Shown here piece by piece: positions 1 through 64,000 of a stretch of DNA of 64,000 nt. The notes below the pieces were generated by a model. The model had not been told where the DNA came from. It did not search any database and saw only the letters and a program-made list of their open reading frames with translations. This DNA is from Hydrogenobacter sp. T-2. GTDB lineage: Bacteria > Aquificota > Aquificia > Aquificales > Aquificaceae. The stretch's first letter is position 1. Every line of letters begins with the position of its first letter. The stretch spans positions 1,060,041 through 1,124,040 of the forward strand of contig NZ_CP117180.1 of the NCBI RefSeq assembly GCF_033971325.1, given 5' to 3'. Position numbers and translations under genes: made by a program.

Positions 1-468
1 CACCTTGTCTTTCATGAAAGCATCTAAGTTTCCCCCTGAAATCTCAGGGACGAACTCTCTGTCGTAATATATCACCCAATCTATACCCATCAGGCTTTCC
101 ATAAACCTAAGTATTTCCTCAAGGTTTACACCCATAAAGAAGCAGCCTTCAGGGTATTGCCTGCTTATACCGTAGTAAGGTCCAGTAGAAGTTATACGGT
201 AATAGGCTACCTCTTCGCATTTAGTCTCAGAAAGTATTTCTCTGTAGTAGTAAGTGGAATAGGGTGGAACGTAGCTCACCAATATGGAGAGGTTTTTCTC
301 TTCTCTTTTTAATAGCTCTCTGTAGTTATCATATACGAGCCTATAAGTTTCCTTAATCCTCCTTTCAAGTATCTGGGAGGATATTAGGTAGAGAGTAAGG
401 AAGGAAACCGCAAGGGTAAAGGCAAGGGAAAAAGCCAAGCTGAGGCTCACTCTCTTTTTTATTCCCAT
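1..468 (-). CDS. Membrane-anchored sensor protein, N-terminal part (partial)
   Basis: The reading frame starts with ATG at 468 and runs off the left edge after 156 codons. A short basic N-terminus is followed by one hydrophobic helix (about residues 8-30). Next comes a charged helix and then a globular stretch rich in Tyr and aromatic residues that should lie outside the membrane. The layout resembles the Cache-type sensor module of histidine kinases or chemoreceptors, but no signalling domain falls inside the window, so the output is unknown. The start overlaps the pdxA stop by 10 bp, so the two are probably co-transcribed. Confidence 0.55.
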   Translation of the reverse strand, partial: MGIKKRVSLSLAFSLAFTLAVSFLTLYLISSQILERRIKETYRLVYDNYRELLKREEKNLSILVSYVPPYSTYYYREILSETKCEEVAYYRITSTGPYYGISRQYPEGCFFMGVNLEEILRFMESLMGIDWVIYYDREFVPEISGGNLDAFMKDKV

Positions 469-1421
469 ACCTTTTCCGCCAACCTTTCACACAATCTGAG
501 GGCACTAAGAGATGGACCTTCATCCGCTATATCCTTCCAAGCTATGTCATAGGCTACTCCATGGTCTGGGGAGGTTCTCACAAAGGGTATTCCAAGCGTT
601 AAATTCACACCTTCCCTGAAGGCGAGCATTTTAAAAGGTATAAGCCCTTGGTCATGATACATACACAGATAAACATCGTAGTTTATGTTCAAAAAGGCAC
701 TATCCGGAGAGAGAGGACCTTCAACCTTGTAGCCTTCCTCCTTTAGAGCCTCTACCGCAGGTGCAATCTCTTTCATATCCTCTTCCCCTATAGCCCCCAT
801 ATCACCCGCATGGGGGTTAAGACCAAGAATGCCAACTACTGGCTCAAGTCCAAAAAGTCTTTTGAACTCTCTGTCTATTAGCTTTACCTTCTTAAGGATA
901 TCGTCTTTTCTTATTCTCTCTGGCACTTCTCTTAGAGGTATATGTGTGGTAAAGGGCACTACCCTTAACTTTTCCGAATACATGAGCATAGCATACTCTC
1001 TCACATTGCAAGCCTGAGCTAAAAACTCCGTTTGCCCCTCATAGGAAAACCCTGCCAGCTTTGCCCAGAATTTGTTTATAGGCATGGTCAAAAGTCCATG
1101 TATCTTTCCATAAACAGCATCCACCACCGCCCTTCCCAGGTATGCAACCGCCACTTTTCCTGATGTCAAAGATGGCAATGGTCTATCTGTTTCGCTTATG
1201 TTTAAGTCCGCTATATATACACCAGGAGATTTAATCTCCTCTACCGTGTATATCTCCGAAAATTCAAAGTCCACACTTAGCTCCCTTTTGACCGCTTGTA
1301 TTATCTTCTTCTCTCCGTATATTATGTATGCCTTTTGAGGGTCAAAGTATCTGGAAAGCCTTACTATGAGCTCAGGTCCAACTCCCGCAGGGTCGCCTAT
1401 TGTTATACCGATTTTTACCAT
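459..1421 (-). CDS. pdxA: 4-hydroxythreonine-4-phosphate dehydrogenase
   Basis: PdxA oxidises 4-phosphohydroxy-L-threonine in the DXP-dependent pyridoxal phosphate pathway. The N-terminus GITIGDPAGVGPE is the family signature. Metal-binding His positions are visible in TTHIPLREVP, in LNPHAGDMG and in MYHDQGLIPFK, and the C-terminal TSPDHGVAYDIA motif is present. The start at 1421 is chosen because homologous sequence begins there; an upstream in-frame start at 1484 would overlap the divergent gene. Length of 320 aa is normal. A TATACT hexamer lies 6 nt before the ATG. Confidence 0.93.
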   Translation of the reverse strand: MVKIGITIGDPAGVGPELIVRLSRYFDPQKAYIIYGEKKIIQAVKRELSVDFEFSEIYTVEEIKSPGVYIADLNISETDRPLPSLTSGKVAVAYLGRAVVDAVYGKIHGLLTMPINKFWAKLAGFSYEGQTEFLAQACNVREYAMLMYSEKLRVVPFTTHIPLREVPERIRKDDILKKVKLIDREFKRLFGLEPVVGILGLNPHAGDMGAIGEEDMKEIAPAVEALKEEGYKVEGPLSPDSAFLNINYDVYLCMYHDQGLIPFKMLAFREGVNLTLGIPFVRTSPDHGVAYDIAWKDIADEGPSLSALRLCERLAEKVWE

Positions 1422-1427
1422 ATATGT

Positions 1428-1435
1428 AGTATAAT
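1428..1435. promoter_or_regulatory. Overlapping divergent -10 hexamers for pdxA and the CoA-binding gene
   Basis: The divergent genes start only 21 bp apart (ATG at 1421 minus, ATG at 1443 plus). TATACT on the minus strand (1433-1428) ends 6 nt before the pdxA ATG, and TATAAT on the plus strand (1430-1435) ends 7 nt before the other ATG. The two hexamers share four bases. The geometry would place transcription starts at or very near the start codons. There is no GGAGG site before either gene. Confidence 0.5.
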
Positions 1436-1442
1436 ACTTCCC

Positions 1443-1862
1443 ATGAAGGAACTTCATCATCCACATCAAGACGATGCTCTGCAAGTATTAAAAGAGTCAA
1501 AGGTTGTGGCGGTAGTTGGTATATCTCCAGACCCAGAGAGACCTTCATACTATGTAACTGAAAGGCTAATATCAAAGGGTTTGCATAAGGTTTATCTTAT
1601 AAACCCCAAGTATGCAGGAGAGGAAATACTGGGTCATAAGGTGGTTTCCTCCCTTTCTGAAGTGCCAGAGCCTATAGATATTGTAAATGTCTTCAGGAAT
1701 CCAGCACACATAGGACCCATTTTTGAGGAAGCCCTAAGGGTGGGTGCTAAATGTGTGTGGCTACAGCCCGGTTGTGAGAATTTAGAGGTCATAGAAAAGT
1801 ATAAGGACAAGATAGGTGTGGTTTGGAATGCATGTATAGGTGTTGAGGCGGGGTATTTATAA
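1443..1862 (+). CDS. CoA-binding domain protein (YccU family)
   Basis: A 139-aa single-domain protein. VVAVVGISPDPERPSYYV is the Rossmann-type nucleotide loop of the CoA_binding_2 family. The rest matches the family order: INPKYAGEEILG, then IVNVFRN, then a conserved CVWLQPGCEN motif and an N-AC-GVE ending. The cellular role is not established for this family. The start at 1443 is chosen because residues upstream are not family-like and would overlap pdxA. Confidence 0.85.
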   Translation: MKELHHPHQDDALQVLKESKVVAVVGISPDPERPSYYVTERLISKGLHKVYLINPKYAGEEILGHKVVSSLSEVPEPIDIVNVFRNPAHIGPIFEEALRVGAKCVWLQPGCENLEVIEKYKDKIGVVWNACIGVEAGYL

Positions 1863-1865
1863 ACT

Positions 1866-2309
1866 CTAAACCTGTATCGAAAGTCTTTCCAGTCCATCTA
1901 TGTTTGCTTGCATAATTATACATTCAGTTATGCTTATTTCACAAAATTGTTCGTTATGAGGTAAAGTAGCTATTTTCTCTGCGAGAATCCAATACCAAAC
2001 TCCGAAATTGTTAACCTCCTGTCCAAATACAAACCAATAGGGTATTCTGAAAATTCTTGAGAAGTTAAGAGCTTTATTTAGCTCTTCTAAAGGTAGCCCA
2101 AAATTAGTGTATTTAGGCTCCTTTTCTCTAGAGCGACCTTTCGTATCTACGGCTATAATACCGAAGTGAGGCATTGCGATTAAAAAATCGGGTCTTTTTA
2201 CTTCTCCTCTGAAGAATGCGGAAAACGTGTTACGACTTTGCTCCACAAATATATAAGGATACCCTTTACGATCCAACCAATTCTTAAAGGCTATCTCCAC
2301 AGGTTTCAT
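1866..2309 (-). CDS. Uncharacterised protein with a PD-(D/E)XK nuclease-like core
   Basis: This 147-aa protein carries RPDFLIA (Asp41) followed 14 residues later by VDTKGRS (Asp55, Lys57). That is the spacing of a PD-(D/E)XK nuclease core, with Glu5 or Glu23 as a possible fourth residue. The C-terminal half has aromatic strands (residues 90-110) and no recognisable DNA-binding domain. The gene has more A+T-rich codons than its neighbours, which hints at transfer. Restriction or repair-type nuclease activity is an inference; no partner methylase is adjacent. Confidence 0.45.
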   Translation of the reverse strand: MKPVEIAFKNWLDRKGYPYIFVEQSRNTFSAFFRGEVKRPDFLIAMPHFGIIAVDTKGRSREKEPKYTNFGLPLEELNKALNFSRIFRIPYWFVFGQEVNNFGVWYWILAEKIATLPHNEQFCEISITECIIMQANIDGLERLSIQV

Positions 2310-2339
2310 TTTTCTCTAGTCCTCCCTTATCATTATTTT

Positions 2340-3401
2340 TTAAAATATAGCAAGTTTGTCAGTATGCACCACCTCTTCAAAGGAAGTCTTTAGTATGTCC
2401 CTTACTTCCTTTCCCCTCTTGCCAACTACCTTACGCACCTCTTCTGAGCTAAAGTTCACCTTTCCTTTTCCCACGAGAAAGCTCCTTTCATCGTATAGCA
2501 CCACCACGTCTCCCCTTTGAAAGCTCCCTTCCACCCTTTTTATACCCGCAGGGAGAAGGCTTTTACCTTGCTTTATGGCTCTGTATGCACCCTCGTCTAT
2601 GTATATTGCACCCTTTGGTTCTTCGAGCATAGCGAGGGCTTTTTTCCCCTCTTTGAGAGGCTTTTCAGAGGGTTTAAAGTATGTCCCCTTTGTCTTCCCT
2701 TCAAGGATATCAAGCAGGCTATCCTCCTTACCTGTTATAACCACTGGTATACCGAGCCTTACCGCTATCCTTGATGCGGTTATCTTGCTTAGCATACCCC
2801 CAGTGCCAAACTGGGAGTTGACGCCTTTAACAAGGTGAAGGACCTTCTCCACCTCTTCCACCACGGGGACTACCCTCCCCTCTTCATCCAGCAAACCTCC
2901 TGCGGTAGAAAAGATAACTATAAGTTCCGCCCTCATCATGTATGCGGTATGAATTGCAAGGAAGTCGTTGTCTCCAAAGAGTAGCTCCGATATGGCTACA
3001 GTATCATTTTCGTTTATAACGGGCACTATGTCAAGGGATAGCATACTGTTTAGGGCGTTTTTTGCGTTCTCAAACCTCTCCCTGTCCTTGAATATGTCTG
3101 CGGTAAGAAGAGCCTGACCTACCGTAAGCCCATAGTTGGAAAAGACCATGTCATATAGGTGCATAAGGTAAGCCTGTCCTACTCCTGCGACCGCCTGCTT
3201 TGTGCCTAAGTCCGTGGGTCTATGGGAAAGTTTTAGCTTTTTTACTCCACAGAGCACCGCACCCGAAGACACTATAAGGGTCTTATAACCCATATCCCTT
3301 AGCTTTTTTAAATCCCTTGCGAGCTTTGAGAGGAAGCTAAGGTCTATATCCCCTTCTTGGGTCTGTATGAGGTTTGAACCTATCTTCACCAAAAGAACCA
3401 T
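2340..3401 (-). CDS. proB: Glutamate 5-kinase
   Basis: ProB phosphorylates glutamate in the first step of proline synthesis. Residues 1 to about 250 form the amino-acid-kinase domain (VKIGSNLI at the start, SSGAVLCG, NENDTVAI, GTGGMLSKI). Residues 260-350 look like the PUA domain typical of full-length ProB (GAYRAIKQGKSLLPAGI). The 353-aa length is normal. No proA lies next to it. It is divergent from kdsA with 20 bp between starts. Confidence 0.93.
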   Translation of the reverse strand: MVLLVKIGSNLIQTQEGDIDLSFLSKLARDLKKLRDMGYKTLIVSSGAVLCGVKKLKLSHRPTDLGTKQAVAGVGQAYLMHLYDMVFSNYGLTVGQALLTADIFKDRERFENAKNALNSMLSLDIVPVINENDTVAISELLFGDNDFLAIHTAYMMRAELIVIFSTAGGLLDEEGRVVPVVEEVEKVLHLVKGVNSQFGTGGMLSKITASRIAVRLGIPVVITGKEDSLLDILEGKTKGTYFKPSEKPLKEGKKALAMLEEPKGAIYIDEGAYRAIKQGKSLLPAGIKRVEGSFQRGDVVVLYDERSFLVGKGKVNFSSEEVRKVVGKRGKEVRDILKTSFEEVVHTDKLAIF

Positions 3402-3418
3402 TGGGTGTTATATTTTAA

Positions 3419-5553
<2,135 letters not shown>

Positions 5554-5559
5554 GAGAAT

Positions 5560-5565
5560 AATATA
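5560..5565 (-). promoter_or_regulatory. -10-like hexamer for purF
   Basis: TATATT read on the minus strand, ending 6 nt before the purF ATG at 5553. No GGAGG-type site precedes this start. The position fits a leaderless or near-leaderless transcript. Confidence 0.4.
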
Positions 5566-5642
5566 AGACACACACCCTTATAATTAAAGGCATACGTCGG
5601 TTGAAAAATTCAAATAGCGTAGCATCCCTTTATGAAAAAGCA

Positions 5643-6176
5643 TTAGGAGATGGGAAGATATAATTTGTATTTGACCTTCTTTAGACTGTTCCTTACCTTG
5701 TGAACCAGACACTTCTGATGGTCGCTTATGGGATATACGCTCCTTACTGCTTCTTGTATACCTTTTAGCTCGTCGCTTACCACTACAAGTATGTCCTCTA
5801 CTCCTCTTGCCTTGAGGTCATTCAAGACATTTACCCAAAGGCTGGCACTTTCCTGTCTTGAAAGCCGAAAGCCAGGTATTTCCTTGTAGCCATCTGTGTC
5901 TATTCCAGTCTCTGACTTCTGGCGTTGTTCTGTCAGTTAACCTTGATATGGTGCTTGCAGAAAGTCTTGTGCCGTATATGTCTTCAAGGATGTTTTGTAT
6001 ATCTCTTGTAGATAAGCCTTTAGAGTATAGGAGGAAGAGTTTTTCTTGGAGTTCTTTAAGCAGGACTTTTTCACCTTTTGGGACAAGCGTGGGTTCAAAC
6101 TCGGATAGTCTGTCTCTTGCTATAGAGACTTTGATTTGACCTGAGGGTGTATTTATGGTTTTTTGTTGCTTTGTAT
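5643..6176 (-). pseudogene. IS256-family transposase, central/C-terminal remnant
   Basis: Read from 6176 downward, the minus strand encodes IS256 (Mutator-type) transposase sequence: GQIKVSIARDR, then SKGLSTRDIQNILEDIYG, then SASTISRLTD, ending PEVRDW. At about 5905 the frame shifts and resumes as GYKEIPGF, VLNDLKARGVEDILV, HQKCLVHKVRNSLKK. About 35 codons that would hold the first catalytic Asp are missing at this junction. The C-terminal third is also absent after the stop at 5643. It is a dead remnant. Its N-terminal part lies beyond the IS5-family insertion at 7183-7330. Confidence 0.75.
6170..6176 (+). repeat. Left copy of 7-bp target duplication TTTGTAT
   Basis: TTTGTAT at 6170-6176 recurs at 7176-7182, bracketing the IS5-family element. 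Deleting everything from 6177 to 7182 rejoins the two IS256 transposase pieces in one frame (minus strand, IAHTKQQKTINTPSG), which supports a true target-site duplication. Confidence 0.6.
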
Positions 6177-7175
6177 AAGATATAATCTCTTTAATAAGGT
6201 AGGAAAGAGATGAGAAACAGGGACTATAACAAGGAACTGGTTAAGAGAGGGGAAATGCTTATTGACCTATCCCTTTTCGGAAGCCCGACCACTCCAGACA
6301 CAAAGCCAAAAAGAGGAAGACCATACACATACCCAAAAGCACTCATATTCCTACTCTTGCTCCTAAAATTCTCCCTCAGACTACCATATAGACAGACAGA
6401 AGGATTGGCAAGAAAAATCTTTTCCTCCTTGGGCGTTACCATCCCCAACTTTAGAACACTGCATTATAGATTAACAAAAGAAGAGATAAACCTTGAAGAC
6501 CTGCCACAGATAGAAAAGCTACAAGATGACTTTGTCATAGTGCTTGACTCAACTGGGTTAAAGGTCACAAACAGAGGAGAGTGGCTTAGAAAAAAGCATG
6601 GTAGGAGGACAAGGAAGGGATGGATAAAGCTACACGTAGCCTTTGACATAAATAGCAAGCAGGTGGTTAGTGTTGAAGTAACTGATGAGAAGACACATGA
6701 TAGCCAGAAGGCAGAGGAGCTTGTAGAGACAGCAAGGCAGAAAGCTAAAGAGAAGTGCAAGAGAGTAGAGAAGGTAATAGCGGACGGAGGCTATGACACA
6801 CACAGGATATTCAGGGACATGCATGAGAGAGGAATAGAGGCGTGTATATTGCCGAGGTCATCTGCGAGGATAAGTGGAAATATAGCGAGGGATAAGGTTA
6901 TAAGGCTAATAAGGAGAAGTAAGAGGGTGTGGAAAGAAGCGAGTGGTTATGGCAAGCGATGGCTTGTAGAGAGCTTTTTTTCTGTATTCAAGCGATGGTT
7001 TGGCGAGTATGTAAGTCATGTAAAATTTGAGAACATAAGGAAAGAGGTTGTGTTTAAGGTATGGATAATAAATCTATTTCTTAATTTGGGAACTTAAGGT
7101 ATATGTAATATAGTATAAACAGGAAGTGGAATTTTGATGGGAGTTTAAAATTTGCATTGTTGGACAGAGCAGTTT
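6177..7175 (+). mobile_element. IS5-family insertion sequence inside an IS256 gene
   Basis: About 1 kb bounded by the TTTGTAT duplication, containing a single transposase gene (6210-7097). I could not find convincing terminal inverted repeats at these boundaries, so the exact ends rest on the duplication and on restoration of the IS256 frame. The intact transposase suggests the insertion is more recent than the decay of its IS256 host. Confidence 0.6.
6210..7097 (+). CDS. IS5-family DDE transposase
   Basis: A 295-aa full-length transposase. An N-terminal DUF4096-like segment with PKRGRPYTYPKALIFLL is followed by the DDE core: Asp113 in VIVLDSTGLK, Asp192 in VIADGGYD, and Glu254 in WLVESFFSVFKRWFGE. 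This spacing and the Y-(2)-R-(3)-E-like C-terminal signature place it in the IS4/IS5 superfamily, IS5 group. No internal stop or frameshift, so probably functional. It starts with ATG shortly after AGGAAAGAG, a modest ribosome-binding site. Confidence 0.88.
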   Translation: MRNRDYNKELVKRGEMLIDLSLFGSPTTPDTKPKRGRPYTYPKALIFLLLLLKFSLRLPYRQTEGLARKIFSSLGVTIPNFRTLHYRLTKEEINLEDLPQIEKLQDDFVIVLDSTGLKVTNRGEWLRKKHGRRTRKGWIKLHVAFDINSKQVVSVEVTDEKTHDSQKAEELVETARQKAKEKCKRVEKVIADGGYDTHRIFRDMHERGIEACILPRSSARISGNIARDKVIRLIRRSKRVWKEASGYGKRWLVESFFSVFKRWFGEYVSHVKFENIRKEVVFKVWIINLFLNLGT

Positions 7176-7182
7176 TTTGTAT
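7176..7182 (+). repeat. Right copy of 7-bp target duplication TTTGTAT
   Basis: Matches 6170-6176. The flanking bases differ (C/A on the left copy, T/G on the right), so the duplication is exactly 7 bp at most. Confidence 0.6.
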
Positions 7183-7330
7183 GAGCTATTTGTGGAGTTA
7201 GTGTTATGGGGGCGTTTGTGTTTTTGTAGCCAAGGAATTCGTCCAATTCTGCCTGTAGCGTTTTGCCGATGGTTTGAGCCATTAGGTCTTTGAGTAGCTC
7301 ATTGAACTCCTTGTGGTATTGTTATGCTTT
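7183..7330 (-). pseudogene. IS256-family transposase, N-terminal remnant
   Basis: The minus strand encodes KEFNELLKDLMAQTIGKTLQ followed by AELDEFLGYKN, the characteristic N-terminus of IS256-family transposases. A stop codon lies just upstream of this segment and no good start is seen, so the 5' end is damaged too. The frame continues into the piece at 5643-6176 once the IS5-family element is removed. Confidence 0.65.
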
Positions 7331-7363
7331 TCCCTTGCTTGGCTGTTTATCGCTAAGACTTAC

Positions 7364-7486
7364 TTACTTTATTTCTACACAGTGGATGAAATGCTCTCGG
7401 AAAGTCCAAACATCAGAGGGATTTTTTATAAGCAACACCCTTTCCTCTCCTATCAACATACCATCTGCCGAGAACTCCTCCTTCAT
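7364..7486 (-). CDS. 40-aa hypothetical protein coupled to flgA (possibly truncated)
   Basis: An ATG at 7486 overlaps the flgA stop (ATGA), and a 40-codon frame runs to TAA at 7364. The translated text contains DGMLIGEERVLLI and then KNPSDVWTFREHF; I recognise no family. Translational coupling suggests a genuine start. The IS256 remnant begins about 35 bp downstream, so this may be the surviving N-terminus of a longer gene cut by transposition. Short length makes it uncertain. Confidence 0.35.
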   Translation of the reverse strand: MKEEFSADGMLIGEERVLLIKNPSDVWTFREHFIHCVEIK

Positions 7487-8103
7487 GGCAAAGCCTCCAC
7501 TTTGCCCCTTGAGACAACCCTTCCTCTGAGCATTTTATCTTCTCTCCTTATGCGTATTATCTTTCCCACTGTGCCAGAATCCACCGCCACTGCATAAAAG
7601 CTCACCTCAAGGAAACCACTTCTGTATACCACTTCAACTAAATCACCACCTTTCACCGCAAGCACTTCCTTGAGAAGAGACCTCCTTAGCATAGTTCCTT
7701 TGGTTATGCGTGTGGATGCCATGTATTTTTCAAAGTCTTCTGGACTTAGCCTTAGGTCTGATGGAATGGTTTTCATAAACCTCTCCTCTGTCCTAAACTG
7801 CTCTGGGTGTATAGGACTACCTTGTGGGATATCTTCGAGTGCTATAAAGACCTTTACCTTCCACAAGGCATTTATAACAGCCTGATACCTCTCCTTGCCA
7901 GAATAGAGATAAGCAACCGCTCTGCTCCTGCCGTATTCCATATCTAGCTCAATTCTTTCAACCTCCAAGTTCTTAGGTGCAAAAAGTCTGACACTTTGAA
8001 CCTTTACACTATCGCCAAAACGCCTGTAGACCTCTGACTCTATAAGCTCTTCTGGACTGGAAAAGGCAAAAGAGAATAGGAGCAAAAGACTAAGAAGCCA
8101 CAT
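7483..8103 (-). CDS. flgA: Flagellar basal-body P-ring formation protein FlgA
   Basis: FlgA is the periplasmic chaperone for P-ring assembly. The 206-aa protein starts with a cleavable signal peptide (residues 1-16, WLLSLLLLFSFAFSS). It ends with a SAF/ChapFlgA domain from about residue 85: VFIALEDIPQGSPIHPEQF, then TRITKGTMLRRSLLKEV, then VKGGDLVEVVY and GKIIRIR. Its start overlaps the end of the frdB/sdhB-like gene by 14 bp, an unrelated pathway. The stop overlaps a 40-aa frame. Confidence 0.88.
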   Translation of the reverse strand: MWLLSLLLLFSFAFSSPEELIESEVYRRFGDSVKVQSVRLFAPKNLEVERIELDMEYGRSRAVAYLYSGKERYQAVINALWKVKVFIALEDIPQGSPIHPEQFRTEERFMKTIPSDLRLSPEDFEKYMASTRITKGTMLRRSLLKEVLAVKGGDLVEVVYRSGFLEVSFYAVAVDSGTVGKIIRIRREDKMLRGRVVSRGKVEALP

Positions 8104-8773
8104 CCATACTTTGCATAAGCTCCCTTATAAGGGTTGCAGGCTCTACTTCCTTTGGACATACAAGGTTGCACTTATTACAGGAAAGGCAGTGGTAGAGATT
8201 CCCTTCTTTTATGGCTTGGTTTACTCTTAGCTCCTTTTCCTCTTCCCTTGGGTCTTGGAAAAACCTAAAGAGTTTGGCGAAAAACAAGGGTCCTGCGTAG
8301 TTTTCCTCGAGCACCTGTGGACAATAAGACTGGCAAGCAAGACAAAGTATGCAGTCCGCAGAGTTCTCTATTTTTCTGCTTAGCTCTGGGTTTATTCTTG
8401 GGTCCTTGGCTTGCTCCCTTATCCAGAGCCTAAGGCTTTTTACCCTCTCTATAACTCCTTCGTTGTCCACTGCGAGGTCTCTTATAACCTTGAAGTTTCT
8501 TATTGGTTCTATTAGCACTTCTTCTCCAAAAAGTGCATAAGGTAGTGCTTGTTCCTTACAGGCGAGCTTTGGAAACCCGTTTACCATTATGGTGCATGTG
8601 CCACATATACCTGCTCTGCAAAAATGCCTAAAGCTAAGGGATGGGTCTATATCCTCTTTTATCTTCTGAAGGGCACTCAAAAGGGTCATCCCTTCTTGAT
8701 AGGGTATTTCAAATCTCTGATAGTAGGCTTCTTTTGTCCCTTCCTGTCTTCTTATTTTCAACCTTAAAACCAT
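8090..8773 (-). CDS. Succinate dehydrogenase/fumarate reductase iron-sulfur subunit
   Basis: The 227-aa SdhB/FrdB protein has an N-terminal [2Fe-2S] ferredoxin fold (CRAGICGTC). Two C-terminal cluster motifs follow: CILCLACQSYCP and CLSCNKCNLVCP. The second has the full four-Cys CxxCxxCxxxCP pattern rather than the three-Cys form of classical SdhB, so both could hold [4Fe-4S] clusters, as in some anaerobic-type fumarate reductases. Flavoprotein and anchor subunits are not adjacent. The start at 8773 is chosen over an upstream codon at 8809 by alignment to the family N-terminus. Confidence 0.9.
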   Translation of the reverse strand: MVLRLKIRRQEGTKEAYYQRFEIPYQEGMTLLSALQKIKEDIDPSLSFRHFCRAGICGTCTIMVNGFPKLACKEQALPYALFGEEVLIEPIRNFKVIRDLAVDNEGVIERVKSLRLWIREQAKDPRINPELSRKIENSADCILCLACQSYCPQVLEENYAGPLFFAKLFRFFQDPREEEKELRVNQAIKEGNLYHCLSCNKCNLVCPKEVEPATLIRELMQSMDVAS

Positions 8774-8798
8774 GTTTAAATAATGTATCCTATTGTGT

Positions 8799-9977
8799 AT
8801 GTTGGTCAAGCATTTTGAAAGCAGGGAAGCCTTCTACAGGTTCTTAAAGGAAAAGCTCGGTGTATTTTTCAGAGAAGCATACGATAGAAGTTTTGAAGGT
8901 ATATTTCATGTAATATACTTGGAAGATACAAAACCAGAAATACTTGTCCCTCTTGCAAAGAGGTCTTGTCTTAATACCTTTTATAGCGATAGGGCTATAG
9001 CCCTTTGTGGCTCAGAAGCACAGATTAGAGACTTTTGCTCCCATCTTGTAAAGGAAGATAGAGAGCTTGCCTTTAAGATACTTGAAAGACTTCAGAGCTA
9101 CAGAAAAAGGTCCTTTAAGCTCCAATATAACCAAAAAATCCTACCTCTTGGTATAAAAACCGCCATTATGGGTATTCTCAACATAACACCAGACTCCTTC
9201 TCCGACGGTGGTTTATACCTTGAACCTTCCCATGCGGTAAAAAGGGCTGTGCAGATGGCAGAAGAAGGTGCGGATATAATAGATATAGGAGCGGAATCCA
9301 CAAGACCTGGTTCTAAACGAATAGATGCTCAAGAGGAGCTCAAAAGACTTCTTCCCGTGCTAAAAGAGGTAAGAAGAGAACTTCCCAAAATTTGGATTTC
9401 TATAGATACCTACAAGGCAGAGGTGGCAAAAGTATGCCTTGAAGAGGGAGCGGATATTATAAACGACATAAGCGGTGGAACCTTTGACGAATATATGTTT
9501 AGGGTGGTAGCTCAGTATGGCTGTCCCTATGTGCTAACTCATATAAAGGGACGACCAGAAACGTGGAAGGAAAACCCTCCTATCTATGAGGATGTGGTTG
9601 AGGAAATAGTCCAATGGTTTGAGGAAAGGCTAAGAGTATTGAGAGAAGGGCAATACGAAGGACAGGTGATACTTGACCCGGGCATAGGCTTTGGAAAATT
9701 GCCAGAGCATAATGTGGAAATACTCAAAAGGTTTGAGGAGTTAAAGATATTTGGTCTGCCCCTTTTGGTGGGTGTTTCAAGAAAGTCCTTTATAGGCATT
9801 GTGCTGGAAGGATTACTTAGGAAAAAAACAGAGCCGACAGAGAGGCTATATGGTAGCTTGGGAGCTGTTGCTCCTGCGGTTATGAAGGGAGCAAACATAG
9901 TGAGGGTCCACGACGTGAAGGAAACCAGAGAGTTTCTTGCACTTCTTGATACGGTAAGGACTTATGGCGAATTTTAA
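8799..9977 (+). CDS. folP: Dihydropteroate synthase with N-terminal extension
   Basis: FolP joins p-aminobenzoate to the pterin diphosphate in folate synthesis. The catalytic TIM barrel begins near residue 120 with IMGILNITPDSFSDGG and continues with IDIGAESTRPGS, INDISGG, DPGIGFGK and GVSRKSF. About 118 residues precede it and have no recognised domain; many bacterial FolP proteins lack this part. TATCCT at 8786-8791 ends 7 nt before the ATG. The end overlaps cdaA by 14 bp. Confidence 0.9.
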   Translation: MLVKHFESREAFYRFLKEKLGVFFREAYDRSFEGIFHVIYLEDTKPEILVPLAKRSCLNTFYSDRAIALCGSEAQIRDFCSHLVKEDRELAFKILERLQSYRKRSFKLQYNQKILPLGIKTAIMGILNITPDSFSDGGLYLEPSHAVKRAVQMAEEGADIIDIGAESTRPGSKRIDAQEELKRLLPVLKEVRRELPKIWISIDTYKAEVAKVCLEEGADIINDISGGTFDEYMFRVVAQYGCPYVLTHIKGRPETWKENPPIYEDVVEEIVQWFEERLRVLREGQYEGQVILDPGIGFGKLPEHNVEILKRFEELKIFGLPLLVGVSRKSFIGIVLEGLLRKKTEPTERLYGSLGAVAPAVMKGANIVRVHDVKETREFLALLDTVRTYGEF

Positions 9978-10734
9978 CTGGGAGCTGGTTAACCTATTCT
10001 CTTGGAAAGACCTCCTTGACATACTGGCGGTTTCCGCCTTCATATATGGCGTTCTGCATTTTCTTCGCATAACCAGAGGTCTTCAAATCTTTAAGGGAAT
10101 TGTGGTGCTTGCAGGTTTTTGGCTTTTTGCAGAACTTCTTAATCTAAGAGCCCTCTCCTGGGTCTTTGAAAAGCTTTGGACGGTAGGGCTTTTTTCCCTT
10201 GTGGTTATATTTCAACCAGAGATAAGGAAAACCCTCAGCAGGTTAGGTCAAAAAACAGGCATATCTTTTATAAAGCCTGTGGAGGAAAGGGTTGTGGACA
10301 GGGTGGTAAGAGCTTGCTCCTTTCTATCAGATAGGCAAATAGGTGCTCTTATAGTCATTGAAAGAGGACAAAGCGTGGAAGGTGTGGTAGAGGGATGCGT
10401 GCTTATAGACAGCCTTGTATCCGTTGAATTGCTAATTACCATATTCAATCCCATATCACCCCTGCACGATGGTGCGGTAGTGGTAAGAGGAGACAGAGTG
10501 GTATACGCCTCCTGCATACTTCCCCTTTCAAAGTCTGCGGAGCTTCCTAAGAAATATGGAACAAGACATAGAGCTGCCTTGGGTATTGTGGAAGAAACAG
10601 ACGCAGTGTGTGTTGTAGTCTCCGAGGAAACTGGAGAGATATCTCTCGCGGTGGGAGGAAAACTTCATAGAAATCTTGACCCAGAAATACTGAGAGAGCT
10701 ACTTTTCAAGGAGTTGAAAATTGAGAAGGCTTGA
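9964..10734 (+). CDS. cdaA: Diadenylate cyclase (CdaA type)
   Basis: Makes cyclic di-AMP from two ATP. Three hydrophobic segments lie in residues 15-85 (ILAVSAFIYGVLHFL, GIVVLAGFWLFAELL, LFSLVVIF), followed by the DAC domain with LHDGAVV and GTRHRAA, the two nucleotide-binding signatures. It overlaps folP upstream and cdaR downstream, so the three form one transcription unit. In Firmicutes the usual partner is glmM, not folP. Confidence 0.92.
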   Translation: MANFNWELVNLFSWKDLLDILAVSAFIYGVLHFLRITRGLQIFKGIVVLAGFWLFAELLNLRALSWVFEKLWTVGLFSLVVIFQPEIRKTLSRLGQKTGISFIKPVEERVVDRVVRACSFLSDRQIGALIVIERGQSVEGVVEGCVLIDSLVSVELLITIFNPISPLHDGAVVVRGDRVVYASCILPLSKSAELPKKYGTRHRAALGIVEETDAVCVVVSEETGEISLAVGGKLHRNLDPEILRELLFKELKIEKA

Positions 10735-11113
10735 GGTTTTTCTGTTTAGAGATTGGCAATACAAACTTATCTCATTGCTGATGGGCACAATCTTGTGGTT
10801 TTTTGTAACTCTTGGAGAGAGGGTGCCTATGAGTATAGAGAGGAGCATTGAAGTATATAACAAGGAGCAAGGCTACGAATACAAATTGGAAAGGAAGAGG
10901 GCAAGAGTGAGACTAAAAGTCATGGAGAGGTTTGTTACTGAAAATATGATAGAAGCAATCGGCGTAGGTGTAAATGTAAAGGGTATAAAAGAGGGTGAAT
11001 ACACACTAAGAGTAGAAGTTAAGGACATACCTAAATTCCTGATAACCATTGAGAGAATTGAGCCTGAGTTTGTGAAGGTAAAAGTAATAAAAGCCCCCAA
11101 AGGGGGCAATTAG
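10721..11113 (+). CDS. cdaR: YbbR-domain membrane protein, likely CdaA regulator
   Basis: The TTG start at 10721 overlaps the cdaA 3' end by 14 bp, and no ATG fits better. Residues 8-30 form one membrane anchor, followed by one YbbR-like extracytoplasmic domain (RVPMSIERSIEVYN, then LRVEVKDIP, then EPEFVKVKVI). At 130 aa it has a single YbbR repeat, whereas Firmicute CdaR has several. The position directly after cdaA supports a CdaR role by analogy. Confidence 0.75.
   Translation: MRRLEVFLFRDWQYKLISLLMGTILWFFVTLGERVPMSIERSIEVYNKEQGYEYKLERKRARVRLKVMERFVTENMIEAIGVGVNVKGIKEGEYTLRVEVKDIPKFLITIERIEPEFVKVKVIKAPKGGN
11093..11107 (-). terminator. Hairpin terminator for the IscA-type gene
   Basis: GCCCCC-TTT-GGGGGC on the minus strand, followed by a T-rich tract (CTTTTATTACTTTT). 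It lies within the last codons of cdaR, just past the stop of the convergent IscA-type gene. On the plus strand the hairpin is not followed by a T-run, so termination is expected mainly for minus-strand transcripts. Confidence 0.55.
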
Positions 11114-11115
11114 TA

Positions 11116-11460
11116 TTATCCGCAGGAGAAGGAGCTACCGCAACCGCAGGAGCCACTTACGTTGGGATTCCTTATGGTGAACCCACCACCCATAAAGTCC
11201 ATCACATAGTCAAGCTCTGCGTTGTTCACATAGGGCATGGAGAACTGGTCTATAGCAATCCTTAACCCGCCAAATTCAAAAACATTGTCACCTTCTTCTA
11301 TGGTGTCATCAAAGCCCATGGCATACTGAAAACCAGAGCATCCGCCAGGCACAACTCTTATTCTAAGTATGGGCTCTGCTATATTGTTCTCCTGTGCGAT
11401 CCTCAAAACTTCTTGAACCGCCTTGTCCGTAGCAAAGAAATTAAAAGCTACCTTTTGCAT
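11116..11460 (-). CDS. HesB/IscA-family iron-sulfur carrier
   Basis: The 114-aa A-type carrier delivers or binds Fe-S clusters during protein maturation. The family motif is visible as VVPGGCSGFQYAMGF, and the C-terminal ligands as GSCGCGSSFSCG, with the usual CGC pair. An extra Cys (SFSCG) follows that pair. The start at 11460 has an AGGAGGTAG ribosome-binding site. It is a single gene between convergent cdaR and the psiE-like gene. Confidence 0.9.
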   Translation of the reverse strand: MQKVAFNFFATDKAVQEVLRIAQENNIAEPILRIRVVPGGCSGFQYAMGFDDTIEEGDNVFEFGGLRIAIDQFSMPYVNNAELDYVMDFMGGGFTIRNPNVSGSCGCGSSFSCG

Positions 11461-11541
11461 AACACTACCTCCTGTAAGAATTTCTTAAGAATATGATAGC
11501 CTTATGGTGGTCTTTTTCAAGGGGAGGTTATATGACTATTC

Positions 11542-11970
11542 TCATGAAGAGCTTTCCACCTTATGAATAAGCCAGAAGACTATACCCAAGGCTACCAAAA
11601 CCAAAGCGAGGGTTATAAGCTCCTGAACCTTTTCTGGAGATAGGGATACTATAAGCACCTTTCTTATTACTGCTGCGAGAGCAACGCCTACAAAAGCCCT
11701 TATGCTTACCGCTCCTCCTCTTATGTGCTTTATTTCCTCAGACAAAAGCTCAGATATGGCATAGAGGATGAGAACAGAGCCAAGAATGCTCAGACCTCCT
11801 CTTTCAAGAGGCAGTTGTCCCACAAGCACCAAATAAAACTCGTAGACTATCCACACTATGAGAAATAGTCCCACTACTGAAAGTGTGAGAATGATAAAGG
11901 CGTCAAAAACCCAGGCTATGCGTCTTATACTACTAATCAATACGCTTTGGTGTTTTTTTAGCTCCTCCAT
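11542..11970 (-). CDS. PsiE-family membrane protein
   Basis: A 142-aa protein with four predicted membrane helices (about residues 22-48, 60-80, 90-108 and 118-138). The conserved cytoplasmic stretch ELLSEEIKHIRGGAVSIRAF is typical of the phosphate-starvation-inducible PsiE family. Function is unknown. ATG at 11970 is preferred over TTG at 11976. No Pho-box-like repeat was noticed upstream. Confidence 0.75.
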   Translation of the reverse strand: MEELKKHQSVLISSIRRIAWVFDAFIILTLSVVGLFLIVWIVYEFYLVLVGQLPLERGGLSILGSVLILYAISELLSEEIKHIRGGAVSIRAFVGVALAAVIRKVLIVSLSPEKVQELITLALVLVALGIVFWLIHKVESSS

Positions 11971-12013
11971 AGTCAAATATCATAAAGGCTAAAGCTGTGA
12001 GGTTTTATAATTA

Positions 12014-12580
12014 ATGCCTATGGCTATAGACAAGGAAAAAATTAAGCAGGCTATAAGGCTCTTCCTTGAGGGTATAGGAGAAGACCCAGACAGGGAAGGT
12101 CTAAGGGAAACTCCAGACAGGGTTGCCCGTATGTGGGAAGAGTTTGAAAGGCAAAGGGAGTTTAATTTCAAACTCTTTGAGGAGTTTGGCTCTTACAATG
12201 AGATGGTGCTGGTCAAGGATATAACCATATATTCCTTTTGTGAACACCACCTATTGCCCTTTTTTGGGAAAGCCCACATAGCCTATATACCAGATGGAAT
12301 AGTATGCGGTCTTTCCAAGTTGGTTAGAAGCGTGCGAGCTTTTTCTCTAAGACCTCAGGTGCAGGAAAGGCTTACAAACCAGATAGCGGACTTCCTTATG
12401 GAACAGCTAAAGCCAAAGGGTGTGGCGGTGGTGCTTGAAATGGAGCATCTTTGCATGTCCATGAGGGGTGTAATGTCTCCGGGGCATCTTACCGTTACGT
12501 CTGCTCTTAGAGGCTTATTCCTTAGCGATATAAGGACAAGAGAGGAGTTTTTAAAGCTCATAGGCAAGCATTCTCTATGA
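12014..12580 (+). CDS. folE: GTP cyclohydrolase I
   Basis: FolE opens GTP to dihydroneopterin triphosphate for folate synthesis. Visible are the zinc ligands and catalytic region ([18 protein letters not shown], with Cys, His and His), GLSKLVR, and [11 protein letters not shown]. Two ATGs lie 6 bp apart (12014 and 12020). TATAAT at 12006-12011 ends only 2 nt before the first and 8 nt before the second, so the second may be the used start if the transcript is leaderless. It overlaps lpxI by 4 bp. Confidence 0.93.
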
Positions 12581-13359
12581 AGCTGTGTCTGATAGCTGGC
12601 TCTGGAGAACTGCCAAGAGTTTTTCTAAAAAGTGCAATGGAAAAGGGTGTTGAGGTCTTTGTGGCGGGGGTTAAGGGTATAACGGACCTGCAAGCGGACG
12701 AATACTTTCCCTTAGGCAGGATAGAAAGGCTACTCAAAACTCTTGAGAGAAAGGGGATAAAAGACATAGTAATGTTAGGAAAGTTTGAGCATAGTCTCAT
12801 ATTTTCTCACCTTTTGACCCTTGATGAGCTTGCCATAAGGATACTAAGGAAAGCCAAAGATAAAAAGCCTCAGACCCTTATAAAAACGCTCATGGAGGAA
12901 CTTGAGGCTCTGGGTTTTGAGTTTCCAGACCCAAAGCCTTACCTTGAAGAACTTCTTGCACCTGCAGGTAAGATATCTTCCAAAGAACCTTCTGAAGAAG
13001 CCATGGAAGATGGTCTTTGGGGCTTTCCTATAGCAAGACAGATAGCAGACCTTGACGTGGGACAAACTATTGTGGTAAAGGATAAGGCGGTGGTGAGCAT
13101 GGAGGCTATGGAGGGCACTCAAAAGGCTATAGAAAGGGCTGGTGAGCTTGCGGGAAAGGGCTGTAGGGTTATAAAGGTGGCAAGAAGAAGCCAAGACTTT
13201 CGCATAGATGTGCCTACTGTAGGTCCAAAAACCATTGAAGCGATAAAGAAGATAAAAGGAGATACGCTTTTTGTAGAGTCTGGAAAGGTATACCTCTTGG
13301 AAAAAGAAAAGCTCATAAAACTCGCAGACAAGTATGGTATAGCGGTTTATGGGCTTTGA
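12577..13359 (+). CDS. lpxI: UDP-2,3-diacylglucosamine pyrophosphatase LpxI
   Basis: LpxI hydrolyses UDP-2,3-diacylglucosamine to lipid X in lipid A synthesis and replaces LpxH in many bacteria. The 260-aa protein starts [11 protein letters not shown], continues with [14 protein letters not shown], and has the conserved C-terminal domain: [20 protein letters not shown] and [11 protein letters not shown]. It is joined to folE by ATGA and converges on the MsbA-like gene with a 13-bp overlap. Confidence 0.9.
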
Positions 13360-15002
13360 AGGAAAAACTCTATGGCGGTTTTTGGCTCACCTTGGAATAC
13401 TACCCTACCCTCTTTGAAGACAAAAACCCTATCGCACCTTAGTATGTTGGAAAACCGGTGTGCAACAAGCACCATGGTCTTGTCCTTGAACCTCTCAAAC
13501 AGGTTGTTTAGAACCTCTTCTTCCCTCTTGGCATCAAGGGCGGAGGTAACCTCGTCAAGCAAAAGAACCTCTGGAGACCTCAAGAAAAGCCTTGCAAGAG
13601 CAAGCCTTTGCCTTTCTCCACCTGATAGGCTCTTTGGACTTACCTGTTGGTCAAGGTCCTTTACAAAATCACAACCCGCAAGCCTAAGGGCTTCCCAAAG
13701 CTCTGCCTCGTCCCTGTCTTCTGCAATAAGTAGGTTTTCTCTAACCGTGCCGGGGAAAACAAAGCTGTCTTGAGAAAGAAACAGAAAGAGCTCTCTTAGC
13801 TCCTCCTTCCTTATATGCTTTAACTCAAGCTCGTCTACTTTTACACTTCCCTCGTATGGCACAAAACCTGCCAAAACACGCAAGAAGGTGCTTTTTCCAG
13901 AGCCCGTATCTCCCATTATGCCTATCTTCTCTCCTCTTTTAATAGAAAGGTTTATGTCTTTTAAAAGCTCCACATTTCCAAGTTTTACATTGAGCCCTTC
14001 TACCTGTATGCCTTGCCTTAAGCTCCTAAGAGGGAGACTTCCTTCCTCTTCCTCCTTCAGGTTAAGGACTTCTCTAATTCTCTGTATAACTGGAAGGGAG
14101 GACCTCACCTCCATCACACCCTTTTGAGCCTCCATAAGAGGGTTTTGTAAGAAGATTAGGGCGGTAATGTAGGATATGAAATCTCCAGGGGTTAAGCTAC
14201 CTTCCACAATTCTATATCCACCGTAGAGTATCACCATAGCAACCACAAAGTAGCCAAAGGTGTAGTTAAAAACAGAATTCATGGCAAAGTATAACTCCGA
14301 CTTGAAGCTGGACCTAAAAAGAAGGCTATTGAGCTTTTGGAAAAGAGCCTCAAACATGGACTGAGCCTTAAAGCTCCTTATGCTATCAAAACCCAAAAAG
14401 GAGCTAAAGAGCCTGTCTGTGATGTTGGCATATCCCTCTTGAGCCTTCTTTATGTGTTTGCCCCTTTTTGTGCCAAAATATCTAACCGCAAAGGCAAGAA
14501 GGGGAAGGAGAATAAGAAGGCTCAGGGTAAGAACCCAGTCTCTGTATAGAAGCACTCCAAAGAGAAAAAGCACCGTTATAGGCTCTCTTATGAGCTTTAT
14601 TGCGTAAGAGCCTATTAGGTTTCTGTATAGGTTCATGTCCGATATAACCCTTGACGCAAACTCTCCTGCGGAGATACCCATAAAGGCGGAGTAATCTGCC
14701 CTCATGAGCCTCTCAAAGGCCTCTCTTCTTAACTTTTTCATCTCAAGCTCCGTGTATAGAGAAGAAAAGAGCTTTACTGTAAAGTTTCCCAACTGGGAAA
14801 GAAGCACCAAACCCATTAGGGCTATGACTATCTTTACTATCTGTTCTCCTTCCCTTAGCAGAAAAACCTTATCCACGAGGGATTTCATTAGAAGGCTTAT
14901 GCCTGCGGTTCCAGTGGCTTCAAGTATAGAGCCTACAAGGCTAAGGAGTATAAGATGCCAATAGACCCTAAGACGCCTGATAGCCCACTTGATATTCTCC
15001 AT
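13347..15002 (-). CDS. MsbA-like ABC transporter, permease-ATPase fusion
   Basis: A 551-aa half-transporter. Residues 1 to about 310 form a six-helix ABC membrane domain. Residues 325-551 form the ATPase: Walker A GDTGSGKST, Q-loop FLFLSQDS, signature LSGGERQRLALARL, Walker B VLLLDEVTSALD, H-loop VAHRFS. The architecture matches lipid A flippase MsbA, and the neighbouring lpxI fits a lipid A export role, but a drug or peptide exporter cannot be excluded from sequence alone. Confidence 0.85.
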   Translation of the reverse strand: MENIKWAIRRLRVYWHLILLSLVGSILEATGTAGISLLMKSLVDKVFLLREGEQIVKIVIALMGLVLLSQLGNFTVKLFSSLYTELEMKKLRREAFERLMRADYSAFMGISAGEFASRVISDMNLYRNLIGSYAIKLIREPITVLFLFGVLLYRDWVLTLSLLILLPLLAFAVRYFGTKRGKHIKKAQEGYANITDRLFSSFLGFDSIRSFKAQSMFEALFQKLNSLLFRSSFKSELYFAMNSVFNYTFGYFVVAMVILYGGYRIVEGSLTPGDFISYITALIFLQNPLMEAQKGVMEVRSSLPVIQRIREVLNLKEEEEGSLPLRSLRQGIQVEGLNVKLGNVELLKDINLSIKRGEKIGIMGDTGSGKSTFLRVLAGFVPYEGSVKVDELELKHIRKEELRELFLFLSQDSFVFPGTVRENLLIAEDRDEAELWEALRLAGCDFVKDLDQQVSPKSLSGGERQRLALARLFLRSPEVLLLDEVTSALDAKREEEVLNNLFERFKDKTMVLVAHRFSNILRCDRVFVFKEGRVVFQGEPKTAIEFFLQSP

Positions 15003-15028
15003 GTGAAAGACTATTTTATTAGAGAGGT

Positions 15029-15271
15029 ATGGTAAAGTGGATTGTAGGAATAATTTTGGCTTTTATTTTGATAGACCACCTATGGGTTCACTATGGCGGA
15101 CCCTTATCGGAGAGGCTTAGAGGGCAGTATAGGGAAGAGCTAAAAAAGGGTGCTATTGAGAAGGAGGAGGTTCATCTACAACAATCCTATAGGAAAAGCA
15201 TAATAGACGAAGCTTGGGAGAGGATAAAAAATGTCTTGAAAAAGGAAAACTCTTCTGCGAATAAGCCATAA
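15029..15271 (+). CDS. Small single-span membrane protein, unknown
   Basis: An 80-aa protein with one N-terminal membrane helix (residues 3-20, VKWIVGIILAFILIDHLWV) and then a charged, probably helical cytoplasmic or periplasmic tail rich in Lys and Glu. I recognise no family. ATG at 15029 is preceded by GAGAGG. It ends 12 bp before ribBA and probably shares its transcript. Confidence 0.5.
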   Translation: MVKWIVGIILAFILIDHLWVHYGGPLSERLRGQYREELKKGAIEKEEVHLQQSYRKSIIDEAWERIKNVLKKENSSANKP

Positions 15272-15283
15272 AGGAGGTTCTGC

Positions 15284-16492
15284 ATGGATTTTAAGTTCAA
15301 CACCATAGAAGAAGCCCTTGAGGACATAGCTCAGGGGAAGATGGTTATAGTGGTGGATGACCCAGACAGAGAAAACGAAGGCGACCTTGTTATGGCCGCA
15401 GAGAAGGTAACACCAGAAGCCATAAACTTTATGGCAAAGTATGCGAGAGGACTTATATGCTTGACGCTAACACCTCAAAGGTGCGATGAGCTTGACCTAT
15501 ATCCAATGGCGGTAAGAAACACAGACCCAAAGGGCACTTACTTTTGTGTATCCATAGATGCTCACCCTAAGTTTGGCACTACCACAGGCATATCCGCCTT
15601 TGACAGAGCTATGACCATAAGGCTTGCAGTAAGCCCAGATGCAAAGCCGTCGGACTTTATAAGACCTGGGCATGTGTTTCCTCTTAAGGCAAAGCCGGGG
15701 GGTGTTTTGGAAAGAGCAGGGCATACAGAGGCAAGCGTAGACCTTGCAAGGCTTGCAGGTCTTTATCCTGCGGGTGTTATCTGCGAGATAATGAAAGAGG
15801 ATGGCACAATGGCGAGACTGCCAGACCTTATGGAGTTTGCCAAAAGGTTTGACCTAAAGATAATAACCATAGCGGACCTTATAAGATACAGGCTAAAGAG
15901 GGAGAGGCTTGTTGTCCGTGAGGCTACCGCAAACCTACCCACAAGATATGGCTTTTTCAAGATACATGCATACAAACACATACTTACTGGAGAGGAGCAG
16001 GTAGCTCTTACCATGGGTGAATGGAAGGAAGATGAGCCTGTTTTGGTAAGGGTTCACTCTGAATGTCTCACTGGGGATGTTTTTAAGTCTCTTAGGTGTG
16101 ACTGTAGGGGACAGCTTGAAACCGCAATGGAAATAATAGCCCAAGAAGGCAAGGGAGTGCTTGTATACATAATGGGTCATGAGGGTAGAGGCATAGGTAT
16201 TGTTAATAAGATAAAGGCATACAATCTTCAGGATATGGGATATGATACGGTGGAGGCTAACGAGAAAGTAGGATACCCTGCAGACCTAAGGGATTACGGC
16301 ATTGGTGTTCAGATACTTCTTGACCTTGGTGTGAAAAAGATGAGGCTTTTGACCAACAATCCTCGGAAGATAGTAGCCCTTGAAGGCTATGGTCTTGAGG
16401 TGGTAGAGAGAGTGCCACTCAAACTCCCAGCCTGCGAGCATAATCAGAGATACTTAGAGGCAAAAAAGCTAAAACTCGGACATCTACTCTAA
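15284..16492 (+). CDS. ribBA: Bifunctional DHBP synthase / GTP cyclohydrolase II
   Basis: Both entry enzymes of riboflavin synthesis in one 402-aa chain. Residues 1-205 are the RibB half ([41 protein letters not shown]). From 206 on is the RibA half with zinc ligands in [20 protein letters not shown] and [10 protein letters not shown] strong AAGGAGG site precedes the ATG. The 12-bp upstream gap leaves no room for an FMN riboswitch. Confidence 0.95.
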
Positions 16493-17470
16493 GGGTAAGA
16501 ATACACTAAAGATGCTCCCTACACCTTCTTTGCTCTGCACCTCTATTTTCCCACCGTGAGATAAGGCTATATGCTTTACGATAGAGAGACCAAGACCAGT
16601 CCCACCTAAGTTTCTTGACCTGGAAGGGTCTACCCTATAGAACCTTTCAAAGATAAAGGGAATATGCTCTTTTGGTATACCTATGCCAGTGTCTTGAACT
16701 TGCAGTTGGACGTATTGGTTTTCTCTTTTGGCTTTAACTTCCACTTTTCCTCCCTCCCTGTTGTATTTTATGGCGTTGTCCACAAGGTTTTTAAGAAGAA
16801 GGAAAAGTTTGTCCCAGTCTCCTTTAACCTTTAGCTCCCTATCTACGGAATTTATAAGGCTTATGTTTCTCTCTTTTGCCTGTGGCTCTAATAGGTCAAA
16901 GACCTCCTCAACTAAGAGCCTAAGGTCCACATCCTCTCTCTTTATTCTTTCCTCACCAGACTCCAACTTGGTAAGTATAAGAAGGTCTTCTACAAGCCTT
17001 CTCATGTCCTCAACACGTTTGAGGGCTTTTTCCAAAAATACTTTTTTCTCCTCCCTGTCCTCCTCTTCGTATAGAGTCTCCAAAAGGCTTTTAAGCACCG
17101 CTATGGGTGTTTTCAGTTCATGAGACACGTTGGCAACAAACTCCCTTCTTGACCTTTCATACCTTCTTAGCTCCGTTATATCCGAAAAACGAACCACAGT
17201 AAGCTCGCTACCTGTAAAGGCATACAGGGTATACTCCCTCTCTTCATGGTCAAAGTTGCAAACCTTGTCCTTTTTCTCTGAGAAGGCTTCCGCAAGACAG
17301 CTCACTACTGTGAGGTTGTTGACGCACTCATAGTAGGGTTTACCTTCAAAGTTTTCTCTTAAAAGCCTTCTTTTCAATAGAAAATCGTTGCCAAAAACCA
17401 CCCTTCCTTCCTTGTCGATAAGCAGATAACCCTCACCCACCTGACTGAGAAATTCCTTAAGAAGGCTCAT
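16484..17470 (-). CDS. PAS-domain sensor histidine kinase (PhoR-like)
   Basis: A 328-aa kinase without obvious membrane helices. Residues 8-100 look like a PAS sensor. HisKA follows with phospho-acceptor His117 in [12 protein letters not shown]. Then comes HATPase_c with an N-box ([13 protein letters not shown]), G1 (QDTGIGIP), F-box ([12 protein letters not shown]) and G2 ([13 protein letters not shown]). The domain order matches the cytoplasmic part of PhoR. No response regulator is adjacent, so the partner is unknown. It overlaps purK by 14 bp. Confidence 0.85.
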
Positions 17471-18539
17471 GGGAATAAAGAAGGTTAACTATCTTCTCAA
17501 GTCTTTCCTCAAGCTCTTGCTCTGTGCTTGCGGTTATGTTTATGTGTCCCATCTTTCTTCTTGGCTTTTTGTCCTTTCCATACCAGTAGAGCTTTGTTCC
17601 CTCAAGGGAGAGAAGGCTTGACAGGTCTATATCTTCTAAGGAGAGCCCTAAGATGTTAACCATGCCTGAGGGTAGTTTAAGCCTTGTTGAACCCAGTGGA
17701 AGACCACATATAGCCCTTAGTAAGTTTTCAAACTGAGAGGTATAGCAAGCATCAAGGCTGTAATGCCCTGTGTTGTGAGGTCTGGGTGCAAACTCGTTTA
17801 TGAGGACCTTACCATTCCAAGTGTAGAAAAACTCCACCGCCAAAAGACCCACAAGGTCTAAATCCTCCATTAGAGACAAAACTATATCCTCTGCCTCTTT
17901 TATGGAAAAACTCCTCGTTTGGTTATAGAGTAAAATCCCTCCCTCGTGGTGGTTTACAGTAAGAGGATAGAGTTTGCTGTTGCCCTTTTGGTCTCTTACA
18001 CCTATGAGAGAAAACTCAAAGCTAAAATCCACAAACCGCTCTATTAGGAACTTCTCTCCTTCAGTATGATTTTTTAGAATGTCCTCCACATCCTCCAAGT
18101 AGTAAACTCTATACTGTCCCTTTCCATCGTATCCTAAACTTTCTGACTTTACCACACAGGGAAGTCCAAAATTCCTTACTTTCTCCCTTAAGTCTTTCCA
18201 ACTTGCGGTGGTAAACTCTGCGGTAGGATAGTCTCTTTTTCTGTAAAATTCCTTTTCTCTTATCCTGCTCCTTTTTGTTTCAAGCACGTTCAAAGAGGGT
18301 GTGGTAAGGTCATAAACCTTTTCTAAAACCTCTTGGTGTATATGTTCAAACTCATAGGTAATAACATCACAAGTTTTTATAAACTCTTCTACCCTATCTG
18401 GTGGAAACCACCTCTCTGATATTTTGCTTGCAGGAGACTTGGGGTCTGGGTCAAGGACAAAAAACTCAAAGCCTAACTTCCTGCCCTCAAGGATGGTCAT
18501 CCAGCCGAGCTGTCCACCACCAAGGATGCCCACACGCAT
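17457..18539 (-). CDS. purK: N5-carboxyaminoimidazole ribonucleotide synthase
   Basis: PurK carboxylates AIR using ATP and bicarbonate. The 360-aa ATP-grasp protein starts GILGGGQLGWMTILEGRKLG and contains VVKSESLGYDGKGQY, GILLYNQ, AVEFFYT and EFAPRPHNTGHYS, all PurK signatures. purE is not adjacent in the window. It probably forms an operon with the downstream histidine kinase (14-bp overlap) and possibly with the upstream flhB cluster. Confidence 0.92.
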   Translation of the reverse strand: MRVGILGGGQLGWMTILEGRKLGFEFFVLDPDPKSPASKISERWFPPDRVEEFIKTCDVITYEFEHIHQEVLEKVYDLTTPSLNVLETKRSRIREKEFYRKRDYPTAEFTTASWKDLREKVRNFGLPCVVKSESLGYDGKGQYRVYYLEDVEDILKNHTEGEKFLIERFVDFSFEFSLIGVRDQKGNSKLYPLTVNHHEGGILLYNQTRSFSIKEAEDIVLSLMEDLDLVGLLAVEFFYTWNGKVLINEFAPRPHNTGHYSLDACYTSQFENLLRAICGLPLGSTRLKLPSGMVNILGLSLEDIDLSSLLSLEGTKLYWYGKDKKPRRKMGHINITASTEQELEERLEKIVNLLYSHEPS

Positions 18540-18548
18540 AAGAAAATT

Positions 18549-18776
18549 TTACTTCCTCAACAGGCTAAAAAGAAGGGTAAGAAGTAAAGAGAAGACTACA
18601 CTCAGTATTATGGAAGTGCCGAGGGGAAAGTAGAAAGTAAAGTTATCCCTTTTTATCACAATGTCCCCTGGAAGTCTTCCGAGCCCAAGGGGAAGTTTCT
18701 CAAAGAAGGTAAGCAGTAATCCCAAGATGAGGAGAACAAAGCCCATTAGCAAAAGCACCTTGCCCACCTCGCTCAT
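18549..18776 (-). CDS. DUF2905 small membrane protein
   Basis: A 75-aa protein with two membrane helices (residues 6-24 and 50-72) and between them the conserved PLGLGRLPGDIVIKRDNFTFY segment, which is diagnostic for the DUF2905 family. Function is unknown. It overlaps the flhB stop by 4 bp (ATGA) and lies 9 bp before purK. Confidence 0.8.
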   Translation of the reverse strand: MSEVGKVLLLMGFVLLILGLLLTFFEKLPLGLGRLPGDIVIKRDNFTFYFPLGTSIILSVVFSLLLTLLFSLLRK

Positions 18777-19819
18777 GCGGTAAGCCTCCTTTTCCTAAAC
18801 ATTATGAAGGCTATAATTTCTGCAACAGCCCTGTAGAACTTTGGAGGTATTTCCTCTCCTACTTCTACCACAGGATACATGGCTCTTGCGAGCTCCTCTT
18901 TCCTTATAACTGGCACACCACTCTCGTTGGCTATGCTAACTATCCTTTCCGCTATAGCTCCCTTTCCCTTTGCTAAAACCTTTGGTGCTTTGTCTCCTTC
19001 TTCAGGGTTGTATCTTAAAGCTATGGCTATGTGTGTAGGGTTTGTGATGACAACGCTTGCCTTTGGAACTTCTTTCATCATCCTACCTCTGGCAAGCTGT
19101 CTCATACGCCTTTTTATGGCAGACTTTATCTGAGGGTCTCCTTCTTGCTGTTTGTATTCTTCCTTTATCTCCTCCTTACTCATCCTTATTCTTCTCTCGT
19201 AATCCCACCTTTTGTAAGCATAATCAAGCAAGGCTATAAGTATTGCAAAAACGCTAAGCACTAAGATTAACTTAAAGGTAAGCCTCAGAGCGTAAAGCAG
19301 GAAACTTGAAGCGTCTTGGGAAGGAGCACTAAAAAGGTTATACAAATCTCCCTTAAGTATGAAGTAGGAAATTACCATAAAAAGGGACACTTTTAGTATA
19401 TTTTTAAAGAGGTCAAAGGCGGTGTTAAGGGAAAAAATCCTCTTTAGACCTTCAAAGGGGTTTAGCCTTTCCCACTTAAACTGGAGAGGTTTTAGGGTAA
19501 ATATAAAGCCAAACTGACCTACATGTGCAAGCACCACAGTAAGCAATGTAATAAGAAATAGTGGCAAAAGCATTCTTGGAAAACGTTGGCTTGCATACTC
19601 AACCGCAGAAGATAGGCTCATAGAAGGGTTATCCACAATAAAATGCACAAAACCTACGACCTCATAAAAGAGATAAGCACCTATAAAAAACAAGACAACG
19701 GTGGACAGAAACACCGTTAAGGAAGATGCGATTTCTGGGCTTTTTGCTACATTTCCCTCTTCCCTTAATTTTTTACGCCTATATGGCGTTGCCTTTTCTG
19801 TCCTATTTTCTTGAGCCAT
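18773..19819 (-). CDS. flhB: Flagellar export apparatus protein FlhB
   Basis: FlhB controls substrate switching in the flagellar type III exporter. The N-terminus ENRTEKATPYRRKKLREEG is the family signature. Four membrane helices occupy residues 30-210, followed by a cytoplasmic autocleavage domain with NPTH in VVITNPTHIAIALRY. The full-length 348 aa contrasts with the C-terminal-only paralogue at 43887-44144. It sits head-to-tail with fliR (stop and start share one base). Confidence 0.95.
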   Translation of the reverse strand: MAQENRTEKATPYRRKKLREEGNVAKSPEIASSLTVFLSTVVLFFIGAYLFYEVVGFVHFIVDNPSMSLSSAVEYASQRFPRMLLPLFLITLLTVVLAHVGQFGFIFTLKPLQFKWERLNPFEGLKRIFSLNTAFDLFKNILKVSLFMVISYFILKGDLYNLFSAPSQDASSFLLYALRLTFKLILVLSVFAILIALLDYAYKRWDYERRIRMSKEEIKEEYKQQEGDPQIKSAIKRRMRQLARGRMMKEVPKASVVITNPTHIAIALRYNPEEGDKAPKVLAKGKGAIAERIVSIANESGVPVIRKEELARAMYPVVEVGEEIPPKFYRAVAEIIAFIMFRKRRLTA

Positions 19820-20589
19820 TACTGTCCACCTATAAGGGCTACAAACTTAATTATATACTCTCTTACGTGGGAAGAATAAGCAAGAAATATCACAGGAAAA
19901 GACAAAGTTAGAACCACAAAACCTATAAAAACTTGAATGGGCAACCCCACTATAAAGACGTTTATCTGTGGTATGAACCTGTTTATGAGAGCAAGCACAA
20001 GATTAAAAAAGAGCATAACCACTATAACTGGAAGGGCAATTTTGAAGGCGAGAAGGAAGCTCTCGTAAAAAAAGCTCAGGAAGACCTCAGGGTTTATCCC
20101 ATATAAGTCAAAGCCTCCCGGTGGAACACTCTGAAAACTCCTGCTTATAGATAGCAAAACAATCTCCGCACCACCTAAGGCAAGGAAAAACATAGTTGCC
20201 AAAAGGGACAAGAAAAAGGCAAAGACCGTGCTTTGAGGCTGTTGTGGGTTAAATATGGTAGCAAGACCAAGACCCATATTAAGGCTTATAAGCTCTCCAG
20301 CCATCTGCATGGCATCAAAAATAAGCCTAAGCATCAACCCTGCGGTAAAGCCAAAGAGGACTTCCTTTAGACATGCAAGAAAAAAGTGTGCGGTGGTAGG
20401 GAACTCAACAGGCTTTATATCTGAATAAAGAAATAGGGCAAAGCCTATGGCGGTTGCCAAGAAAACCTTAAAGGTGTTTGGCATAAATTCCTTGCCAAAC
20501 AGGGGCACTAAAAGGAGAAAGCTAACAACCCTCAGATATACAAGAAATAGGGTAAGAAGCGCGTTTATATCAAGAGTCATCTCAGCCAA
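19819..20589 (-). CDS. fliR: Flagellar export apparatus protein FliR
   Basis: The 256-aa FliR has about six hydrophobic helices and the family features PLFGKEFMPNTFKVFLA, LKEVLFGFTAGLMLRLIFDA and GELISLNMGLGLATIFNPQ. It is part of the membrane export gate with FliP and FliQ. The start overlaps fliQ by 13 bp within the flagellar operon. Confidence 0.93.
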   Translation of the reverse strand: MAEMTLDINALLTLFLVYLRVVSFLLLVPLFGKEFMPNTFKVFLATAIGFALFLYSDIKPVEFPTTAHFFLACLKEVLFGFTAGLMLRLIFDAMQMAGELISLNMGLGLATIFNPQQPQSTVFAFFLSLLATMFFLALGGAEIVLLSISRSFQSVPPGGFDLYGINPEVFLSFFYESFLLAFKIALPVIVVMLFFNLVLALINRFIPQINVFIVGLPIQVFIGFVVLTLSFPVIFLAYSSHVREYIIKFVALIGGQ

Positions 20590-20846
20590 GTAGGCATATT
20601 TATGATTAGCTCTTTTGTGTAGTCAAGAAGTTTGTTAAGCATCCACGCACCGAGCACAAGCACCGTTATGTATGCAACTATTATCTTCGGTATGTAGCTT
20701 AGGGTCATTTCTTGTATCTGCGTAGCGGACTGTAGAATGCTTATTATCAGACCCACCAAAAAGGTGGCAAGAAGCACTGGTGCGGACAGCATAAGAGCCA
20801 TCTCAAGAGCCTTTTGTCCGAAGGATATAACCATATCTGGGCTCAT
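20577..20846 (-). CDS. fliQ: Flagellar export apparatus protein FliQ
   Basis: An 89-aa protein with two membrane helices. It has the FliQ pattern APVLLATFLVGLIISILQ, then ATQIQEMTLSYIPKI. Export-gate subunit. ATGA overlap with fliP upstream and a 13-bp overlap with fliR downstream. Confidence 0.93.
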   Translation of the reverse strand: MSPDMVISFGQKALEMALMLSAPVLLATFLVGLIISILQSATQIQEMTLSYIPKIIVAYITVLVLGAWMLNKLLDYTKELIINMPTWLR

Positions 20847-21574
20847 TGGTAGCTCCTTACAAGGGATAATACCACAAGCTCCCAGCCGTTTGCAAGCACA
20901 AAGAGCATTATCTTAAAGGGTAGAGATATTATTTGAGGCGGTATCATAAGAATACCCATGGATATGAGGATAGAGGCAACCACAAGGTCTATTATCAAAA
21001 AGGGAAGATAAAGCAAAAAGACTATCTGAAAGGCTGTGGTTATTTCGCTTACCATGAAAGCAGGTATAAGAACGCTCAGAGGAATATCTTGAGGGCTTTT
21101 TATGTTCTCTTTCTCTTCCTTTGAGAGACCTGATATATCAAGAAAGACCTTTAGGCTTTCTTTTTTGGTGTTTTTTGCCATGAATTCCTTCATGATGGAG
21201 GAGGTTCTGTCAAAAAAAACATCGTCCGTAATCTCGTTTTTGAGAAGAGGTTGAAGAGCTTCAGAGTTTATTCTATCAAAGACGGGCTTCATAATAAAGA
21301 AGGTAAGGAAGAGTGCAAGGGAAACTATAACCTGATTGGGTGGAACAGTGGGAACCCCCAAAGCCTGTCTAAGAAGAGAAAGAACTATAACTATCCTTAT
21401 AAAGGAGGTGGTCATTATGAAGATAGAGGGTGCAAGGGAAAGGATGGTAAGCAGTATCAAGAGCCTTATGGATGTGTCTAATTGACCTGTTCCCACCCTT
21501 ATGTCTATGTTGGGGATTATCTGTTGAGATAGGGCGGGTAAAGAAAGTAGAAGGCTAAGCAGGATTATCTTCAT
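20843..21574 (-). CDS. fliP: Flagellar export apparatus protein FliP
   Basis: FliP forms the core of the export gate. An N-terminal signal peptide (IILLSLLLSLPALS) is typical of the family. FliP motifs follow: SFIRIVIVLSLLRQALG, PPNQVIVSLALFLTFFIM, and the C-terminal DLVVASILISMGMM-like region. The ATG at 21574 is chosen because it places the signal peptide at the very N-terminus; a GTG 24 bp upstream is possible. It overlaps fliO by 20 bp. Confidence 0.93.
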   Translation of the reverse strand: MKIILLSLLLSLPALSQQIIPNIDIRVGTGQLDTSIRLLILLTILSLAPSIFIMTTSFIRIVIVLSLLRQALGVPTVPPNQVIVSLALFLTFFIMKPVFDRINSEALQPLLKNEITDDVFFDRTSSIMKEFMAKNTKKESLKVFLDISGLSKEEKENIKSPQDIPLSVLIPAFMVSEITTAFQIVFLLYLPFLIIDLVVASILISMGILMIPPQIISLPFKIMLFVLANGWELVVLSLVRSYQ

Positions 21575-21830
21575 CCTTGTAGACCACCTCCACCGCACCT
21601 TCTGTTATAGCAAGGACAAAGAGCTTTCCCTTTATCTCAAGCTCCACAAGGAGCATGTTTCTACCTAAGGGTATGACCCTTCTAAGTTTAATCTCTGACC
21701 CTTTTTCCTCCCTTGTCCAGCGGAGCCTTTGAAGGAGAGGGAGAAGGTATGGAAGAGTGATAAGTATAAGGACTATCACTATGCCTAATGCGACAAAGGT
21801 GCGCAGAAAGCTAAAGAATAAATCAGTCAT
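21555..21830 (-). CDS. fliO: Flagellar biosynthesis protein FliO
   Basis: A 91-aa protein with a single N-terminal membrane helix (residues 6-32) and a small beta-rich cytoplasmic domain (RRVIPLGRNMLLVELEIKGK, LFVLAITEG). These features and the position between fliL and fliP identify FliO, which helps FliP assembly. ATGA overlap with fliL. Confidence 0.82.
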   Translation of the reverse strand: MTDLFFSFLRTFVALGIVIVLILITLPYLLPLLQRLRWTREEKGSEIKLRRVIPLGRNMLLVELEIKGKLFVLAITEGAVEVVYKDEDNPA

Positions 21831-22303
21831 GTGGTCTGCACCACAAATTCTGTAAAGTATATGTTCCTAACTCCACCCTCAAAGAGTATGGTGTTTATCC
21901 TTCTTATAAGCTCAAGCCTTAGGCTTTCTCTACCCTCAGGAGTTCTCACAAAGGAGGAGGTTTTACTGCTTATTACATCAATTATGGCATCCTTTATTAT
22001 GGGTAGCCTCTTATCTACCTCCTGCCTTACCTTCTCATTGGAAAGCTCAAGGGTTATGGCAACTCTTGCGTAGGCGTCTGTATCCCTGTCTGCAAGGTTT
22101 ACGGTAAAAACTCCCAAGTCCATCATAACACCTACTTGAGAAGGGAGAGGTGCGTTATCTCCCTTTTTCTCCTTTTTCGCAAAAAGGAAAAAGTAGGCTC
22201 CACCACCTCCTGCAAGTATAACCAACAGGAGCGGTAAAATAAAAAGTATCTTCTTAGACCCGCCTTTTTTTTCCTCTTTTGCTTCTTTTACCTCCTCAGC
22301 CAT
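21827..22303 (-). CDS. fliL: Flagellar basal-body-associated protein FliL
   Basis: A 158-aa protein. A charged, Lys/Glu-rich cytoplasmic N-terminus and one membrane helix (residues 19-40) precede the periplasmic FliL domain (DLGVFTVNLADRDTDAYARV, KDAIIDVISSKTSS, then RRINTILFEGGVRNIYFTEF). FliL sits near the stator and affects motor torque. It lies 15 bp after flgG. Confidence 0.9.
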   Translation of the reverse strand: MAEEVKEAKEEKKGGSKKILFILPLLLVILAGGGGAYFFLFAKKEKKGDNAPLPSQVGVMMDLGVFTVNLADRDTDAYARVAITLELSNEKVRQEVDKRLPIIKDAIIDVISSKTSSFVRTPEGRESLRLELIRRINTILFEGGVRNIYFTEFVVQTT

Positions 22304-22318
22304 GGATTAAATTATAGC

Positions 22319-23107
22319 TTACCTTCTTAAATTAGCGGTCTGTCCAAGCATCTCATCCGCAGCGGTAATACCCTTTGTGTTGAACTCAAAAGCCCTTTGA
22401 GCTATTATGAGGTTTACCATCTCCTCCACTATGTTCACATTGGAGGCTTCAAGGTATCCCTGAAGAAGTGTGCCTATGCCTTGGTTGCCCGGGTTGTCCA
22501 CCACTGGCTCGCCTGATGCATCAGTTTGTATAAATAGATTGTTTCCTATCCTTCTAAGACCTGCAGGGTTTACAAACTTGGCAAGCTCAAACCTACCTAC
22601 CTCTTCCACCGCGGTAGCACCCTGCCTCAGAACCGTTACAGTGCCATCAGGACCAACACCCAGGCTTATAGCGTCTGGTGGTATGGTTATTTCTGGGTCA
22701 ATTGGATAGCCATCTGGATTAACTATCCTTCCGTCCGCATCAAGCCTGAACTGGCCGTTCCTTGTGTAGGCTATTGTGCCGTCTGGCAGAACCACCTTAA
22801 AAAAGCCCTCTCCCTGAATGGCTATGTCTAACTGATTACCTGTTTGGAAGATGTTTCCCTGAGTGAATATGCCGTAAGTGTCCGATATGTATGTTCCAAG
22901 ACCTATCTGAAAGCCAGATGGATTTCTGGTGGCAGGAGATGTGGGTGCTCCCGGGTCCCTTATGGTTTGGTAGACCAAGTCCTGAAAGGTTGCTCTCATT
23001 TTCTTAAAGCCCACCGTGTTCACATTTGCCATATTATGAGAAATAACGTCCAAGTTTGTCTGCTGAGCTGTCATACCAGAGGCTGATGTCCAAAGTGCCC
23101 TAAACAT
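22319..23107 (-). CDS. flgG: Flagellar distal rod protein FlgG
   Basis: The 262-aa rod protein has the N-terminal Flg_bb_rod motif (RALWTSASGMTAQQTNLDVI, SHNMANVNTVGFKK). It has the central DxGxG-like QLDIAIQGEGFFKV and the C-terminal SNVNIVEEMVNLIIAQRAFE motif. Length and the QDLVYQTIRDPGAP region favour FlgG over FlgF. An AAGGAGG site precedes the ATG. It leads the flgG-fliL-fliO-fliP-fliQ-fliR-flhB run. Confidence 0.93.
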   Translation of the reverse strand: MFRALWTSASGMTAQQTNLDVISHNMANVNTVGFKKMRATFQDLVYQTIRDPGAPTSPATRNPSGFQIGLGTYISDTYGIFTQGNIFQTGNQLDIAIQGEGFFKVVLPDGTIAYTRNGQFRLDADGRIVNPDGYPIDPEITIPPDAISLGVGPDGTVTVLRQGATAVEEVGRFELAKFVNPAGLRRIGNNLFIQTDASGEPVVDNPGNQGIGTLLQGYLEASNVNIVEEMVNLIIAQRAFEFNTKGITAADEMLGQTANLRR

Positions 23108-23125
23108 ATAACCCCTCCTTAAGTT

Positions 23126-24256
23126 TTATTTTAAAACACCTTCTTCCTCAAGGGTTGGGTCTGGTCTTTTGCCTGTGAGTATTTCAATAAGCTCCTTTAC
23201 GCTTATTATTCCCTGCTTTTTAAGTAGGTGTCCGTTTGCACCACTTATGAATATGCCCTCCTCGTAGTTTCCAAGCCACGCAGAGCCAAGCCTGTCCGCT
23301 ATGCAAAAGCCTACCTTCTTAGCTTCTTCTCCCTTGTTGCAGGGTGTTATACAATGAGAAACACAGCCGTTCCATCCATTGTATCCAGCAAGAAGTCTTT
23401 CTATAAAGGGTGTCCTTATTACCCTAAGAGGATAGCCCACAGGGGACTTAAAGAGCATTATGTCCTCTTCTTCTGCGTTAAGGACTATTTCCTTGTATAT
23501 GGGTGGTGCATCACACTCATGAGTGGCTATAAAGCGTGTTGCCATTTGCACACCGCTTGCACCCTTCTGCATGTAGTAGACTATGTCCTTGTAGCTCCAA
23601 ACACCACCCGCCACTATAACTGGAATACTTCCCCATCTTTGAGCTTCTTCAAGGACAGAAGGGAAAAGGTTCTCAAGTTGATATTCTGGCATAAAGCACT
23701 CTTCGTATTTAAAGCCTTGATGCCCTCCAGATTTTGGACCCTCAAGAACAACCGCATCAGGAAGCCTTTTGTATTTTTTCTCCCAAGTCCTGCATATAAG
23801 GTTAAGGGCTCTGGCAGAGGAAACTATGGGAATTAACGCCACATCCGCATCACCCACATACTCAGGAAGCCTAAGGGGAAGACCCGCACCAGATATTATT
23901 GCATCCGCACCAGCTTCAACCGCATCTTGCGCAACCCTTCCGTAGTCGGTTATGGCACAGAGTATGTTTACTCCTATGGCACCCTTACCTTCCGAAATCC
24001 TCTTTGCTTCCTGTATTAGCCTCGTGAGGGCTTCCTTGCTATGGGTGTATATTGACCCTATAGGTCTTCCAAACCTATCTCTTTTGACAAGCTCTGGGTA
24101 TCTGTAGCCAGTGCCTACCGCAGATACCACACCGACCGCACCCTCTCTCGCTACAGCACCTGCCAGCCTTTCCCAGGATATACCCACACCCATTCCACCT
24201 TGAATTATAGGAACTGGAACGGTTTTCTTTCTAAGCTTTAAAGGTTTCAAAGACAT
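23126..24256 (-). CDS. NAD(P)H-dependent flavin oxidoreductase (nitronate monooxygenase family)
   Basis: A 376-aa TIM-barrel FMN protein. IIQGGMGVGISWERLAGAVA, GVNILCAITDYGRVA, GADAIISGAGLPL, SGGHQG and PVIVAGGVW with GVQMATRF are the conserved FMN and substrate regions. A C-terminal Cys-containing segment (CVSHCITPCNKG) is found in a subset of the family. The physiological substrate is unknown. ATG at 24256 is chosen for its GGAGGTTATT site. Confidence 0.85.
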   Translation of the reverse strand: MSLKPLKLRKKTVPVPIIQGGMGVGISWERLAGAVAREGAVGVVSAVGTGYRYPELVKRDRFGRPIGSIYTHSKEALTRLIQEAKRISEGKGAIGVNILCAITDYGRVAQDAVEAGADAIISGAGLPLRLPEYVGDADVALIPIVSSARALNLICRTWEKKYKRLPDAVVLEGPKSGGHQGFKYEECFMPEYQLENLFPSVLEEAQRWGSIPVIVAGGVWSYKDIVYYMQKGASGVQMATRFIATHECDAPPIYKEIVLNAEEEDIMLFKSPVGYPLRVIRTPFIERLLAGYNGWNGCVSHCITPCNKGEEAKKVGFCIADRLGSAWLGNYEEGIFISGANGHLLKKQGIISVKELIEILTGKRPDPTLEEEGVLK

Positions 24257-24304
24257 AATAACCTCCTGCTTATAAATATATGCCAAGCCTTTGTAGAGGA
24301 CAAG

Positions 24305-25279
24305 TTAGGTTATTTCTTCTTCGTGGTCTTCCTCTTCCCTTGATTTTACTATTCTACAGATGGTTTCGTAATTTAGAAGACCACAAACCTCTCCCAAGTC
24401 TGGCTCGTTATTGGGTGTTAAATTACGCAAAGTTTGCACTTGTCTATCCGTTGGTCCTTTACCATAGAGGTTTATGAGATTGGAAACTTCTCTTTCAGTC
24501 AGAAGCCCATTATCAAGAGCGTATTCTACAACCTCATTGCTACTGGAAAAACCTGCGGATGTTAAAAGGTCAACGAGAGGTTTGTTTTGGATATAATCTT
24601 TAACCCTTTCGTAGAGCATGCCCGTTATGATAGCATCCCTTAGGTTGTATTCTGCCACCTTCTTGTATTCTTTATTTAGAAAGGCATCTCTCACCTTTGA
24701 ACCGTCCATATCGCCCTTATCTATAGGAAGATTAAGCCTTTTTGCTATAAAGTTGAGAGAGTAGTTGTTCCTACCTACATTAAACAGTTCTCTTAGGTCT
24801 ATGTGGTTTTTGTTTTTGGAAAGAAGGTGTTTATAGAGGGCGACGGGTTTAATGCCCTGTAATATTGTTCTTATTTTGATAAACTCCATATCAAAGTCCT
24901 TTCCGTAAAAGCTAATAAGCTTATCAACATCTTTTAGCTGTTCCCAGAGGAACTCAAGAAGCCTTTTCTCTGCAGAAAGAAGCCCATCTTTTAAAGATAT
25001 AGAGGTATACAGTGTTTCTATGTTTCTACTATCTACTGTGATATTGGACTTTTCTTTTTTATCTTCTTCAGCCATATAAAAGACATATCCTACATTCTCC
25101 TCCAAGAAGAAGAGGGAAAAGGAAATTAAGATGGAAACATAAGGGTTTGTTGCAAGGTCTCTGTGGAAGCCCTCTTCAGAATTGTAGTCCTTTCTACCTC
25201 TAAGATATAAAAGCTCTTCTCCTGTAAGCTCCTCCGTGGGACAAAAGGTCTCAATATCAAAGCTAACAACTTTTTCCAC
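24305..25279 (-). CDS. Stand-alone PolB-type 3'-5' exonuclease-like protein
   Basis: A 324-aa DEDD-superfamily protein without a polymerase domain. Exo I is FDIET (Asp8, Glu10), Exo II is FYGKDFDMEF (Asp130), and Exo III is YNLRDA (Tyr211, Asp215, the DEDDy type). This matches the predicted PolB-related exonuclease family (DNA_pol_B_exo2). Residues 240-324 form an extra helical, acidic tail that I do not recognise. The start is GTG at 25279 after GGGGGAG. Repair or RNA-processing roles are both possible. Confidence 0.75.
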   Translation of the reverse strand: MEKVVSFDIETFCPTEELTGEELLYLRGRKDYNSEEGFHRDLATNPYVSILISFSLFFLEENVGYVFYMAEEDKKEKSNITVDSRNIETLYTSISLKDGLLSAEKRLLEFLWEQLKDVDKLISFYGKDFDMEFIKIRTILQGIKPVALYKHLLSKNKNHIDLRELFNVGRNNYSLNFIAKRLNLPIDKGDMDGSKVRDAFLNKEYKKVAEYNLRDAIITGMLYERVKDYIQNKPLVDLLTSAGFSSSNEVVEYALDNGLLTEREVSNLINLYGKGPTDRQVQTLRNLTPNNEPDLGEVCGLLNYETICRIVKSREEEDHEEEIT

Positions 25280-25360
25280 GTTAACTCCCCCACTTATATT
25301 TTAAACCAAAACACAACAATAAACAAAAATTTTACTTATAGGGTGCATAAAAAGGTTTTA

Positions 25361-25388
25361 TTGACTGAAATTATATAAAGACTATACT
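25361..25388 (+). promoter_or_regulatory. Sigma-70-type promoter for the CsbD-like repeat protein
   Basis: TTGACT at 25361-25366 and TATACT at 25383-25388, separated by 16 bp, lie in a 131-bp AT-rich divergent gap. The start codon follows at 25411 after AGGAGG at 25398-25403, so this gene has a short conventional leader. Confidence 0.55.
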
Positions 25389-25410
25389 TAAAAGTAAGGA
25401 GGTGGGAAAG

Positions 25411-26820
25411 ATGATAGAGCTAATGCTTAACAAAGAAAGCCTCGCGGTCAGAGAAAAACTTGCCTTCTTTAGAAGCCTTTTACGCTCTGAGATGGAGGTT
25501 CTCAACGAATACTGCGGTGTGGACAATATGCCCAAAAGGTATGCGGTAGAGCTTTGCCACCTGCACAACATAAAAAAGGTTAACATAGCTAGGCTCTTAA
25601 GTATAATTGAGTTCTACGACCCAGATTTTATAAAGACCCTTGCCCTCACAGACCCAAGGGTAAGGAAATTTGTGGGTTATTACTTTGATTTTCTCCGGAC
25701 AAACCCATACGGATATGAAGCTATTGAACCTCAAAACCTCTTTGGAAACTGGGACTTTATAAAATACAAGCTAAAGGTTCTCTTCCCAGAGCTTACCCTT
25801 GATGAGATAGAAAGGTTTAAGTTCAAGAGAAGGGAATTCGTAGAATACGCAAGGAAAAAGACTGGTGAAAGTGAGGAGGTAATAGAATCAAAGCTAAGCA
25901 AGGCAACATGGTATGAAACAGTCCCATACCTTGAACTTGAGGAAGAGATGTCAAAGCAGTGGCATCCTGAACCCATAATGACCGACGAGGACTGGAAGTT
26001 TATAAAAAGACATATAAAGGGAAGAAAGAACGTGGTGATTTTCCAAGATGGGAAGGAAAAGCTCGTTTACGTGGAGGTGGACATACCCGATGAGGAGCTT
26101 GATAAATACAAGAAAGATAGAGATGGGTTAAAAAGACTTCTAATGCAAAAGTATAACCTCCCTGAGGATGGTGCGGAGCAGATACTAAGAAAGGCTGGCT
26201 GGGAATCTGAAACCTACCACATAATACCTCCCGTCCACACGGATGTGGTCTTAGACTATGGAGAAACTGAAAAGGAGTTGGAGGAAGAAGGGAAAGAGGA
26301 AGCAAATGTTAGCTACCATGAGCTTGCCAACTTTATAAGATATCTGGGCGGTCTTGAATTAGAGGAGCTAAACTACTTTGAGCTGATATACGACAAGGTA
26401 GAGCCAGAAGTCCAGAGCATTCTTGACCAGGTCATAAGAACTCAAAGGAGAATACTGGGTAAGCTCTTTGGAATATTCTACACCGTTGACCCGCTTATGG
26501 CGGAAGCCATCCTAACCATAAAGCCAGAAAGGTTTGAGTTTCTAAAATCCCTCACGGTAAAGGAAACGGTTAGAAACAAGGAGTTTAACCTATACTCTAA
26601 CCTTGCTGCGTGGAACATAGTAAAGGATAGGATAGTTTCCCGTTTTCCTGAAGTTAGCTATGAGGAGATAGAGGAGTATAAGGGTAGAAGGCAGGACTTT
26701 GTGAAACTGCTTATGGAGAGGACAAAGAAATCACAGGAAGCTGTAGAAAGAGGGCTTGAGGAGTGCGGATGGCTCAAAAGTGAAGAAATACCTCCTTTCC
26801 TAAGACAGATAGGACCATAA
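25411..26820 (+). CDS. Unknown protein built of three CsbD-like repeats in a duplicated architecture
   Basis: The 469-aa soluble, Glu/Lys-rich protein fits no family I can name as a whole. Numbered from the alternative GTG at 25402, segments 117-170, 198-267 and 404-457 share one pattern: W-x2-IK, a hydrophobic stretch, EEIExYKxxR, then FVxxLxxxTxxS-x-ExVExxLxxxGW. The order of conserved positions resembles the CsbD stress-protein family. The regions before repeats 1 and 3 (about 60-115 and 350-403) also align, for example FYDPDFIKTL with YTVDPLMAEAIL, so the protein looks internally duplicated. ATG at 25411 has AGGAGG 7 nt upstream. Confidence 0.6.
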   Translation: MIELMLNKESLAVREKLAFFRSLLRSEMEVLNEYCGVDNMPKRYAVELCHLHNIKKVNIARLLSIIEFYDPDFIKTLALTDPRVRKFVGYYFDFLRTNPYGYEAIEPQNLFGNWDFIKYKLKVLFPELTLDEIERFKFKRREFVEYARKKTGESEEVIESKLSKATWYETVPYLELEEEMSKQWHPEPIMTDEDWKFIKRHIKGRKNVVIFQDGKEKLVYVEVDIPDEELDKYKKDRDGLKRLLMQKYNLPEDGAEQILRKAGWESETYHIIPPVHTDVVLDYGETEKELEEEGKEEANVSYHELANFIRYLGGLELEELNYFELIYDKVEPEVQSILDQVIRTQRRILGKLFGIFYTVDPLMAEAILTIKPERFEFLKSLTVKETVRNKEFNLYSNLAAWNIVKDRIVSRFPEVSYEEIEEYKGRRQDFVKLLMERTKKSQEAVERGLEECGWLKSEEIPPFLRQIGP

Positions 26821-26839
26821 GCTGGTAAAATCTTAACTT

Positions 26840-28057
26840 ATGCTGAAGGACTTGCTCATAAAGAACAGCACAAAGATACTTATGGTGGTCCTTGATGGTC
26901 TTGGTGGGCTACCTGTGAAGGATACAAAGACGGAGCTTGAGCTTGCCAACACTCCAAACCTTGACAGCTTAGCCAAAAGGTCTGCCCTTGGCATGCATAT
27001 TCCTGTGGACTATGGCATAACACCCGGTAGTGGTCCTGGTCATCTGGGTATTTTTGGCTACAATCCCTTGGAGTATCAAATAGGTAGGGGTATATTGGAG
27101 GCTCTTGGACTTGGGCTTGAGGTAAGGGATACAGACATAGCCATAAGAGGAAACTACGCCACGGTGGAGAGGGTAAATGGTAGGTTAATAGTAAAGGATA
27201 GGAGGGCAGGAAGGATTCCTACGGAGGAGAACAGAAGGATAACTAAGAAGCTCTCAGAGGCGATAAGGGAAGTGGATGGTGTAAGGGTGTTTTTTGCTCC
27301 GGGTATGGAGCACAGAGTTGCCTTGCTCTTGAGGTTTCCAGAGGCTCTTCCAGAGGGTAGCGACCGTATAAGGGACACAGACCCACAAAAGGAAGGACTT
27401 GAGCCCATAGAGCCGAAAGGCTTAAATGAAGCGTCAGAAAAGGTGGCTCATGTCTTGAGAAAACTTTTGGAAAAAATAGAAGAAGTGCTCGCAGATGAGC
27501 CAAAGGCTAACTATATGCTTTTGAGGGGTTTTTCTCAAAAGCCAAAGATGGAAAGTTTTGAAGAGAGGTTTGGTCTAAAAGCCTGTGCTATTGCGGTCTA
27601 TCCCATGTATAGGGGTCTTGCAAGCCTTGTGGGTATGGAACTCATAGACTTTGAGGGTCAGTCCATACAAGACCAGATAATGGCTCTCAAAGATGTCTGG
27701 CAGGACTATGACTTTTTCTTCCTGCATATAAAGAAAACGGACTCTTACGGTGAGGATGGCAACTATGAAGGCAAGATAAGGGTGATAGAGGAGTTTGACA
27801 AACATCTGCCAGAGCTTTTGGAGTTAAAACCAGATGTGTTTGTTATAACAGGAGACCACTCCACTCCCTCCATGCTAAGAGGACACTCTTGGCATCCTGT
27901 GCCAGTGCTTTTGCATTCTCCCTACGTGCTGGGTGGAACTTCAGAAAGGTTTACAGAAAGGGAGTGTTTGAAGGGTGAGCTTGGCATTTTTCCCGCAGAA
28001 AAGCTCATAAATCTCATGTTGGCACACTCTCTAAGGCTTGCCAAGTTTGGTGCTTGA
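26840..28057 (+). CDS. apgM: 2,3-bisphosphoglycerate-independent phosphoglycerate mutase, archaeal type
   Basis: Interconverts 3- and 2-phosphoglycerate. The 405-aa alkaline-phosphatase-fold protein has [11 protein letters not shown] at the metal site, [36 protein letters not shown] (nucleophile region) and [19 protein letters not shown]. The length and motif set are those of the ApgM family, not GpmI. TAAAAT ends 8 nt before the ATG. Confidence 0.92.
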
Positions 28058-28072
28058 GATAAATTCTATGGC

Positions 28073-29149
28073 ATGAAGACGCAAACAGAGATTTACGATA
28101 AAGTCCTTGAAGGCGAAAGGATAAGCCCAGAGGAAGCCCTTAGGCTCTTTGAGGAAGATCTATCCACTCTTGGCTTTCTTGCCAACGAGATAAGGAAAAG
28201 ACATCATCCTGAGAACATAGCCACCTTTGTAATAGACAGAAATGTCAACTACACCAATGTGTGTGTTGCTGGGTGCAAGTTTTGTGCCTTTCAGAGAAAG
28301 GTAGGCTCGCCAGAGGGTTATGTGCTCTCAAAGGGGGAAATCCTCAAGAAGGTGCAAGAGCTGGTGGATTGGGGTGGAACTACTCTCCTTATGCAAGGTG
28401 GTCTAAACCCAGACCTGCCAATAGAATATTACGAAGACCTCATAAGCTCCATAAAGGAGAGGTTTCCACAAGTTCAAGTTCATTCCTTTTCCGCTCCTGA
28501 GATAGTCTATCTGGCAAAGATAGAAAGGCTAAGCGTAAGGGAAGTCTTAAAAAGGCTCAAGGATGCAGGTCTTGACTCTCTGCCCGGTGGTGGTGCGGAG
28601 ATTTTGTCTAAGGAAGTAAGAAGTTTTCTAAGCCCAGGCAAGTGCAGTGTAGAGGAGTGGGAGCTCGTGCACAGGACCGCCCATGAGCTTGGTATGACCT
28701 CTACCGCCACTATGATGTTTGGTCATGTGGAAAAGCCAGAGCATATAGTGGAGCACTTGGAGAGGATAAGAAGGATACAAGATGAAACAGGTGGCTTTAC
28801 CGCCTTTATACCTTGGACTTTTAAAAAGGGTAATACCCTATTGGACAAGGTGGAGGAAGCCTCTTCTACCTACTATCTCAAGGTGCTTGCCATATCAAGG
28901 ATATACCTTGACAACTTCAAGAATATACAAAGCTCTCACGTAACTCAGACCATGCAGGTGGGAACTGTGGGACTGTACTTTGGTGCCAACGACCTTGGCA
29001 GTGTGATGATAGAGGAGAATGTCATTTCTTCTACTTCCTACAAGGTAAGTATACCGAAGGTAGAGGACATGGTTCAAGCCATAAAGTCCGCAGGCTTTAT
29101 CCCTGCTCAGAGGGACACATACTATAGGATAGTGAGGATTTTCAATTAG
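28073..29149 (+). CDS. mqnC: Cyclic dehypoxanthinyl futalosine synthase MqnC
   Basis: A radical SAM enzyme of the futalosine pathway to menaquinone-type quinones. The cluster motif is CVAGCKFCAF (CxxxCxxC). Supporting motifs are LMQGGLNPDLPIEYYEDL, HSFSAPEI, LPGGGAEIL and TTATMMFGHVE-like STATMMFGH. The 358-aa length is normal. No other mqn gene lies nearby. It follows apgM by 15 bp. Confidence 0.92.
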   Translation: MKTQTEIYDKVLEGERISPEEALRLFEEDLSTLGFLANEIRKRHHPENIATFVIDRNVNYTNVCVAGCKFCAFQRKVGSPEGYVLSKGEILKKVQELVDWGGTTLLMQGGLNPDLPIEYYEDLISSIKERFPQVQVHSFSAPEIVYLAKIERLSVREVLKRLKDAGLDSLPGGGAEILSKEVRSFLSPGKCSVEEWELVHRTAHELGMTSTATMMFGHVEKPEHIVEHLERIRRIQDETGGFTAFIPWTFKKGNTLLDKVEEASSTYYLKVLAISRIYLDNFKNIQSSHVTQTMQVGTVGLYFGANDLGSVMIEENVISSTSYKVSIPKVEDMVQAIKSAGFIPAQRDTYYRIVRIFN

Positions 29150-29171
29150 AGTGCTAAAATTATAAGTTCCA

Positions 29172-29768
29172 ATGCATAGGGAGATTTCCGAGCTTATAGA
29201 GATAGGAAGGCTTTTGCATTCAAGGGGTTGGCTACCTGCAAGTGGTGGAAACCTTTCTGTGAGGCTTGAAGATGAGAGGGTGCTTATTACCGCTTCAGGA
29301 AGCCATAAGGGGCATCTTACAAGAGAAGACTTTGTGGTGGTTAATCTAAAGGGAGAGGTATTGGAAGGCTCAAAAAAGCCTTCTGCAGAAACAGAGCTTC
29401 ATCTCTTAGTCTATAGGGTTTTTCCAGAGGTAAAGTCCGTCTTGCATGTGCATTCTATAAACTCCACGTTAATATCAAGAATGGCACAAGAAGACATAAG
29501 GCTTGAAGGGTATGAGCTTCTGAAAGCCTTTGAGGGTATAAAAACCCACGAAACGAGTATAAGCGTGCCTGTCCTTGAAAACTCCCAAGACATGGAGGAG
29601 TTATCTAAGAGAATTGAGAAAAAGCTGAGAGAAGAAAAGGTTTACGGCTTTCTCCTTAGGTCTCATGGCTTATACACATGGGGTAAAAGCATAAGGGAGG
29701 CTTATATAAGGCTTGAGGCTTTTGAGTTCCTTTTTGAGTGTGAGCTCAGGCTAATGCCTTTGGCATGA
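29172..29768 (+). CDS. mtnB: Methylthioribulose-1-phosphate dehydratase
   Basis: A class II aldolase-fold enzyme of the methionine salvage pathway. The 198-aa protein has GWLPASGGNLSVRL, ITASGSHKGHL, PSAETELHLLVYR and VLHVHS (zinc His ligands), with a final His in LLRSHGLYTWG. Identity as MtnB rather than another class II aldolase is supported by mtnD and mtnC two genes downstream. It overlaps the DNA methyltransferase gene by 4 bp (ATGA). Confidence 0.9.
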   Translation: MHREISELIEIGRLLHSRGWLPASGGNLSVRLEDERVLITASGSHKGHLTREDFVVVNLKGEVLEGSKKPSAETELHLLVYRVFPEVKSVLHVHSINSTLISRMAQEDIRLEGYELLKAFEGIKTHETSISVPVLENSQDMEELSKRIEKKLREEKVYGFLLRSHGLYTWGKSIREAYIRLEAFEFLFECELRLMPLA

Positions 29769-30940
29769 AGGCGAGGCTTTATATTGCGGATGCAAGAAGC
29801 ATGAAGGAGTTAAGGGACGATAGCATAGACCTTGTCATTACCTCTCCACCCTATTGGCACATTAAAGACTATGGAGTTGAAGGTCAAATAGGATATGGAC
29901 AGAGCCTGCACGAGTATTTAAAAAGCCTATACGCGGTCTTTAAAGAATGCTACAGGGTTCTAAAAGGAGGAACTAAACTTTGCATAAACATAGGAGACCA
30001 GTTTGCCCGTAGCATAGTATATGGAGCGTATAAAGTTATACCTATCCATGCGGAGATAATATGCATGTGTGAAGAAATAGGCTTTGACTATATGGGTGCT
30101 ATAATATGGCAGAAAAAGACAACTATGAATACCACAGGTGGAGCAAACATAATGGGTAGTTTTCCATATCCGCCGAATGGTGTTGTAGAAATAGACTATG
30201 AGTTTATACTAATTTTTAAAAAAGAAGGTAAACGCAAGGTTGAAAAAAGCGTTAAAGAGGCTTCAAAATTGACAAAGGAAGAATGGAAGGAATATTTCTC
30301 TGGTCATTGGAAATTCGCAGGTGCAAAACAAATTAACCACGAGGCGGTTTTTCCAGAAGAGCTTCCAAGAAGGTTAATAAAGATGTTTTCCTTTGTAGGA
30401 GACACGGTGCTTGACCCTTTTGCAGGCAGTGGGACAACCCTTAAAGTAGCCTTAGAGCTTGGTAGAAAAGCCATAGGCTACGAGATAAAGGAAGACTACA
30501 TTAAATTGGTGAGAGAGAAATTAGGTTTGTTTGGGCTTGAGGTTATAAAAAGAGAAGTTCAGGACTATAAGGTAGAAGAGGTCAATTATGAGCCAAAGGT
30601 AAAAGATGCTAAGCCATTGATTGAGGAAAAGAAGTTTAAGTTTAACGGAGATAGATTATACAAAGTTATAAAAGTGCTTTCAGAAGATACCCTTTTACTT
30701 TCTACTGGCATTAAAGTAAAATTGGCTGGTGTGAGAATTAAGGATAAGAATTCTGCTTTAGAATATTTGAACCGTTATGTAAAGGGTAAAGAGGTGTTTT
30801 TGAAGTTTGTGAGTAATAGCGAAGAAAGTCCTCATGATACGGTTATTGCCAGAGTGTTTCTTAAAAACAAAATCCACATAAATAGAAAGATGGTGCAGAT
30901 GAATATTGCGGAGGAAGTGCATTTTAAACTAACAATTTAG
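29765..30940 (+). CDS. DNA methyltransferase with C-terminal SNase-like domain
   Basis: A 391-aa SAM-dependent amino-methyltransferase of the beta arrangement. Catalytic motif TSPPYW is at residues 26-31 and the SAM-binding DPFAGSGTT at 217-225, so N4-cytosine or N6-adenine methylation is expected. Residues 298-385 read like a staphylococcal-nuclease/OB fold (KVLSEDTLLLSTGIKVKLAG, then VKGKEVFLKF). The SNase catalytic Arg and Asp positions are not conserved, which suggests a binding module. No cognate endonuclease is adjacent. It sits inside the methionine-salvage operon, coupled to mtnB by ATGA. Confidence 0.85.
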   Translation: MKARLYIADARSMKELRDDSIDLVITSPPYWHIKDYGVEGQIGYGQSLHEYLKSLYAVFKECYRVLKGGTKLCINIGDQFARSIVYGAYKVIPIHAEIICMCEEIGFDYMGAIIWQKKTTMNTTGGANIMGSFPYPPNGVVEIDYEFILIFKKEGKRKVEKSVKEASKLTKEEWKEYFSGHWKFAGAKQINHEAVFPEELPRRLIKMFSFVGDTVLDPFAGSGTTLKVALELGRKAIGYEIKEDYIKLVREKLGLFGLEVIKREVQDYKVEEVNYEPKVKDAKPLIEEKKFKFNGDRLYKVIKVLSEDTLLLSTGIKVKLAGVRIKDKNSALEYLNRYVKGKEVFLKFVSNSEESPHDTVIARVFLKNKIHINRKMVQMNIAEEVHFKLTI

Positions 30941-30995
30941 ATGAGGACAAAAGACACTTTTGAGTTTAGGCTATAATAAACTTAGGAGGTCCGAA

Positions 30996-31550
30996 ATGAG
31001 CTTGCTTGTGGTTTATGACGAGGAAGGAAGGCTTTTGGAAGTTGAAAGGGACTACGAAAAGATATCTCAGAGGCTTGCGTCCATTGGAATACGCTTTGAA
31101 AGGTGGGAGGCGAAGGCAGAGCTTCCCTGGTCTGCAGGTCAAGAAGAGGTGCTTGAAGCCTACAAGGAGGATGTGGACAGGATAGTGAAGGAGTTTGACT
31201 TTAAGTCCATTGATGTGGTAAGCCTAACACCAGAGCATCCAAAAAAGGAAGAGCTAAGAAATATGTTTCTTTCAGAGCATACGCACTCAGACTTTGAAGT
31301 GAGGTTTTTCGTGGATGGCTGTGGAACCTTTTACCTGCACCCTGAGGATAAAGTCTACGTGGTCTTGTGTGAGAAGGGTGATTTCATAAGCGTGCCTGCA
31401 AACACAAAGCACTGGTTTGATATGGGAACAGAGCCGTTCTTTAAGGCTATTAGGTTTTTCTCCATACCTGACGGTTGGGTGGCAAACTTCACAGGCTCTG
31501 ATATATCCAAAAAAATACCAAGCCACGACCAAATCTTGAAGCTAAGATGA
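30996..31550 (+). CDS. mtnD: Acireductone dioxygenase
   Basis: MtnD oxidises acireductone to the methionine precursor 2-oxo-4-methylthiobutyrate. The 184-aa cupin has metal ligands in EHTHSDFEVRFFVDG (HxHxxxxE) and VPANTKHWFDMG (His). ATG at 30996 has an AGGAGGT site; an in-frame start 36 bp earlier does not. ATGA overlap with mtnC. Confidence 0.93.
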   Translation: MSLLVVYDEEGRLLEVERDYEKISQRLASIGIRFERWEAKAELPWSAGQEEVLEAYKEDVDRIVKEFDFKSIDVVSLTPEHPKKEELRNMFLSEHTHSDFEVRFFVDGCGTFYLHPEDKVYVVLCEKGDFISVPANTKHWFDMGTEPFFKAIRFFSIPDGWVANFTGSDISKKIPSHDQILKLR

Positions 31551-32218
31551 TAAGGGCAATTATAACGGATATAGAAGGAACAACCTCATCCATATCCTAT
31601 GTAAAAGAGGTTATGTTTCCCTACTCAGAGATAAGGCTTAGAAGTTTTCTTGAGGCTTATTGGCAAGAGGATAAGGTCAAGGAGCTAATAAGAGGACTTG
31701 AGGAAAAACTCCAAAGAAGCATAGACCTTGACACTGCGGTAAAGACCTTTGAAGAATGGATAGATAAAGACCTAAAAGAACCACTTCTCAAAGAACTTCA
31801 AGGGCATATATGGGAAGAGGGGTTTAAGTCAGGAGAGTTAAAAGGACACATATACGAAGATGCTTATAAAAAACTCAAAGAGTGGAAGGAGCAAGGCTAT
31901 AGGCTCTATGTTTACTCTTCTGGTTCTGTAAAGGCTCAAAAGCTCTTTTTTGGAAACACAGACTACGGAGACCTTACCTATCTTTTTGATGGCTTTTTTG
32001 ACACTTCTGTGGGAAGTAAAAAGGAGAAGGAGTCTTATCTGAAAATTGCTGAGCTTATAGGTCTAAAGCCGGAGGAGTGTTTGTTTTTGTCTGACTTGGA
32101 GGAGGAGCTTGACTGTGCAAGGTCCGCTGGTATGAGAACTATAAGGGTTGTAAGGGACACGGAAAAGACAGATTCAAAACACCCTATTGTGGAGAACTTC
32201 TACCAAATAACACTTTAA
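31547..32218 (+). CDS. mtnC: Enolase-phosphatase MtnC
   Basis: A bifunctional HAD-family enzyme that converts the diketone phosphate to acireductone. The 223-aa protein begins IRAIITDIEGTTSSISYV, the MtnC form of the HAD motif I. It continues with YVYSSGSVKAQKLFF (motif II), GSKKEKESYLKIA, and LFLSDLEEELDCARSAGMR (motif III/IV). It is the last gene of the salvage operon and overlaps the convergent membrane gene by 35 bp. Confidence 0.93.
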   Translation: MIRAIITDIEGTTSSISYVKEVMFPYSEIRLRSFLEAYWQEDKVKELIRGLEEKLQRSIDLDTAVKTFEEWIDKDLKEPLLKELQGHIWEEGFKSGELKGHIYEDAYKKLKEWKEQGYRLYVYSSGSVKAQKLFFGNTDYGDLTYLFDGFFDTSVGSKKEKESYLKIAELIGLKPEECLFLSDLEEELDCARSAGMRTIRVVRDTEKTDSKHPIVENFYQITL

Positions 32219-33503
32219 GAGAGTAGAGAACAAATATAACACCACCTGCAACTGCAAGAAGTGTGCCAATACCCATTAGACCCAAAGACATAAGCACTAA
32301 TGGGTCATCGGTAAAGCCTGTGCCATAGGTTTTTCTTGGTGCATTCCTTAAACCTGCAAAAAAGAGTCCCAACACAAAAAGCACCATGCCAGTGCCGTAT
32401 AGATAAACTTGGGGTAAGGATATTTTGCTGAGCCTTTGGGTATAACCCAGCTCCTTAAAAAGATAATATGCAATTGTCATAAAGGCGAGAGTCTGACTGG
32501 TTATTACTCCATGATAATGGGCAGGAATGCTAAGGTTTGACTTCATGCCTATGTATTCGCTTGATGGGTTAATAAAATAAGACACAAGGGAAGGCAAAAC
32601 TCCAGCGTAGGCAATAAATACACCAAGCAGGTAGAGAACAAGGGATATAAAAAAGGCTGTGGAATATAGGTCTTTGCCCATCTTATAGTTTTTAAGCAAG
32701 AAGTATATATGGAAGAATATGGGAAGACCAAGCCCTACCGCATATCCCAGGTCTGTAAGTCTTCTTGCACTTTCAGAAACAGGATCTGCAAAAACTATGG
32801 GAATAAACACATACATAAAGCAAAAGGAAAGAAACAAAAAGCTCACATATCTAAGCCTTCCAAGTTCAAGCCTTATACCCTTTATCTCAAACAAGTAATA
32901 CCAAGCGTATAGAAGCATTACACCGTTTATAAACTGATGGGTATGTCCTGGTGCCCAATAGAGCCTTTCGTAGAAAAGATAAAGCTCCTCTCTTGAGCCT
33001 ACCTTTGGTATGGAGGTAAGAAAGGCGAGTAACATAAAAATAGAAAGCAATACAGAAATTGATGCTAAGTGCTCTCTTGGGTTTTCTGAGAATATACCTT
33101 TTTCAGCCTTTGTCAGAAGTCCAAAACCACCGAGCCAAAAACCGGCAAAAAAGAGTAAAGCACCAAGCCAGAAAAGTGGATGGTCTATGGTGGGAAGGTA
33201 GTTGTTAGATACTCCCTTACCAACTCCCAGAAGGGAAACAAGGGCTATAAAGAAAATGCCAGTTAGAGAAAAGTAAAAGGGTGTTTTTAACTCTTCTTTA
33301 AAGGTTAATTGCCACAAAAGGAGGGTGAAGGTAAGGAAAAAACCCACTATGGCGAGGTCTACGTGTCCTATAATGGCGTGGTAAAAATAACCTGGGGGAA
33401 CGAGCTTATAGATTGCAGGAGTTCTTGCTACTGCAGCCACAAGGGCAAGCAAGCCACCAAGACCCAAAGAAACAATAGAAAGCAAAAGCCATTTTCTGTG
33501 CAT
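32184..33503 (-). CDS. Heme-copper-oxidase subunit I-like membrane protein
   Basis: A 439-aa protein with about 12 membrane helices. Histidines in helices are placed as in subunit I relatives: H42/H47 (YHAIIGHVDLAIVG), H185/H187 (PGHTHQFINGVMLL), H263 and H327/H329 (PAHYHGVITSQT). The classical HPEVY motif is absent, so this is a divergent member or a heme-binding relative rather than a standard oxidase. It lies 3 bp downstream of ctaB and likely uses heme made by ctaB/ctaA. No subunit II gene is in the window. Confidence 0.65.
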   Translation of the reverse strand: MHRKWLLLSIVSLGLGGLLALVAAVARTPAIYKLVPPGYFYHAIIGHVDLAIVGFFLTFTLLLWQLTFKEELKTPFYFSLTGIFFIALVSLLGVGKGVSNNYLPTIDHPLFWLGALLFFAGFWLGGFGLLTKAEKGIFSENPREHLASISVLLSIFMLLAFLTSIPKVGSREELYLFYERLYWAPGHTHQFINGVMLLYAWYYLFEIKGIRLELGRLRYVSFLFLSFCFMYVFIPIVFADPVSESARRLTDLGYAVGLGLPIFFHIYFLLKNYKMGKDLYSTAFFISLVLYLLGVFIAYAGVLPSLVSYFINPSSEYIGMKSNLSIPAHYHGVITSQTLAFMTIAYYLFKELGYTQRLSKISLPQVYLYGTGMVLFVLGLFFAGLRNAPRKTYGTGFTDDPLVLMSLGLMGIGTLLAVAGGVIFVLYSLKVLFGRSSPQ

Positions 33504-33506
33504 GGT

Positions 33507-34385
33507 CTATCTCCTCATGTCAAAGACCATTACGGAAAACAGAAGGGCTATATATAGGATTGAGTAGAAAAACAAAAACATACCGTTGGGCTTTTTTGAA
33601 AGGACAAACTTGAGAGTGAGAAGAAGGTATAGACCACTTAAGAGGAGAGCGGAGACAAAGTATATGTGTCCTGCAATTCCGTAGATTGAAGGCAATAGGC
33701 TCAGTGGCAAAAGCCCTGCTGTATATATGAGGGTTTTTATCTTTGTATGCTCTATTCCCTTTGATACAGGAAGGGTTGGAATTCCGGCTCTTTTGTAGTC
33801 CTCTGCATACTTTATTGCCAAAACCCAGAAGTGGGGTGGTTGCCACATGAACATTATGAGAAAAAGTATAAGAGCTTCAAAGCCTACCTCTCCTCTCACT
33901 GACGCATACCCTATCACAGGAGGAAGAGCACCTGAAACACCACCTATTTCTGTAGCCAAAGGACTTTTTCTCTTTAAGGCAATGGTATATATCACCACAT
34001 AGAAGAAGGAAGCGAGGAAAACAAAAAAAGTTGCAAGCATGTTTACCTTAAGGAGCATCACCACTGCAGAAAGCACAAGCAAAGACAAACCGAAGACAAG
34101 GGCATTCAAAGATGGTATGCTTCCGCTTGGCAGAGGTCTGTCCTTTGTCCTGCTCATAAGGGCGTCCAAGTCCCTGTCAAAAAACTGATTGAGAACTGCA
34201 GAACCTGCAGAGGCAAGCCCAGTCCCAAGAAGTGTCCAAAAGACAAGCCAAGGGTCTGGAAAGCCTCTTTTGGCAAAATACATGCCAGTAAGAGTTGTTA
34301 TCAGAACAAGCAAGACTATGCCAGGCTTTGTGAGGATTATGTAATCCCTTATAAGACTACTGTATACCACCGCCCTACTTACCAT
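33507..34385 (-). CDS. ctaB: Protoheme IX farnesyltransferase (heme O synthase)
   Basis: An UbiA-family prenyltransferase that farnesylates heme B. The 292-aa protein has nine hydrophobic helices and the metal/prenyl motif NQFFDRDLDALMSRTKDRPL. It also has SGALPPVIGYASVRG and MFMWQPPHFWVLAIKYAEDY, with the second conserved Asp-containing motif. It overlaps ctaA by 7 bp. Confidence 0.95.
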   Translation of the reverse strand: MVSRAVVYSSLIRDYIILTKPGIVLLVLITTLTGMYFAKRGFPDPWLVFWTLLGTGLASAGSAVLNQFFDRDLDALMSRTKDRPLPSGSIPSLNALVFGLSLLVLSAVVMLLKVNMLATFFVFLASFFYVVIYTIALKRKSPLATEIGGVSGALPPVIGYASVRGEVGFEALILFLIMFMWQPPHFWVLAIKYAEDYKRAGIPTLPVSKGIEHTKIKTLIYTAGLLPLSLLPSIYGIAGHIYFVSALLLSGLYLLLTLKFVLSKKPNGMFLFFYSILYIALLFSVMVFDMRR

Positions 34386-35248
34386 GCAGGTTTTACCCTT
34401 GGCTCTGGAGTTTTGCTAAGTTGAAGGTTGTATGTAAGCCAAGCAAAAAGGAAAAAGCCCATAGCGGTGTCAAGAAACACAAGTGGGAGGAAAAAGCCAG
34501 ATACCACCATGGAGATAGCAAACAGGAACTGAAGGTTTATAAAGACAAAGGCGGTAAGTGTTGTCCTGTTAAAGTTAGATACCATAGCCAAAAGAAAGGC
34601 AAGCCATGTAACATAGGCTATGTTCCTGTGGGCGAATTGGAGAGCGACCTGCCAGTTAGTAAGGTCTGGTATTAGCTTTCCTGCACAGGTAGGCCACTCA
34701 TGACCACAGGCTTCACCAGAACCTGTGTATCGCACAAGGACACCGGTTATCATAGTGGTAAGGGCAAAGGCATAAGCCCAAAGAGGCACACCACCAGAAG
34801 GCTTTTCCTCCCTTTGCAAAAATCTATAAGTTAAAACCAAAGCACCAAGAATTATCATGGACTCGTATATGTGGAAGGACTCAAGAAGCATATGAGACAC
34901 ATATTTGAGGTTTGGAGCTTCTAACCTTATCATCTTCATCCCAGTAAGTGCAGCGGATATGGTAAAGAGTAAGGCAACAAGAGATGCTATCTTTGCAGAT
35001 TTTGGAGCGGTCTTGTATTTGAACCACAAAAGGAAAAAGGTAAGGAATACAAAAATACCTGCGAGCCCGCTGACCGTTCTGTGTCCCATTTCTAACTTTG
35101 CGGAGGTCTCCTTTGGTAGTTGAAAGTTGCCATAGCAGAGGGGCCAATCAGGACAGGCAAGTCCAGAATCCGTTGACCTGACCGCCCCTCCCCATATCAT
35201 CACTATGTAGGTAAACAGTATAGCAAGTCCTAAGGATAGCCTCAACAT
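34379..35248 (-). CDS. ctaA: Heme A synthase CtaA
   Basis: CtaA oxidises the C8 methyl of heme O. The 289-aa protein has eight helices with four conserved His: MGHRTVSGLAG, SHMLLESFHIYE and FAHRNIAYV. The paired Cys are in LACPDWPLC and GEACGHEWPTCAG. It forms an operon with ctaB and the oxidase-like gene. The gene starts 12 bp after galU ends. Confidence 0.93.
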   Translation of the reverse strand: MLRLSLGLAILFTYIVMIWGGAVRSTDSGLACPDWPLCYGNFQLPKETSAKLEMGHRTVSGLAGIFVFLTFFLLWFKYKTAPKSAKIASLVALLFTISAALTGMKMIRLEAPNLKYVSHMLLESFHIYESMIILGALVLTYRFLQREEKPSGGVPLWAYAFALTTMITGVLVRYTGSGEACGHEWPTCAGKLIPDLTNWQVALQFAHRNIAYVTWLAFLLAMVSNFNRTTLTAFVFINLQFLFAISMVVSGFFLPLVFLDTAMGFFLFAWLTYNLQLSKTPEPRVKPAW

Positions 35249-35260
35249 AATGGTTATAAA

Positions 35261-36139
35261 TTATACCTCAGTGGGCTCTATTGTGAGGTCTCTCATATAT
35301 CTGAGTAGTCCTTCTCTTAGGTCTTCCCTCTGCAATGCAAATTCAAGGATGGTCTGTATGTATCCCATAGGTGTTCCCGTGTCGTATACCCTTGAGTCAA
35401 CCTTTATGGCATAGACCGCTTCTTCCTCAAGCAGTAGTCTGATGGCGTCAGTGAGCTGTATCTCACCTCCCTTACCGGGTGGTGTTATCTTAAGTTTTTC
35501 AAATATCCTTGGAGTAAAGAGATACCTCCCTACTATGGCAAGTCTTGAAGGAGCTTCTTCAGGCTTTGGCTTTTCCACAAGGTCATCTATTATGTATATG
35601 TCCTTTTCAATATGCCTGCCGTCTATAATGCCGTATTTTGAGACCTCCCTTTGCTCCACTTCAAAGACCGCTATCACGCTTTTACCAAACCTCTTGTATA
35701 CGTCCATCATTTTTCTTAGCACATTATCCTCATCTCTGAGTATCACGTCTCCCAGACAAACTATGAAAGGCTCATAACCCACCACAGGCTCTGCCACAAG
35801 CACCGCATGACCAAGTCCTAATTGCTCTTTTTGTCTTATATATATGGGATTTATTAACCTGCTTATCTCCATTATGTTTTTCAAAAGCTCTGTTTTTCCA
35901 CATTGTTCCAAGTGCTTTTCAAGGTCTGTGTTTATATCAAAGTGGTGTTCAATGGGTCTTTTATGTCTTCCTGTGACGAATATAATATTGTCAATGCCTG
36001 CCTCCAAACACTCTTCCACGATAAACTGAATGACAGGCTTATCAATTATAGGAAACATCTCCTTTGGCATGGCTTTTGTTGCTGGCAAAAACCTTGTCCC
36101 CCAGCCTGCTACTGGCAAAACCGCCTTTCTTACTTCCAT
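35261..36139 (-). CDS. galU: UTP-glucose-1-phosphate uridylyltransferase
   Basis: Makes UDP-glucose. The 292-aa nucleotidyltransferase has LPVAGWGTRFLPATKAMPKE at the N-terminus, VTGRHKRPIEHHFD, EQLGLGHAVL, VEKPKPEEAPSRLAIVGRY and GGEIQLTDAI, all diagnostic of GalU. AAGGAGGG precedes the ATG. Confidence 0.94.
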   Translation of the reverse strand: MEVRKAVLPVAGWGTRFLPATKAMPKEMFPIIDKPVIQFIVEECLEAGIDNIIFVTGRHKRPIEHHFDINTDLEKHLEQCGKTELLKNIMEISRLINPIYIRQKEQLGLGHAVLVAEPVVGYEPFIVCLGDVILRDEDNVLRKMMDVYKRFGKSVIAVFEVEQREVSKYGIIDGRHIEKDIYIIDDLVEKPKPEEAPSRLAIVGRYLFTPRIFEKLKITPPGKGGEIQLTDAIRLLLEEEAVYAIKVDSRVYDTGTPMGYIQTILEFALQREDLREGLLRYMRDLTIEPTEV

Positions 36140-36152
36140 GTTTATACCCTCC

Positions 36153-36605
36153 TTAAAGTAGATTTCTTTCCCTTAAGAATTTTGCAAGCTCCTCATCTCT
36201 TTTTGCCAGTTTCCTTAAGGCTTCAAGGAAGTCTTTCATCTTTGCCTTGTTTTCTGTGAGCTCTTCTTCTACCTTTTTGAACTTGTCTTCAAAGGGTCTT
36301 ATCATGGTTCTCCTGTCCCATATGGCAAAGCCTATGGTTACCGCAGTTATGGTAGCAAAAGTGCCAGCAAGAATACCCATAAAGACCAGAATCATCTCAA
36401 TTTTGTGATTAACTTCCTCAAACCTTTTGTCTACTTGCTCAAACCTTTTGTCTATTTGTTCAAACCTTTTTTCCGTCTGTTCCATGAACACCTTTAGGGT
36501 TGCCTTTATCTCCGCAACATCTTTTAGCAACTGTTTTTCTTCTTCTGGCGTGAGGGCAAAAGAGATGCTAAAAAGGAGTATTAAGCAAAGAAACAACCTT
36601 TTCAT
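36153..36605 (-). CDS. Exported coiled-coil protein with heptad repeats and a membrane helix
   Basis: A 150-aa protein with an N-terminal signal peptide (LFLCLILLFSISFA). A coiled coil follows whose core repeats a 7-residue unit three times (RFEQIDK, RFEQVDK, RFEEVNH, about residues 43-63). Then come one membrane helix (residues 70-92) and a charged helical C-terminus. Such proteins resemble DUF1640-type coiled-coil membrane proteins; function is unknown. ATGA overlap with murG. Confidence 0.6.
   Translation of the reverse strand: MKRLFLCLILLFSISFALTPEEEKQLLKDVAEIKATLKVFMEQTEKRFEQIDKRFEQVDKRFEEVNHKIEMILVFMGILAGTFATITAVTIGFAIWDRRTMIRPFEDKFKKVEEELTENKAKMKDFLEALRKLAKRDEELAKFLRERNLL
36418..36480 (-). 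repeat. Three tandem 21-bp units encoding heptads
   Basis: TCAAACCTTTTGTCTACTTGC and two near copies at 36439-36459 and 36460-36480 lie in frame inside the coiled-coil gene. They encode the RFEQ-DK heptads, so copy-number change would lengthen the coil by whole heptads without a frameshift. Confidence 0.75.
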
Positions 36606-37666
36606 TTTCCCTCCTCATAAAGAATATACTTCTTTATCTCCTCACAAGCAAGTGTATTGGCAAAGGCTTTTATGTTTTTGGAGAAAAGCTCATGGTCTTT
36701 GAGTATACGCACTAGCTCTTCAAGTAGCCTTTCTACGCTTACTTCCTCTTGTCTTAGGACAAGTCCACCTCCGAGGTCTTCTATCTCCTTGGCATTGTAA
36801 TACTGGTGGTCTCCAACCGCATGAGGAAAAGGAACAAAAACTGAAGGCACACCAAAAAGAGAAAGCTCCGTTATGGTGCTTGCACCCGCTCTGCTAAGGG
36901 CAACAGTGCTCGCTCTGTATAGGATATGCATATCATGGCTAAAGGACAAGACTAAAACTTTTAGTCCTTTTTGCTTATAAAATCCCTCTAACTTTTCGTA
37001 ATCTCTTTCTCCAGTTATGTGTATGCCCTGCCAACCTGTTTTTTGAAAGACCTCGGGGGCTATCTGGTTTAAGAAACTTGCACCCTGACTGCCTCCCACC
37101 ACAAGGAGCGTAGTCCTGTCCTCCAGACCTAAGCTTTTAATGGCTTCTTCTTTGCTTAAACTAAGACCCTCCAGCAAGGATTTCCTAACAGGCAGACCAG
37201 TCTTAACAGTCTTTTCCTTTGGAAAGTATCTTTTTGTGTATTCGAAGGTTATAAAGACCCTTTTTGCAAACCTCCACAGTAGCCTGTTGGTCTTGCTTGG
37301 CACTGAGTTTTGCTCATGAAGGTATAAAGGAGCTCCCTTCAGAGGGCAGGCTAAACCAAGAGGAAGGCTTGCGTATCCTCCAAAGATTATCGCCTTGTCT
37401 CCTCTTTCTAATAGCTTGGCTACTTGCAGAGCTCCCTTGAGGTTTTTAAACACAGAAATGAGTTTCTCCTTTATACCTCTACCCATAAAAGGATAAGCCT
37501 GCACAAAGTGGCTTTGGACGGGCAACTTGTCGCTGAGCCTTTTTTCTATACCCCTTTCTGAACCTACAAAAACAGTATCTATCTTCTCCTCAAGAAGGCA
37601 CTCTATGAGTGCCAGTGCAGGGAAGAAGTGTCCACCTGTGCCACCACCGGAAACAAAAACTTTCAT
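36602..37666 (-). CDS. murG: Undecaprenyl-PP-MurNAc-pentapeptide GlcNAc transferase MurG
   Basis: MurG adds GlcNAc to lipid I to form lipid II on the inner membrane face. The 354-aa GT-B enzyme has SGGGTGGHFFPALALIE at the N-terminus, HEQNSVPSKTNRLL, VVGGSQGASFLNQIAP and LSRAGASTITELSLFGVPSV for UDP-GlcNAc binding. ATGA overlaps at both ends with neighbours. Confidence 0.94.
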   Translation of the reverse strand: MKVFVSGGGTGGHFFPALALIECLLEEKIDTVFVGSERGIEKRLSDKLPVQSHFVQAYPFMGRGIKEKLISVFKNLKGALQVAKLLERGDKAIIFGGYASLPLGLACPLKGAPLYLHEQNSVPSKTNRLLWRFAKRVFITFEYTKRYFPKEKTVKTGLPVRKSLLEGLSLSKEEAIKSLGLEDRTTLLVVGGSQGASFLNQIAPEVFQKTGWQGIHITGERDYEKLEGFYKQKGLKVLVLSFSHDMHILYRASTVALSRAGASTITELSLFGVPSVFVPFPHAVGDHQYYNAKEIEDLGGGLVLRQEEVSVERLLEELVRILKDHELFSKNIKAFANTLACEEIKKYILYEEGK

Positions 37667-38871
37667 TTAGAAGGATTATAAAGAGGGCTTAGCCTAAAGT
37701 AAAGAAACGAACCCTTAATTACTGAGTAATAAAGAAGAAAGCTAAGAGCTAAATGCATGAAGGCAGGTATAAGGGCAGGTCCAATAATAGGCAAGAGATA
37801 TACGCTTAAAGATAGTGCAAAACTAAGCAAAAGGCAGAGATTTATTAGCTTCTGGTCTATGACTTCAGACATAAGAGGAACCTTTAATGAGCCTTCATTG
37901 CTAAGGTGAAACCACACAAGAAAGGGAATAATCCTAAGCATCATGCCTGTTATAAGAGTTGAAAAGAAAAGGAAGAAGGCAAAAAGGAAACGATAATTAA
38001 AGCCATCAAAAACCAGAAAAATAACAGCTATTGAAAGATGGATATGGGAAAGATACCAGAAGTAGAGGCTTTTGTCCGCAATTTTTCTTTTTCTTGTAAA
38101 AAGTCTATGGAATGTAATAAGGGCTTGAAAAAACACAAGCAGGGAAAGTGGAAGGTTTGATAGTTTAAACTCAAAAAGAGAAAAGATGAAGGCAAAAGTC
38201 AAAAGGTATGGAAAATTCATAGCGTAAAGCCTTGGATAGGCTTTTGTAACAAAGAACATTTCTACAACCTGAAAAGAAACGCTTGCTATGAGAAGGAATA
38301 TCCATCCAAAGAGCATAGATAGGCGGTGCACTTTCAGAAAGGCTTCTGTGTTGTCTATATAGCCACCATAAGAAAGTGCAGTAAGAAAGCCAGAAAACCC
38401 TCCTATAAGCACAAACAAAAGTGCAAACTTTATGCCTTGCGAGGTAGGAGTATAGCTTTTTATCCTCATAAGCCTATTAAGCATAAGAAGGCTTGTGTAA
38501 GCTATCCCAGTAAAGAGGAGTGATGCTCCAGCAAGAAGCGTAGAAAAGCTACTTAAATAAAAACCAAATAACAGCAATAGATAGCCCGGCAATAAAAGAA
38601 GCCAAGAGATAAAAGCCTTTTGTTTTGGCTTTTGCATTACCGCACCTGCCACAACAGGAAGCATCTGAAAAAGGGCTCCAAACATGGTAAAAAGGGCAAA
38701 GCCAACTGTAGTTATATGCGTAAGTAAAGGTATGCTTAATCTGTTTGTTAGAAGGGCATAGATTTCAAGCAAGGAACCCAAAAACCACAAAAGACAAGCT
38801 GTTATAAAAAAGCCTGAAACAACAGTGAAGGGTGGAGCCTGAGATAGGGATAACCCTTTGGGAAAGCTCAT
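37663..38871 (-). CDS. Multi-span membrane protein with conserved-looking His, heme-oxidase-like
   Basis: A 402-aa protein with about 11-12 membrane helices. LTHITTVGFALFTMFGALFQ followed by MLPVVAG resembles the helix II region of heme-copper oxidase relatives. Further His occur in KVHRLSMLFGW and in LSHIHLSIAVIF. I cannot name the family; a heme-binding or NnrS-like role in NO or O2 handling is only suggested by the coupled hemerythrin gene (4-bp overlap). Its stop overlaps the murG start. Confidence 0.5.
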   Translation of the reverse strand: MSFPKGLSLSQAPPFTVVSGFFITACLLWFLGSLLEIYALLTNRLSIPLLTHITTVGFALFTMFGALFQMLPVVAGAVMQKPKQKAFISWLLLLPGYLLLLFGFYLSSFSTLLAGASLLFTGIAYTSLLMLNRLMRIKSYTPTSQGIKFALLFVLIGGFSGFLTALSYGGYIDNTEAFLKVHRLSMLFGWIFLLIASVSFQVVEMFFVTKAYPRLYAMNFPYLLTFAFIFSLFEFKLSNLPLSLLVFFQALITFHRLFTRKRKIADKSLYFWYLSHIHLSIAVIFLVFDGFNYRFLFAFFLFFSTLITGMMLRIIPFLVWFHLSNEGSLKVPLMSEVIDQKLINLCLLLSFALSLSVYLLPIIGPALIPAFMHLALSFLLYYSVIKGSFLYFRLSPLYNPSK

Positions 38872-39296
38872 AGTGTTTCCATCTTTTGCACAACCTCTGG
38901 TGCATCAAGATGCTGGTCACACATGGGATAGAGTATCTGCTCTTCTTTCATATTGTGCTGTTGTATAAGTATCATAAAGGTTTCTCCAGTGGAGAGAAAA
39001 GTCTTCCTGTCCCTTTTTTCAAGAGCCTGTTCCATCCTCTGTATAAGCTCTCTCGCCTGAGCATGCTCCATCCTCATAACCTGCGTAGGACCCATGACTA
39101 TACCTGTCCTTCCCTCAAACTCAGGAAATAGCACCTCCTCTTCTTTTTGAAAGTGTCTGAGAGTCTCGTCTTTGAAAGCTTCAAAAGCCTTTCTCGCCTC
39201 TTCCCAACTTCCAGAGTTCACAAGCTCCTCCACTCTTGCATACAGGTCATCACACTCTCTGTGTTCTTCTATCAGATACTCGGTTATGGTAAACAT
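38868..39296 (-). CDS. Hemerythrin HHE-domain protein
   Basis: A 142-aa four-helix protein with the di-iron ligand pattern: EEHRECDDLY, HFQKEEEVLFPE, MEHAQARELI, and QQHNMKEEQILYP. Single-domain hemerythrins of this type bind O2 or NO or sense iron. It heads a unit with the membrane protein at 37663-38871. It has both a recognisable sigma-70 promoter and a GGAGG site. Confidence 0.88.
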   Translation of the reverse strand: MFTITEYLIEEHRECDDLYARVEELVNSGSWEEARKAFEAFKDETLRHFQKEEEVLFPEFEGRTGIVMGPTQVMRMEHAQARELIQRMEQALEKRDRKTFLSTGETFMILIQQHNMKEEQILYPMCDQHLDAPEVVQKMETL

Positions 39297-39323
39297 TCAA
39301 AACCTCCTTCATATGATAGTATA

Positions 39324-39351
39324 TATATACTTACTTTTTTCCTCTTGTCAA
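39324..39351 (-). promoter_or_regulatory. Sigma-70-type promoter for the hemerythrin unit
   Basis: On the minus strand, TTGACA at 39351-39346 is followed after 16 bp by TATATA (39329-39324) within TATATATATACT. The hemerythrin ATG is at 39296 after GGAGG. A consensus -35 is unusual among the promoters seen here and suggests strong or well-controlled expression. Confidence 0.6.
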
Positions 39352-39369
39352 GGTTTAAATTTAAAACCT

Positions 39370-40602
39370 ATGAAAGTTTCTCTTATAACCCTCGGGTGCA
39401 GGAGCAACGCCTTTGATACAGAGCTTATGGCAAACTACTTTAAGTCAAAAGGCTACGAGGTTTTAAACGACCAAGAACAAGCGGACGTTTACATAATAAA
39501 CACATGCACCGTTACCTCAGAGGCGGATAGGTCCTCTCGTCAAGCAATACATAGAGCAAAGAGAAAAAATCCAAAAGCCTTAGTGGTAGCCACAGGGTGC
39601 TACGCACAGGTAAACCCACAGGCATTATCAAGTATGCAGGACGTGGATATGGTAGTGGGAAACTCTCACAAGCACAGGATAGTTGAGCTGATTGAGGAGT
39701 TTTTGCAGGATAAGGGAGAGAATATCTTTGTAGATAACATCTTCCGTCAGTCAAGACTTGAGAGCTTTGACCTTATAACCTTTTTTGAAAAGGCAAGACC
39801 CTTCATAAAGGTCCAAGAGGGTTGTAATCGCTTTTGCACTTTTTGTGTAATACCCTATGCGAGAGGAAAGGTAAGAAGCGTTCCACCCGAGAAGGTTATA
39901 AAAGAGGTGGAACTCTTGGCACAAAAAGGCTTCCAAGAAGTTGTCCTAACAGGCACACAGCTAACTCAGTATGGCTGGGACATGGGAACAAGCCTTTATG
40001 AGCTTCTCAGAGGGCTTATAGAAGTCAAGGACATTGAACTTATAAGGTTGTCTTCCATGCACCCTTCCGAGATAGACGGAGAACTCTTAGAGCTTATAAC
40101 TTCAGAGGAAAAGATAGCACCTCACTTTCATATTTCACTTCAAAGCGGGTCTGACAGAATCTTAAAGCTTATGGAGAGAGAATACACGGTGAGCGATTAT
40201 GTAAGGATTGTGGATAAGATAATAAGCAAAAGACCCATATCCGCCATAGGCACAGACATTATAGTGGGCTTTCCTACAGAAACAGAAGAGGACTTTGAGC
40301 AGACCTACAAACTTTTAAAGGAACTACCCATAGCCTATATGCATGTTTTTCCCTACTCAGATAGACCCTTTACCAAAGCAAGCAAAATGCAAGGAAAGGT
40401 ATCCTCTTCTGCAAAGGAGCAAAGGGTAAAGGTCTTAAAGGAATTAGACAGGGAAAATAGGCAAAATTTCTACGAAACTCACGGAGGAAAGAGCTTAAGG
40501 GCAACCATAATAGAAGGGAATAGGCTTCTTACGGAAAACTATATAGAAGTAGATAGAAGTGTAAAAGGTAATGCGGGCTGTGTTATTAGAATAGTGCTTT
40601 AG
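39370..40602 (+). CDS. mtaB: tRNA t6A37 methylthiotransferase MtaB
   Basis: A radical SAM enzyme that adds a methylthio group to t6A37 in tRNA. The 410-aa protein has the N-terminal MTTase domain (LITLGCRSNAFDTELM, NTCTVTSEAD, ATGCYAQVNP). The radical SAM core carries EGCNRFCTFCVIPYARG, and there are C-terminal TRAM-like strands. ATG at 39370 is chosen because the family starts there and upstream frame sequence overlaps the divergent hemerythrin. Confidence 0.9.
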   Translation: MKVSLITLGCRSNAFDTELMANYFKSKGYEVLNDQEQADVYIINTCTVTSEADRSSRQAIHRAKRKNPKALVVATGCYAQVNPQALSSMQDVDMVVGNSHKHRIVELIEEFLQDKGENIFVDNIFRQSRLESFDLITFFEKARPFIKVQEGCNRFCTFCVIPYARGKVRSVPPEKVIKEVELLAQKGFQEVVLTGTQLTQYGWDMGTSLYELLRGLIEVKDIELIRLSSMHPSEIDGELLELITSEEKIAPHFHISLQSGSDRILKLMEREYTVSDYVRIVDKIISKRPISAIGTDIIVGFPTETEEDFEQTYKLLKELPIAYMHVFPYSDRPFTKASKMQGKVSSSAKEQRVKVLKELDRENRQNFYETHGGKSLRATIIEGNRLLTENYIEVDRSVKGNAGCVIRIVL

Positions 40603-40603
40603 T

Positions 40604-40609
40604 TATAAT
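40604..40609 (+). promoter_or_regulatory. -10-like TATAAT before the histidine phosphatase gene
   Basis: TATAAT ends 9 nt before the GTG start at 40619, just past the mtaB stop. No GGAGG site is present. It may drive a near-leaderless transcript. Confidence 0.35.
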
Positions 40610-40618
40610 AATTAGGCT

Positions 40619-41230
40619 GTGGTCAAAAACCTATATCTCCTGCGTCACGCACAAAGCGAATATAACGAAAAGGGTATATTTCAAGGAAGGTTAGACAGTG
40701 ACCTAACTCCTCTGGGCTTTGTTCAGGCAAGGCTTGTGGCTCAGGAGCTTTCAGATAAAGGCATAGAGATAATATACTCCTCTCCTCAAAGAAGAGCCTA
40801 TAAGACCGCACTTACAGTTGCGGACGTGCTTGGTCTTGAGGTTATAGTGGATGAGCGTATAAGGGAGATGTCCTTTGGAGAATACGAAGGTAGGCACTTT
40901 TGGAGGCTTATGGAAGAGGAAGGTGAGCTTCTTAGGGCTTGGCTTTCCAATCCTGTTAAAAATCCACTGCCTACTCAAGAGGATATGGAAAGCTTCAAAA
41001 ACAGGGTGGAGAGTTTTCTGAGGGATATACTTCAAGAAAGGCACACAAGCATTCTAATCGTTGCACATGGTGGAACTCTTCATGCTATTGTGTGTCTTTC
41101 TCTTGGGCTTGGGCTTGAGAACCTTTGGAACATACATATGGATAACACTGGTATAACACAGCTAAGATATAAGGCTGGAAGGTTTGAACTAAAACATCTC
41201 AATAGACTTTGTCATATGAAAGGGCTTTAA
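40619..41230 (+). CDS. Histidine phosphatase-family phosphomonoesterase
   Basis: A 203-aa protein of the phosphoglycerate mutase-like superfamily. LYLLRHAQSEYNEKG holds the catalytic RHA; other active-site parts are YSSPQRRAYKTA, EMSFGEYEG and IVAHGGTLHAI. In Hydrogenobacter two such proteins are known as metal-independent phosphoserine phosphatases, so that role is plausible. Cofactor-dependent mutase or alpha-ribazole phosphatase are alternatives. The start is GTG. Confidence 0.8.
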   Translation: MVKNLYLLRHAQSEYNEKGIFQGRLDSDLTPLGFVQARLVAQELSDKGIEIIYSSPQRRAYKTALTVADVLGLEVIVDERIREMSFGEYEGRHFWRLMEEEGELLRAWLSNPVKNPLPTQEDMESFKNRVESFLRDILQERHTSILIVAHGGTLHAIVCLSLGLGLENLWNIHMDNTGITQLRYKAGRFELKHLNRLCHMKGL

Positions 41231-41627
41231 GGAGCTCTTCACAGCCCAAAAACTCAAAAACCCTACCTTCTTCTGTTATATCTATTCTTACAGTGCATGT
41301 GCATATACTTAGACCCTCTCCCCACTCTACCACGAGGACACCTTTGCCAACAAACTCCTCAAGGTCAAGGTCTTTTACCCTGTATAGGTCTGCATGCATT
41401 AGGATTCCCTTTCTTGTAGGATATTCGTTTATCAAAGTAAAGGTAGGGCTACGCACCTGGTAGCCTTGAAGTAGACCCATACCTTCCGCTATACCCCTTA
41501 CCAGAGTAGTTTTGCCTGCACCAAGAGGACCAATAAGACAGATAACCTCCGAACCCTTTAGGCTTTTTCCTATCAATTCTCCGAGCTTAAGAGTTTCTCT
41601 TTCAGAGCTGGAAAATATACGCACCAA
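41199..41627 (-). CDS. tsaE: tRNA threonylcarbamoyladenosine ATPase TsaE
   Basis: TsaE is the P-loop ATPase required with TsaB/TsaD for t6A37. The 142-aa protein has Walker A GPLGAGKTTLVRG, the switch region SPTFTLINEY, HADLYRV and VEWGEGL. The frame opens with TTG at 41627 or GTG at 41624. TATAAT on the minus strand ends 6 nt before the TTG, so the TTG may be used. Notably, mtaB, which acts on the t6A product, is only two genes away. Confidence 0.92.
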   Translation of the reverse strand: MVRIFSSSERETLKLGELIGKSLKGSEVICLIGPLGAGKTTLVRGIAEGMGLLQGYQVRSPTFTLINEYPTRKGILMHADLYRVKDLDLEEFVGKGVLVVEWGEGLSICTCTVRIDITEEGRVFEFLGCEELLKALSYDKVY

Positions 41628-41632
41628 TGTTA

Positions 41633-41639
41633 TATTATA
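41633..41639. promoter_or_regulatory. Overlapping divergent -10 hexamers for tsaE and the gene at 41646
   Basis: TATAAT on the minus strand (41639-41634) ends 6 nt before the tsaE TTG. TATTAT on the plus strand (41633-41638) ends 7 nt before the ATG at 41646. The starts are 18 bp apart and neither gene has a ribosome-binding site. Confidence 0.45.
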
Positions 41640-41645
41640 AACACT

Positions 41646-42113
41646 ATGGAATTTTACTTTTTCCCTGATGTCTATGCGGACAGGTATCTTGTGGATTCTT
41701 ACATAATATCCTTTAAGCTAAAGGACAAAAGCTGTATAAGGACAAGGGAGTGGGAAGGTAGAGAGTATGTGGTAGAAGTTCTTGACTGGGAAGCCTTTAA
41801 GGAAAGTGCCTACGATATAGTGCTTTATGAGTATGGAGATGAGGTAGCGAGGTTTTCAGATATAGAAACCGCACTTTCTGAGGCATATAAAATGGCATGT
41901 CTTGAGGCTTCAAGACGCATACCCAAGGTTATTGAGCCAGCACTCGGTGTAGGCAATCCACCCATACAGGTTGTGGAAAGGGTTTTTCCCCTTAGCTTTA
42001 AGGCTGAAGCCTTTCCAGAAGACCTTGATAGCTTTCTTGATCACCTTGTTAAGAATGTTGAAATAGAAACCTTAGAATGGGAGAAGGCGGACGATGACGA
42101 AATACCTTTCTAA
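41646..42113 (+). CDS. Conserved-looking hypothetical protein upstream of hslU
   Basis: A 155-aa soluble acidic protein with an aromatic N-terminus ([18 protein letters not shown]) and an acidic C-terminus ([12 protein letters not shown]). There is no signal peptide, membrane helix or motif I recognise. It overlaps hslU by 20 bp, so it is translated with it. Confidence 0.5.
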
Positions 42114-43440
42114 CCTTCTTGAAGAGCTTACGCCTAAGAGAATAGTAGAGGAGCTTGACAGATATATAGTGGGTCAGGAAAGTGCCAAAAAGGCAGTTGC
42201 CATAGCCCTAAGAAACAGGTGGAGAAGACAGAAGTTGCCAGAGCATATAAGGGACGAGGTGGCACCCAAGAACCTCCTTATGATTGGTCCCACAGGAGTG
42301 GGAAAGACAGAAATAGCACGCAGAATAGCCCAGCTTATAAAAGCTCCCTTTGTCAAGGTGGAAGCCACAAAGTATACGGAGATAGGTTATGTGGGAAGGG
42401 ACGTGGAGTCTATGGTTAGAGAGCTCGTTGAGGTTTCTTACCAGATGGTAAAGCAGGAAAAGATGCAAGAGGTGAGAGAAAGAGCAAAGAGGCTTGCGGA
42501 AGAGAGGCTTCTTGACTACCTTGTCCCTCAACAGCTGAGCTTTGGAATAAGAAGCCCTCAGGATGCAGGTAAAAGAGAGGAAATGAGAGAAAAGCTAAAG
42601 AAAGGAGAGTTGGAAGACAGAGTTATAGAGGTTGAGGTTCAAGAAAAGTTTGTGCCGGTGATAGGCATAGCTGGACCTCCGGGTCTTGAGGAGCTTGAAG
42701 AACAGCTCAGAAACATGCTCGGTGGCCTCGGCGGTGGTAGGAAGAGGAGAAAGCTCAAAGTAAAAGAAGCACTCCAGGTCTTTGAATCAGAGGAGGCGGA
42801 GAAGCTCATAGACCAAGAGGAGGTAGCAAGGGAAGCCATAAGCAGGGCGGAGAACTTTGGAATAATCTTTATAGATGAGATAGACAAAATTGCGGTAAAA
42901 ACTCCAGGAGCAGGTCCCGGAGTATCACGAGAAGGAGTTCAAAGAGACCTCTTACCCATAGTGGAGGGAACGGTGGTAAAGACCAAGTATGGGCCTGTGA
43001 GAACAGACCACATACTCTTTATTGCAGCGGGTGCCTTTCATATAGCCAAGCCTTCAGACCTTATGCCAGAACTTCAGGGAAGGTTTCCCATAAGGGTTGA
43101 GCTGAACCCTCTCACAAGAGAGGACTTTGTGAGAATACTAAAAGAGCCAAAAAATGCACTTACGGTGCAGTATACAGAGCTTCTCAAAACAGAAGGAGTT
43201 GAGCTTGAGTTTACTGATGATGCCCTCGAGGAGATAGCACGCATTGCGGAGGAAGCCAACAATCGCACGGAAAACATAGGTGCAAGAAGGCTTCATACGG
43301 TAATGGAGAAGCTACTTGAGGACATATCCTTTAACGCACCGGAGCTTGCAAGTCAAAGGATAATAATAGATGCAAGGTTTGTAAGGGCAAAGCTCGAGGG
43401 TATAGTAAAGGATGTGGAGCTTTCCAAATACATACTATGA
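42094..43440 (+). CDS. hslU: ATP-dependent protease ATPase subunit HslU
   Basis: An AAA+ unfoldase of the HslUV protease. The 448-aa protein has [20 protein letters not shown], Walker [12 protein letters not shown], the pore loop region [12 protein letters not shown], an inserted I-domain (about residues 110-230), Walker [12 protein letters not shown], and [18 protein letters not shown]. The protease subunit gene hslV is not next to it, unlike in most bacteria. ATGA overlap with the following gene. Confidence 0.95.
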
Positions 43441-43895
43441 GGGACTTATTAGAAAGGGTTGAGGAGCTTCTTTTACTTCAGGAAAAGTTGGTAAACCTCC
43501 TACTCATTTCTGGCACTCAAAAGGCAAGACTTAGCGTAAACACCGCCTTTGATATTCTCTATTATAACGTTGAGCTTCTTGACATGATAGGTGAACTATT
43601 GAGCTCCCCAGAGGAGCTAAGAGAGGATTATGCGGTTAATCTCATACTTGAAGCCTTGTCTTGGATGGGGTTTATACTTCCTGCGGTGGAGGAATCCTGT
43701 CCCATATTTCTACATGGTTTATTGGAAGTAGACCCCATACAAAAGTTAAGTTCGATACTTAGCTCTCTGGAGGAAGCTCAGAGAAAGAGCGATTACTATA
43801 TACTGCTAAGCACTGCAGAAGAGGTCCATAGGCTTTCAAGTCTTCTGAAGTATCAAATAGCCCTTGCCCGCAGGGCTTATATGAACTTAGCTTGA
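43437..43895 (+). CDS. Helical hypothetical protein downstream of hslU
   Basis: A 152-aa protein that is almost entirely amphipathic helix, Leu/Glu-rich, with no motif I recognise. It is translationally coupled to hslU by ATGA. The convergent FlhB-like gene overlaps its last 9 bp. A flagellin-associated or adaptor-type helical bundle is possible but unsupported. Confidence 0.45.
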
Positions 43896-44144
43896 ACTCT
43901 TTACAGCTTTTATAAAAACGAGCACCTTTGCCACAGCCCTATAGAGCTCTGGAGGTATCTCTTCGTATATTTCCACCTTCATTAATGCGGATATTAGAGC
44001 TTTGTCCTCAAGAACTGGAACGCCGTGTTTTTTTGCAGTTTCTATTATCTTCTCCGCAAGCTCGCCAGCGCCCTTTGCTACAACTACTGGAGCTTTGTCC
44101 CTTCCTTGGTCATACCTAAGAGCTATCGCCTTTTTCTTTTCCAT
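43887..44144 (-). CDS. FlhB C-terminal-domain paralogue (FlhB2-like)
   Basis: An 85-aa protein equal to only the cytoplasmic part of FlhB after the NPTH cleavage site: KKAIALRYDQGRDKAPVVVA, KGAGELAEKIIETAKKHGVP and EIPPELYRAVAKVLVFI. The starting point corresponds to the C-terminal fragment that FlhB autocleavage releases. Known family members are paired with fliK-like genes, as here (2-bp gap). It probably modulates export specificity. Confidence 0.85.
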   Translation of the reverse strand: MEKKKAIALRYDQGRDKAPVVVAKGAGELAEKIIETAKKHGVPVLEDKALISALMKVEIYEEIPPELYRAVAKVLVFIKAVKSSS

Positions 44145-44146
44145 GG

Positions 44147-45550
44147 CTACACCAACAAGAGAAAACCCTCTCCGTAGTTTGACCTTATGGTCTCTGCTAC
44201 ACTTTCTTTCGTTGATACGCTTACAGAAAAGCTCCTGAGCTTTATTTTCTCTTCTAAAAGCATTCTTTGAAGTAGCTCCTTCCCAGACCTGATCTTTTCT
44301 GCTATGCTTTCTGTATCCGTAAACAGTAAAACATCCAAAAGCTCCTTAGACTTGGGCATCTTCAAAAGACCAGCAACGAAACCTTCTGTATAATCTAGTT
44401 TAAACAGCACAGAATATTCCTTCCCGCTTTTAAACATAAGCCCACCCTTGCCACCTTGGTAGTATATGGGTATGTAATAGGCATCTCCCTGTTTAGCTAA
44501 AAGCCACTGCAGATGCTCTATAAACTCCAGCCTGCTTAGCAGATTCTGCACGTGCTCACCTTTGCTGTTGTAGAACTCCAAAAGACTACTACCCTTCTCC
44601 ATATACTCTTGAAAACTTCTGTAGACACTTCTTACATCCTTTTCTGAGGCTTCTAACACCAGCTTAAAGAAATCTCTTACCATAGGCTCCTTGGAGTCTT
44701 TTAGCCTTTCAAAGACCCCTCTGTATTCCACAAGGACTCCTCTTTCTGTTAGATTCCAGAGAGCCTTAAGCAAAGTAGGGATATCCTTTTTTTCCATAGC
44801 CTTAAGTAGATTTTCCTCTCCAACAGACTCAAAGAATCTCACCAACTTCATGTATTCCTCATGGTCAAGGTTTTCAAAGAGCAAGGTCTTGAAGGAAGAT
44901 GAGACCATATTAAACTCTTCAGTCTTTAATCTTAAAACCTCAAGAAGTTTCCTTATTCCTTCAATATTCCTTTCATACCCCATGCCAAGTAAAGATGAAA
45001 GCTCCTCCGCATACACGAGCAAAGACTGGATAAGCTGTGCTTTCTTATCTTTAATGACCTCATCTGGCTTTAGCTTTCCGAGAATTAATTCAACCAACTT
45101 TCTTTCATAAAAGATTCCAGAATTATCCAAATCTTCTATGAACTTCTCTGGATTGATGGGCACATAAAACTTTTCTCCTCCTTCAAGCAGGAGGTTTAAA
45201 ATGTTCCCGTCATAGCCTTTTCTATATAGGCCCATTATCTTAAAGGTGAGAGGTAATCCTTCTTCAATCTTAAACTCAAGAATATCGCCAGGGAAAAACC
45301 TAATAGAAGACCTGTTTTCAGCCTTTAGTTCAAAGCCATCTCTGAGAAGTAGAGTTAAAAGATTGCCCTTAGAAGAAGAAACTTCTGCCCTTATAGTGCT
45401 ACCACCTCCAGAGGAAAGCTCAAGAAAAACATCTGGAACACTTGACAGGACTTTTATTCTGAACTCTTCTCCAGTCTTCTGTGCTTGAGAAGGTTTTGAC
45501 TGCTCAATAGCCTGCTGCAGAAAAATGCCTTCTATTCTTCTAATCTCCAT
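44147..45550 (-). CDS. FliK-like flagellar hook-length-control domain protein
   Basis: A 467-aa protein. The N-terminal and central parts are variable and helical. The C-terminal about 110 residues read like the FliK secretion/specificity domain (YYIPIYYQGGKGGLMFKSG, then FVAGLLKMPKSKELLDVLLF, then FSVSVSTKESV). With FlhB2 next to it, a role in hook length or export switching is likely but inferred. ATG at 45550 is chosen over an upstream codon at 45577, which would overlap the ROK gene. Confidence 0.6.
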   Translation of the reverse strand: MEIRRIEGIFLQQAIEQSKPSQAQKTGEEFRIKVLSSVPDVFLELSSGGGSTIRAEVSSSKGNLLTLLLRDGFELKAENRSSIRFFPGDILEFKIEEGLPLTFKIMGLYRKGYDGNILNLLLEGGEKFYVPINPEKFIEDLDNSGIFYERKLVELILGKLKPDEVIKDKKAQLIQSLLVYAEELSSLLGMGYERNIEGIRKLLEVLRLKTEEFNMVSSSFKTLLFENLDHEEYMKLVRFFESVGEENLLKAMEKKDIPTLLKALWNLTERGVLVEYRGVFERLKDSKEPMVRDFFKLVLEASEKDVRSVYRSFQEYMEKGSSLLEFYNSKGEHVQNLLSRLEFIEHLQWLLAKQGDAYYIPIYYQGGKGGLMFKSGKEYSVLFKLDYTEGFVAGLLKMPKSKELLDVLLFTDTESIAEKIRSGKELLQRMLLEEKIKLRSFSVSVSTKESVAETIRSNYGEGFLLLV

Positions 45551-45554
45551 AAGA

Positions 45555-46412
45555 TTAAATATCGTCCACAAGTGCAAGAGCTAAAGCTCCGCGTGCCATA
45601 CAATACTCCGCACAGGAAGAAAAATGGAGACTGAAACACTTGGCAGGTAGGCTTTCACAGAGGTCTTTTAGGTCTGTCTCAAGGTTGCCAAGTAGGTCCT
45701 TCATGGCATCAATGAGACCACCACCAAGCACCACCCTATCTGGGTTTAGTATGTGAACTGCGTTCATAAGACCCACAAGAAGAAACCTCCTGAAACTTGC
45801 CACCGCCTCCAAAGCATAGGTCTCTCTCTCCTTTGCCCTCTGAATTATCTGGTAGTCCTTGAGATCCTCTCCTGCGAGGTTTCTATATAGCCTCTCAAGA
45901 CCATAAGAGGAGCAGTAAGCCTCCCAGCACCCTAACCTTCCACAACTACACCTTTCTCCTCCAAGAAGTATAGTATGATGCCCCAGCTCAAGAGCACTTC
46001 CGCACGCTCCCAGAAAAGGCTTTCCATTAACCACAAGCCCAGCACCAAGCCCAGTGCCTACCGCAACAAATAGCAAAACCCTGCTTTCCCTATGGTCATA
46101 AAACCACTCTCCAAAAGCCCCCGCAGAAACATCGTTAACCACCTTCACATTAATTCCTTCAAGAACCTCCTTAAGGTTTACCCCGTCAAGGGCTGGTATG
46201 TTAGGAGATTTATAAACCACGCCCTCTAAAGAAGTAAAGCCTGCAACCGCAACTCCCACAGAGGAAGGATATCCCTCAAAGACTATCTCCCTTATCCTTT
46301 GTAAAAAAAGTTTCCCATCTTTGGATATGTCCCTTATGTAATGCTTTTCCCTTCTACCATCCTCCCAGTAAACCTTTATAAAGCTACCCCCTATGTCAAC
46401 TCCCTTTCTCAT
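45555..46412 (-). CDS. ROK-family sugar kinase (glucokinase-like)
   Basis: A 285-aa kinase. It has KGVDIGGSFIKVYW for ATP binding, VNDVSAGAFGEW with the catalytic Asp, GTGLGAGLVVNGKPFLGACG, and ELGHHTIL followed by the zinc-finger motif CSCGRLGCWEAYCS. Glucose or another hexose is the likely substrate. ATG at 46412 is preferred to TTG at 46418. Confidence 0.88.
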   Translation of the reverse strand: MRKGVDIGGSFIKVYWEDGRREKHYIRDISKDGKLFLQRIREIVFEGYPSSVGVAVAGFTSLEGVVYKSPNIPALDGVNLKEVLEGINVKVVNDVSAGAFGEWFYDHRESRVLLFVAVGTGLGAGLVVNGKPFLGACGSALELGHHTILLGGERCSCGRLGCWEAYCSSYGLERLYRNLAGEDLKDYQIIQRAKERETYALEAVASFRRFLLVGLMNAVHILNPDRVVLGGGLIDAMKDLLGNLETDLKDLCESLPAKCFSLHFSSCAEYCMARGALALALVDDI

Positions 46413-46848
46413 ATTCAAGCCTTTTTATCTTTATGCTCTCATCTCCCTTTTCATAATAGACCCTTACAGAAACCAGTCTTTGGGTCATTCCCTTTTCTTT
46501 CCTTATTAAGGACACAAGGAGCTCACCCTCTTTGATAACCTTCTCTTCAGCCCTTGCACCCTGATATGCCCTTCTGTAGGATTCACAGGTCCTAAGGAGT
46601 CCATCCACACCTCCCATATCCTTTAAAAGGTTTTCTGAAACAAGTTCTGTAAGCTCTTCCGCTCGTTCCCTTTTGCATTCCTCAAGCCCAAGCACAAAGC
46701 TATAAAAAGCCCTAAGTTCCTCCGTTTCGTGCTTTTTGTCTTTTACATCTTCCAAGAAAATAAGGAGTGCGGTAATGAAAGGGTAAGATATGGAAAATAT
46801 AACGAAAAAGCCTAGGATAATATCCTCTCTCTTATAGCTCAGCTTCAT
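46396..46848 (-). CDS. Single-span membrane protein, unknown
   Basis: A 150-aa protein with one hydrophobic helix near the N-terminus (about residues 12-34, ILGFFVIFSISYPFITALLI) and a charged helical domain rich in Glu/Arg. The last part forms strands (RLVSVRVYYEKG). No family is recognised. It is coupled to corA by ATGA and overlaps the ROK gene by 17 bp. Confidence 0.45.
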   Translation of the reverse strand: MKLSYKREDIILGFFVIFSISYPFITALLIFLEDVKDKKHETEELRAFYSFVLGLEECKRERAEELTELVSENLLKDMGGVDGLLRTCESYRRAYQGARAEEKVIKEGELLVSLIRKEKGMTQRLVSVRVYYEKGDESIKIKRLEYEKGS

Positions 46849-47789
46849 AGCCAACCCTTCCTTTTTACCCAGTATATAAGTGATAGAGTTATACCAACCA
46901 TAAGGAGTAAAGAGTAAGGGTAGCCATATTTCCAATGTAGCTCTGGCATATGTTCAAAGTTCATACCAAAAATACTTGCAATGAGCGTTGCAGGCAGGAA
47001 TATGGTCGCAAGCACTGTAAAGATCTTCACACCTTCGCTTTGCTTTATGGATATAAGTCCCAAGAGAGAGCTTTGTATACTATCCAGCTTATCCATATAA
47101 AAGCTCGTGTAGTCAAGGAGCGTATGCAGGTCATCAAGGGCTATCTTTATCTCCCTCTTTGTTTGGGCATTTATCTTTGGACTTTTCACAAAATGGCTCA
47201 AAATTCTAAGTTTTTCGTTTATGGTCTCCCTTATGGTGATGTTAAGCTCATCATAGTAAGATATCTCTCTTATTACTTCTTCCGATTGTTCCACAAAGAC
47301 CTCCTTTCTTAGGTTTCTTATGCGTCTTCCCAATATCTCAAGCCTATCACCAAGCCTATCTACTTCAATATTTACTATCTGTGAGAATATGGCTTCTGGA
47401 AATTGAAAGTTTATGGGATTCTGTTCCATTCTTTTTATAAAAATTAACATGCTTGGTATGTCCCTGTATCTTATACTTACCATATATCTTCCCTTTATGA
47501 AAAAAAGCACAGGCTCAACGCTTATATCTTCCTTTTGTTGTATTACAAAGGATAGGTTCATGTATATAGCTTCTCCCTCTTCCTTGTATTTACTGCTTAT
47601 TTCAATATCTCCAAAGACCTCTCTGGGAGGCATATGAAAACCTACCGCACTTCTTAGCCAGTCAATCTCTGCGTCGCTTGGCTTTTCCACATCAAGCCAA
47701 ACTACAGACTCTTTTCTTATCTCTCCAAACTGGTCAATTCCAAACTTTTTGAAAACGCCTCCGTAGTTGGCATAAACATGTATCATCAA
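46845..47789 (-). CDS. corA: CorA-family magnesium/cobalt transporter
   Basis: The 314-aa protein has a long cytoplasmic funnel domain and two C-terminal membrane helices. The selectivity motif GMN is in SIFGMNFEHMPELHW, followed by a Lys/Arg-rich tail (VKRKGW). Typical CorA length. Mg, Co or Ni could be the substrate. It forms a unit with the small membrane gene downstream. Confidence 0.92.
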   Translation of the reverse strand: MMIHVYANYGGVFKKFGIDQFGEIRKESVVWLDVEKPSDAEIDWLRSAVGFHMPPREVFGDIEISSKYKEEGEAIYMNLSFVIQQKEDISVEPVLFFIKGRYMVSIRYRDIPSMLIFIKRMEQNPINFQFPEAIFSQIVNIEVDRLGDRLEILGRRIRNLRKEVFVEQSEEVIREISYYDELNITIRETINEKLRILSHFVKSPKINAQTKREIKIALDDLHTLLDYTSFYMDKLDSIQSSLLGLISIKQSEGVKIFTVLATIFLPATLIASIFGMNFEHMPELHWKYGYPYSLLLMVGITLSLIYWVKRKGWL

Positions 47790-47798
47790 ATATATATT

Positions 47799-48386
47799 TT
47801 ACTCAGAAATAAGGTCCTTTATTAGCTCTTGCTTTACCTCTTCTGGCATAGGGGTCAAAGCTCTATAATTGGGATGGTTTATCTCAACCCTTACAGGTTC
47901 TTTTTTGAAATCCTCTATCTGCTCTTGTGTAAACCTAACCTTTAGAAAATGCACCACTGCAGCTTTGCCGTATTCGTAGTCTTCTTTGCTCCTTTCGTCC
48001 GCAATAGCTCTTATTGTATGTTTATTGCCTATGTGAAAATATAGATGGTCATGTATGCCTACAAGCTGTGGAAGAAGTCTTTTCCTTTCACTGGCTTCAG
48101 GTATTTCTATAAACATGGTAACGGACAATTCATTTTTATCAGGTATTAACTCGTTGTATACATCTATTTCCTGCTGTATCTCTTCCTCTCTTACCATCCT
48201 CTCCGCTCTTATCATTTCTTGAATTTGAAACCAGACCGTTTCCCTGTTTTCAAAAACAAGATGCACCCATGGTTCTATAAAAAGCCTTCTGTTTTTCTTT
48301 AGTTGGATAATTTCTTGAACCTTCTGTGGACGAACCTTTTCATACTCGTAGATGTTGAGGATTTCATCTCTGGTAATCTTTCTCAT
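47799..48386 (-). CDS. DUF3501 protein
   Basis: A 195-aa soluble protein matching the DUF3501 pattern: ITRDEILNIYEYEKVRPQ, RRLFIEPWVHLVFENRETVW, IQEMIRAERM and ERKRLLPQLVGIHDHLYFHI. Function is unknown; family genes often sit near iron-sulfur or rubrerythrin-type genes, not seen here. ATG at 48386 has an AAGGAGGC site; an upstream start at 48443 would overlap hisC. Confidence 0.78.
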   Translation of the reverse strand: MRKITRDEILNIYEYEKVRPQKVQEIIQLKKNRRLFIEPWVHLVFENRETVWFQIQEMIRAERMVREEEIQQEIDVYNELIPDKNELSVTMFIEIPEASERKRLLPQLVGIHDHLYFHIGNKHTIRAIADERSKEDYEYGKAAVVHFLKVRFTQEQIEDFKKEPVRVEINHPNYRALTPMPEEVKQELIKDLISE

Positions 48387-48439
48387 AGCATGCCTCCTTT
48401 GCTTGTTTTCTTTTATTATATGCAAATAGTTATCATTTG

Positions 48440-49489
48440 TCAATAGGTAGTAAGAACCTCATGCAAGGCTTGTAGAAAGGCATCGTTTTCCTCTCTTTCT
48501 CCTATACTTACCCTAAGACAGTTTGCCACCATATAAGAAAAGTTCCTAACGAGCACTCCCTTCTGCAAAAGCCTCCTATAAAGCTCATCTCCAGAAAAAT
48601 AAAGACTTTTAAAAAAGATAAAGTTTGCCTCTGAGGGATAGACCCTTATACCTTCCAGCTTAAGCATCTCTTCGTAGACCCTTTGTCTTTCTGAGAGCAT
48701 TCTCTGAATGGCTTCTTCTATGATATGATAGAAGTCTCTCAGCATTAAAACCGCTATAACTTGAGAGGGATAGGTTATATTGAAAGGAAGTCTTATCTTG
48801 TTTATTTCTCTTACAACTTCCTCTTTGCCTATCAAAATACCTACTCTAAGACCCGCCATGCCTATCTTCGAAAGAGTCCTAAGCACTACCGTATCCTCTC
48901 TCTCAAGCGCCTCTTTGAGAAAGGTTTTCCCAGAGTAGTGATAATATGCTTCATCAACTACGGTAAAAACTCCTTCGTCCCTTATAGTCCTCATCTTGTC
49001 TTCATTAAAGCAGTTGCCAGTGGGGTTGTTAGGATAGGCAAAGTAGGCAAGGACTGGTTTTTTATCTCTTATTAGCTCAAGGCTTTTCTGCAAGTCTATG
49101 TCAAACTCATCATTTAGGCTAACTTCTATTTTCTCTCTACCCAGAACCTGTGCAGATATGCCATACATGGAAAAGGTAGGCACAGGATAAAAAACACCCT
49201 TTTCATACTCTCCAACCGCTATAGAAAGGTAGTATATAAGCTCGTCTGAGCCATTGCCCAAGACTATATTCTCCGGGTTTACTCCAAAGCGATAGGCTAT
49301 AGCCTCCTTTAGCTCTCTTGCTTCTGGGTCTGGATATCTATTAAAGGGTATTTTGGAAGCCGCCTCTCCTATAAGCCTTTTTACTTCTTCTGGGAGTTTG
49401 AGGGACAGCTCGTTGGAGGAGAGCCTAACCCTCGCCCCCGTGGTTTCCGTCTTATAGGGGGCAAGGGTCCTTATTCTTTTACTTATCAT
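48440..49489 (-). CDS. hisC: Histidinol-phosphate aminotransferase
   Basis: A class II PLP aminotransferase, 349 aa. It has RLSSNELSLKLPEEV, NRYPDPEARELKEAIA, VLGNGSDELIYYL, FAYPNNPTGNCF and the PLP-lysine region LRTLSKIGMAGLRVG. No other his gene is nearby. It overlaps the small RHH-like gene by 4 bp. Confidence 0.92.
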   Translation of the reverse strand: MISKRIRTLAPYKTETTGARVRLSSNELSLKLPEEVKRLIGEAASKIPFNRYPDPEARELKEAIAYRFGVNPENIVLGNGSDELIYYLSIAVGEYEKGVFYPVPTFSMYGISAQVLGREKIEVSLNDEFDIDLQKSLELIRDKKPVLAYFAYPNNPTGNCFNEDKMRTIRDEGVFTVVDEAYYHYSGKTFLKEALEREDTVVLRTLSKIGMAGLRVGILIGKEEVVREINKIRLPFNITYPSQVIAVLMLRDFYHIIEEAIQRMLSERQRVYEEMLKLEGIRVYPSEANFIFFKSLYFSGDELYRRLLQKGVLVRNFSYMVANCLRVSIGEREENDAFLQALHEVLTTY

Positions 49490-49725
49490 TGTTGTTCTTG
49501 AGCTTGCTCTTCCTCCTCTTCTTCCTCAGACCTTCCAAGGTATAGTTCAAGCTCCGCAACCGTTGATTCCATTAGCTTGTCCTCAAGGATACCTTTGATA
49601 AGCCTGTTTAATCTCCTCTCGTCTCCCATGGCTATTCCATTGAGGACATAGTAGAGCCTCTTGGGAAGAGAAAGCACTACCCTTTTATACCTCGCACCGC
49701 CTTTTTTTCTGGGTTTTCTTGCCAT
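49486..49725 (-). CDS. Small basic protein, ribbon-helix-helix-like
   Basis: A 79-aa protein. A Lys/Arg-rich N-terminal tail (ARKPRKKGGARYKR) is followed by a strand-helix-helix pattern (VVLSLPKRLYYVLNGIAMGD, then RRLNRLIKGILEDKL) like an RHH DNA-binding domain. It ends in a very acidic tail (SEEEEEEEQAQEQQ). ATG at 49725 has GGAGG. It may regulate hisC or another target; this is inference. Confidence 0.5.
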   Translation of the reverse strand: MARKPRKKGGARYKRVVLSLPKRLYYVLNGIAMGDERRLNRLIKGILEDKLMESTVAELELYLGRSEEEEEEEQAQEQQ

Positions 49726-49756
49726 GTTACTCCTCCTTTTTGAAGTTTTCATGTTT

Positions 49757-49762
49757 TAGAAT
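49757..49762 (+). promoter_or_regulatory. -10-like hexamer for the ChaN-like gene
   Basis: TAGAAT ends 6 nt before ATG at 49769; no GGAGG site is present. It is consistent with a leaderless transcript. Confidence 0.35.
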
Positions 49763-49768
49763 TATAGC

Positions 49769-50569
49769 ATGAAGATTCTATTTTTGTTCTTTGTATTGTT
49801 TATATCAATCACGAAAGCACAAGAGAATTTAGAAAACCTCCTCAACAACCACCAAGTTATATTCCTACCAGAGGAGCACACAAGCAGGGAAGACCATCAG
49901 TTTCAGCTTAGGATTTTAAGACTTTTGAATTCAAAAAATCACAAGTTTATAATAGCCATGGAGATGTTTCAACAACCCTTTCAGGACGCTCTTGACTTGT
50001 ATGTATCTTGTCAAATAAGTGAAGAGGAAATGCTTAGAAGAACCGATTATAGAAGAAGATGGGGCTTTGACCCAAGCCTGTATAGGGACATATGGAGCTT
50101 TGCTAAGGAAAAGGGTATAAGAATAGTGGCTATAAACATCTCCTCAGAGCTTTTGCAAAAAGTGAGAGAGGAAGGGCTTGAAAGGGTAAGGAATGAGAGC
50201 TTGCCTTATCCTGTAATACCTCAAACAGAGAAGGAAATGAGAGATCTGAGAGAGGTTTTAAAAAACCATCCAAGAGTGGACGAAAAGAGGTTCTTTGAAG
50301 TGCAAAACGCATGGGATAACGGTATGGCACTGGCTATAGCAAGGCTTTTGGATAAGTATCCTGACCACAAGATATTGGTGCTCGTGGGTAGAGGACACGC
50401 TAAAGATTATGAGAGCGGGATTCCAAGGAGGCTTGGCATACTTAAACCAGAAGTGTCTATGACCATACTAAGAAGAGAAGAGTTTCAAAGCACTTTTCTA
50501 TTTTCTATGGATTTTTCCAAAGATAGTTCATCCGCAAGTTCTATGAGAGAGCCAAATTGTAGACCGTGA
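49769..50569 (+). CDS. ChaN/Tiki-superfamily exported protein
   Basis: A 266-aa protein with an N-terminal signal peptide (ILFLFFVLFISITKA). It has the heme-binding-uptake ChaN fold signatures: FLPEEHTSREDHQFQLRIL, AMEMFQQPFQ, and the C-terminal LVGRGHAKDYESGIPRRL. Family members bind heme or act as metalloproteases; the role here is unknown. Its last 85 bp overlap the convergent recR gene. Confidence 0.75.
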   Translation: MKILFLFFVLFISITKAQENLENLLNNHQVIFLPEEHTSREDHQFQLRILRLLNSKNHKFIIAMEMFQQPFQDALDLYVSCQISEEEMLRRTDYRRRWGFDPSLYRDIWSFAKEKGIRIVAINISSELLQKVREEGLERVRNESLPYPVIPQTEKEMRDLREVLKNHPRVDEKRFFEVQNAWDNGMALAIARLLDKYPDHKILVLVGRGHAKDYESGIPRRLGILKPEVSMTILRREEFQSTFLFSMDFSKDSSSASSMREPNCRP

Positions 50570-51099
50570 GATATACGAGTTATCTTGGTGGTGGGAAACT
50601 GCTTTTTTATGAGTTTTGCAAGATAGTTAGCGGTTGCTTCACCTTCTAAGTTTGGGTTCGTGGCAATTATCACCTCCTTTGGTCTATACCTTTCTATCCT
50701 TTCCATGAGGCTGTCTATGTTGAGGTCTTTTGGTGATATACCTTCAAGGGGTGCTATTCTACCACCCAAAACATGGTAAACTCCAGAGTATCTTTCTAAT
50801 TTCTCAATGGCAAAGGCATCCTGAGACTCTTCCACCACGCATATAAACTTTTTACTCCTCTTTGGGTCTGAACATATTTTGCATATCTCTTGGTCCGTAT
50901 AAAGACCACACTCTTTGCAGGGTCTTATCCTTTCTACCACAGACTGTAGAGCTTGGACTATCTCAAGGCGTTTTTCCATGGGGAGTTTAAGGAGGTTATA
51001 AAGAAGTCTGCTTGCGGACCTCTCTCCGTAGGTGGGTATGTGTATGAGCTTTTCAAGGGCGAGTTTGATTGGTTCTGGTAGACTTTCTTCGTAAGGCAT
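50485..51099 (-). CDS. recR: Recombination protein RecR
   Basis: RecR works with RecF/RecO in RecA loading at gaps. The 204-aa protein has an N-terminal HhH region (IPTYGERSASRLLYNLLK), a zinc finger (CKECGLYTDQEICKIC) and a Toprim domain (VVEESQDAFAIEK, VIIATNPNLEGEATA). It is divergent from trxB with only 31 bp between starts. Confidence 0.94.
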   Translation of the reverse strand: MPYEESLPEPIKLALEKLIHIPTYGERSASRLLYNLLKLPMEKRLEIVQALQSVVERIRPCKECGLYTDQEICKICSDPKRSKKFICVVEESQDAFAIEKLERYSGVYHVLGGRIAPLEGISPKDLNIDSLMERIERYRPKEVIIATNPNLEGEATANYLAKLIKKQFPTTKITRISHGLQFGSLIELADELSLEKSIENRKVL

Positions 51100-51105
51100 T
51101 GGAAA

Positions 51106-51124
51106 ATTATAGCGGTTTTATAAT
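51106..51124. promoter_or_regulatory. Face-to-face -10 hexamers for recR and trxB
   Basis: TATAAT on the minus strand (51111-51106) ends 6 nt before the recR ATG at 51099. TATAAT on the plus strand (51119-51124) ends 6 nt before the trxB ATG at 51131. The hexamers are 7 bp apart and each predicted -35 falls at or past the other gene's start. Neither gene has a ribosome-binding site. Confidence 0.55.
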
Positions 51125-51130
51125 AAAAGT

Positions 51131-52060
51131 ATGCACGAGCTTATTATCTTAGGTGGTGGTCCTGCGGGCATATCCGCCAGCATATACGCACAAAGGAAGA
51201 AAATGGATTTCTTGCTTATAACCAAGGATGTGGGTGGGCAGGTAATAAAGGCGGGCGAGATAGAAAATTACTTGGGATATGCTATGGTGGATGGGGTGAT
51301 GCTTGTGCAGAAGATGATGGAGCAAATGGATAGGCTTGGGATTGAACCAGTGCTGGACCAAGTAATAGAAATAAAAAGACTGCAGGAGGGCTTTCTCCTT
51401 AAAACCCTCTCTGGAAAAGAGTATGCATCAAAAAGACTTCTTTTTTGCACTGGTGCGGAACACAGAAGGTTAGAAGTGCCGGGGGAAAGGGAATACACAG
51501 GGAGAGGGGTCTCTTACTGTTATACCTGTGATGCACCTTTCTTTAAGGATGTGGATGTGCTTGTGGTAGGTGGTGGAAACTCGGGCTTTGAGGCGGTAGA
51601 CCAGCTTACAAACTACGCAAGAAAGATATACCTTGCGGAGCTTGGAGACCACTTTAGGGCGGATGAGGTCCTTAAAGAGAAGGTGCTTTCAGACCCAAAG
51701 GTTGTCCCTCTTCTTAGACATAGAGTTTTGGAAATAAAAGGCGATGGGAAGAATGTGAGAAGTGTGCTTTTAGAAGATTTGCAAAAGGGAAGGGTGTATG
51801 AGGTTGAAGTTGAAGGCGTTTTTGTAGAGGTGGGTCTAAAGCCTAATTCTGAGCTGGCAAAGTCCTTGGGAGTTTTTACCACACAGAGGGGAGAGATAAT
51901 AATAGATTGCAACAACAGAACCTCGGAGCATGGCATATACGCTGCGGGAGACTGCACTAACATCTTTGCAAAGCAGATAATAACCGCAGCAGGAGAAGGT
52001 GCAAAAGCCCTACTTTCTGTATACCATGACCTCACCTACGGTGTCCATTCATGGATATAG
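51131..52060 (+). CDS. trxB: Thioredoxin reductase
   Basis: A 309-aa flavoprotein. FAD loop GGGPAGISASIYA, redox pair Cys130/Cys133 (CYTC) in VSYCYTCDAPFF, NADPH loop VVGGGNSGFEA, and C-terminal FAD motif YAAGDCTN. The domain order is that of low-molecular-weight TrxR. Electron-donor preference is not readable. It overlaps deoC by 10 bp. Confidence 0.9.
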   Translation: MHELIILGGGPAGISASIYAQRKKMDFLLITKDVGGQVIKAGEIENYLGYAMVDGVMLVQKMMEQMDRLGIEPVLDQVIEIKRLQEGFLLKTLSGKEYASKRLLFCTGAEHRRLEVPGEREYTGRGVSYCYTCDAPFFKDVDVLVVGGGNSGFEAVDQLTNYARKIYLAELGDHFRADEVLKEKVLSDPKVVPLLRHRVLEIKGDGKNVRSVLLEDLQKGRVYEVEVEGVFVEVGLKPNSELAKSLGVFTTQRGEIIIDCNNRTSEHGIYAAGDCTNIFAKQIITAAGEGAKALLSVYHDLTYGVHSWI

Positions 52061-52701
52061 CCAAGTTTATAGACCACTCTATACTCAAACCTAACCATAC
52101 CCTTAAGGACCTTGAGGTTGAGATAAACAAGTGTGTGGAGCTTGGTGTCTACGGCGTCTGTGTAAATCCCTTTTCGGTAAGAAAGGCGGTGGAATTTTCA
52201 GAAAACAGGCTGGTGGTTTGCTGTGTGGTTTCTTTCCCTTTTGGTTTGGATACAAAGGAACAAAAAATCCTGCAAGCCCTTAGAGCTCTTGAAGATGGAG
52301 CAAGGGAGTTGGACATAGTCATAAATATCTCTGCATTAAAAAGCGGTATGCACAAATATGTGGAAGAGGAGCTAAAGGCTATAGCCAGAAATACAGAAGG
52401 TGTGATAAGGAAGGTCATAATTGAGACCGCCTACCTTAACCAAGAGGAGAAAAGGTTTATAGTTGAACTCATAGCAGATACAGGTATGGAGTTTGTGAAA
52501 ACTTCCACGGGATATGCACCCACTGGAGCGGTAGAAGAGGACATAAGGCTAATAAGGGATTGGGTAAGGGGTAGATTAAGGGTTAAGGCTTCTGGTGGGA
52601 TAAGGACAAGGGAGCAGGTTTTGAGGTTTTTGGAGCTTGGCGTGGAGAGGATAGGAACCAGTAGCACCTTTGAAATTCTTAAGGAGGAGAGAGATGATTG
52701 A
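52051..52701 (+). CDS. deoC: Deoxyribose-phosphate aldolase
   Basis: A class I aldolase, 216 aa, that cleaves deoxyribose 5-phosphate. It has FIDHSILKPNHT, VCVNPFSVRKA, LDIVINISALKSG, and the Schiff-base lysine in FVKTSTGYAPTGA with ASGGIRTREQ. The start lies within the end of trxB and the stop overlaps purB by 8 bp. Confidence 0.93.
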   Translation: MDIAKFIDHSILKPNHTLKDLEVEINKCVELGVYGVCVNPFSVRKAVEFSENRLVVCCVVSFPFGLDTKEQKILQALRALEDGARELDIVINISALKSGMHKYVEEELKAIARNTEGVIRKVIIETAYLNQEEKRFIVELIADTGMEFVKTSTGYAPTGAVEEDIRLIRDWVRGRLRVKASGGIRTREQVLRFLELGVERIGTSSTFEILKEERDD

Positions 52702-53995
52702 AAGGTATACCAGAAGAGAAATGGGTCAAATATGGTCTGACCTCAACAAGTTTAGGCTTTGGCTCAAGGTGGAGCTTGCGGTATGCAGGGCATGGCACAA
52801 ACTTGGAAAAATTCCAGATGAGGCTCTAAAAGAAATAGAAAAGAGAACCTTTGTGGACGAAAAGGTAGTGGAGAAGATATACCAGTATGAAAGGGTTTAC
52901 AAACACGATGTGCTCGCCTTTGTTTCTGCCATAAACGAGCAGATTCAAGAGTATTCTCATTACTTTCATATGGGTCTTACCTCCTCTGATGTGGTGGATA
53001 CTGCCCTTGCCTTGCAGATTAGAGAAGCCCTTAGTCTGATACTTGAAGGTTTAGAGAAGGTGATACAAAGGCTCAGGTCTCTTGCCATAGAGCATAAGAA
53101 TACTCTAATGATGGGAAGGACGCATGGAGTCCACGCAGAGCCTATGACCCTTGGTCTTAAGTTCCTTAGCTGGTATGAGGAGATGAAAAGGAACAAAAAA
53201 AGGCTTCTGCAAGCCCTTGAGGACATATCCTATGGCAAGCTCTCTGGTGCGGTGGGAACTTATTCTAACCTTGACCCAAGGGTGGAGGAGCTCGCCCTTG
53301 AGGAGCTGGGACTTAAGGTAGAGCCTGTTTCCACTCAAGTAGTGCCAAGAGATAGGCATGCACAGGTTATGTATGCCCTTGCCTCTACCGCCTGTGCCCT
53401 TGAGAGGTTTGCAACAGAGATAAGGCATCTCCAGAGAACCGAACTGCTTGAGGTTTTAGAGCCCTTTGGAAAGGGTCAAAGAGGCTCATCCGCCATGCCT
53501 CACAAGAAAAACCCCATACACGCAGAAAGGTTGTGTGGTCTTGCACGCATAATAAGAGCAAACCTTCTGGTAGCTCTTGAGAATATTCCACTCTGGCACG
53601 AAAGGGACATATCTCACTCCTCCGCAGAACGTGTAATCCTACCAGACTCCACTATAGCCCTTGACTATATGCTAAACCTCTTTCTTGAAATCCTTGAAGG
53701 TCTTGTGGTAAACCCAGAGAGAATGTTAGGAAACATGGAGCTTTCTCATGGTCTTTTTGCCTCTTCAAAGGTGCTTGTTAAACTCATGGAAAAGGGAGTC
53801 CATAGAGATAAGGCTTACGATATGGTTCAAAGGTGTGCCATGAGAAGCTGGGAAGAGGGTATAGCCTTTGAAAAAAGCCTTATGGAAGACCAAGAGGTCA
53901 ATGCCTTCCTTAGTCAAGAAGAGATAAGGCAAGCCTTAGACCCTTGGTCTTTCTTAAAACACATAGACCAAATCTACGAAAGGAGCTTAGATTAA
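52694..53995 (+). CDS. purB: Adenylosuccinate lyase
   Basis: Acts twice in purine synthesis. The 433-aa fumarase-superfamily protein has [51 protein letters not shown] and the signature [20 protein letters not shown] at 52694 with AAGGAGGAGAG is chosen over an upstream start at 52670. Confidence 0.95.
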
Positions 53996-54014
53996 AAAGA
54001 AAGGAGGAAAGCTT

Positions 54015-55223
54015 ATGACAAAGCAAGAAGTATACACCCTTCCAGATGAGAAGGGATACTTTGAAGAGTTCGGTGGAAGGTTCGTGCCAGAGACCCTCAT
54101 GTATGCCCTCGAGGAGCTAACTGATGCCTACCTTAAACTCAAAGAAGACCCATCCTTTTGGGAAGAGTTAAACCACTACCTTAAAGACTTTGCAGGAAGA
54201 CCCACACCCCTCTATTTTGCCAAGAGGCTAACCGACTATGTGGGTGGTGCAAAGATATACATAAAGCGGGAGGACCTTCTCCATACTGGTGCTCATAAGA
54301 TAAACAACACACTCGGACAGGCTCTGCTTGCCAAGAGAATGGGAAAGAGGAGGATAATCGCAGAAACGGGTGCAGGACAGCACGGTGTGGCTACTGCAAC
54401 CGCCTGTGCCTTACTTGGTCTTGAGTGTGTGGTCTATATGGGAGAGGAGGACGCAGAGCGTCAAAAACTCAATGTTTTTAGGATGAGACTGCTGGGTGCG
54501 GAAGTGCGCATCGTAAAGAGCGGTTCAAAAACCCTAAAGGATGCCATAAACGAAGCCCTAAGGGACTGGGTTACCAACGTGGAAACCACACACTACATTA
54601 TAGGCTCTGTGGTGGGTCCTCATCCCTTTCCCATGATGGTGAGGGACTTTCAGAAAATAATAGGCGAGGAGGCAAAGGCACAGATACTGGAGCTTGAAGG
54701 CAGGCTTCCAGATGCGGTGGTTGCCTGCGTGGGAGGCGGTTCAAACGCCATGGGTATATTCTATCCCTTTATAGAGCATGAGGAGGTAAGACTAATAGGC
54801 GTAGAAGCTGGAGGTCTTGGACTGCATACAGGCAAGCACGCAAGCTCTATAAACGGTGGCTCTGTGGGAGTTTTGCACGGCATGAAGTCCTACTTTTTGC
54901 AGGACGAAGAGGGACAAATCCAGCCCACCCACTCCATCTCCGCAGGTCTTGACTACCCGGGAGTTGGACCAGAGCATGCATACCTTTTCAAAAGTTGTAG
55001 AGCCAAGTATGTCTATACCACCGATGAGGAAGCTCTTGAAGGCTTTAAGATACTCTCAAGGCTTGAAGGCATAATACCAGCCCTTGAGCCAGCCCACGCA
55101 GTTCCAAGGGTCATGGAAATAGCCAAAGAGCTTGGAAAAGACCACATAGTGCTTTTTAACCTTTCAGGAAGAGGCGATAAGGATATGCTTCATGTGATGG
55201 AGCACATAAAAGATATGCTATAA
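54015..55223 (+). CDS. trpB: Tryptophan synthase beta chain
   Basis: A 402-aa TrpB1-type protein. It has [30 protein letters not shown], and the PLP lysine in [20 protein letters not shown]. Further motifs are [23 protein letters not shown], the COMM-domain partner region [12 protein letters not shown], and the C-terminal [10 protein letters not shown]. No trpA is adjacent. AAGGAGG precedes the ATG. Confidence 0.95.
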
Positions 55224-55224
55224 T
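55219..55224 (+). promoter_or_regulatory. -10-like TATAAT for atpG-atpD-rph
   Basis: TATAAT overlaps the trpB stop (TAA within the hexamer) and ends 6 nt before the atpG ATG at 55231, the same spacing as at trxB and recR. No GGAGG site precedes atpG. Confidence 0.45.
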
Positions 55225-55230
55225 ATCCAC

Positions 55231-58309
<3,079 letters not shown>

Positions 58310-58326
58310 ATACATATTAACAGGCA

Positions 58327-58342
58327 TGTAACTTTCATAACA
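58327..58342 (+). promoter_or_regulatory. NifA-type upstream activator site 1 (TGT-N10-ACA)
   Basis: TGTAACTTTCATAACA fits the NifA consensus exactly. It lies 32 bp upstream of a second identical-type site, i.e. about three helical turns, on the same DNA face. Confidence 0.65.
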
Positions 58343-58358
58343 TTTTGTCATCTTAAAT

Positions 58359-58374
58359 TGTAAGGTTTATTACA
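58359..58374 (+). promoter_or_regulatory. NifA-type upstream activator site 2 (TGT-N10-ACA)
   Basis: TGTAAGGTTTATTACA fits the NifA consensus exactly. Its centre is about 64 bp upstream of the expected transcription start of the sigma-54 promoter, somewhat closer than usual. Confidence 0.65.
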
Positions 58375-58402
58375 AAAAACTGACAGAAAGCATTCAAATA
58401 TC

Positions 58403-58420
58403 TTGGCATGCACCTTGCAT
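58403..58420 (+). promoter_or_regulatory. Sigma-54 (-24/-12) promoter of the nif accessory operon
   Basis: TTGGCATGCACCTTGCAT matches the RpoN consensus TGGCAC-N5-TTGCW closely, with GG and GC dinucleotides 10 bp apart. Start of transcription is expected near 58430, followed by AGGAGG and ATG at 58456. Together with two NifA sites this shows nitrogen-regulated expression. Confidence 0.85.
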
Positions 58421-58455
58421 AAGAAATATACAGAACCAAACTAAGGAGGTAAAAC

Positions 58456-58782
58456 ATGTGCATGGTGCGATTGGAACTTAACAATACCTGCATAGGTGCT
58501 TGTAAAGAGGAAGGTGTGGACATTGAAACCCAGAGGGAAAAATGCCATTCAGAAGAGGAGATTTATAGAAACATGAGCCTTGAAGAGTTGAAAGAGGAGG
58601 TGAAAAGACTGAGGATGGCAGCGGTGAACACTGCTACAAAACTTCATGACCTTGCGGAGGAGGGTCTTCCTAACAGATGGCAGGAGATCCCCACTGTAGC
58701 TCAGGAAGCCTACGAAGTTCACAAAACATACTTTAAAGCCAAAAGGATACTCGAAGAGAGGTCAAAAGCCACAAGCAAATAA
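58456..58782 (+). CDS. CCE_0567-family nif-associated protein with Cys-rich N-terminal extension
   Basis: A 108-aa protein. Residues 40-108 match the small helical CCE_0567/DUF683 nitrogen-fixation family: MSLEELKEEVKRLRMAAVNT, then LHDLAEEGLPNRWQEIP, then AYEVHKTYFKAKRIL. The first 39 residues are an extension with four Cys (positions 2, 12, 16, 30), which is unusual for the family. AAGGAGG 7 nt before ATG 58456 supports the long form; an internal Met40 (58573) is the alternative. First gene of the operon. Confidence 0.75.
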   Translation: MCMVRLELNNTCIGACKEEGVDIETQREKCHSEEEIYRNMSLEELKEEVKRLRMAAVNTATKLHDLAEEGLPNRWQEIPTVAQEAYEVHKTYFKAKRILEERSKATSK

Positions 58783-58800
58783 AAAAAGGAGGTGATAGAT

Positions 58801-59118
58801 ATGAAGCTTGTGAGAGCCTTTATAAGACCAGAGAAGGAACAAGAGGTGGTGTTTGCCCTTGAAGGCATGGGGTTTCCAGCCTTGACAAAGATGTCCGCCA
58901 TGGGAAGAGGTAAACAAAAGGGTTTGAAGATAGGAGATGTAGTTTATGAAGAGCTTCCAAAAACACTGCTACTCATAGCGGTTGAAGACAAGGATGTGGA
59001 TAAGGTAATAAGCACAATAACAAAACATGCAAGGACGGGGAATATAGGAGATGGCAAGATATTTGTAAGTCCTATTGAGAAGGCTATAACCATAAGAACT
59101 GGGGAGGTGGAACTATGA
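58801..59118 (+). CDS. nifI1: Nitrogenase-regulating PII protein NifI1
   Basis: A 105-aa PII-family protein. The T-loop reads GRGKQKGLKIGDVVYEELPK, the NifI1 type, which lacks the usual uridylylated Tyr51 context. The C-terminal TGNIGDGKIFVSPIEKAITI is conserved. With NifI2 it inhibits nitrogenase in response to ammonium in archaea and some bacteria. ATG at 58801 has AAAGGAGGTGAT. Unusually it is not beside nifH or nifD. Confidence 0.9.
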   Translation: MKLVRAFIRPEKEQEVVFALEGMGFPALTKMSAMGRGKQKGLKIGDVVYEELPKTLLLIAVEDKDVDKVISTITKHARTGNIGDGKIFVSPIEKAITIRTGEVEL

Positions 59119-59531
59119 AGGAGGTATGGGCAATAATACGAAGGGAAAAGTTTGCAGAAACAAAAAGGTCCCTTGATGCGGTTGGATGTGGTGCTATGAG
59201 TGTGCATTCTGTGTGGGGTAGAGGTAAACAGGGAGGGCTTATTATGTCAGAAGTTGAAAGTGAAATGTTGGCCTACGCTACAAGTGCACCCAAGCTGGTT
59301 CCAACCCCCTCATATCTCGTCACAGAGGGTGCTACCCTTACAAAGCCTGTGCTCTATGTTCCAAAGAGGCTCTTAGTTATGGTTGTGCCAGATGATAAGG
59401 TAGACTTGGTTGTAGAAACCATTATTAAGGTAAACAAGACGGGAAACCATGGAGATGGAAAGATATTCATAATGCCTGTAGAGAACGCAGTTACCGTCAG
59501 AACCGGTGAAAGTGGAGAAAAAGCCTTATAG
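59115..59531 (+). CDS. nifI2: Nitrogenase-regulating PII protein NifI2
   Basis: A 138-aa PII protein with the extended T-loop typical of NifI2 (VWGRGKQGGLIMSEVESEML, then an insert through LVTEGATLTKPVLYVPKR). The C-terminal TGNHGDGKIFIMPVENAVTV is conserved. It forms a heterocomplex with NifI1 that senses 2-oxoglutarate and ATP. ATGA overlap with nifI1. Confidence 0.9.
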   Translation: MKEVWAIIRREKFAETKRSLDAVGCGAMSVHSVWGRGKQGGLIMSEVESEMLAYATSAPKLVPTPSYLVTEGATLTKPVLYVPKRLLVMVVPDDKVDLVVETIIKVNKTGNHGDGKIFIMPVENAVTVRTGESGEKAL

Positions 59532-59543
59532 GAGGTTGATAAC

Positions 59544-59756
59544 ATGAAGGCTACCTTTAGAAAAAACTTAATTAATGGTGCTCTTGAGGTATACATACCC
59601 AAGAAGGACTTAGAGGCTGTGGTCGTAAATATACAAAAGGAGGGTGTGTGGGGTGGCATCTTTGAACTTTCAAACGGGTGGGTTCTGAAGGTGCCAGCCC
59701 TCGAAACGGAGCCCAAGTTTCCAATAACCTTAGAGGTAAAAAAAATCAATGAGTAA
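59544..59756 (+). CDS. nifT: Nitrogen fixation protein NifT
   Basis: A 70-aa protein of the NifT/FixU family: ATFRKNLINGALEVYIPKKD, EGVWGGIFELSNGW and FPITLEVKKI. NifT is a small conserved protein of nif clusters with no firm function. TAGGAGG precedes the ATG. It sits between nifI2 and nifB. Confidence 0.88.
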   Translation: MKATFRKNLINGALEVYIPKKDLEAVVVNIQKEGVWGGIFELSNGWVLKVPALETEPKFPITLEVKKINE

Positions 59757-59767
59757 GGAGGTGTGTC

Positions 59768-61171
59768 ATGGGTTGTTCTTCTAAAGGCTGTGGAACAAGC
59801 ATAGATGGACTTTCTTATCTGCCAGAGAATATAAGGGAGAAGGTGGAAAACCACCCCTGCTATTCTCAAGAAGCACACCACTTTTATGCGAGGATGCACG
59901 TTGCGGTTGCTCCAGCCTGCAATATACAGTGCAATTACTGCAACAGAAAATACGACTGTGCCAACGAATCAAGACCGGGTGTGGTGAGCGAGCTGCTAAC
60001 ACCGGAGGAGGCAGTCAAGAAGGTGCTCGCAGTTGCCATGGAAATACCCCAGATGACAGTGGTGGGTATTGCAGGACCAGGAGACCCTTTGGCAAATCCA
60101 GACAGGACATTTAGAACCTTTGAGCTCATCAAGGAAAAGGCTCCTGACATAAAACTGTGTCTTTCCACCAACGGGCTTAGGCTCACAGATTTTGTAGATA
60201 GGATTAAGGATTTAGGCATAGACCACGTAACAATAACCATAAACGCAGTGACACCTGAAACCGCATCCAAGATTTACTCTTGGATCTTTTATAACCACAA
60301 AAGGTATAAAGGCATAGAAGCCGCGAGAATAATCCTTGAGAAGCAGTATGAAGGACTTCAGGCTTGTGTAGAAAGGGGTATTTTAGTAAAGGTAAACACA
60401 GTCTTTGCACCAGAGATAAACGGAGAAGAGCTGGAAGAGTTGTCCAAAAAAGTCAGAAGAATGGGAGCCTTCCTACACAATATAATGCCTTACGTAGAAG
60501 GCGAGGGCACAGTATATCAAAAGCTCGGCGTAAGACCACCCACACCCCAAGAGCTCAAAGAAGTTCAAGAAAAGTGTGAACCGCACATGTCTTTGATGAG
60601 ACACTGCAGGCAGTGCAGGGCAGATGCGGTAGGTCTTCTTGGAGAGGACAGAGGACAGGAGTTCACCAAGGACAAGATAATACACCTTCAGGTCAACTAC
60701 AGTGCGGAATACAGAAAGAGCATCCACGAAGAGATAGAAAAGGAAAGGGCTAAACTTAAAAAGGCAAGGGAGCTTATGGCTTTACCCTTAGAAGAGGAAG
60801 GTAAAAAGGTTCTTGTGGCGGTGGCAAGTAAGGGAAACATGTTGGTAAACGAACATTTCGGCACAGCCCACGAGTTTCTCATATACGAGGTTTCTTCCCA
60901 AGGCATCAAGTTTATACACCACAGGAAAGTAACACCCTACTGTCACGGTTCTATAGCCTGTCTTGAAGGGGGAGATATCCTCGAAGATACCATATCAAAG
61001 CTATCAGACTGTGAGGCTATCATAGCTGCAAAGATAGGCTTTGAGCCCAGAGACCTTCTTGAACAAAAGGGTATAAAATGTGTTGAAGAGTTCGCTTACC
61101 TCCCAATACCAGAGGCACTTACCAAGTATTACGAAAAGTATGTGTTGGAGAAAGTAAAGACGGAGGGTTGA
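59768..61171 (+). CDS. nifB: FeMo-cofactor biosynthesis protein NifB
   Basis: A radical SAM enzyme that builds NifB-co, the 8Fe core of FeMo-co. The 467-aa protein has CNIQCNYCNRKYDC (radical SAM cluster plus an extra Cys), GIAGPGDPLANPDRTF, HCRQCRADAVG for accessory clusters, and a C-terminal NifX/NafY-like domain from about residue 350 (EHFGTAHEFLIYEV). Strong AAGGAGG before ATG. Confidence 0.95.
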   Translation: MGCSSKGCGTSIDGLSYLPENIREKVENHPCYSQEAHHFYARMHVAVAPACNIQCNYCNRKYDCANESRPGVVSELLTPEEAVKKVLAVAMEIPQMTVVGIAGPGDPLANPDRTFRTFELIKEKAPDIKLCLSTNGLRLTDFVDRIKDLGIDHVTITINAVTPETASKIYSWIFYNHKRYKGIEAARIILEKQYEGLQACVERGILVKVNTVFAPEINGEELEELSKKVRRMGAFLHNIMPYVEGEGTVYQKLGVRPPTPQELKEVQEKCEPHMSLMRHCRQCRADAVGLLGEDRGQEFTKDKIIHLQVNYSAEYRKSIHEEIEKERAKLKKARELMALPLEEEGKKVLVAVASKGNMLVNEHFGTAHEFLIYEVSSQGIKFIHHRKVTPYCHGSIACLEGGDILEDTISKLSDCEAIIAAKIGFEPRDLLEQKGIKCVEEFAYLPIPEALTKYYEKYVLEKVKTEG

Positions 61172-61173
61172 TC

Positions 61174-61395
61174 ATGGCTATGTATATAAGGCAGGAGAAT
61201 TGCATATCTTGTTATGCCTGTGAGCAGGAGTGTCCCACGGGTGCCATAAGCCACGATGAAGAAGGCATATTTACTATAGACCCATATGTATGCGTTGAGT
61301 GTAATGGTTTTTACGAAGAAGCCCAATGTCTTGCCATATGTCCAATAGAGGGATGTATAGTAAAGTTGGAGGTGGCTACATATGGATGTGCTTAA
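61174..61395 (+). CDS. 2[4Fe-4S] ferredoxin, FdxN-like
   Basis: A 73-aa ferredoxin with CISCYACEQECP and CVECNGFYEEAQCLAICP, the insertion between the second-cluster cysteines being typical of ferredoxins encoded next to nifB. It likely donates electrons for NifB. ATG at 61174 with GGAGGG is chosen over TTG at 61168. It overlaps nifW by 14 bp. Confidence 0.9.
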   Translation: MAMYIRQENCISCYACEQECPTGAISHDEEGIFTIDPYVCVECNGFYEEAQCLAICPIEGCIVKLEVATYGCA

Positions 61396-61705
61396 GGACC
61401 TCCAGAACCTCAAAGATGCGGAAGACTTTTTTCACTACTTTGGTGTGGAATATGACGAAAACATTCTCAAACCCTACAGATTGCATATACTGAAAAAGTT
61501 CAATCTTTACATGCAGGAGGTTCTTAACAAGGGGACGGAGACAGACCTTTTTCCACTATTAAAGGAGTGCTTAATAAGGGCATATCAGGACTTTCTCCAT
61601 TCTACACCTATCCAAGAGCGTCTGTTCAAAGTTCACAAAGATGCACTAAGCTCAAGGCTTGTGAATCTGGAAGTAAAGGGGAAAAATTATGGAAAGCAAG
61701 TTTAA
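61382..61705 (+). CDS. nifW: Nitrogenase-protective protein NifW
   Basis: A 107-aa protein with the NifW core: LQNLKDAEDFFHYFGVEYDE and RLHILKKFNLYMQEV, then LLKECLIRAYQDFLHSTPIQ. NifW associates with MoFe protein during maturation or protects it from oxygen. It overlaps both the ferredoxin gene and nifZ. Confidence 0.88.
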   Translation: MDVLKDLQNLKDAEDFFHYFGVEYDENILKPYRLHILKKFNLYMQEVLNKGTETDLFPLLKECLIRAYQDFLHSTPIQERLFKVHKDALSSRLVNLEVKGKNYGKQV

Positions 61706-61958
61706 TGTGGGAGATACGGTCAGGACACGCAAGAAAATAAAGAACGATGGCACTTTTCCAGGTCTGCCCTGGGATGCCCATCTGGTAGACATAGGAGAGA
61801 TAGGTGTTGTGCTGGATACTGGAACCTTTCTGCTAACAAAGACGGTGTATACCGTCTATTTTCCAAGGCTGGATATATTTGTGGGATGTCTTGAGCATGA
61901 ACTGGAGGCGGTAGATGAAGAGGCAAGCCCTATTCAGAGGAATAGTAACGGAGCTTGA
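61689..61958 (+). CDS. nifZ: Nitrogen fixation protein NifZ
   Basis: An 89-aa protein with the NifZ pattern: FNVGDTVRTRKKIKNDGTFP, GEIGVVLDTGTFLLTKTVYT and VGCLEHELEAVD. NifZ helps form the second P-cluster of MoFe protein. It overlaps nifW by 17 bp and the Mop-like gene by 44 bp. Confidence 0.88.
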   Translation: MESKFNVGDTVRTRKKIKNDGTFPGLPWDAHLVDIGEIGVVLDTGTFLLTKTVYTVYFPRLDIFVGCLEHELEAVDEEASPIQRNSNGA

Positions 61959-62115
61959 CAAAGGAGAGTTCTTTTCAGATGTGGCTGTAAAGTTTAAAAA
62001 CATAGAAGTTAGGATGGTAGTGCCAAGAAGCACTATAGATGAGTATGGTATAAAGGTAGGCGATAAGGTATACGTTATGATAGAAAACCAGAATGTATTC
62101 CTTTTCAAGAGATAA
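61915..62115 (+). CDS. Mop/TOBE-domain molybdate-binding protein
   Basis: A 66-aa single TOBE domain: RQALFRGIVTELDKGEFFSD, VVPRSTIDEYGIKVGDKVYV. Small molbindins of this type store or buffer molybdate, which would suit FeMo-co synthesis. A 44-bp overlap with nifZ and its terminal place show that it belongs to the nif operon. Residues for metal-oxyanion binding are not certain from the text. Confidence 0.75.
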   Translation: MKRQALFRGIVTELDKGEFFSDVAVKFKNIEVRMVVPRSTIDEYGIKVGDKVYVMIENQNVFLFKR

Positions 62116-62123
62116 TTTTCCTT

Positions 62124-63083
62124 TTAGCTCTTCTTTGAATACTTTCCAAAGGCAAAGCTCATTTTTCTTCCAATAATCTCTGGATTGAAGGGTAGATAAG
62201 TCCTATTGGATTTTAAAAGTCCATCTATGTGAATGCTTGATTTGTTTACGAAGGCATTTCTTCCTACTATAGGCTTGTTGGGATGCACCCTTAGACCCTT
62301 ATTTTCTATAAGATACTCTATGGCTTGGTATATCTTCTTTAGGTCAACTCCCGTCTCAATCCCCTGTATGATATCAAGGTAAAAAACAACCTCCTCTGTT
62401 GGCGTTATCCCGCATCTCTCCCCAAGTCCGAGAAGTGAGGTGTTTATGAACCTTGCACCACTTAAGGATGCTACCACTGCGTTTGCAGTTGCCATGCCAA
62501 AGTCGTTGTGAAGATGAACCTCTACGTCAATCATGGAGGATATATTTTTCACAAGCCTCTGGGTTTGTATTGGGTTTAAAACTCCCACCGTATCCGAAAG
62601 CCTTACTCTGTCCGCCCCTAAGCTTTTTACATGCAGAACAAAGTCATATAAAAAAATCTCCTCAGCCCTTGACGCATCTTCAAGCCCAACTGAAGTATAA
62701 AGCCCAATAGACTTGCAGTAAGGAATAAGGTCCTTTGCAAGCTCAAGAATGTAATGTCTATCCTTTTTCAGTTTCTCCCTTAACATAATGTCTGAAATTG
62801 GAAAAGCTATTTCCACCCTTTTTACACCACACTGGATAGATAGCTCCAAGTCCTTAGGGTTTGCTCTGTTCCAAACTATAACCCTATCACCGAACCTCCC
62901 TTTAACCAATTCTTTTATGAATGCCCTCTCTTCCTCGCTGTGAGCTGGAACACCCACCTCTATCTCTTCCACACCCGCAGAGGCTATAAGGTAGAAAAGG
63001 CACCTTTTTTCTTCATAGGAAAGCTCCAGCTCCTTTGACTGGACACCTTCTCGCAGGGTCGTATCTGTAATAAAAACCCTCAT
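62124..63083 (-). CDS. nifV: Homocitrate synthase NifV-like
   Basis: The 319-aa HMGL-like TIM-barrel enzyme would make homocitrate, the organic ligand of FeMo-co. It has TDTTLREGVQ (metal Asp and catalytic Arg), EIEVGVPAHSEEE, RLSDTVGVLNP, and HLHNDFGMATANAV with metal His. GERCGITPTEEVVF follows. It lacks the long regulatory LeuA C-terminal domain. It is convergent with the nif operon (8-bp gap) and coupled to the nifS-like gene by ATGA. Confidence 0.88.
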   Translation of the reverse strand: MRVFITDTTLREGVQSKELELSYEEKRCLFYLIASAGVEEIEVGVPAHSEEERAFIKELVKGRFGDRVIVWNRANPKDLELSIQCGVKRVEIAFPISDIMLREKLKKDRHYILELAKDLIPYCKSIGLYTSVGLEDASRAEEIFLYDFVLHVKSLGADRVRLSDTVGVLNPIQTQRLVKNISSMIDVEVHLHNDFGMATANAVVASLSGARFINTSLLGLGERCGITPTEEVVFYLDIIQGIETGVDLKKIYQAIEYLIENKGLRVHPNKPIVGRNAFVNKSSIHIDGLLKSNRTYLPFNPEIIGRKMSFAFGKYSKKS

Positions 63084-64000
63084 GTTAAGGCTCCTATACT
63101 GTGGAGTGTGTTTCTTAATGTATACAAAAACCTCTCTAATTCATCAATGGGGACTAAAGGTGGTAGCCTAAAGCTAAGAAGGTGGTCAAAACCACACCTT
63201 CTTCTGTTTGCCATACATGGAGTGGAAGTATTTAGATAGAAACCCCCTCTTTCTAAGAGAGATATGACCATCTCCAGTTCTACACCTTGTAAGCCAAAAG
63301 AAAAGAGGGCTGGAGCCTTACAGCCCTCCTTGAAAGCTGGTGGCAGAGGCAGGTTTTCCAAGACAAGCCCATCATACATTTCAAAGCTCTTTTTTATTTC
63401 ATCTCTTTTTTCCATTAAAAACCTCACAGATTGGGACAAAAGGTATATACCAAATAGATTTTCCTCACCTGCCCTTACCCCCCTTTCCTGAATACCCCCT
63501 TCAATAAGAGGCTTTAGTCTAATGCCCTTTTTAACATATAGAAAACCCACCCCTTGAGGAGCCATCAAAGAAGGTCCATCAAAACTCGCCATATTCAGCT
63601 CCTCCATGCTTATGCTGGGATAGTAAAGACCCCACATATCAAAGTGACATACCACATTGGGATTGACCTCCTTGACCGCAGAGACTATACCCTTAATATC
63701 CCTAAGGGTGGAAGTTTCTCTGCAGACAGCACCCATTGTAACCATTAGAGTATCTTCTCTAACCTGCTCTGCAACAGCCTGAGGGTCTACCCATCCCTTT
63801 TCGTCAGTTTGTATGTATACCACCTCAAAGCCCTGCCTTTCAAGCCCTTTTAGAGGATGGGTGATAGATATATGTTCAAAGTTTGTGGTGAGTATACTGC
63901 CCTTTTTACCGTATACATAGCCTTTGATGGCTAAATTGTTGCTCTCTGTAGAGCTTGAGGTGTATATAACCTCAAGGTTAGAGCATCCCAAAAAGCTCGC
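63080..64000 (-). CDS. NifS-like cysteine desulfurase homologue without PLP lysine (partial)
   Basis: The frame continues beyond the right edge. The fold is class V aminotransferase/NifS: YTSSSTESNNLAIKGYVYGK, TTNFEHISI, then GGIQERGVRAGEENLFGI. The usual SGHK-xYGPKG segment reads SFDGPSLMAPQG, so the PLP-binding Lys is Ser (codon 63569-63571) and its preceding His is Pro. The NNE-G and DAVQ motifs are also altered (CRETS, DMWG). A Cys survives in the catalytic-loop position (STPCMA). Desulfurase activity is therefore doubtful. No frameshift or stop is seen. Confidence 0.8.
   Translation of the reverse strand, partial: ASFLGCSNLEVIYTSSSTESNNLAIKGYVYGKKGSILTTNFEHISITHPLKGLERQGFEVVYIQTDEKGWVDPQAVAEQVREDTLMVTMGAVCRETSTLRDIKGIVSAVKEVNPNVVCHFDMWGLYYPSISMEELNMASFDGPSLMAPQGVGFLYVKKGIRLKPLIEGGIQERGVRAGEENLFGIYLLSQSVRFLMEKRDEIKKSFEMYDGLVLENLPLPPAFKEGCKAPALFSFGLQGVELEMVISLLERGGFYLNTSTPCMANRRRCGFDHLLSFRLPPLVPIDELERFLYTLRNTLHSIGALT

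Follow-up and report, generated by a model that had tools for sequence, protein, structure and literature searches.

The open reading frame at 25411-26820 of the window, by which we mean the whole 64,000-nucleotide stretch of Hydrogenobacter sp. T-2 DNA that was analysed, is confirmed as a real, conserved and correctly placed gene, and its 469-residue product very probably contains three CsbD modules, here called R1, R2 and R3. The comparisons below establish the relationship of R1 and R3 to CsbD and support that of R2 more weakly. Overall, the best explanation is a non-enzymatic scaffold protein of the cytosol that bears three CsbD modules, a reading to which we give a probability of about one half. 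The presence of three CsbD-like modules in one large protein, as put forward in a preliminary description of this DNA, is borne out by profile comparison, a blind search of the PDB and a partial structure match, which agree with one another. The gene, its upstream signals and the parts of its product are listed here with the basis for each in brackets.

25361-25388, + strand: promoter-like site of sigma-70 type, TTGACT-16-TATACT (10/12 in a consensus scan)
25396-25404, + strand: near-perfect Shine-Dalgarno sequence AAGGAGGTG, 6 nt 5' of the ATG (sequence)
25411-26820, + strand: complete gene, 469 amino acids plus stop (orthologues with the same length and start)
25411-25740, + strand: H1, residues 1-110, helical domain with invariant C35 and C49 (33-orthologue alignment)
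25741-25920, + strand: R1, residues 111-170, CsbD-like module 1 (profile comparison; AlphaFold)
25987-26211, + strand: R2, residues 193-267, CsbD-like module 2, diverged (profile comparison; R1/R3 profile)
26020-26079, + strand: beta-hairpin, residues 204-223, inserted in R2 between helix 1 and helix 2 (DSSP of the model)
26212-26316, + strand: linker, residues 268-302, conserved YHIIPPVHTDV and then a variable acidic stretch (orthologue alignments)
26317-26598, + strand: H3, residues 303-396, second helical domain; a short beta-hairpin precedes R3 (model of residues 300-469)
26599-26778, + strand: R3, residues 397-456, CsbD-like module 3 (profile comparison; match to the 1RYK structure)
26779-26817, + strand: C-terminal tail SEEIPPFLRQIGP, residues 457-469 (conserved through the last residue in orthologues)

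The three modules and their relationship to CsbD

Orthologues were aligned (17, then 33), and profiles of the segments 110-172 (R1), 192-268 (R2) and 396-460 (R3) were compared by hhalign, with 60 column-shuffled profiles as controls. The pattern W..IK...EEIE.(Y/F)K..R...S.E.(V/I)E..L...W, which the preliminary description had claimed for three segments, occupies residues 114-167 and 401-454, with a diverged version at 195-264, and all the profile scores between segments exceed those of the shuffles. R1 and R3 share 33% identity across 54 columns and reach an hhalign score of 83, the maximum for shuffled columns being 20.8; R1 and R2 score 35 (null maximum 14.7), and R2 and R3 score 50 (null maximum 16.9). 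R2 is the weakest copy and appears to be a diverged CsbD module with an inserted beta-hairpin, whose strands are assigned to residues 204-212 and 215-223 by DSSP of the AlphaFold model.

Against an alignment of 11 plasmid-encoded CsbD members, the hhalign scores were 35.6 for R1, 28.0 for R2 and 43.3 for R3 (shuffled maxima 16.3, 14.3 and 14.7, respectively), the R2 alignment covering only the second part of the module, after the beta-hairpin. As single sequences, R1, R3 and R2 scored 34.2, 36.6 and 21.4 against CsbD, H1 and H3 scored 8.2 and 7.6, and the highest of 180 natural 65-residue segments from the window scored 14.9. A significant CsbD match had been named as the check to make, and R1 and R3 exceed all the shuffled and natural controls, R2 less strongly. 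In the reverse direction, the repeat profile places 10 of the 11 CsbD proteins above all other proteins of the window, and a blind R1 and R3 profile containing no CsbD sequences ranked E. coli YjbJ first and PA4738, the other solved CsbD, fourth among 177,635 PDB sequences. We count this blind search as the strongest of the tests.

The AlphaFold models rest on five sequences. The full-length model has a mean pLDDT of 54, with blocks of 78-88 in R1 (residues 121-160), and the model of residues 300-469 has a mean pLDDT of 68.5, with R3 blocks of 80-93. The expectation that each repeat would fold as a CsbD unit is upheld for R3: in a Foldseek comparison made with the 300-469 model only, this region matches 1RYK with an rmsd of 2.4 Å over 52 columns and a TM score (target) of 0.55 (E 1.9).

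Could the likeness to CsbD be convergent, with short amphipathic helical repeats having arisen independently in one Aquificaceae protein? The Pfam CsbD HMM (PF05532) is silent, giving no row for any of the 17 orthologues at E values up to 10, and no canonical CsbD was found in Aquificota (no PF05532 match above cut-off in 136 genomes), both of which would suit convergence. So would the E value of 0.013 for the blind match to YjbJ, which is not overwhelming, and a Foldseek E for 1RYK that lies above 1 although the probability is 0.75. Yet R1 and R3 exceed the shuffled and the natural controls by at least 10 standard deviations, both PDB entries for CsbD fall within the top four of the blind profile, and the conserved W, K, R, L/F, G and E/V positions coincide over about 50 gap-free columns. 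We therefore hold convergence to be very improbable. The silence of the Pfam model indicates a distant homologue of CsbD that Pfam's rule would not count as a member, and, as a true CsbD was found in none of the 136 Aquificota genomes, no source for the module came to light there.

R2 also raises the possibility of a nucleic-acid (RNA) binding protein, as it resembles the ANTAR RNA-binding domain: 10 of the 17 orthologues gave sub-threshold matches to PF03861, the best with an E value of 0.0026 over 22 residues of the module. All the scores seen are under the Pfam cut-off (15.5 against 27.3 bits for the best member shown), however, and the match covers no more than 22 of the profile's 54 positions. 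Charge also speaks against RNA binding, the modules being near-neutral and the complete protein acidic (pI 5.3). We regard this reading as unlikely, and an ANTAR identity for R2 was rejected as sub-threshold, too short and weak.

Helical domains, linkers and tail

H1 is mostly helix in the low-confidence full-length model, and H3 has helices at 302-327 and 332-352 and strands at 383-387 and 390-394 in the model of residues 300-469. The preliminary description had seen a likeness between the helical parts before R1 and R3 and had proposed a duplication giving helical-CsbD, CsbD and helical-CsbD units in turn. Both DP motifs, D70-P71 and D360-P361, indeed lie before R1 and R3 in the register described there, and R21/R310, E27/E316, N32/N321 and P82/P372 align as well. 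The statistics are modest: the H1 and H3 profiles score 19.75, which is reached by 2 of 300 shuffles, and the joined H1-R1 and H3-R3 profiles are colinear over 150 columns, with none of 300 shuffles exceeding 100 columns and 2 of them reaching the score. When compared with natural single-sequence segments, the H1-H3 match was unremarkable (15.2, against 26.3 for the best natural segment), and for this reason we grade the homology as suggestive only. The duplication is solid for the CsbD halves; for the helical halves we consider it likely, the alignment being suggestive of H1 and H3 as copies too, in which case the gene may have grown from a helical-CsbD unit.

The alignments also revealed invariant cysteines and histidines (C35, C49, H185, H270 and H276 in alignment A1, of which C35 and C49 are invariant in the 33-sequence set as well), and these leave room for a putative catalytic or metal site. 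That the protein is an enzyme or metal protein so far unrecognised, working through these five residues, is nevertheless rather unlikely, as they are spread over different domains and linkers, a structural disulfide would explain C35 and C49 equally well, and no enzyme family matches the 469-residue protein. Taken whole, the protein has no counterpart among Pfam, NCBIfam or PDB entries, and its N-terminal sequence shows neither an obvious export signal nor a membrane segment.

The tail is similar to the stretches that follow R1 (TVPY) and R2 (IIPPVHTDV), and the three segments W167-YETVPY, W264-ESETYHIIPPVHTDV and W454-LKSEEIPPFLRQIGP are alike by eye. This likeness would explain why the C terminus is conserved to the last residue. 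It also bears on the idea of a degenerate ferritin-like (EncFtn) cargo for encapsulin, with the tail as its loading peptide, which would accord with the EncFtn entries that Foldseek lists for the low-confidence full model (most with a probability of 0.84-0.98) and with the fact that almost every genome that has the gene also has an encapsulin, in four of them within about 10 kb of it. The 50 matches listed for the C-terminal model, which is the better one, do not, however, include EncFtn, and the EncFtn profile scores only 10.6 against H1 and 14.9 against H3 (shuffled maximum 18.6). The ferroxidase ligands of EncFtn proteins are a helix-1 Glu and a helix-2 ExxH, and the orthologue alignment contains no conserved ExxH ligands in the corresponding helices. 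Nor does the tail have the form LTVGSL / GSLGIGSLK, the C-terminal loading-peptide consensus for family 1 encapsulin cargo (PMC8346489). It is also unchanged in a genome with a different encapsulin type (G023), and the T-2 genome has a separate 299-residue ferritin-like protein ending LTVGDLRKKDA. With a profile match at chance level, a separate ferritin-like protein that ends in a typical loading peptide and a tail like the other post-module segments, the cargo reading was dropped as scarcely credible.

As an observation on the encapsulin system itself, the T-2 encapsulin gene (L062:9137-9985, G000:C1 at ~1.419 Mb) has no recognisable adjoining cargo gene, and the 299-residue ferritin-like protein, which is in two parts, is encoded about 730 kb away (L110:1594-2493, G000:C1 at ~0.688 Mb), making this a split system. 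In G023 the different encapsulin type (38% identity) adjoins its ferritin-like cargo, which ends LTVGSLFKKH.

The gene, its upstream signals and its distribution

The gene runs from the ATG at 25411 to the TAA stop at 26818-26820 and is single-copy in the T-2 genome. The ATG was chosen over a GTG at 25402 because orthologues begin at the same Met and the spacing of AAGGAGGTG suits the ATG. The strong ribosome-binding site and the consensus-like promoter of the preliminary description were both found, the latter as a promoter-like site: AGGAGGTG is near-invariant at a constant position upstream of orthologues, and TTTATTG and TATA-like elements recur at a matching distance upstream of several of them. 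The high expression that these signals had suggested finds no support in codon usage, the gene's codon adaptation being 0.716 (rank 12 of 59 ORFs in the window) and the mean of the reference operon 0.752; these figures are approximate, as the reference set, taken from ribosomal and EF-Tu genes of T-2 itself, includes one ORF that is probably not ribosomal.

Among 136 Aquificota genomes, 43 carry the gene, all of them Aquificaceae. In Aquificaceae genomes with a complete gene, the R1/R3 profile finds R1 and R3 and nearly always R2 too, and it finds nothing else convincing among the 136. The preliminary description had asked how far the family extends beyond Aquificae, and in the collections covered here it stays within Aquificaceae: viral contigs yielded no relatives, and peptide-pattern searches of GTDB contigs returned close relatives only, none beyond this family. 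Several complete or near-complete Aquificaceae genomes (G067, G056, G015, G024 and G078) have no match to the gene, and G064 has a decayed copy, a 152-residue open frame in which internal deletions have taken out parts of H3 and R3 (L131:1356-1811, G064:C40), which adjoins a dnaB-like gene as in G066.

The genomic neighbourhood varies. In the genus of Hydrogenobacter sp. T-2 the gene precedes apgM-like and mqnC-like genes; other genera have different neighbours, and a metF-like gene lies convergently downstream in several genera. As the neighbours differ between genera, context gives no function, and a function based on an operon was dropped for this reason. A divergent gene for a PolB-type 3'-5' exonuclease (24305-25279, - strand; PF10108, E 1e-15) adjoins the gene in the window's genus and not in the other genera looked at, and two other genera have a glycosyltransferase-9-like gene directly upstream on the same strand (L103:7555-8499 and L104:7738-8676). 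Elsewhere in the window, a stand-alone FlhB C-terminal-like gene (43887-44144) encodes an 85-residue protein sharing 52% identity with the C-terminal domain of FlhB (18773-19819).

Proposed role and comparison with known systems

Based on its architecture, the protein would be an Aquificaceae-specific cytosolic protein built by duplicating a CsbD-type helical module, in the order helical domain, CsbD, CsbD with a beta-hairpin insert, helical domain, CsbD and conserved tail. Three CsbD surfaces on a helical framework might then serve as a non-enzymatic scaffold or adaptor for some partner; taken by itself, this scaffold role is a tentative proposal. It would likely belong to stress or maintenance physiology and not to core metabolism, because several complete relatives can dispense with the gene and the widespread CsbD proteins of other organisms have a general-stress role. 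The literature presents CsbD as a general stress factor whose molecular role is not known (PMC10294668).

A more speculative idea, to which we give little weight, is that single CsbD proteins self-associate and that a lineage-specific fusion of three of them on a duplicated helical frame would reveal CsbD as an oligomerising or multivalent binding module. If so, the protein would offer a handle on the molecular role of CsbD. A natural multi-module CsbD found across a thermophile family supplies three diverged copies to compare, in a presumably thermostable protein that would be useful for structural and pull-down work, and it exemplifies a family wholly missed by Pfam and NCBIfam. A literature search for CsbD repeats in Aquifex found nothing. 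The multi-CsbD architecture looks new, and the earlier statement that the layout belongs to no described family agrees with the lack of Pfam and NCBIfam matches.

Set beside known systems, the protein shares with ANTAR (PF03861) a sub-threshold stretch of 22 residues in module 2, and differs in that this match is partial, under the cut-off and outside a response-regulator context. With the EncFtn-like encapsulated ferritins (PF22277; for example Rru_A0973), it has in common a helical-hairpin resemblance seen in the low-confidence model only, whereas profile similarity, ExxH ligands and an LTVGSL-type peptide are absent. The closest comparison is with the CsbD family, PF05532, with E. coli YjbJ (PDB 1RYK), P. 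aeruginosa PA4738 (PDB 1YWW) and B. subtilis CsbD as members. Shared features are a matching fold, the conserved W of helix 1, the motif (L/V)(T/S)xx(E/D)(I/L) with which helix 2 opens, the patch (G/K)(K/R)R..(F/L) and the terminal helix-turn-helix, although no module of the 469-residue protein reaches the Pfam cut-off. A further mark of the family is induction by general stress through sigma-B or RpoS; the promoter-like site ahead of the present gene is of sigma-70 type. Known CsbD members are single-domain proteins of 60-70 residues, whereas the 469 residues here accommodate three diverged copies together with a pair of helical domains, an inserted beta-hairpin and a tail that is conserved.
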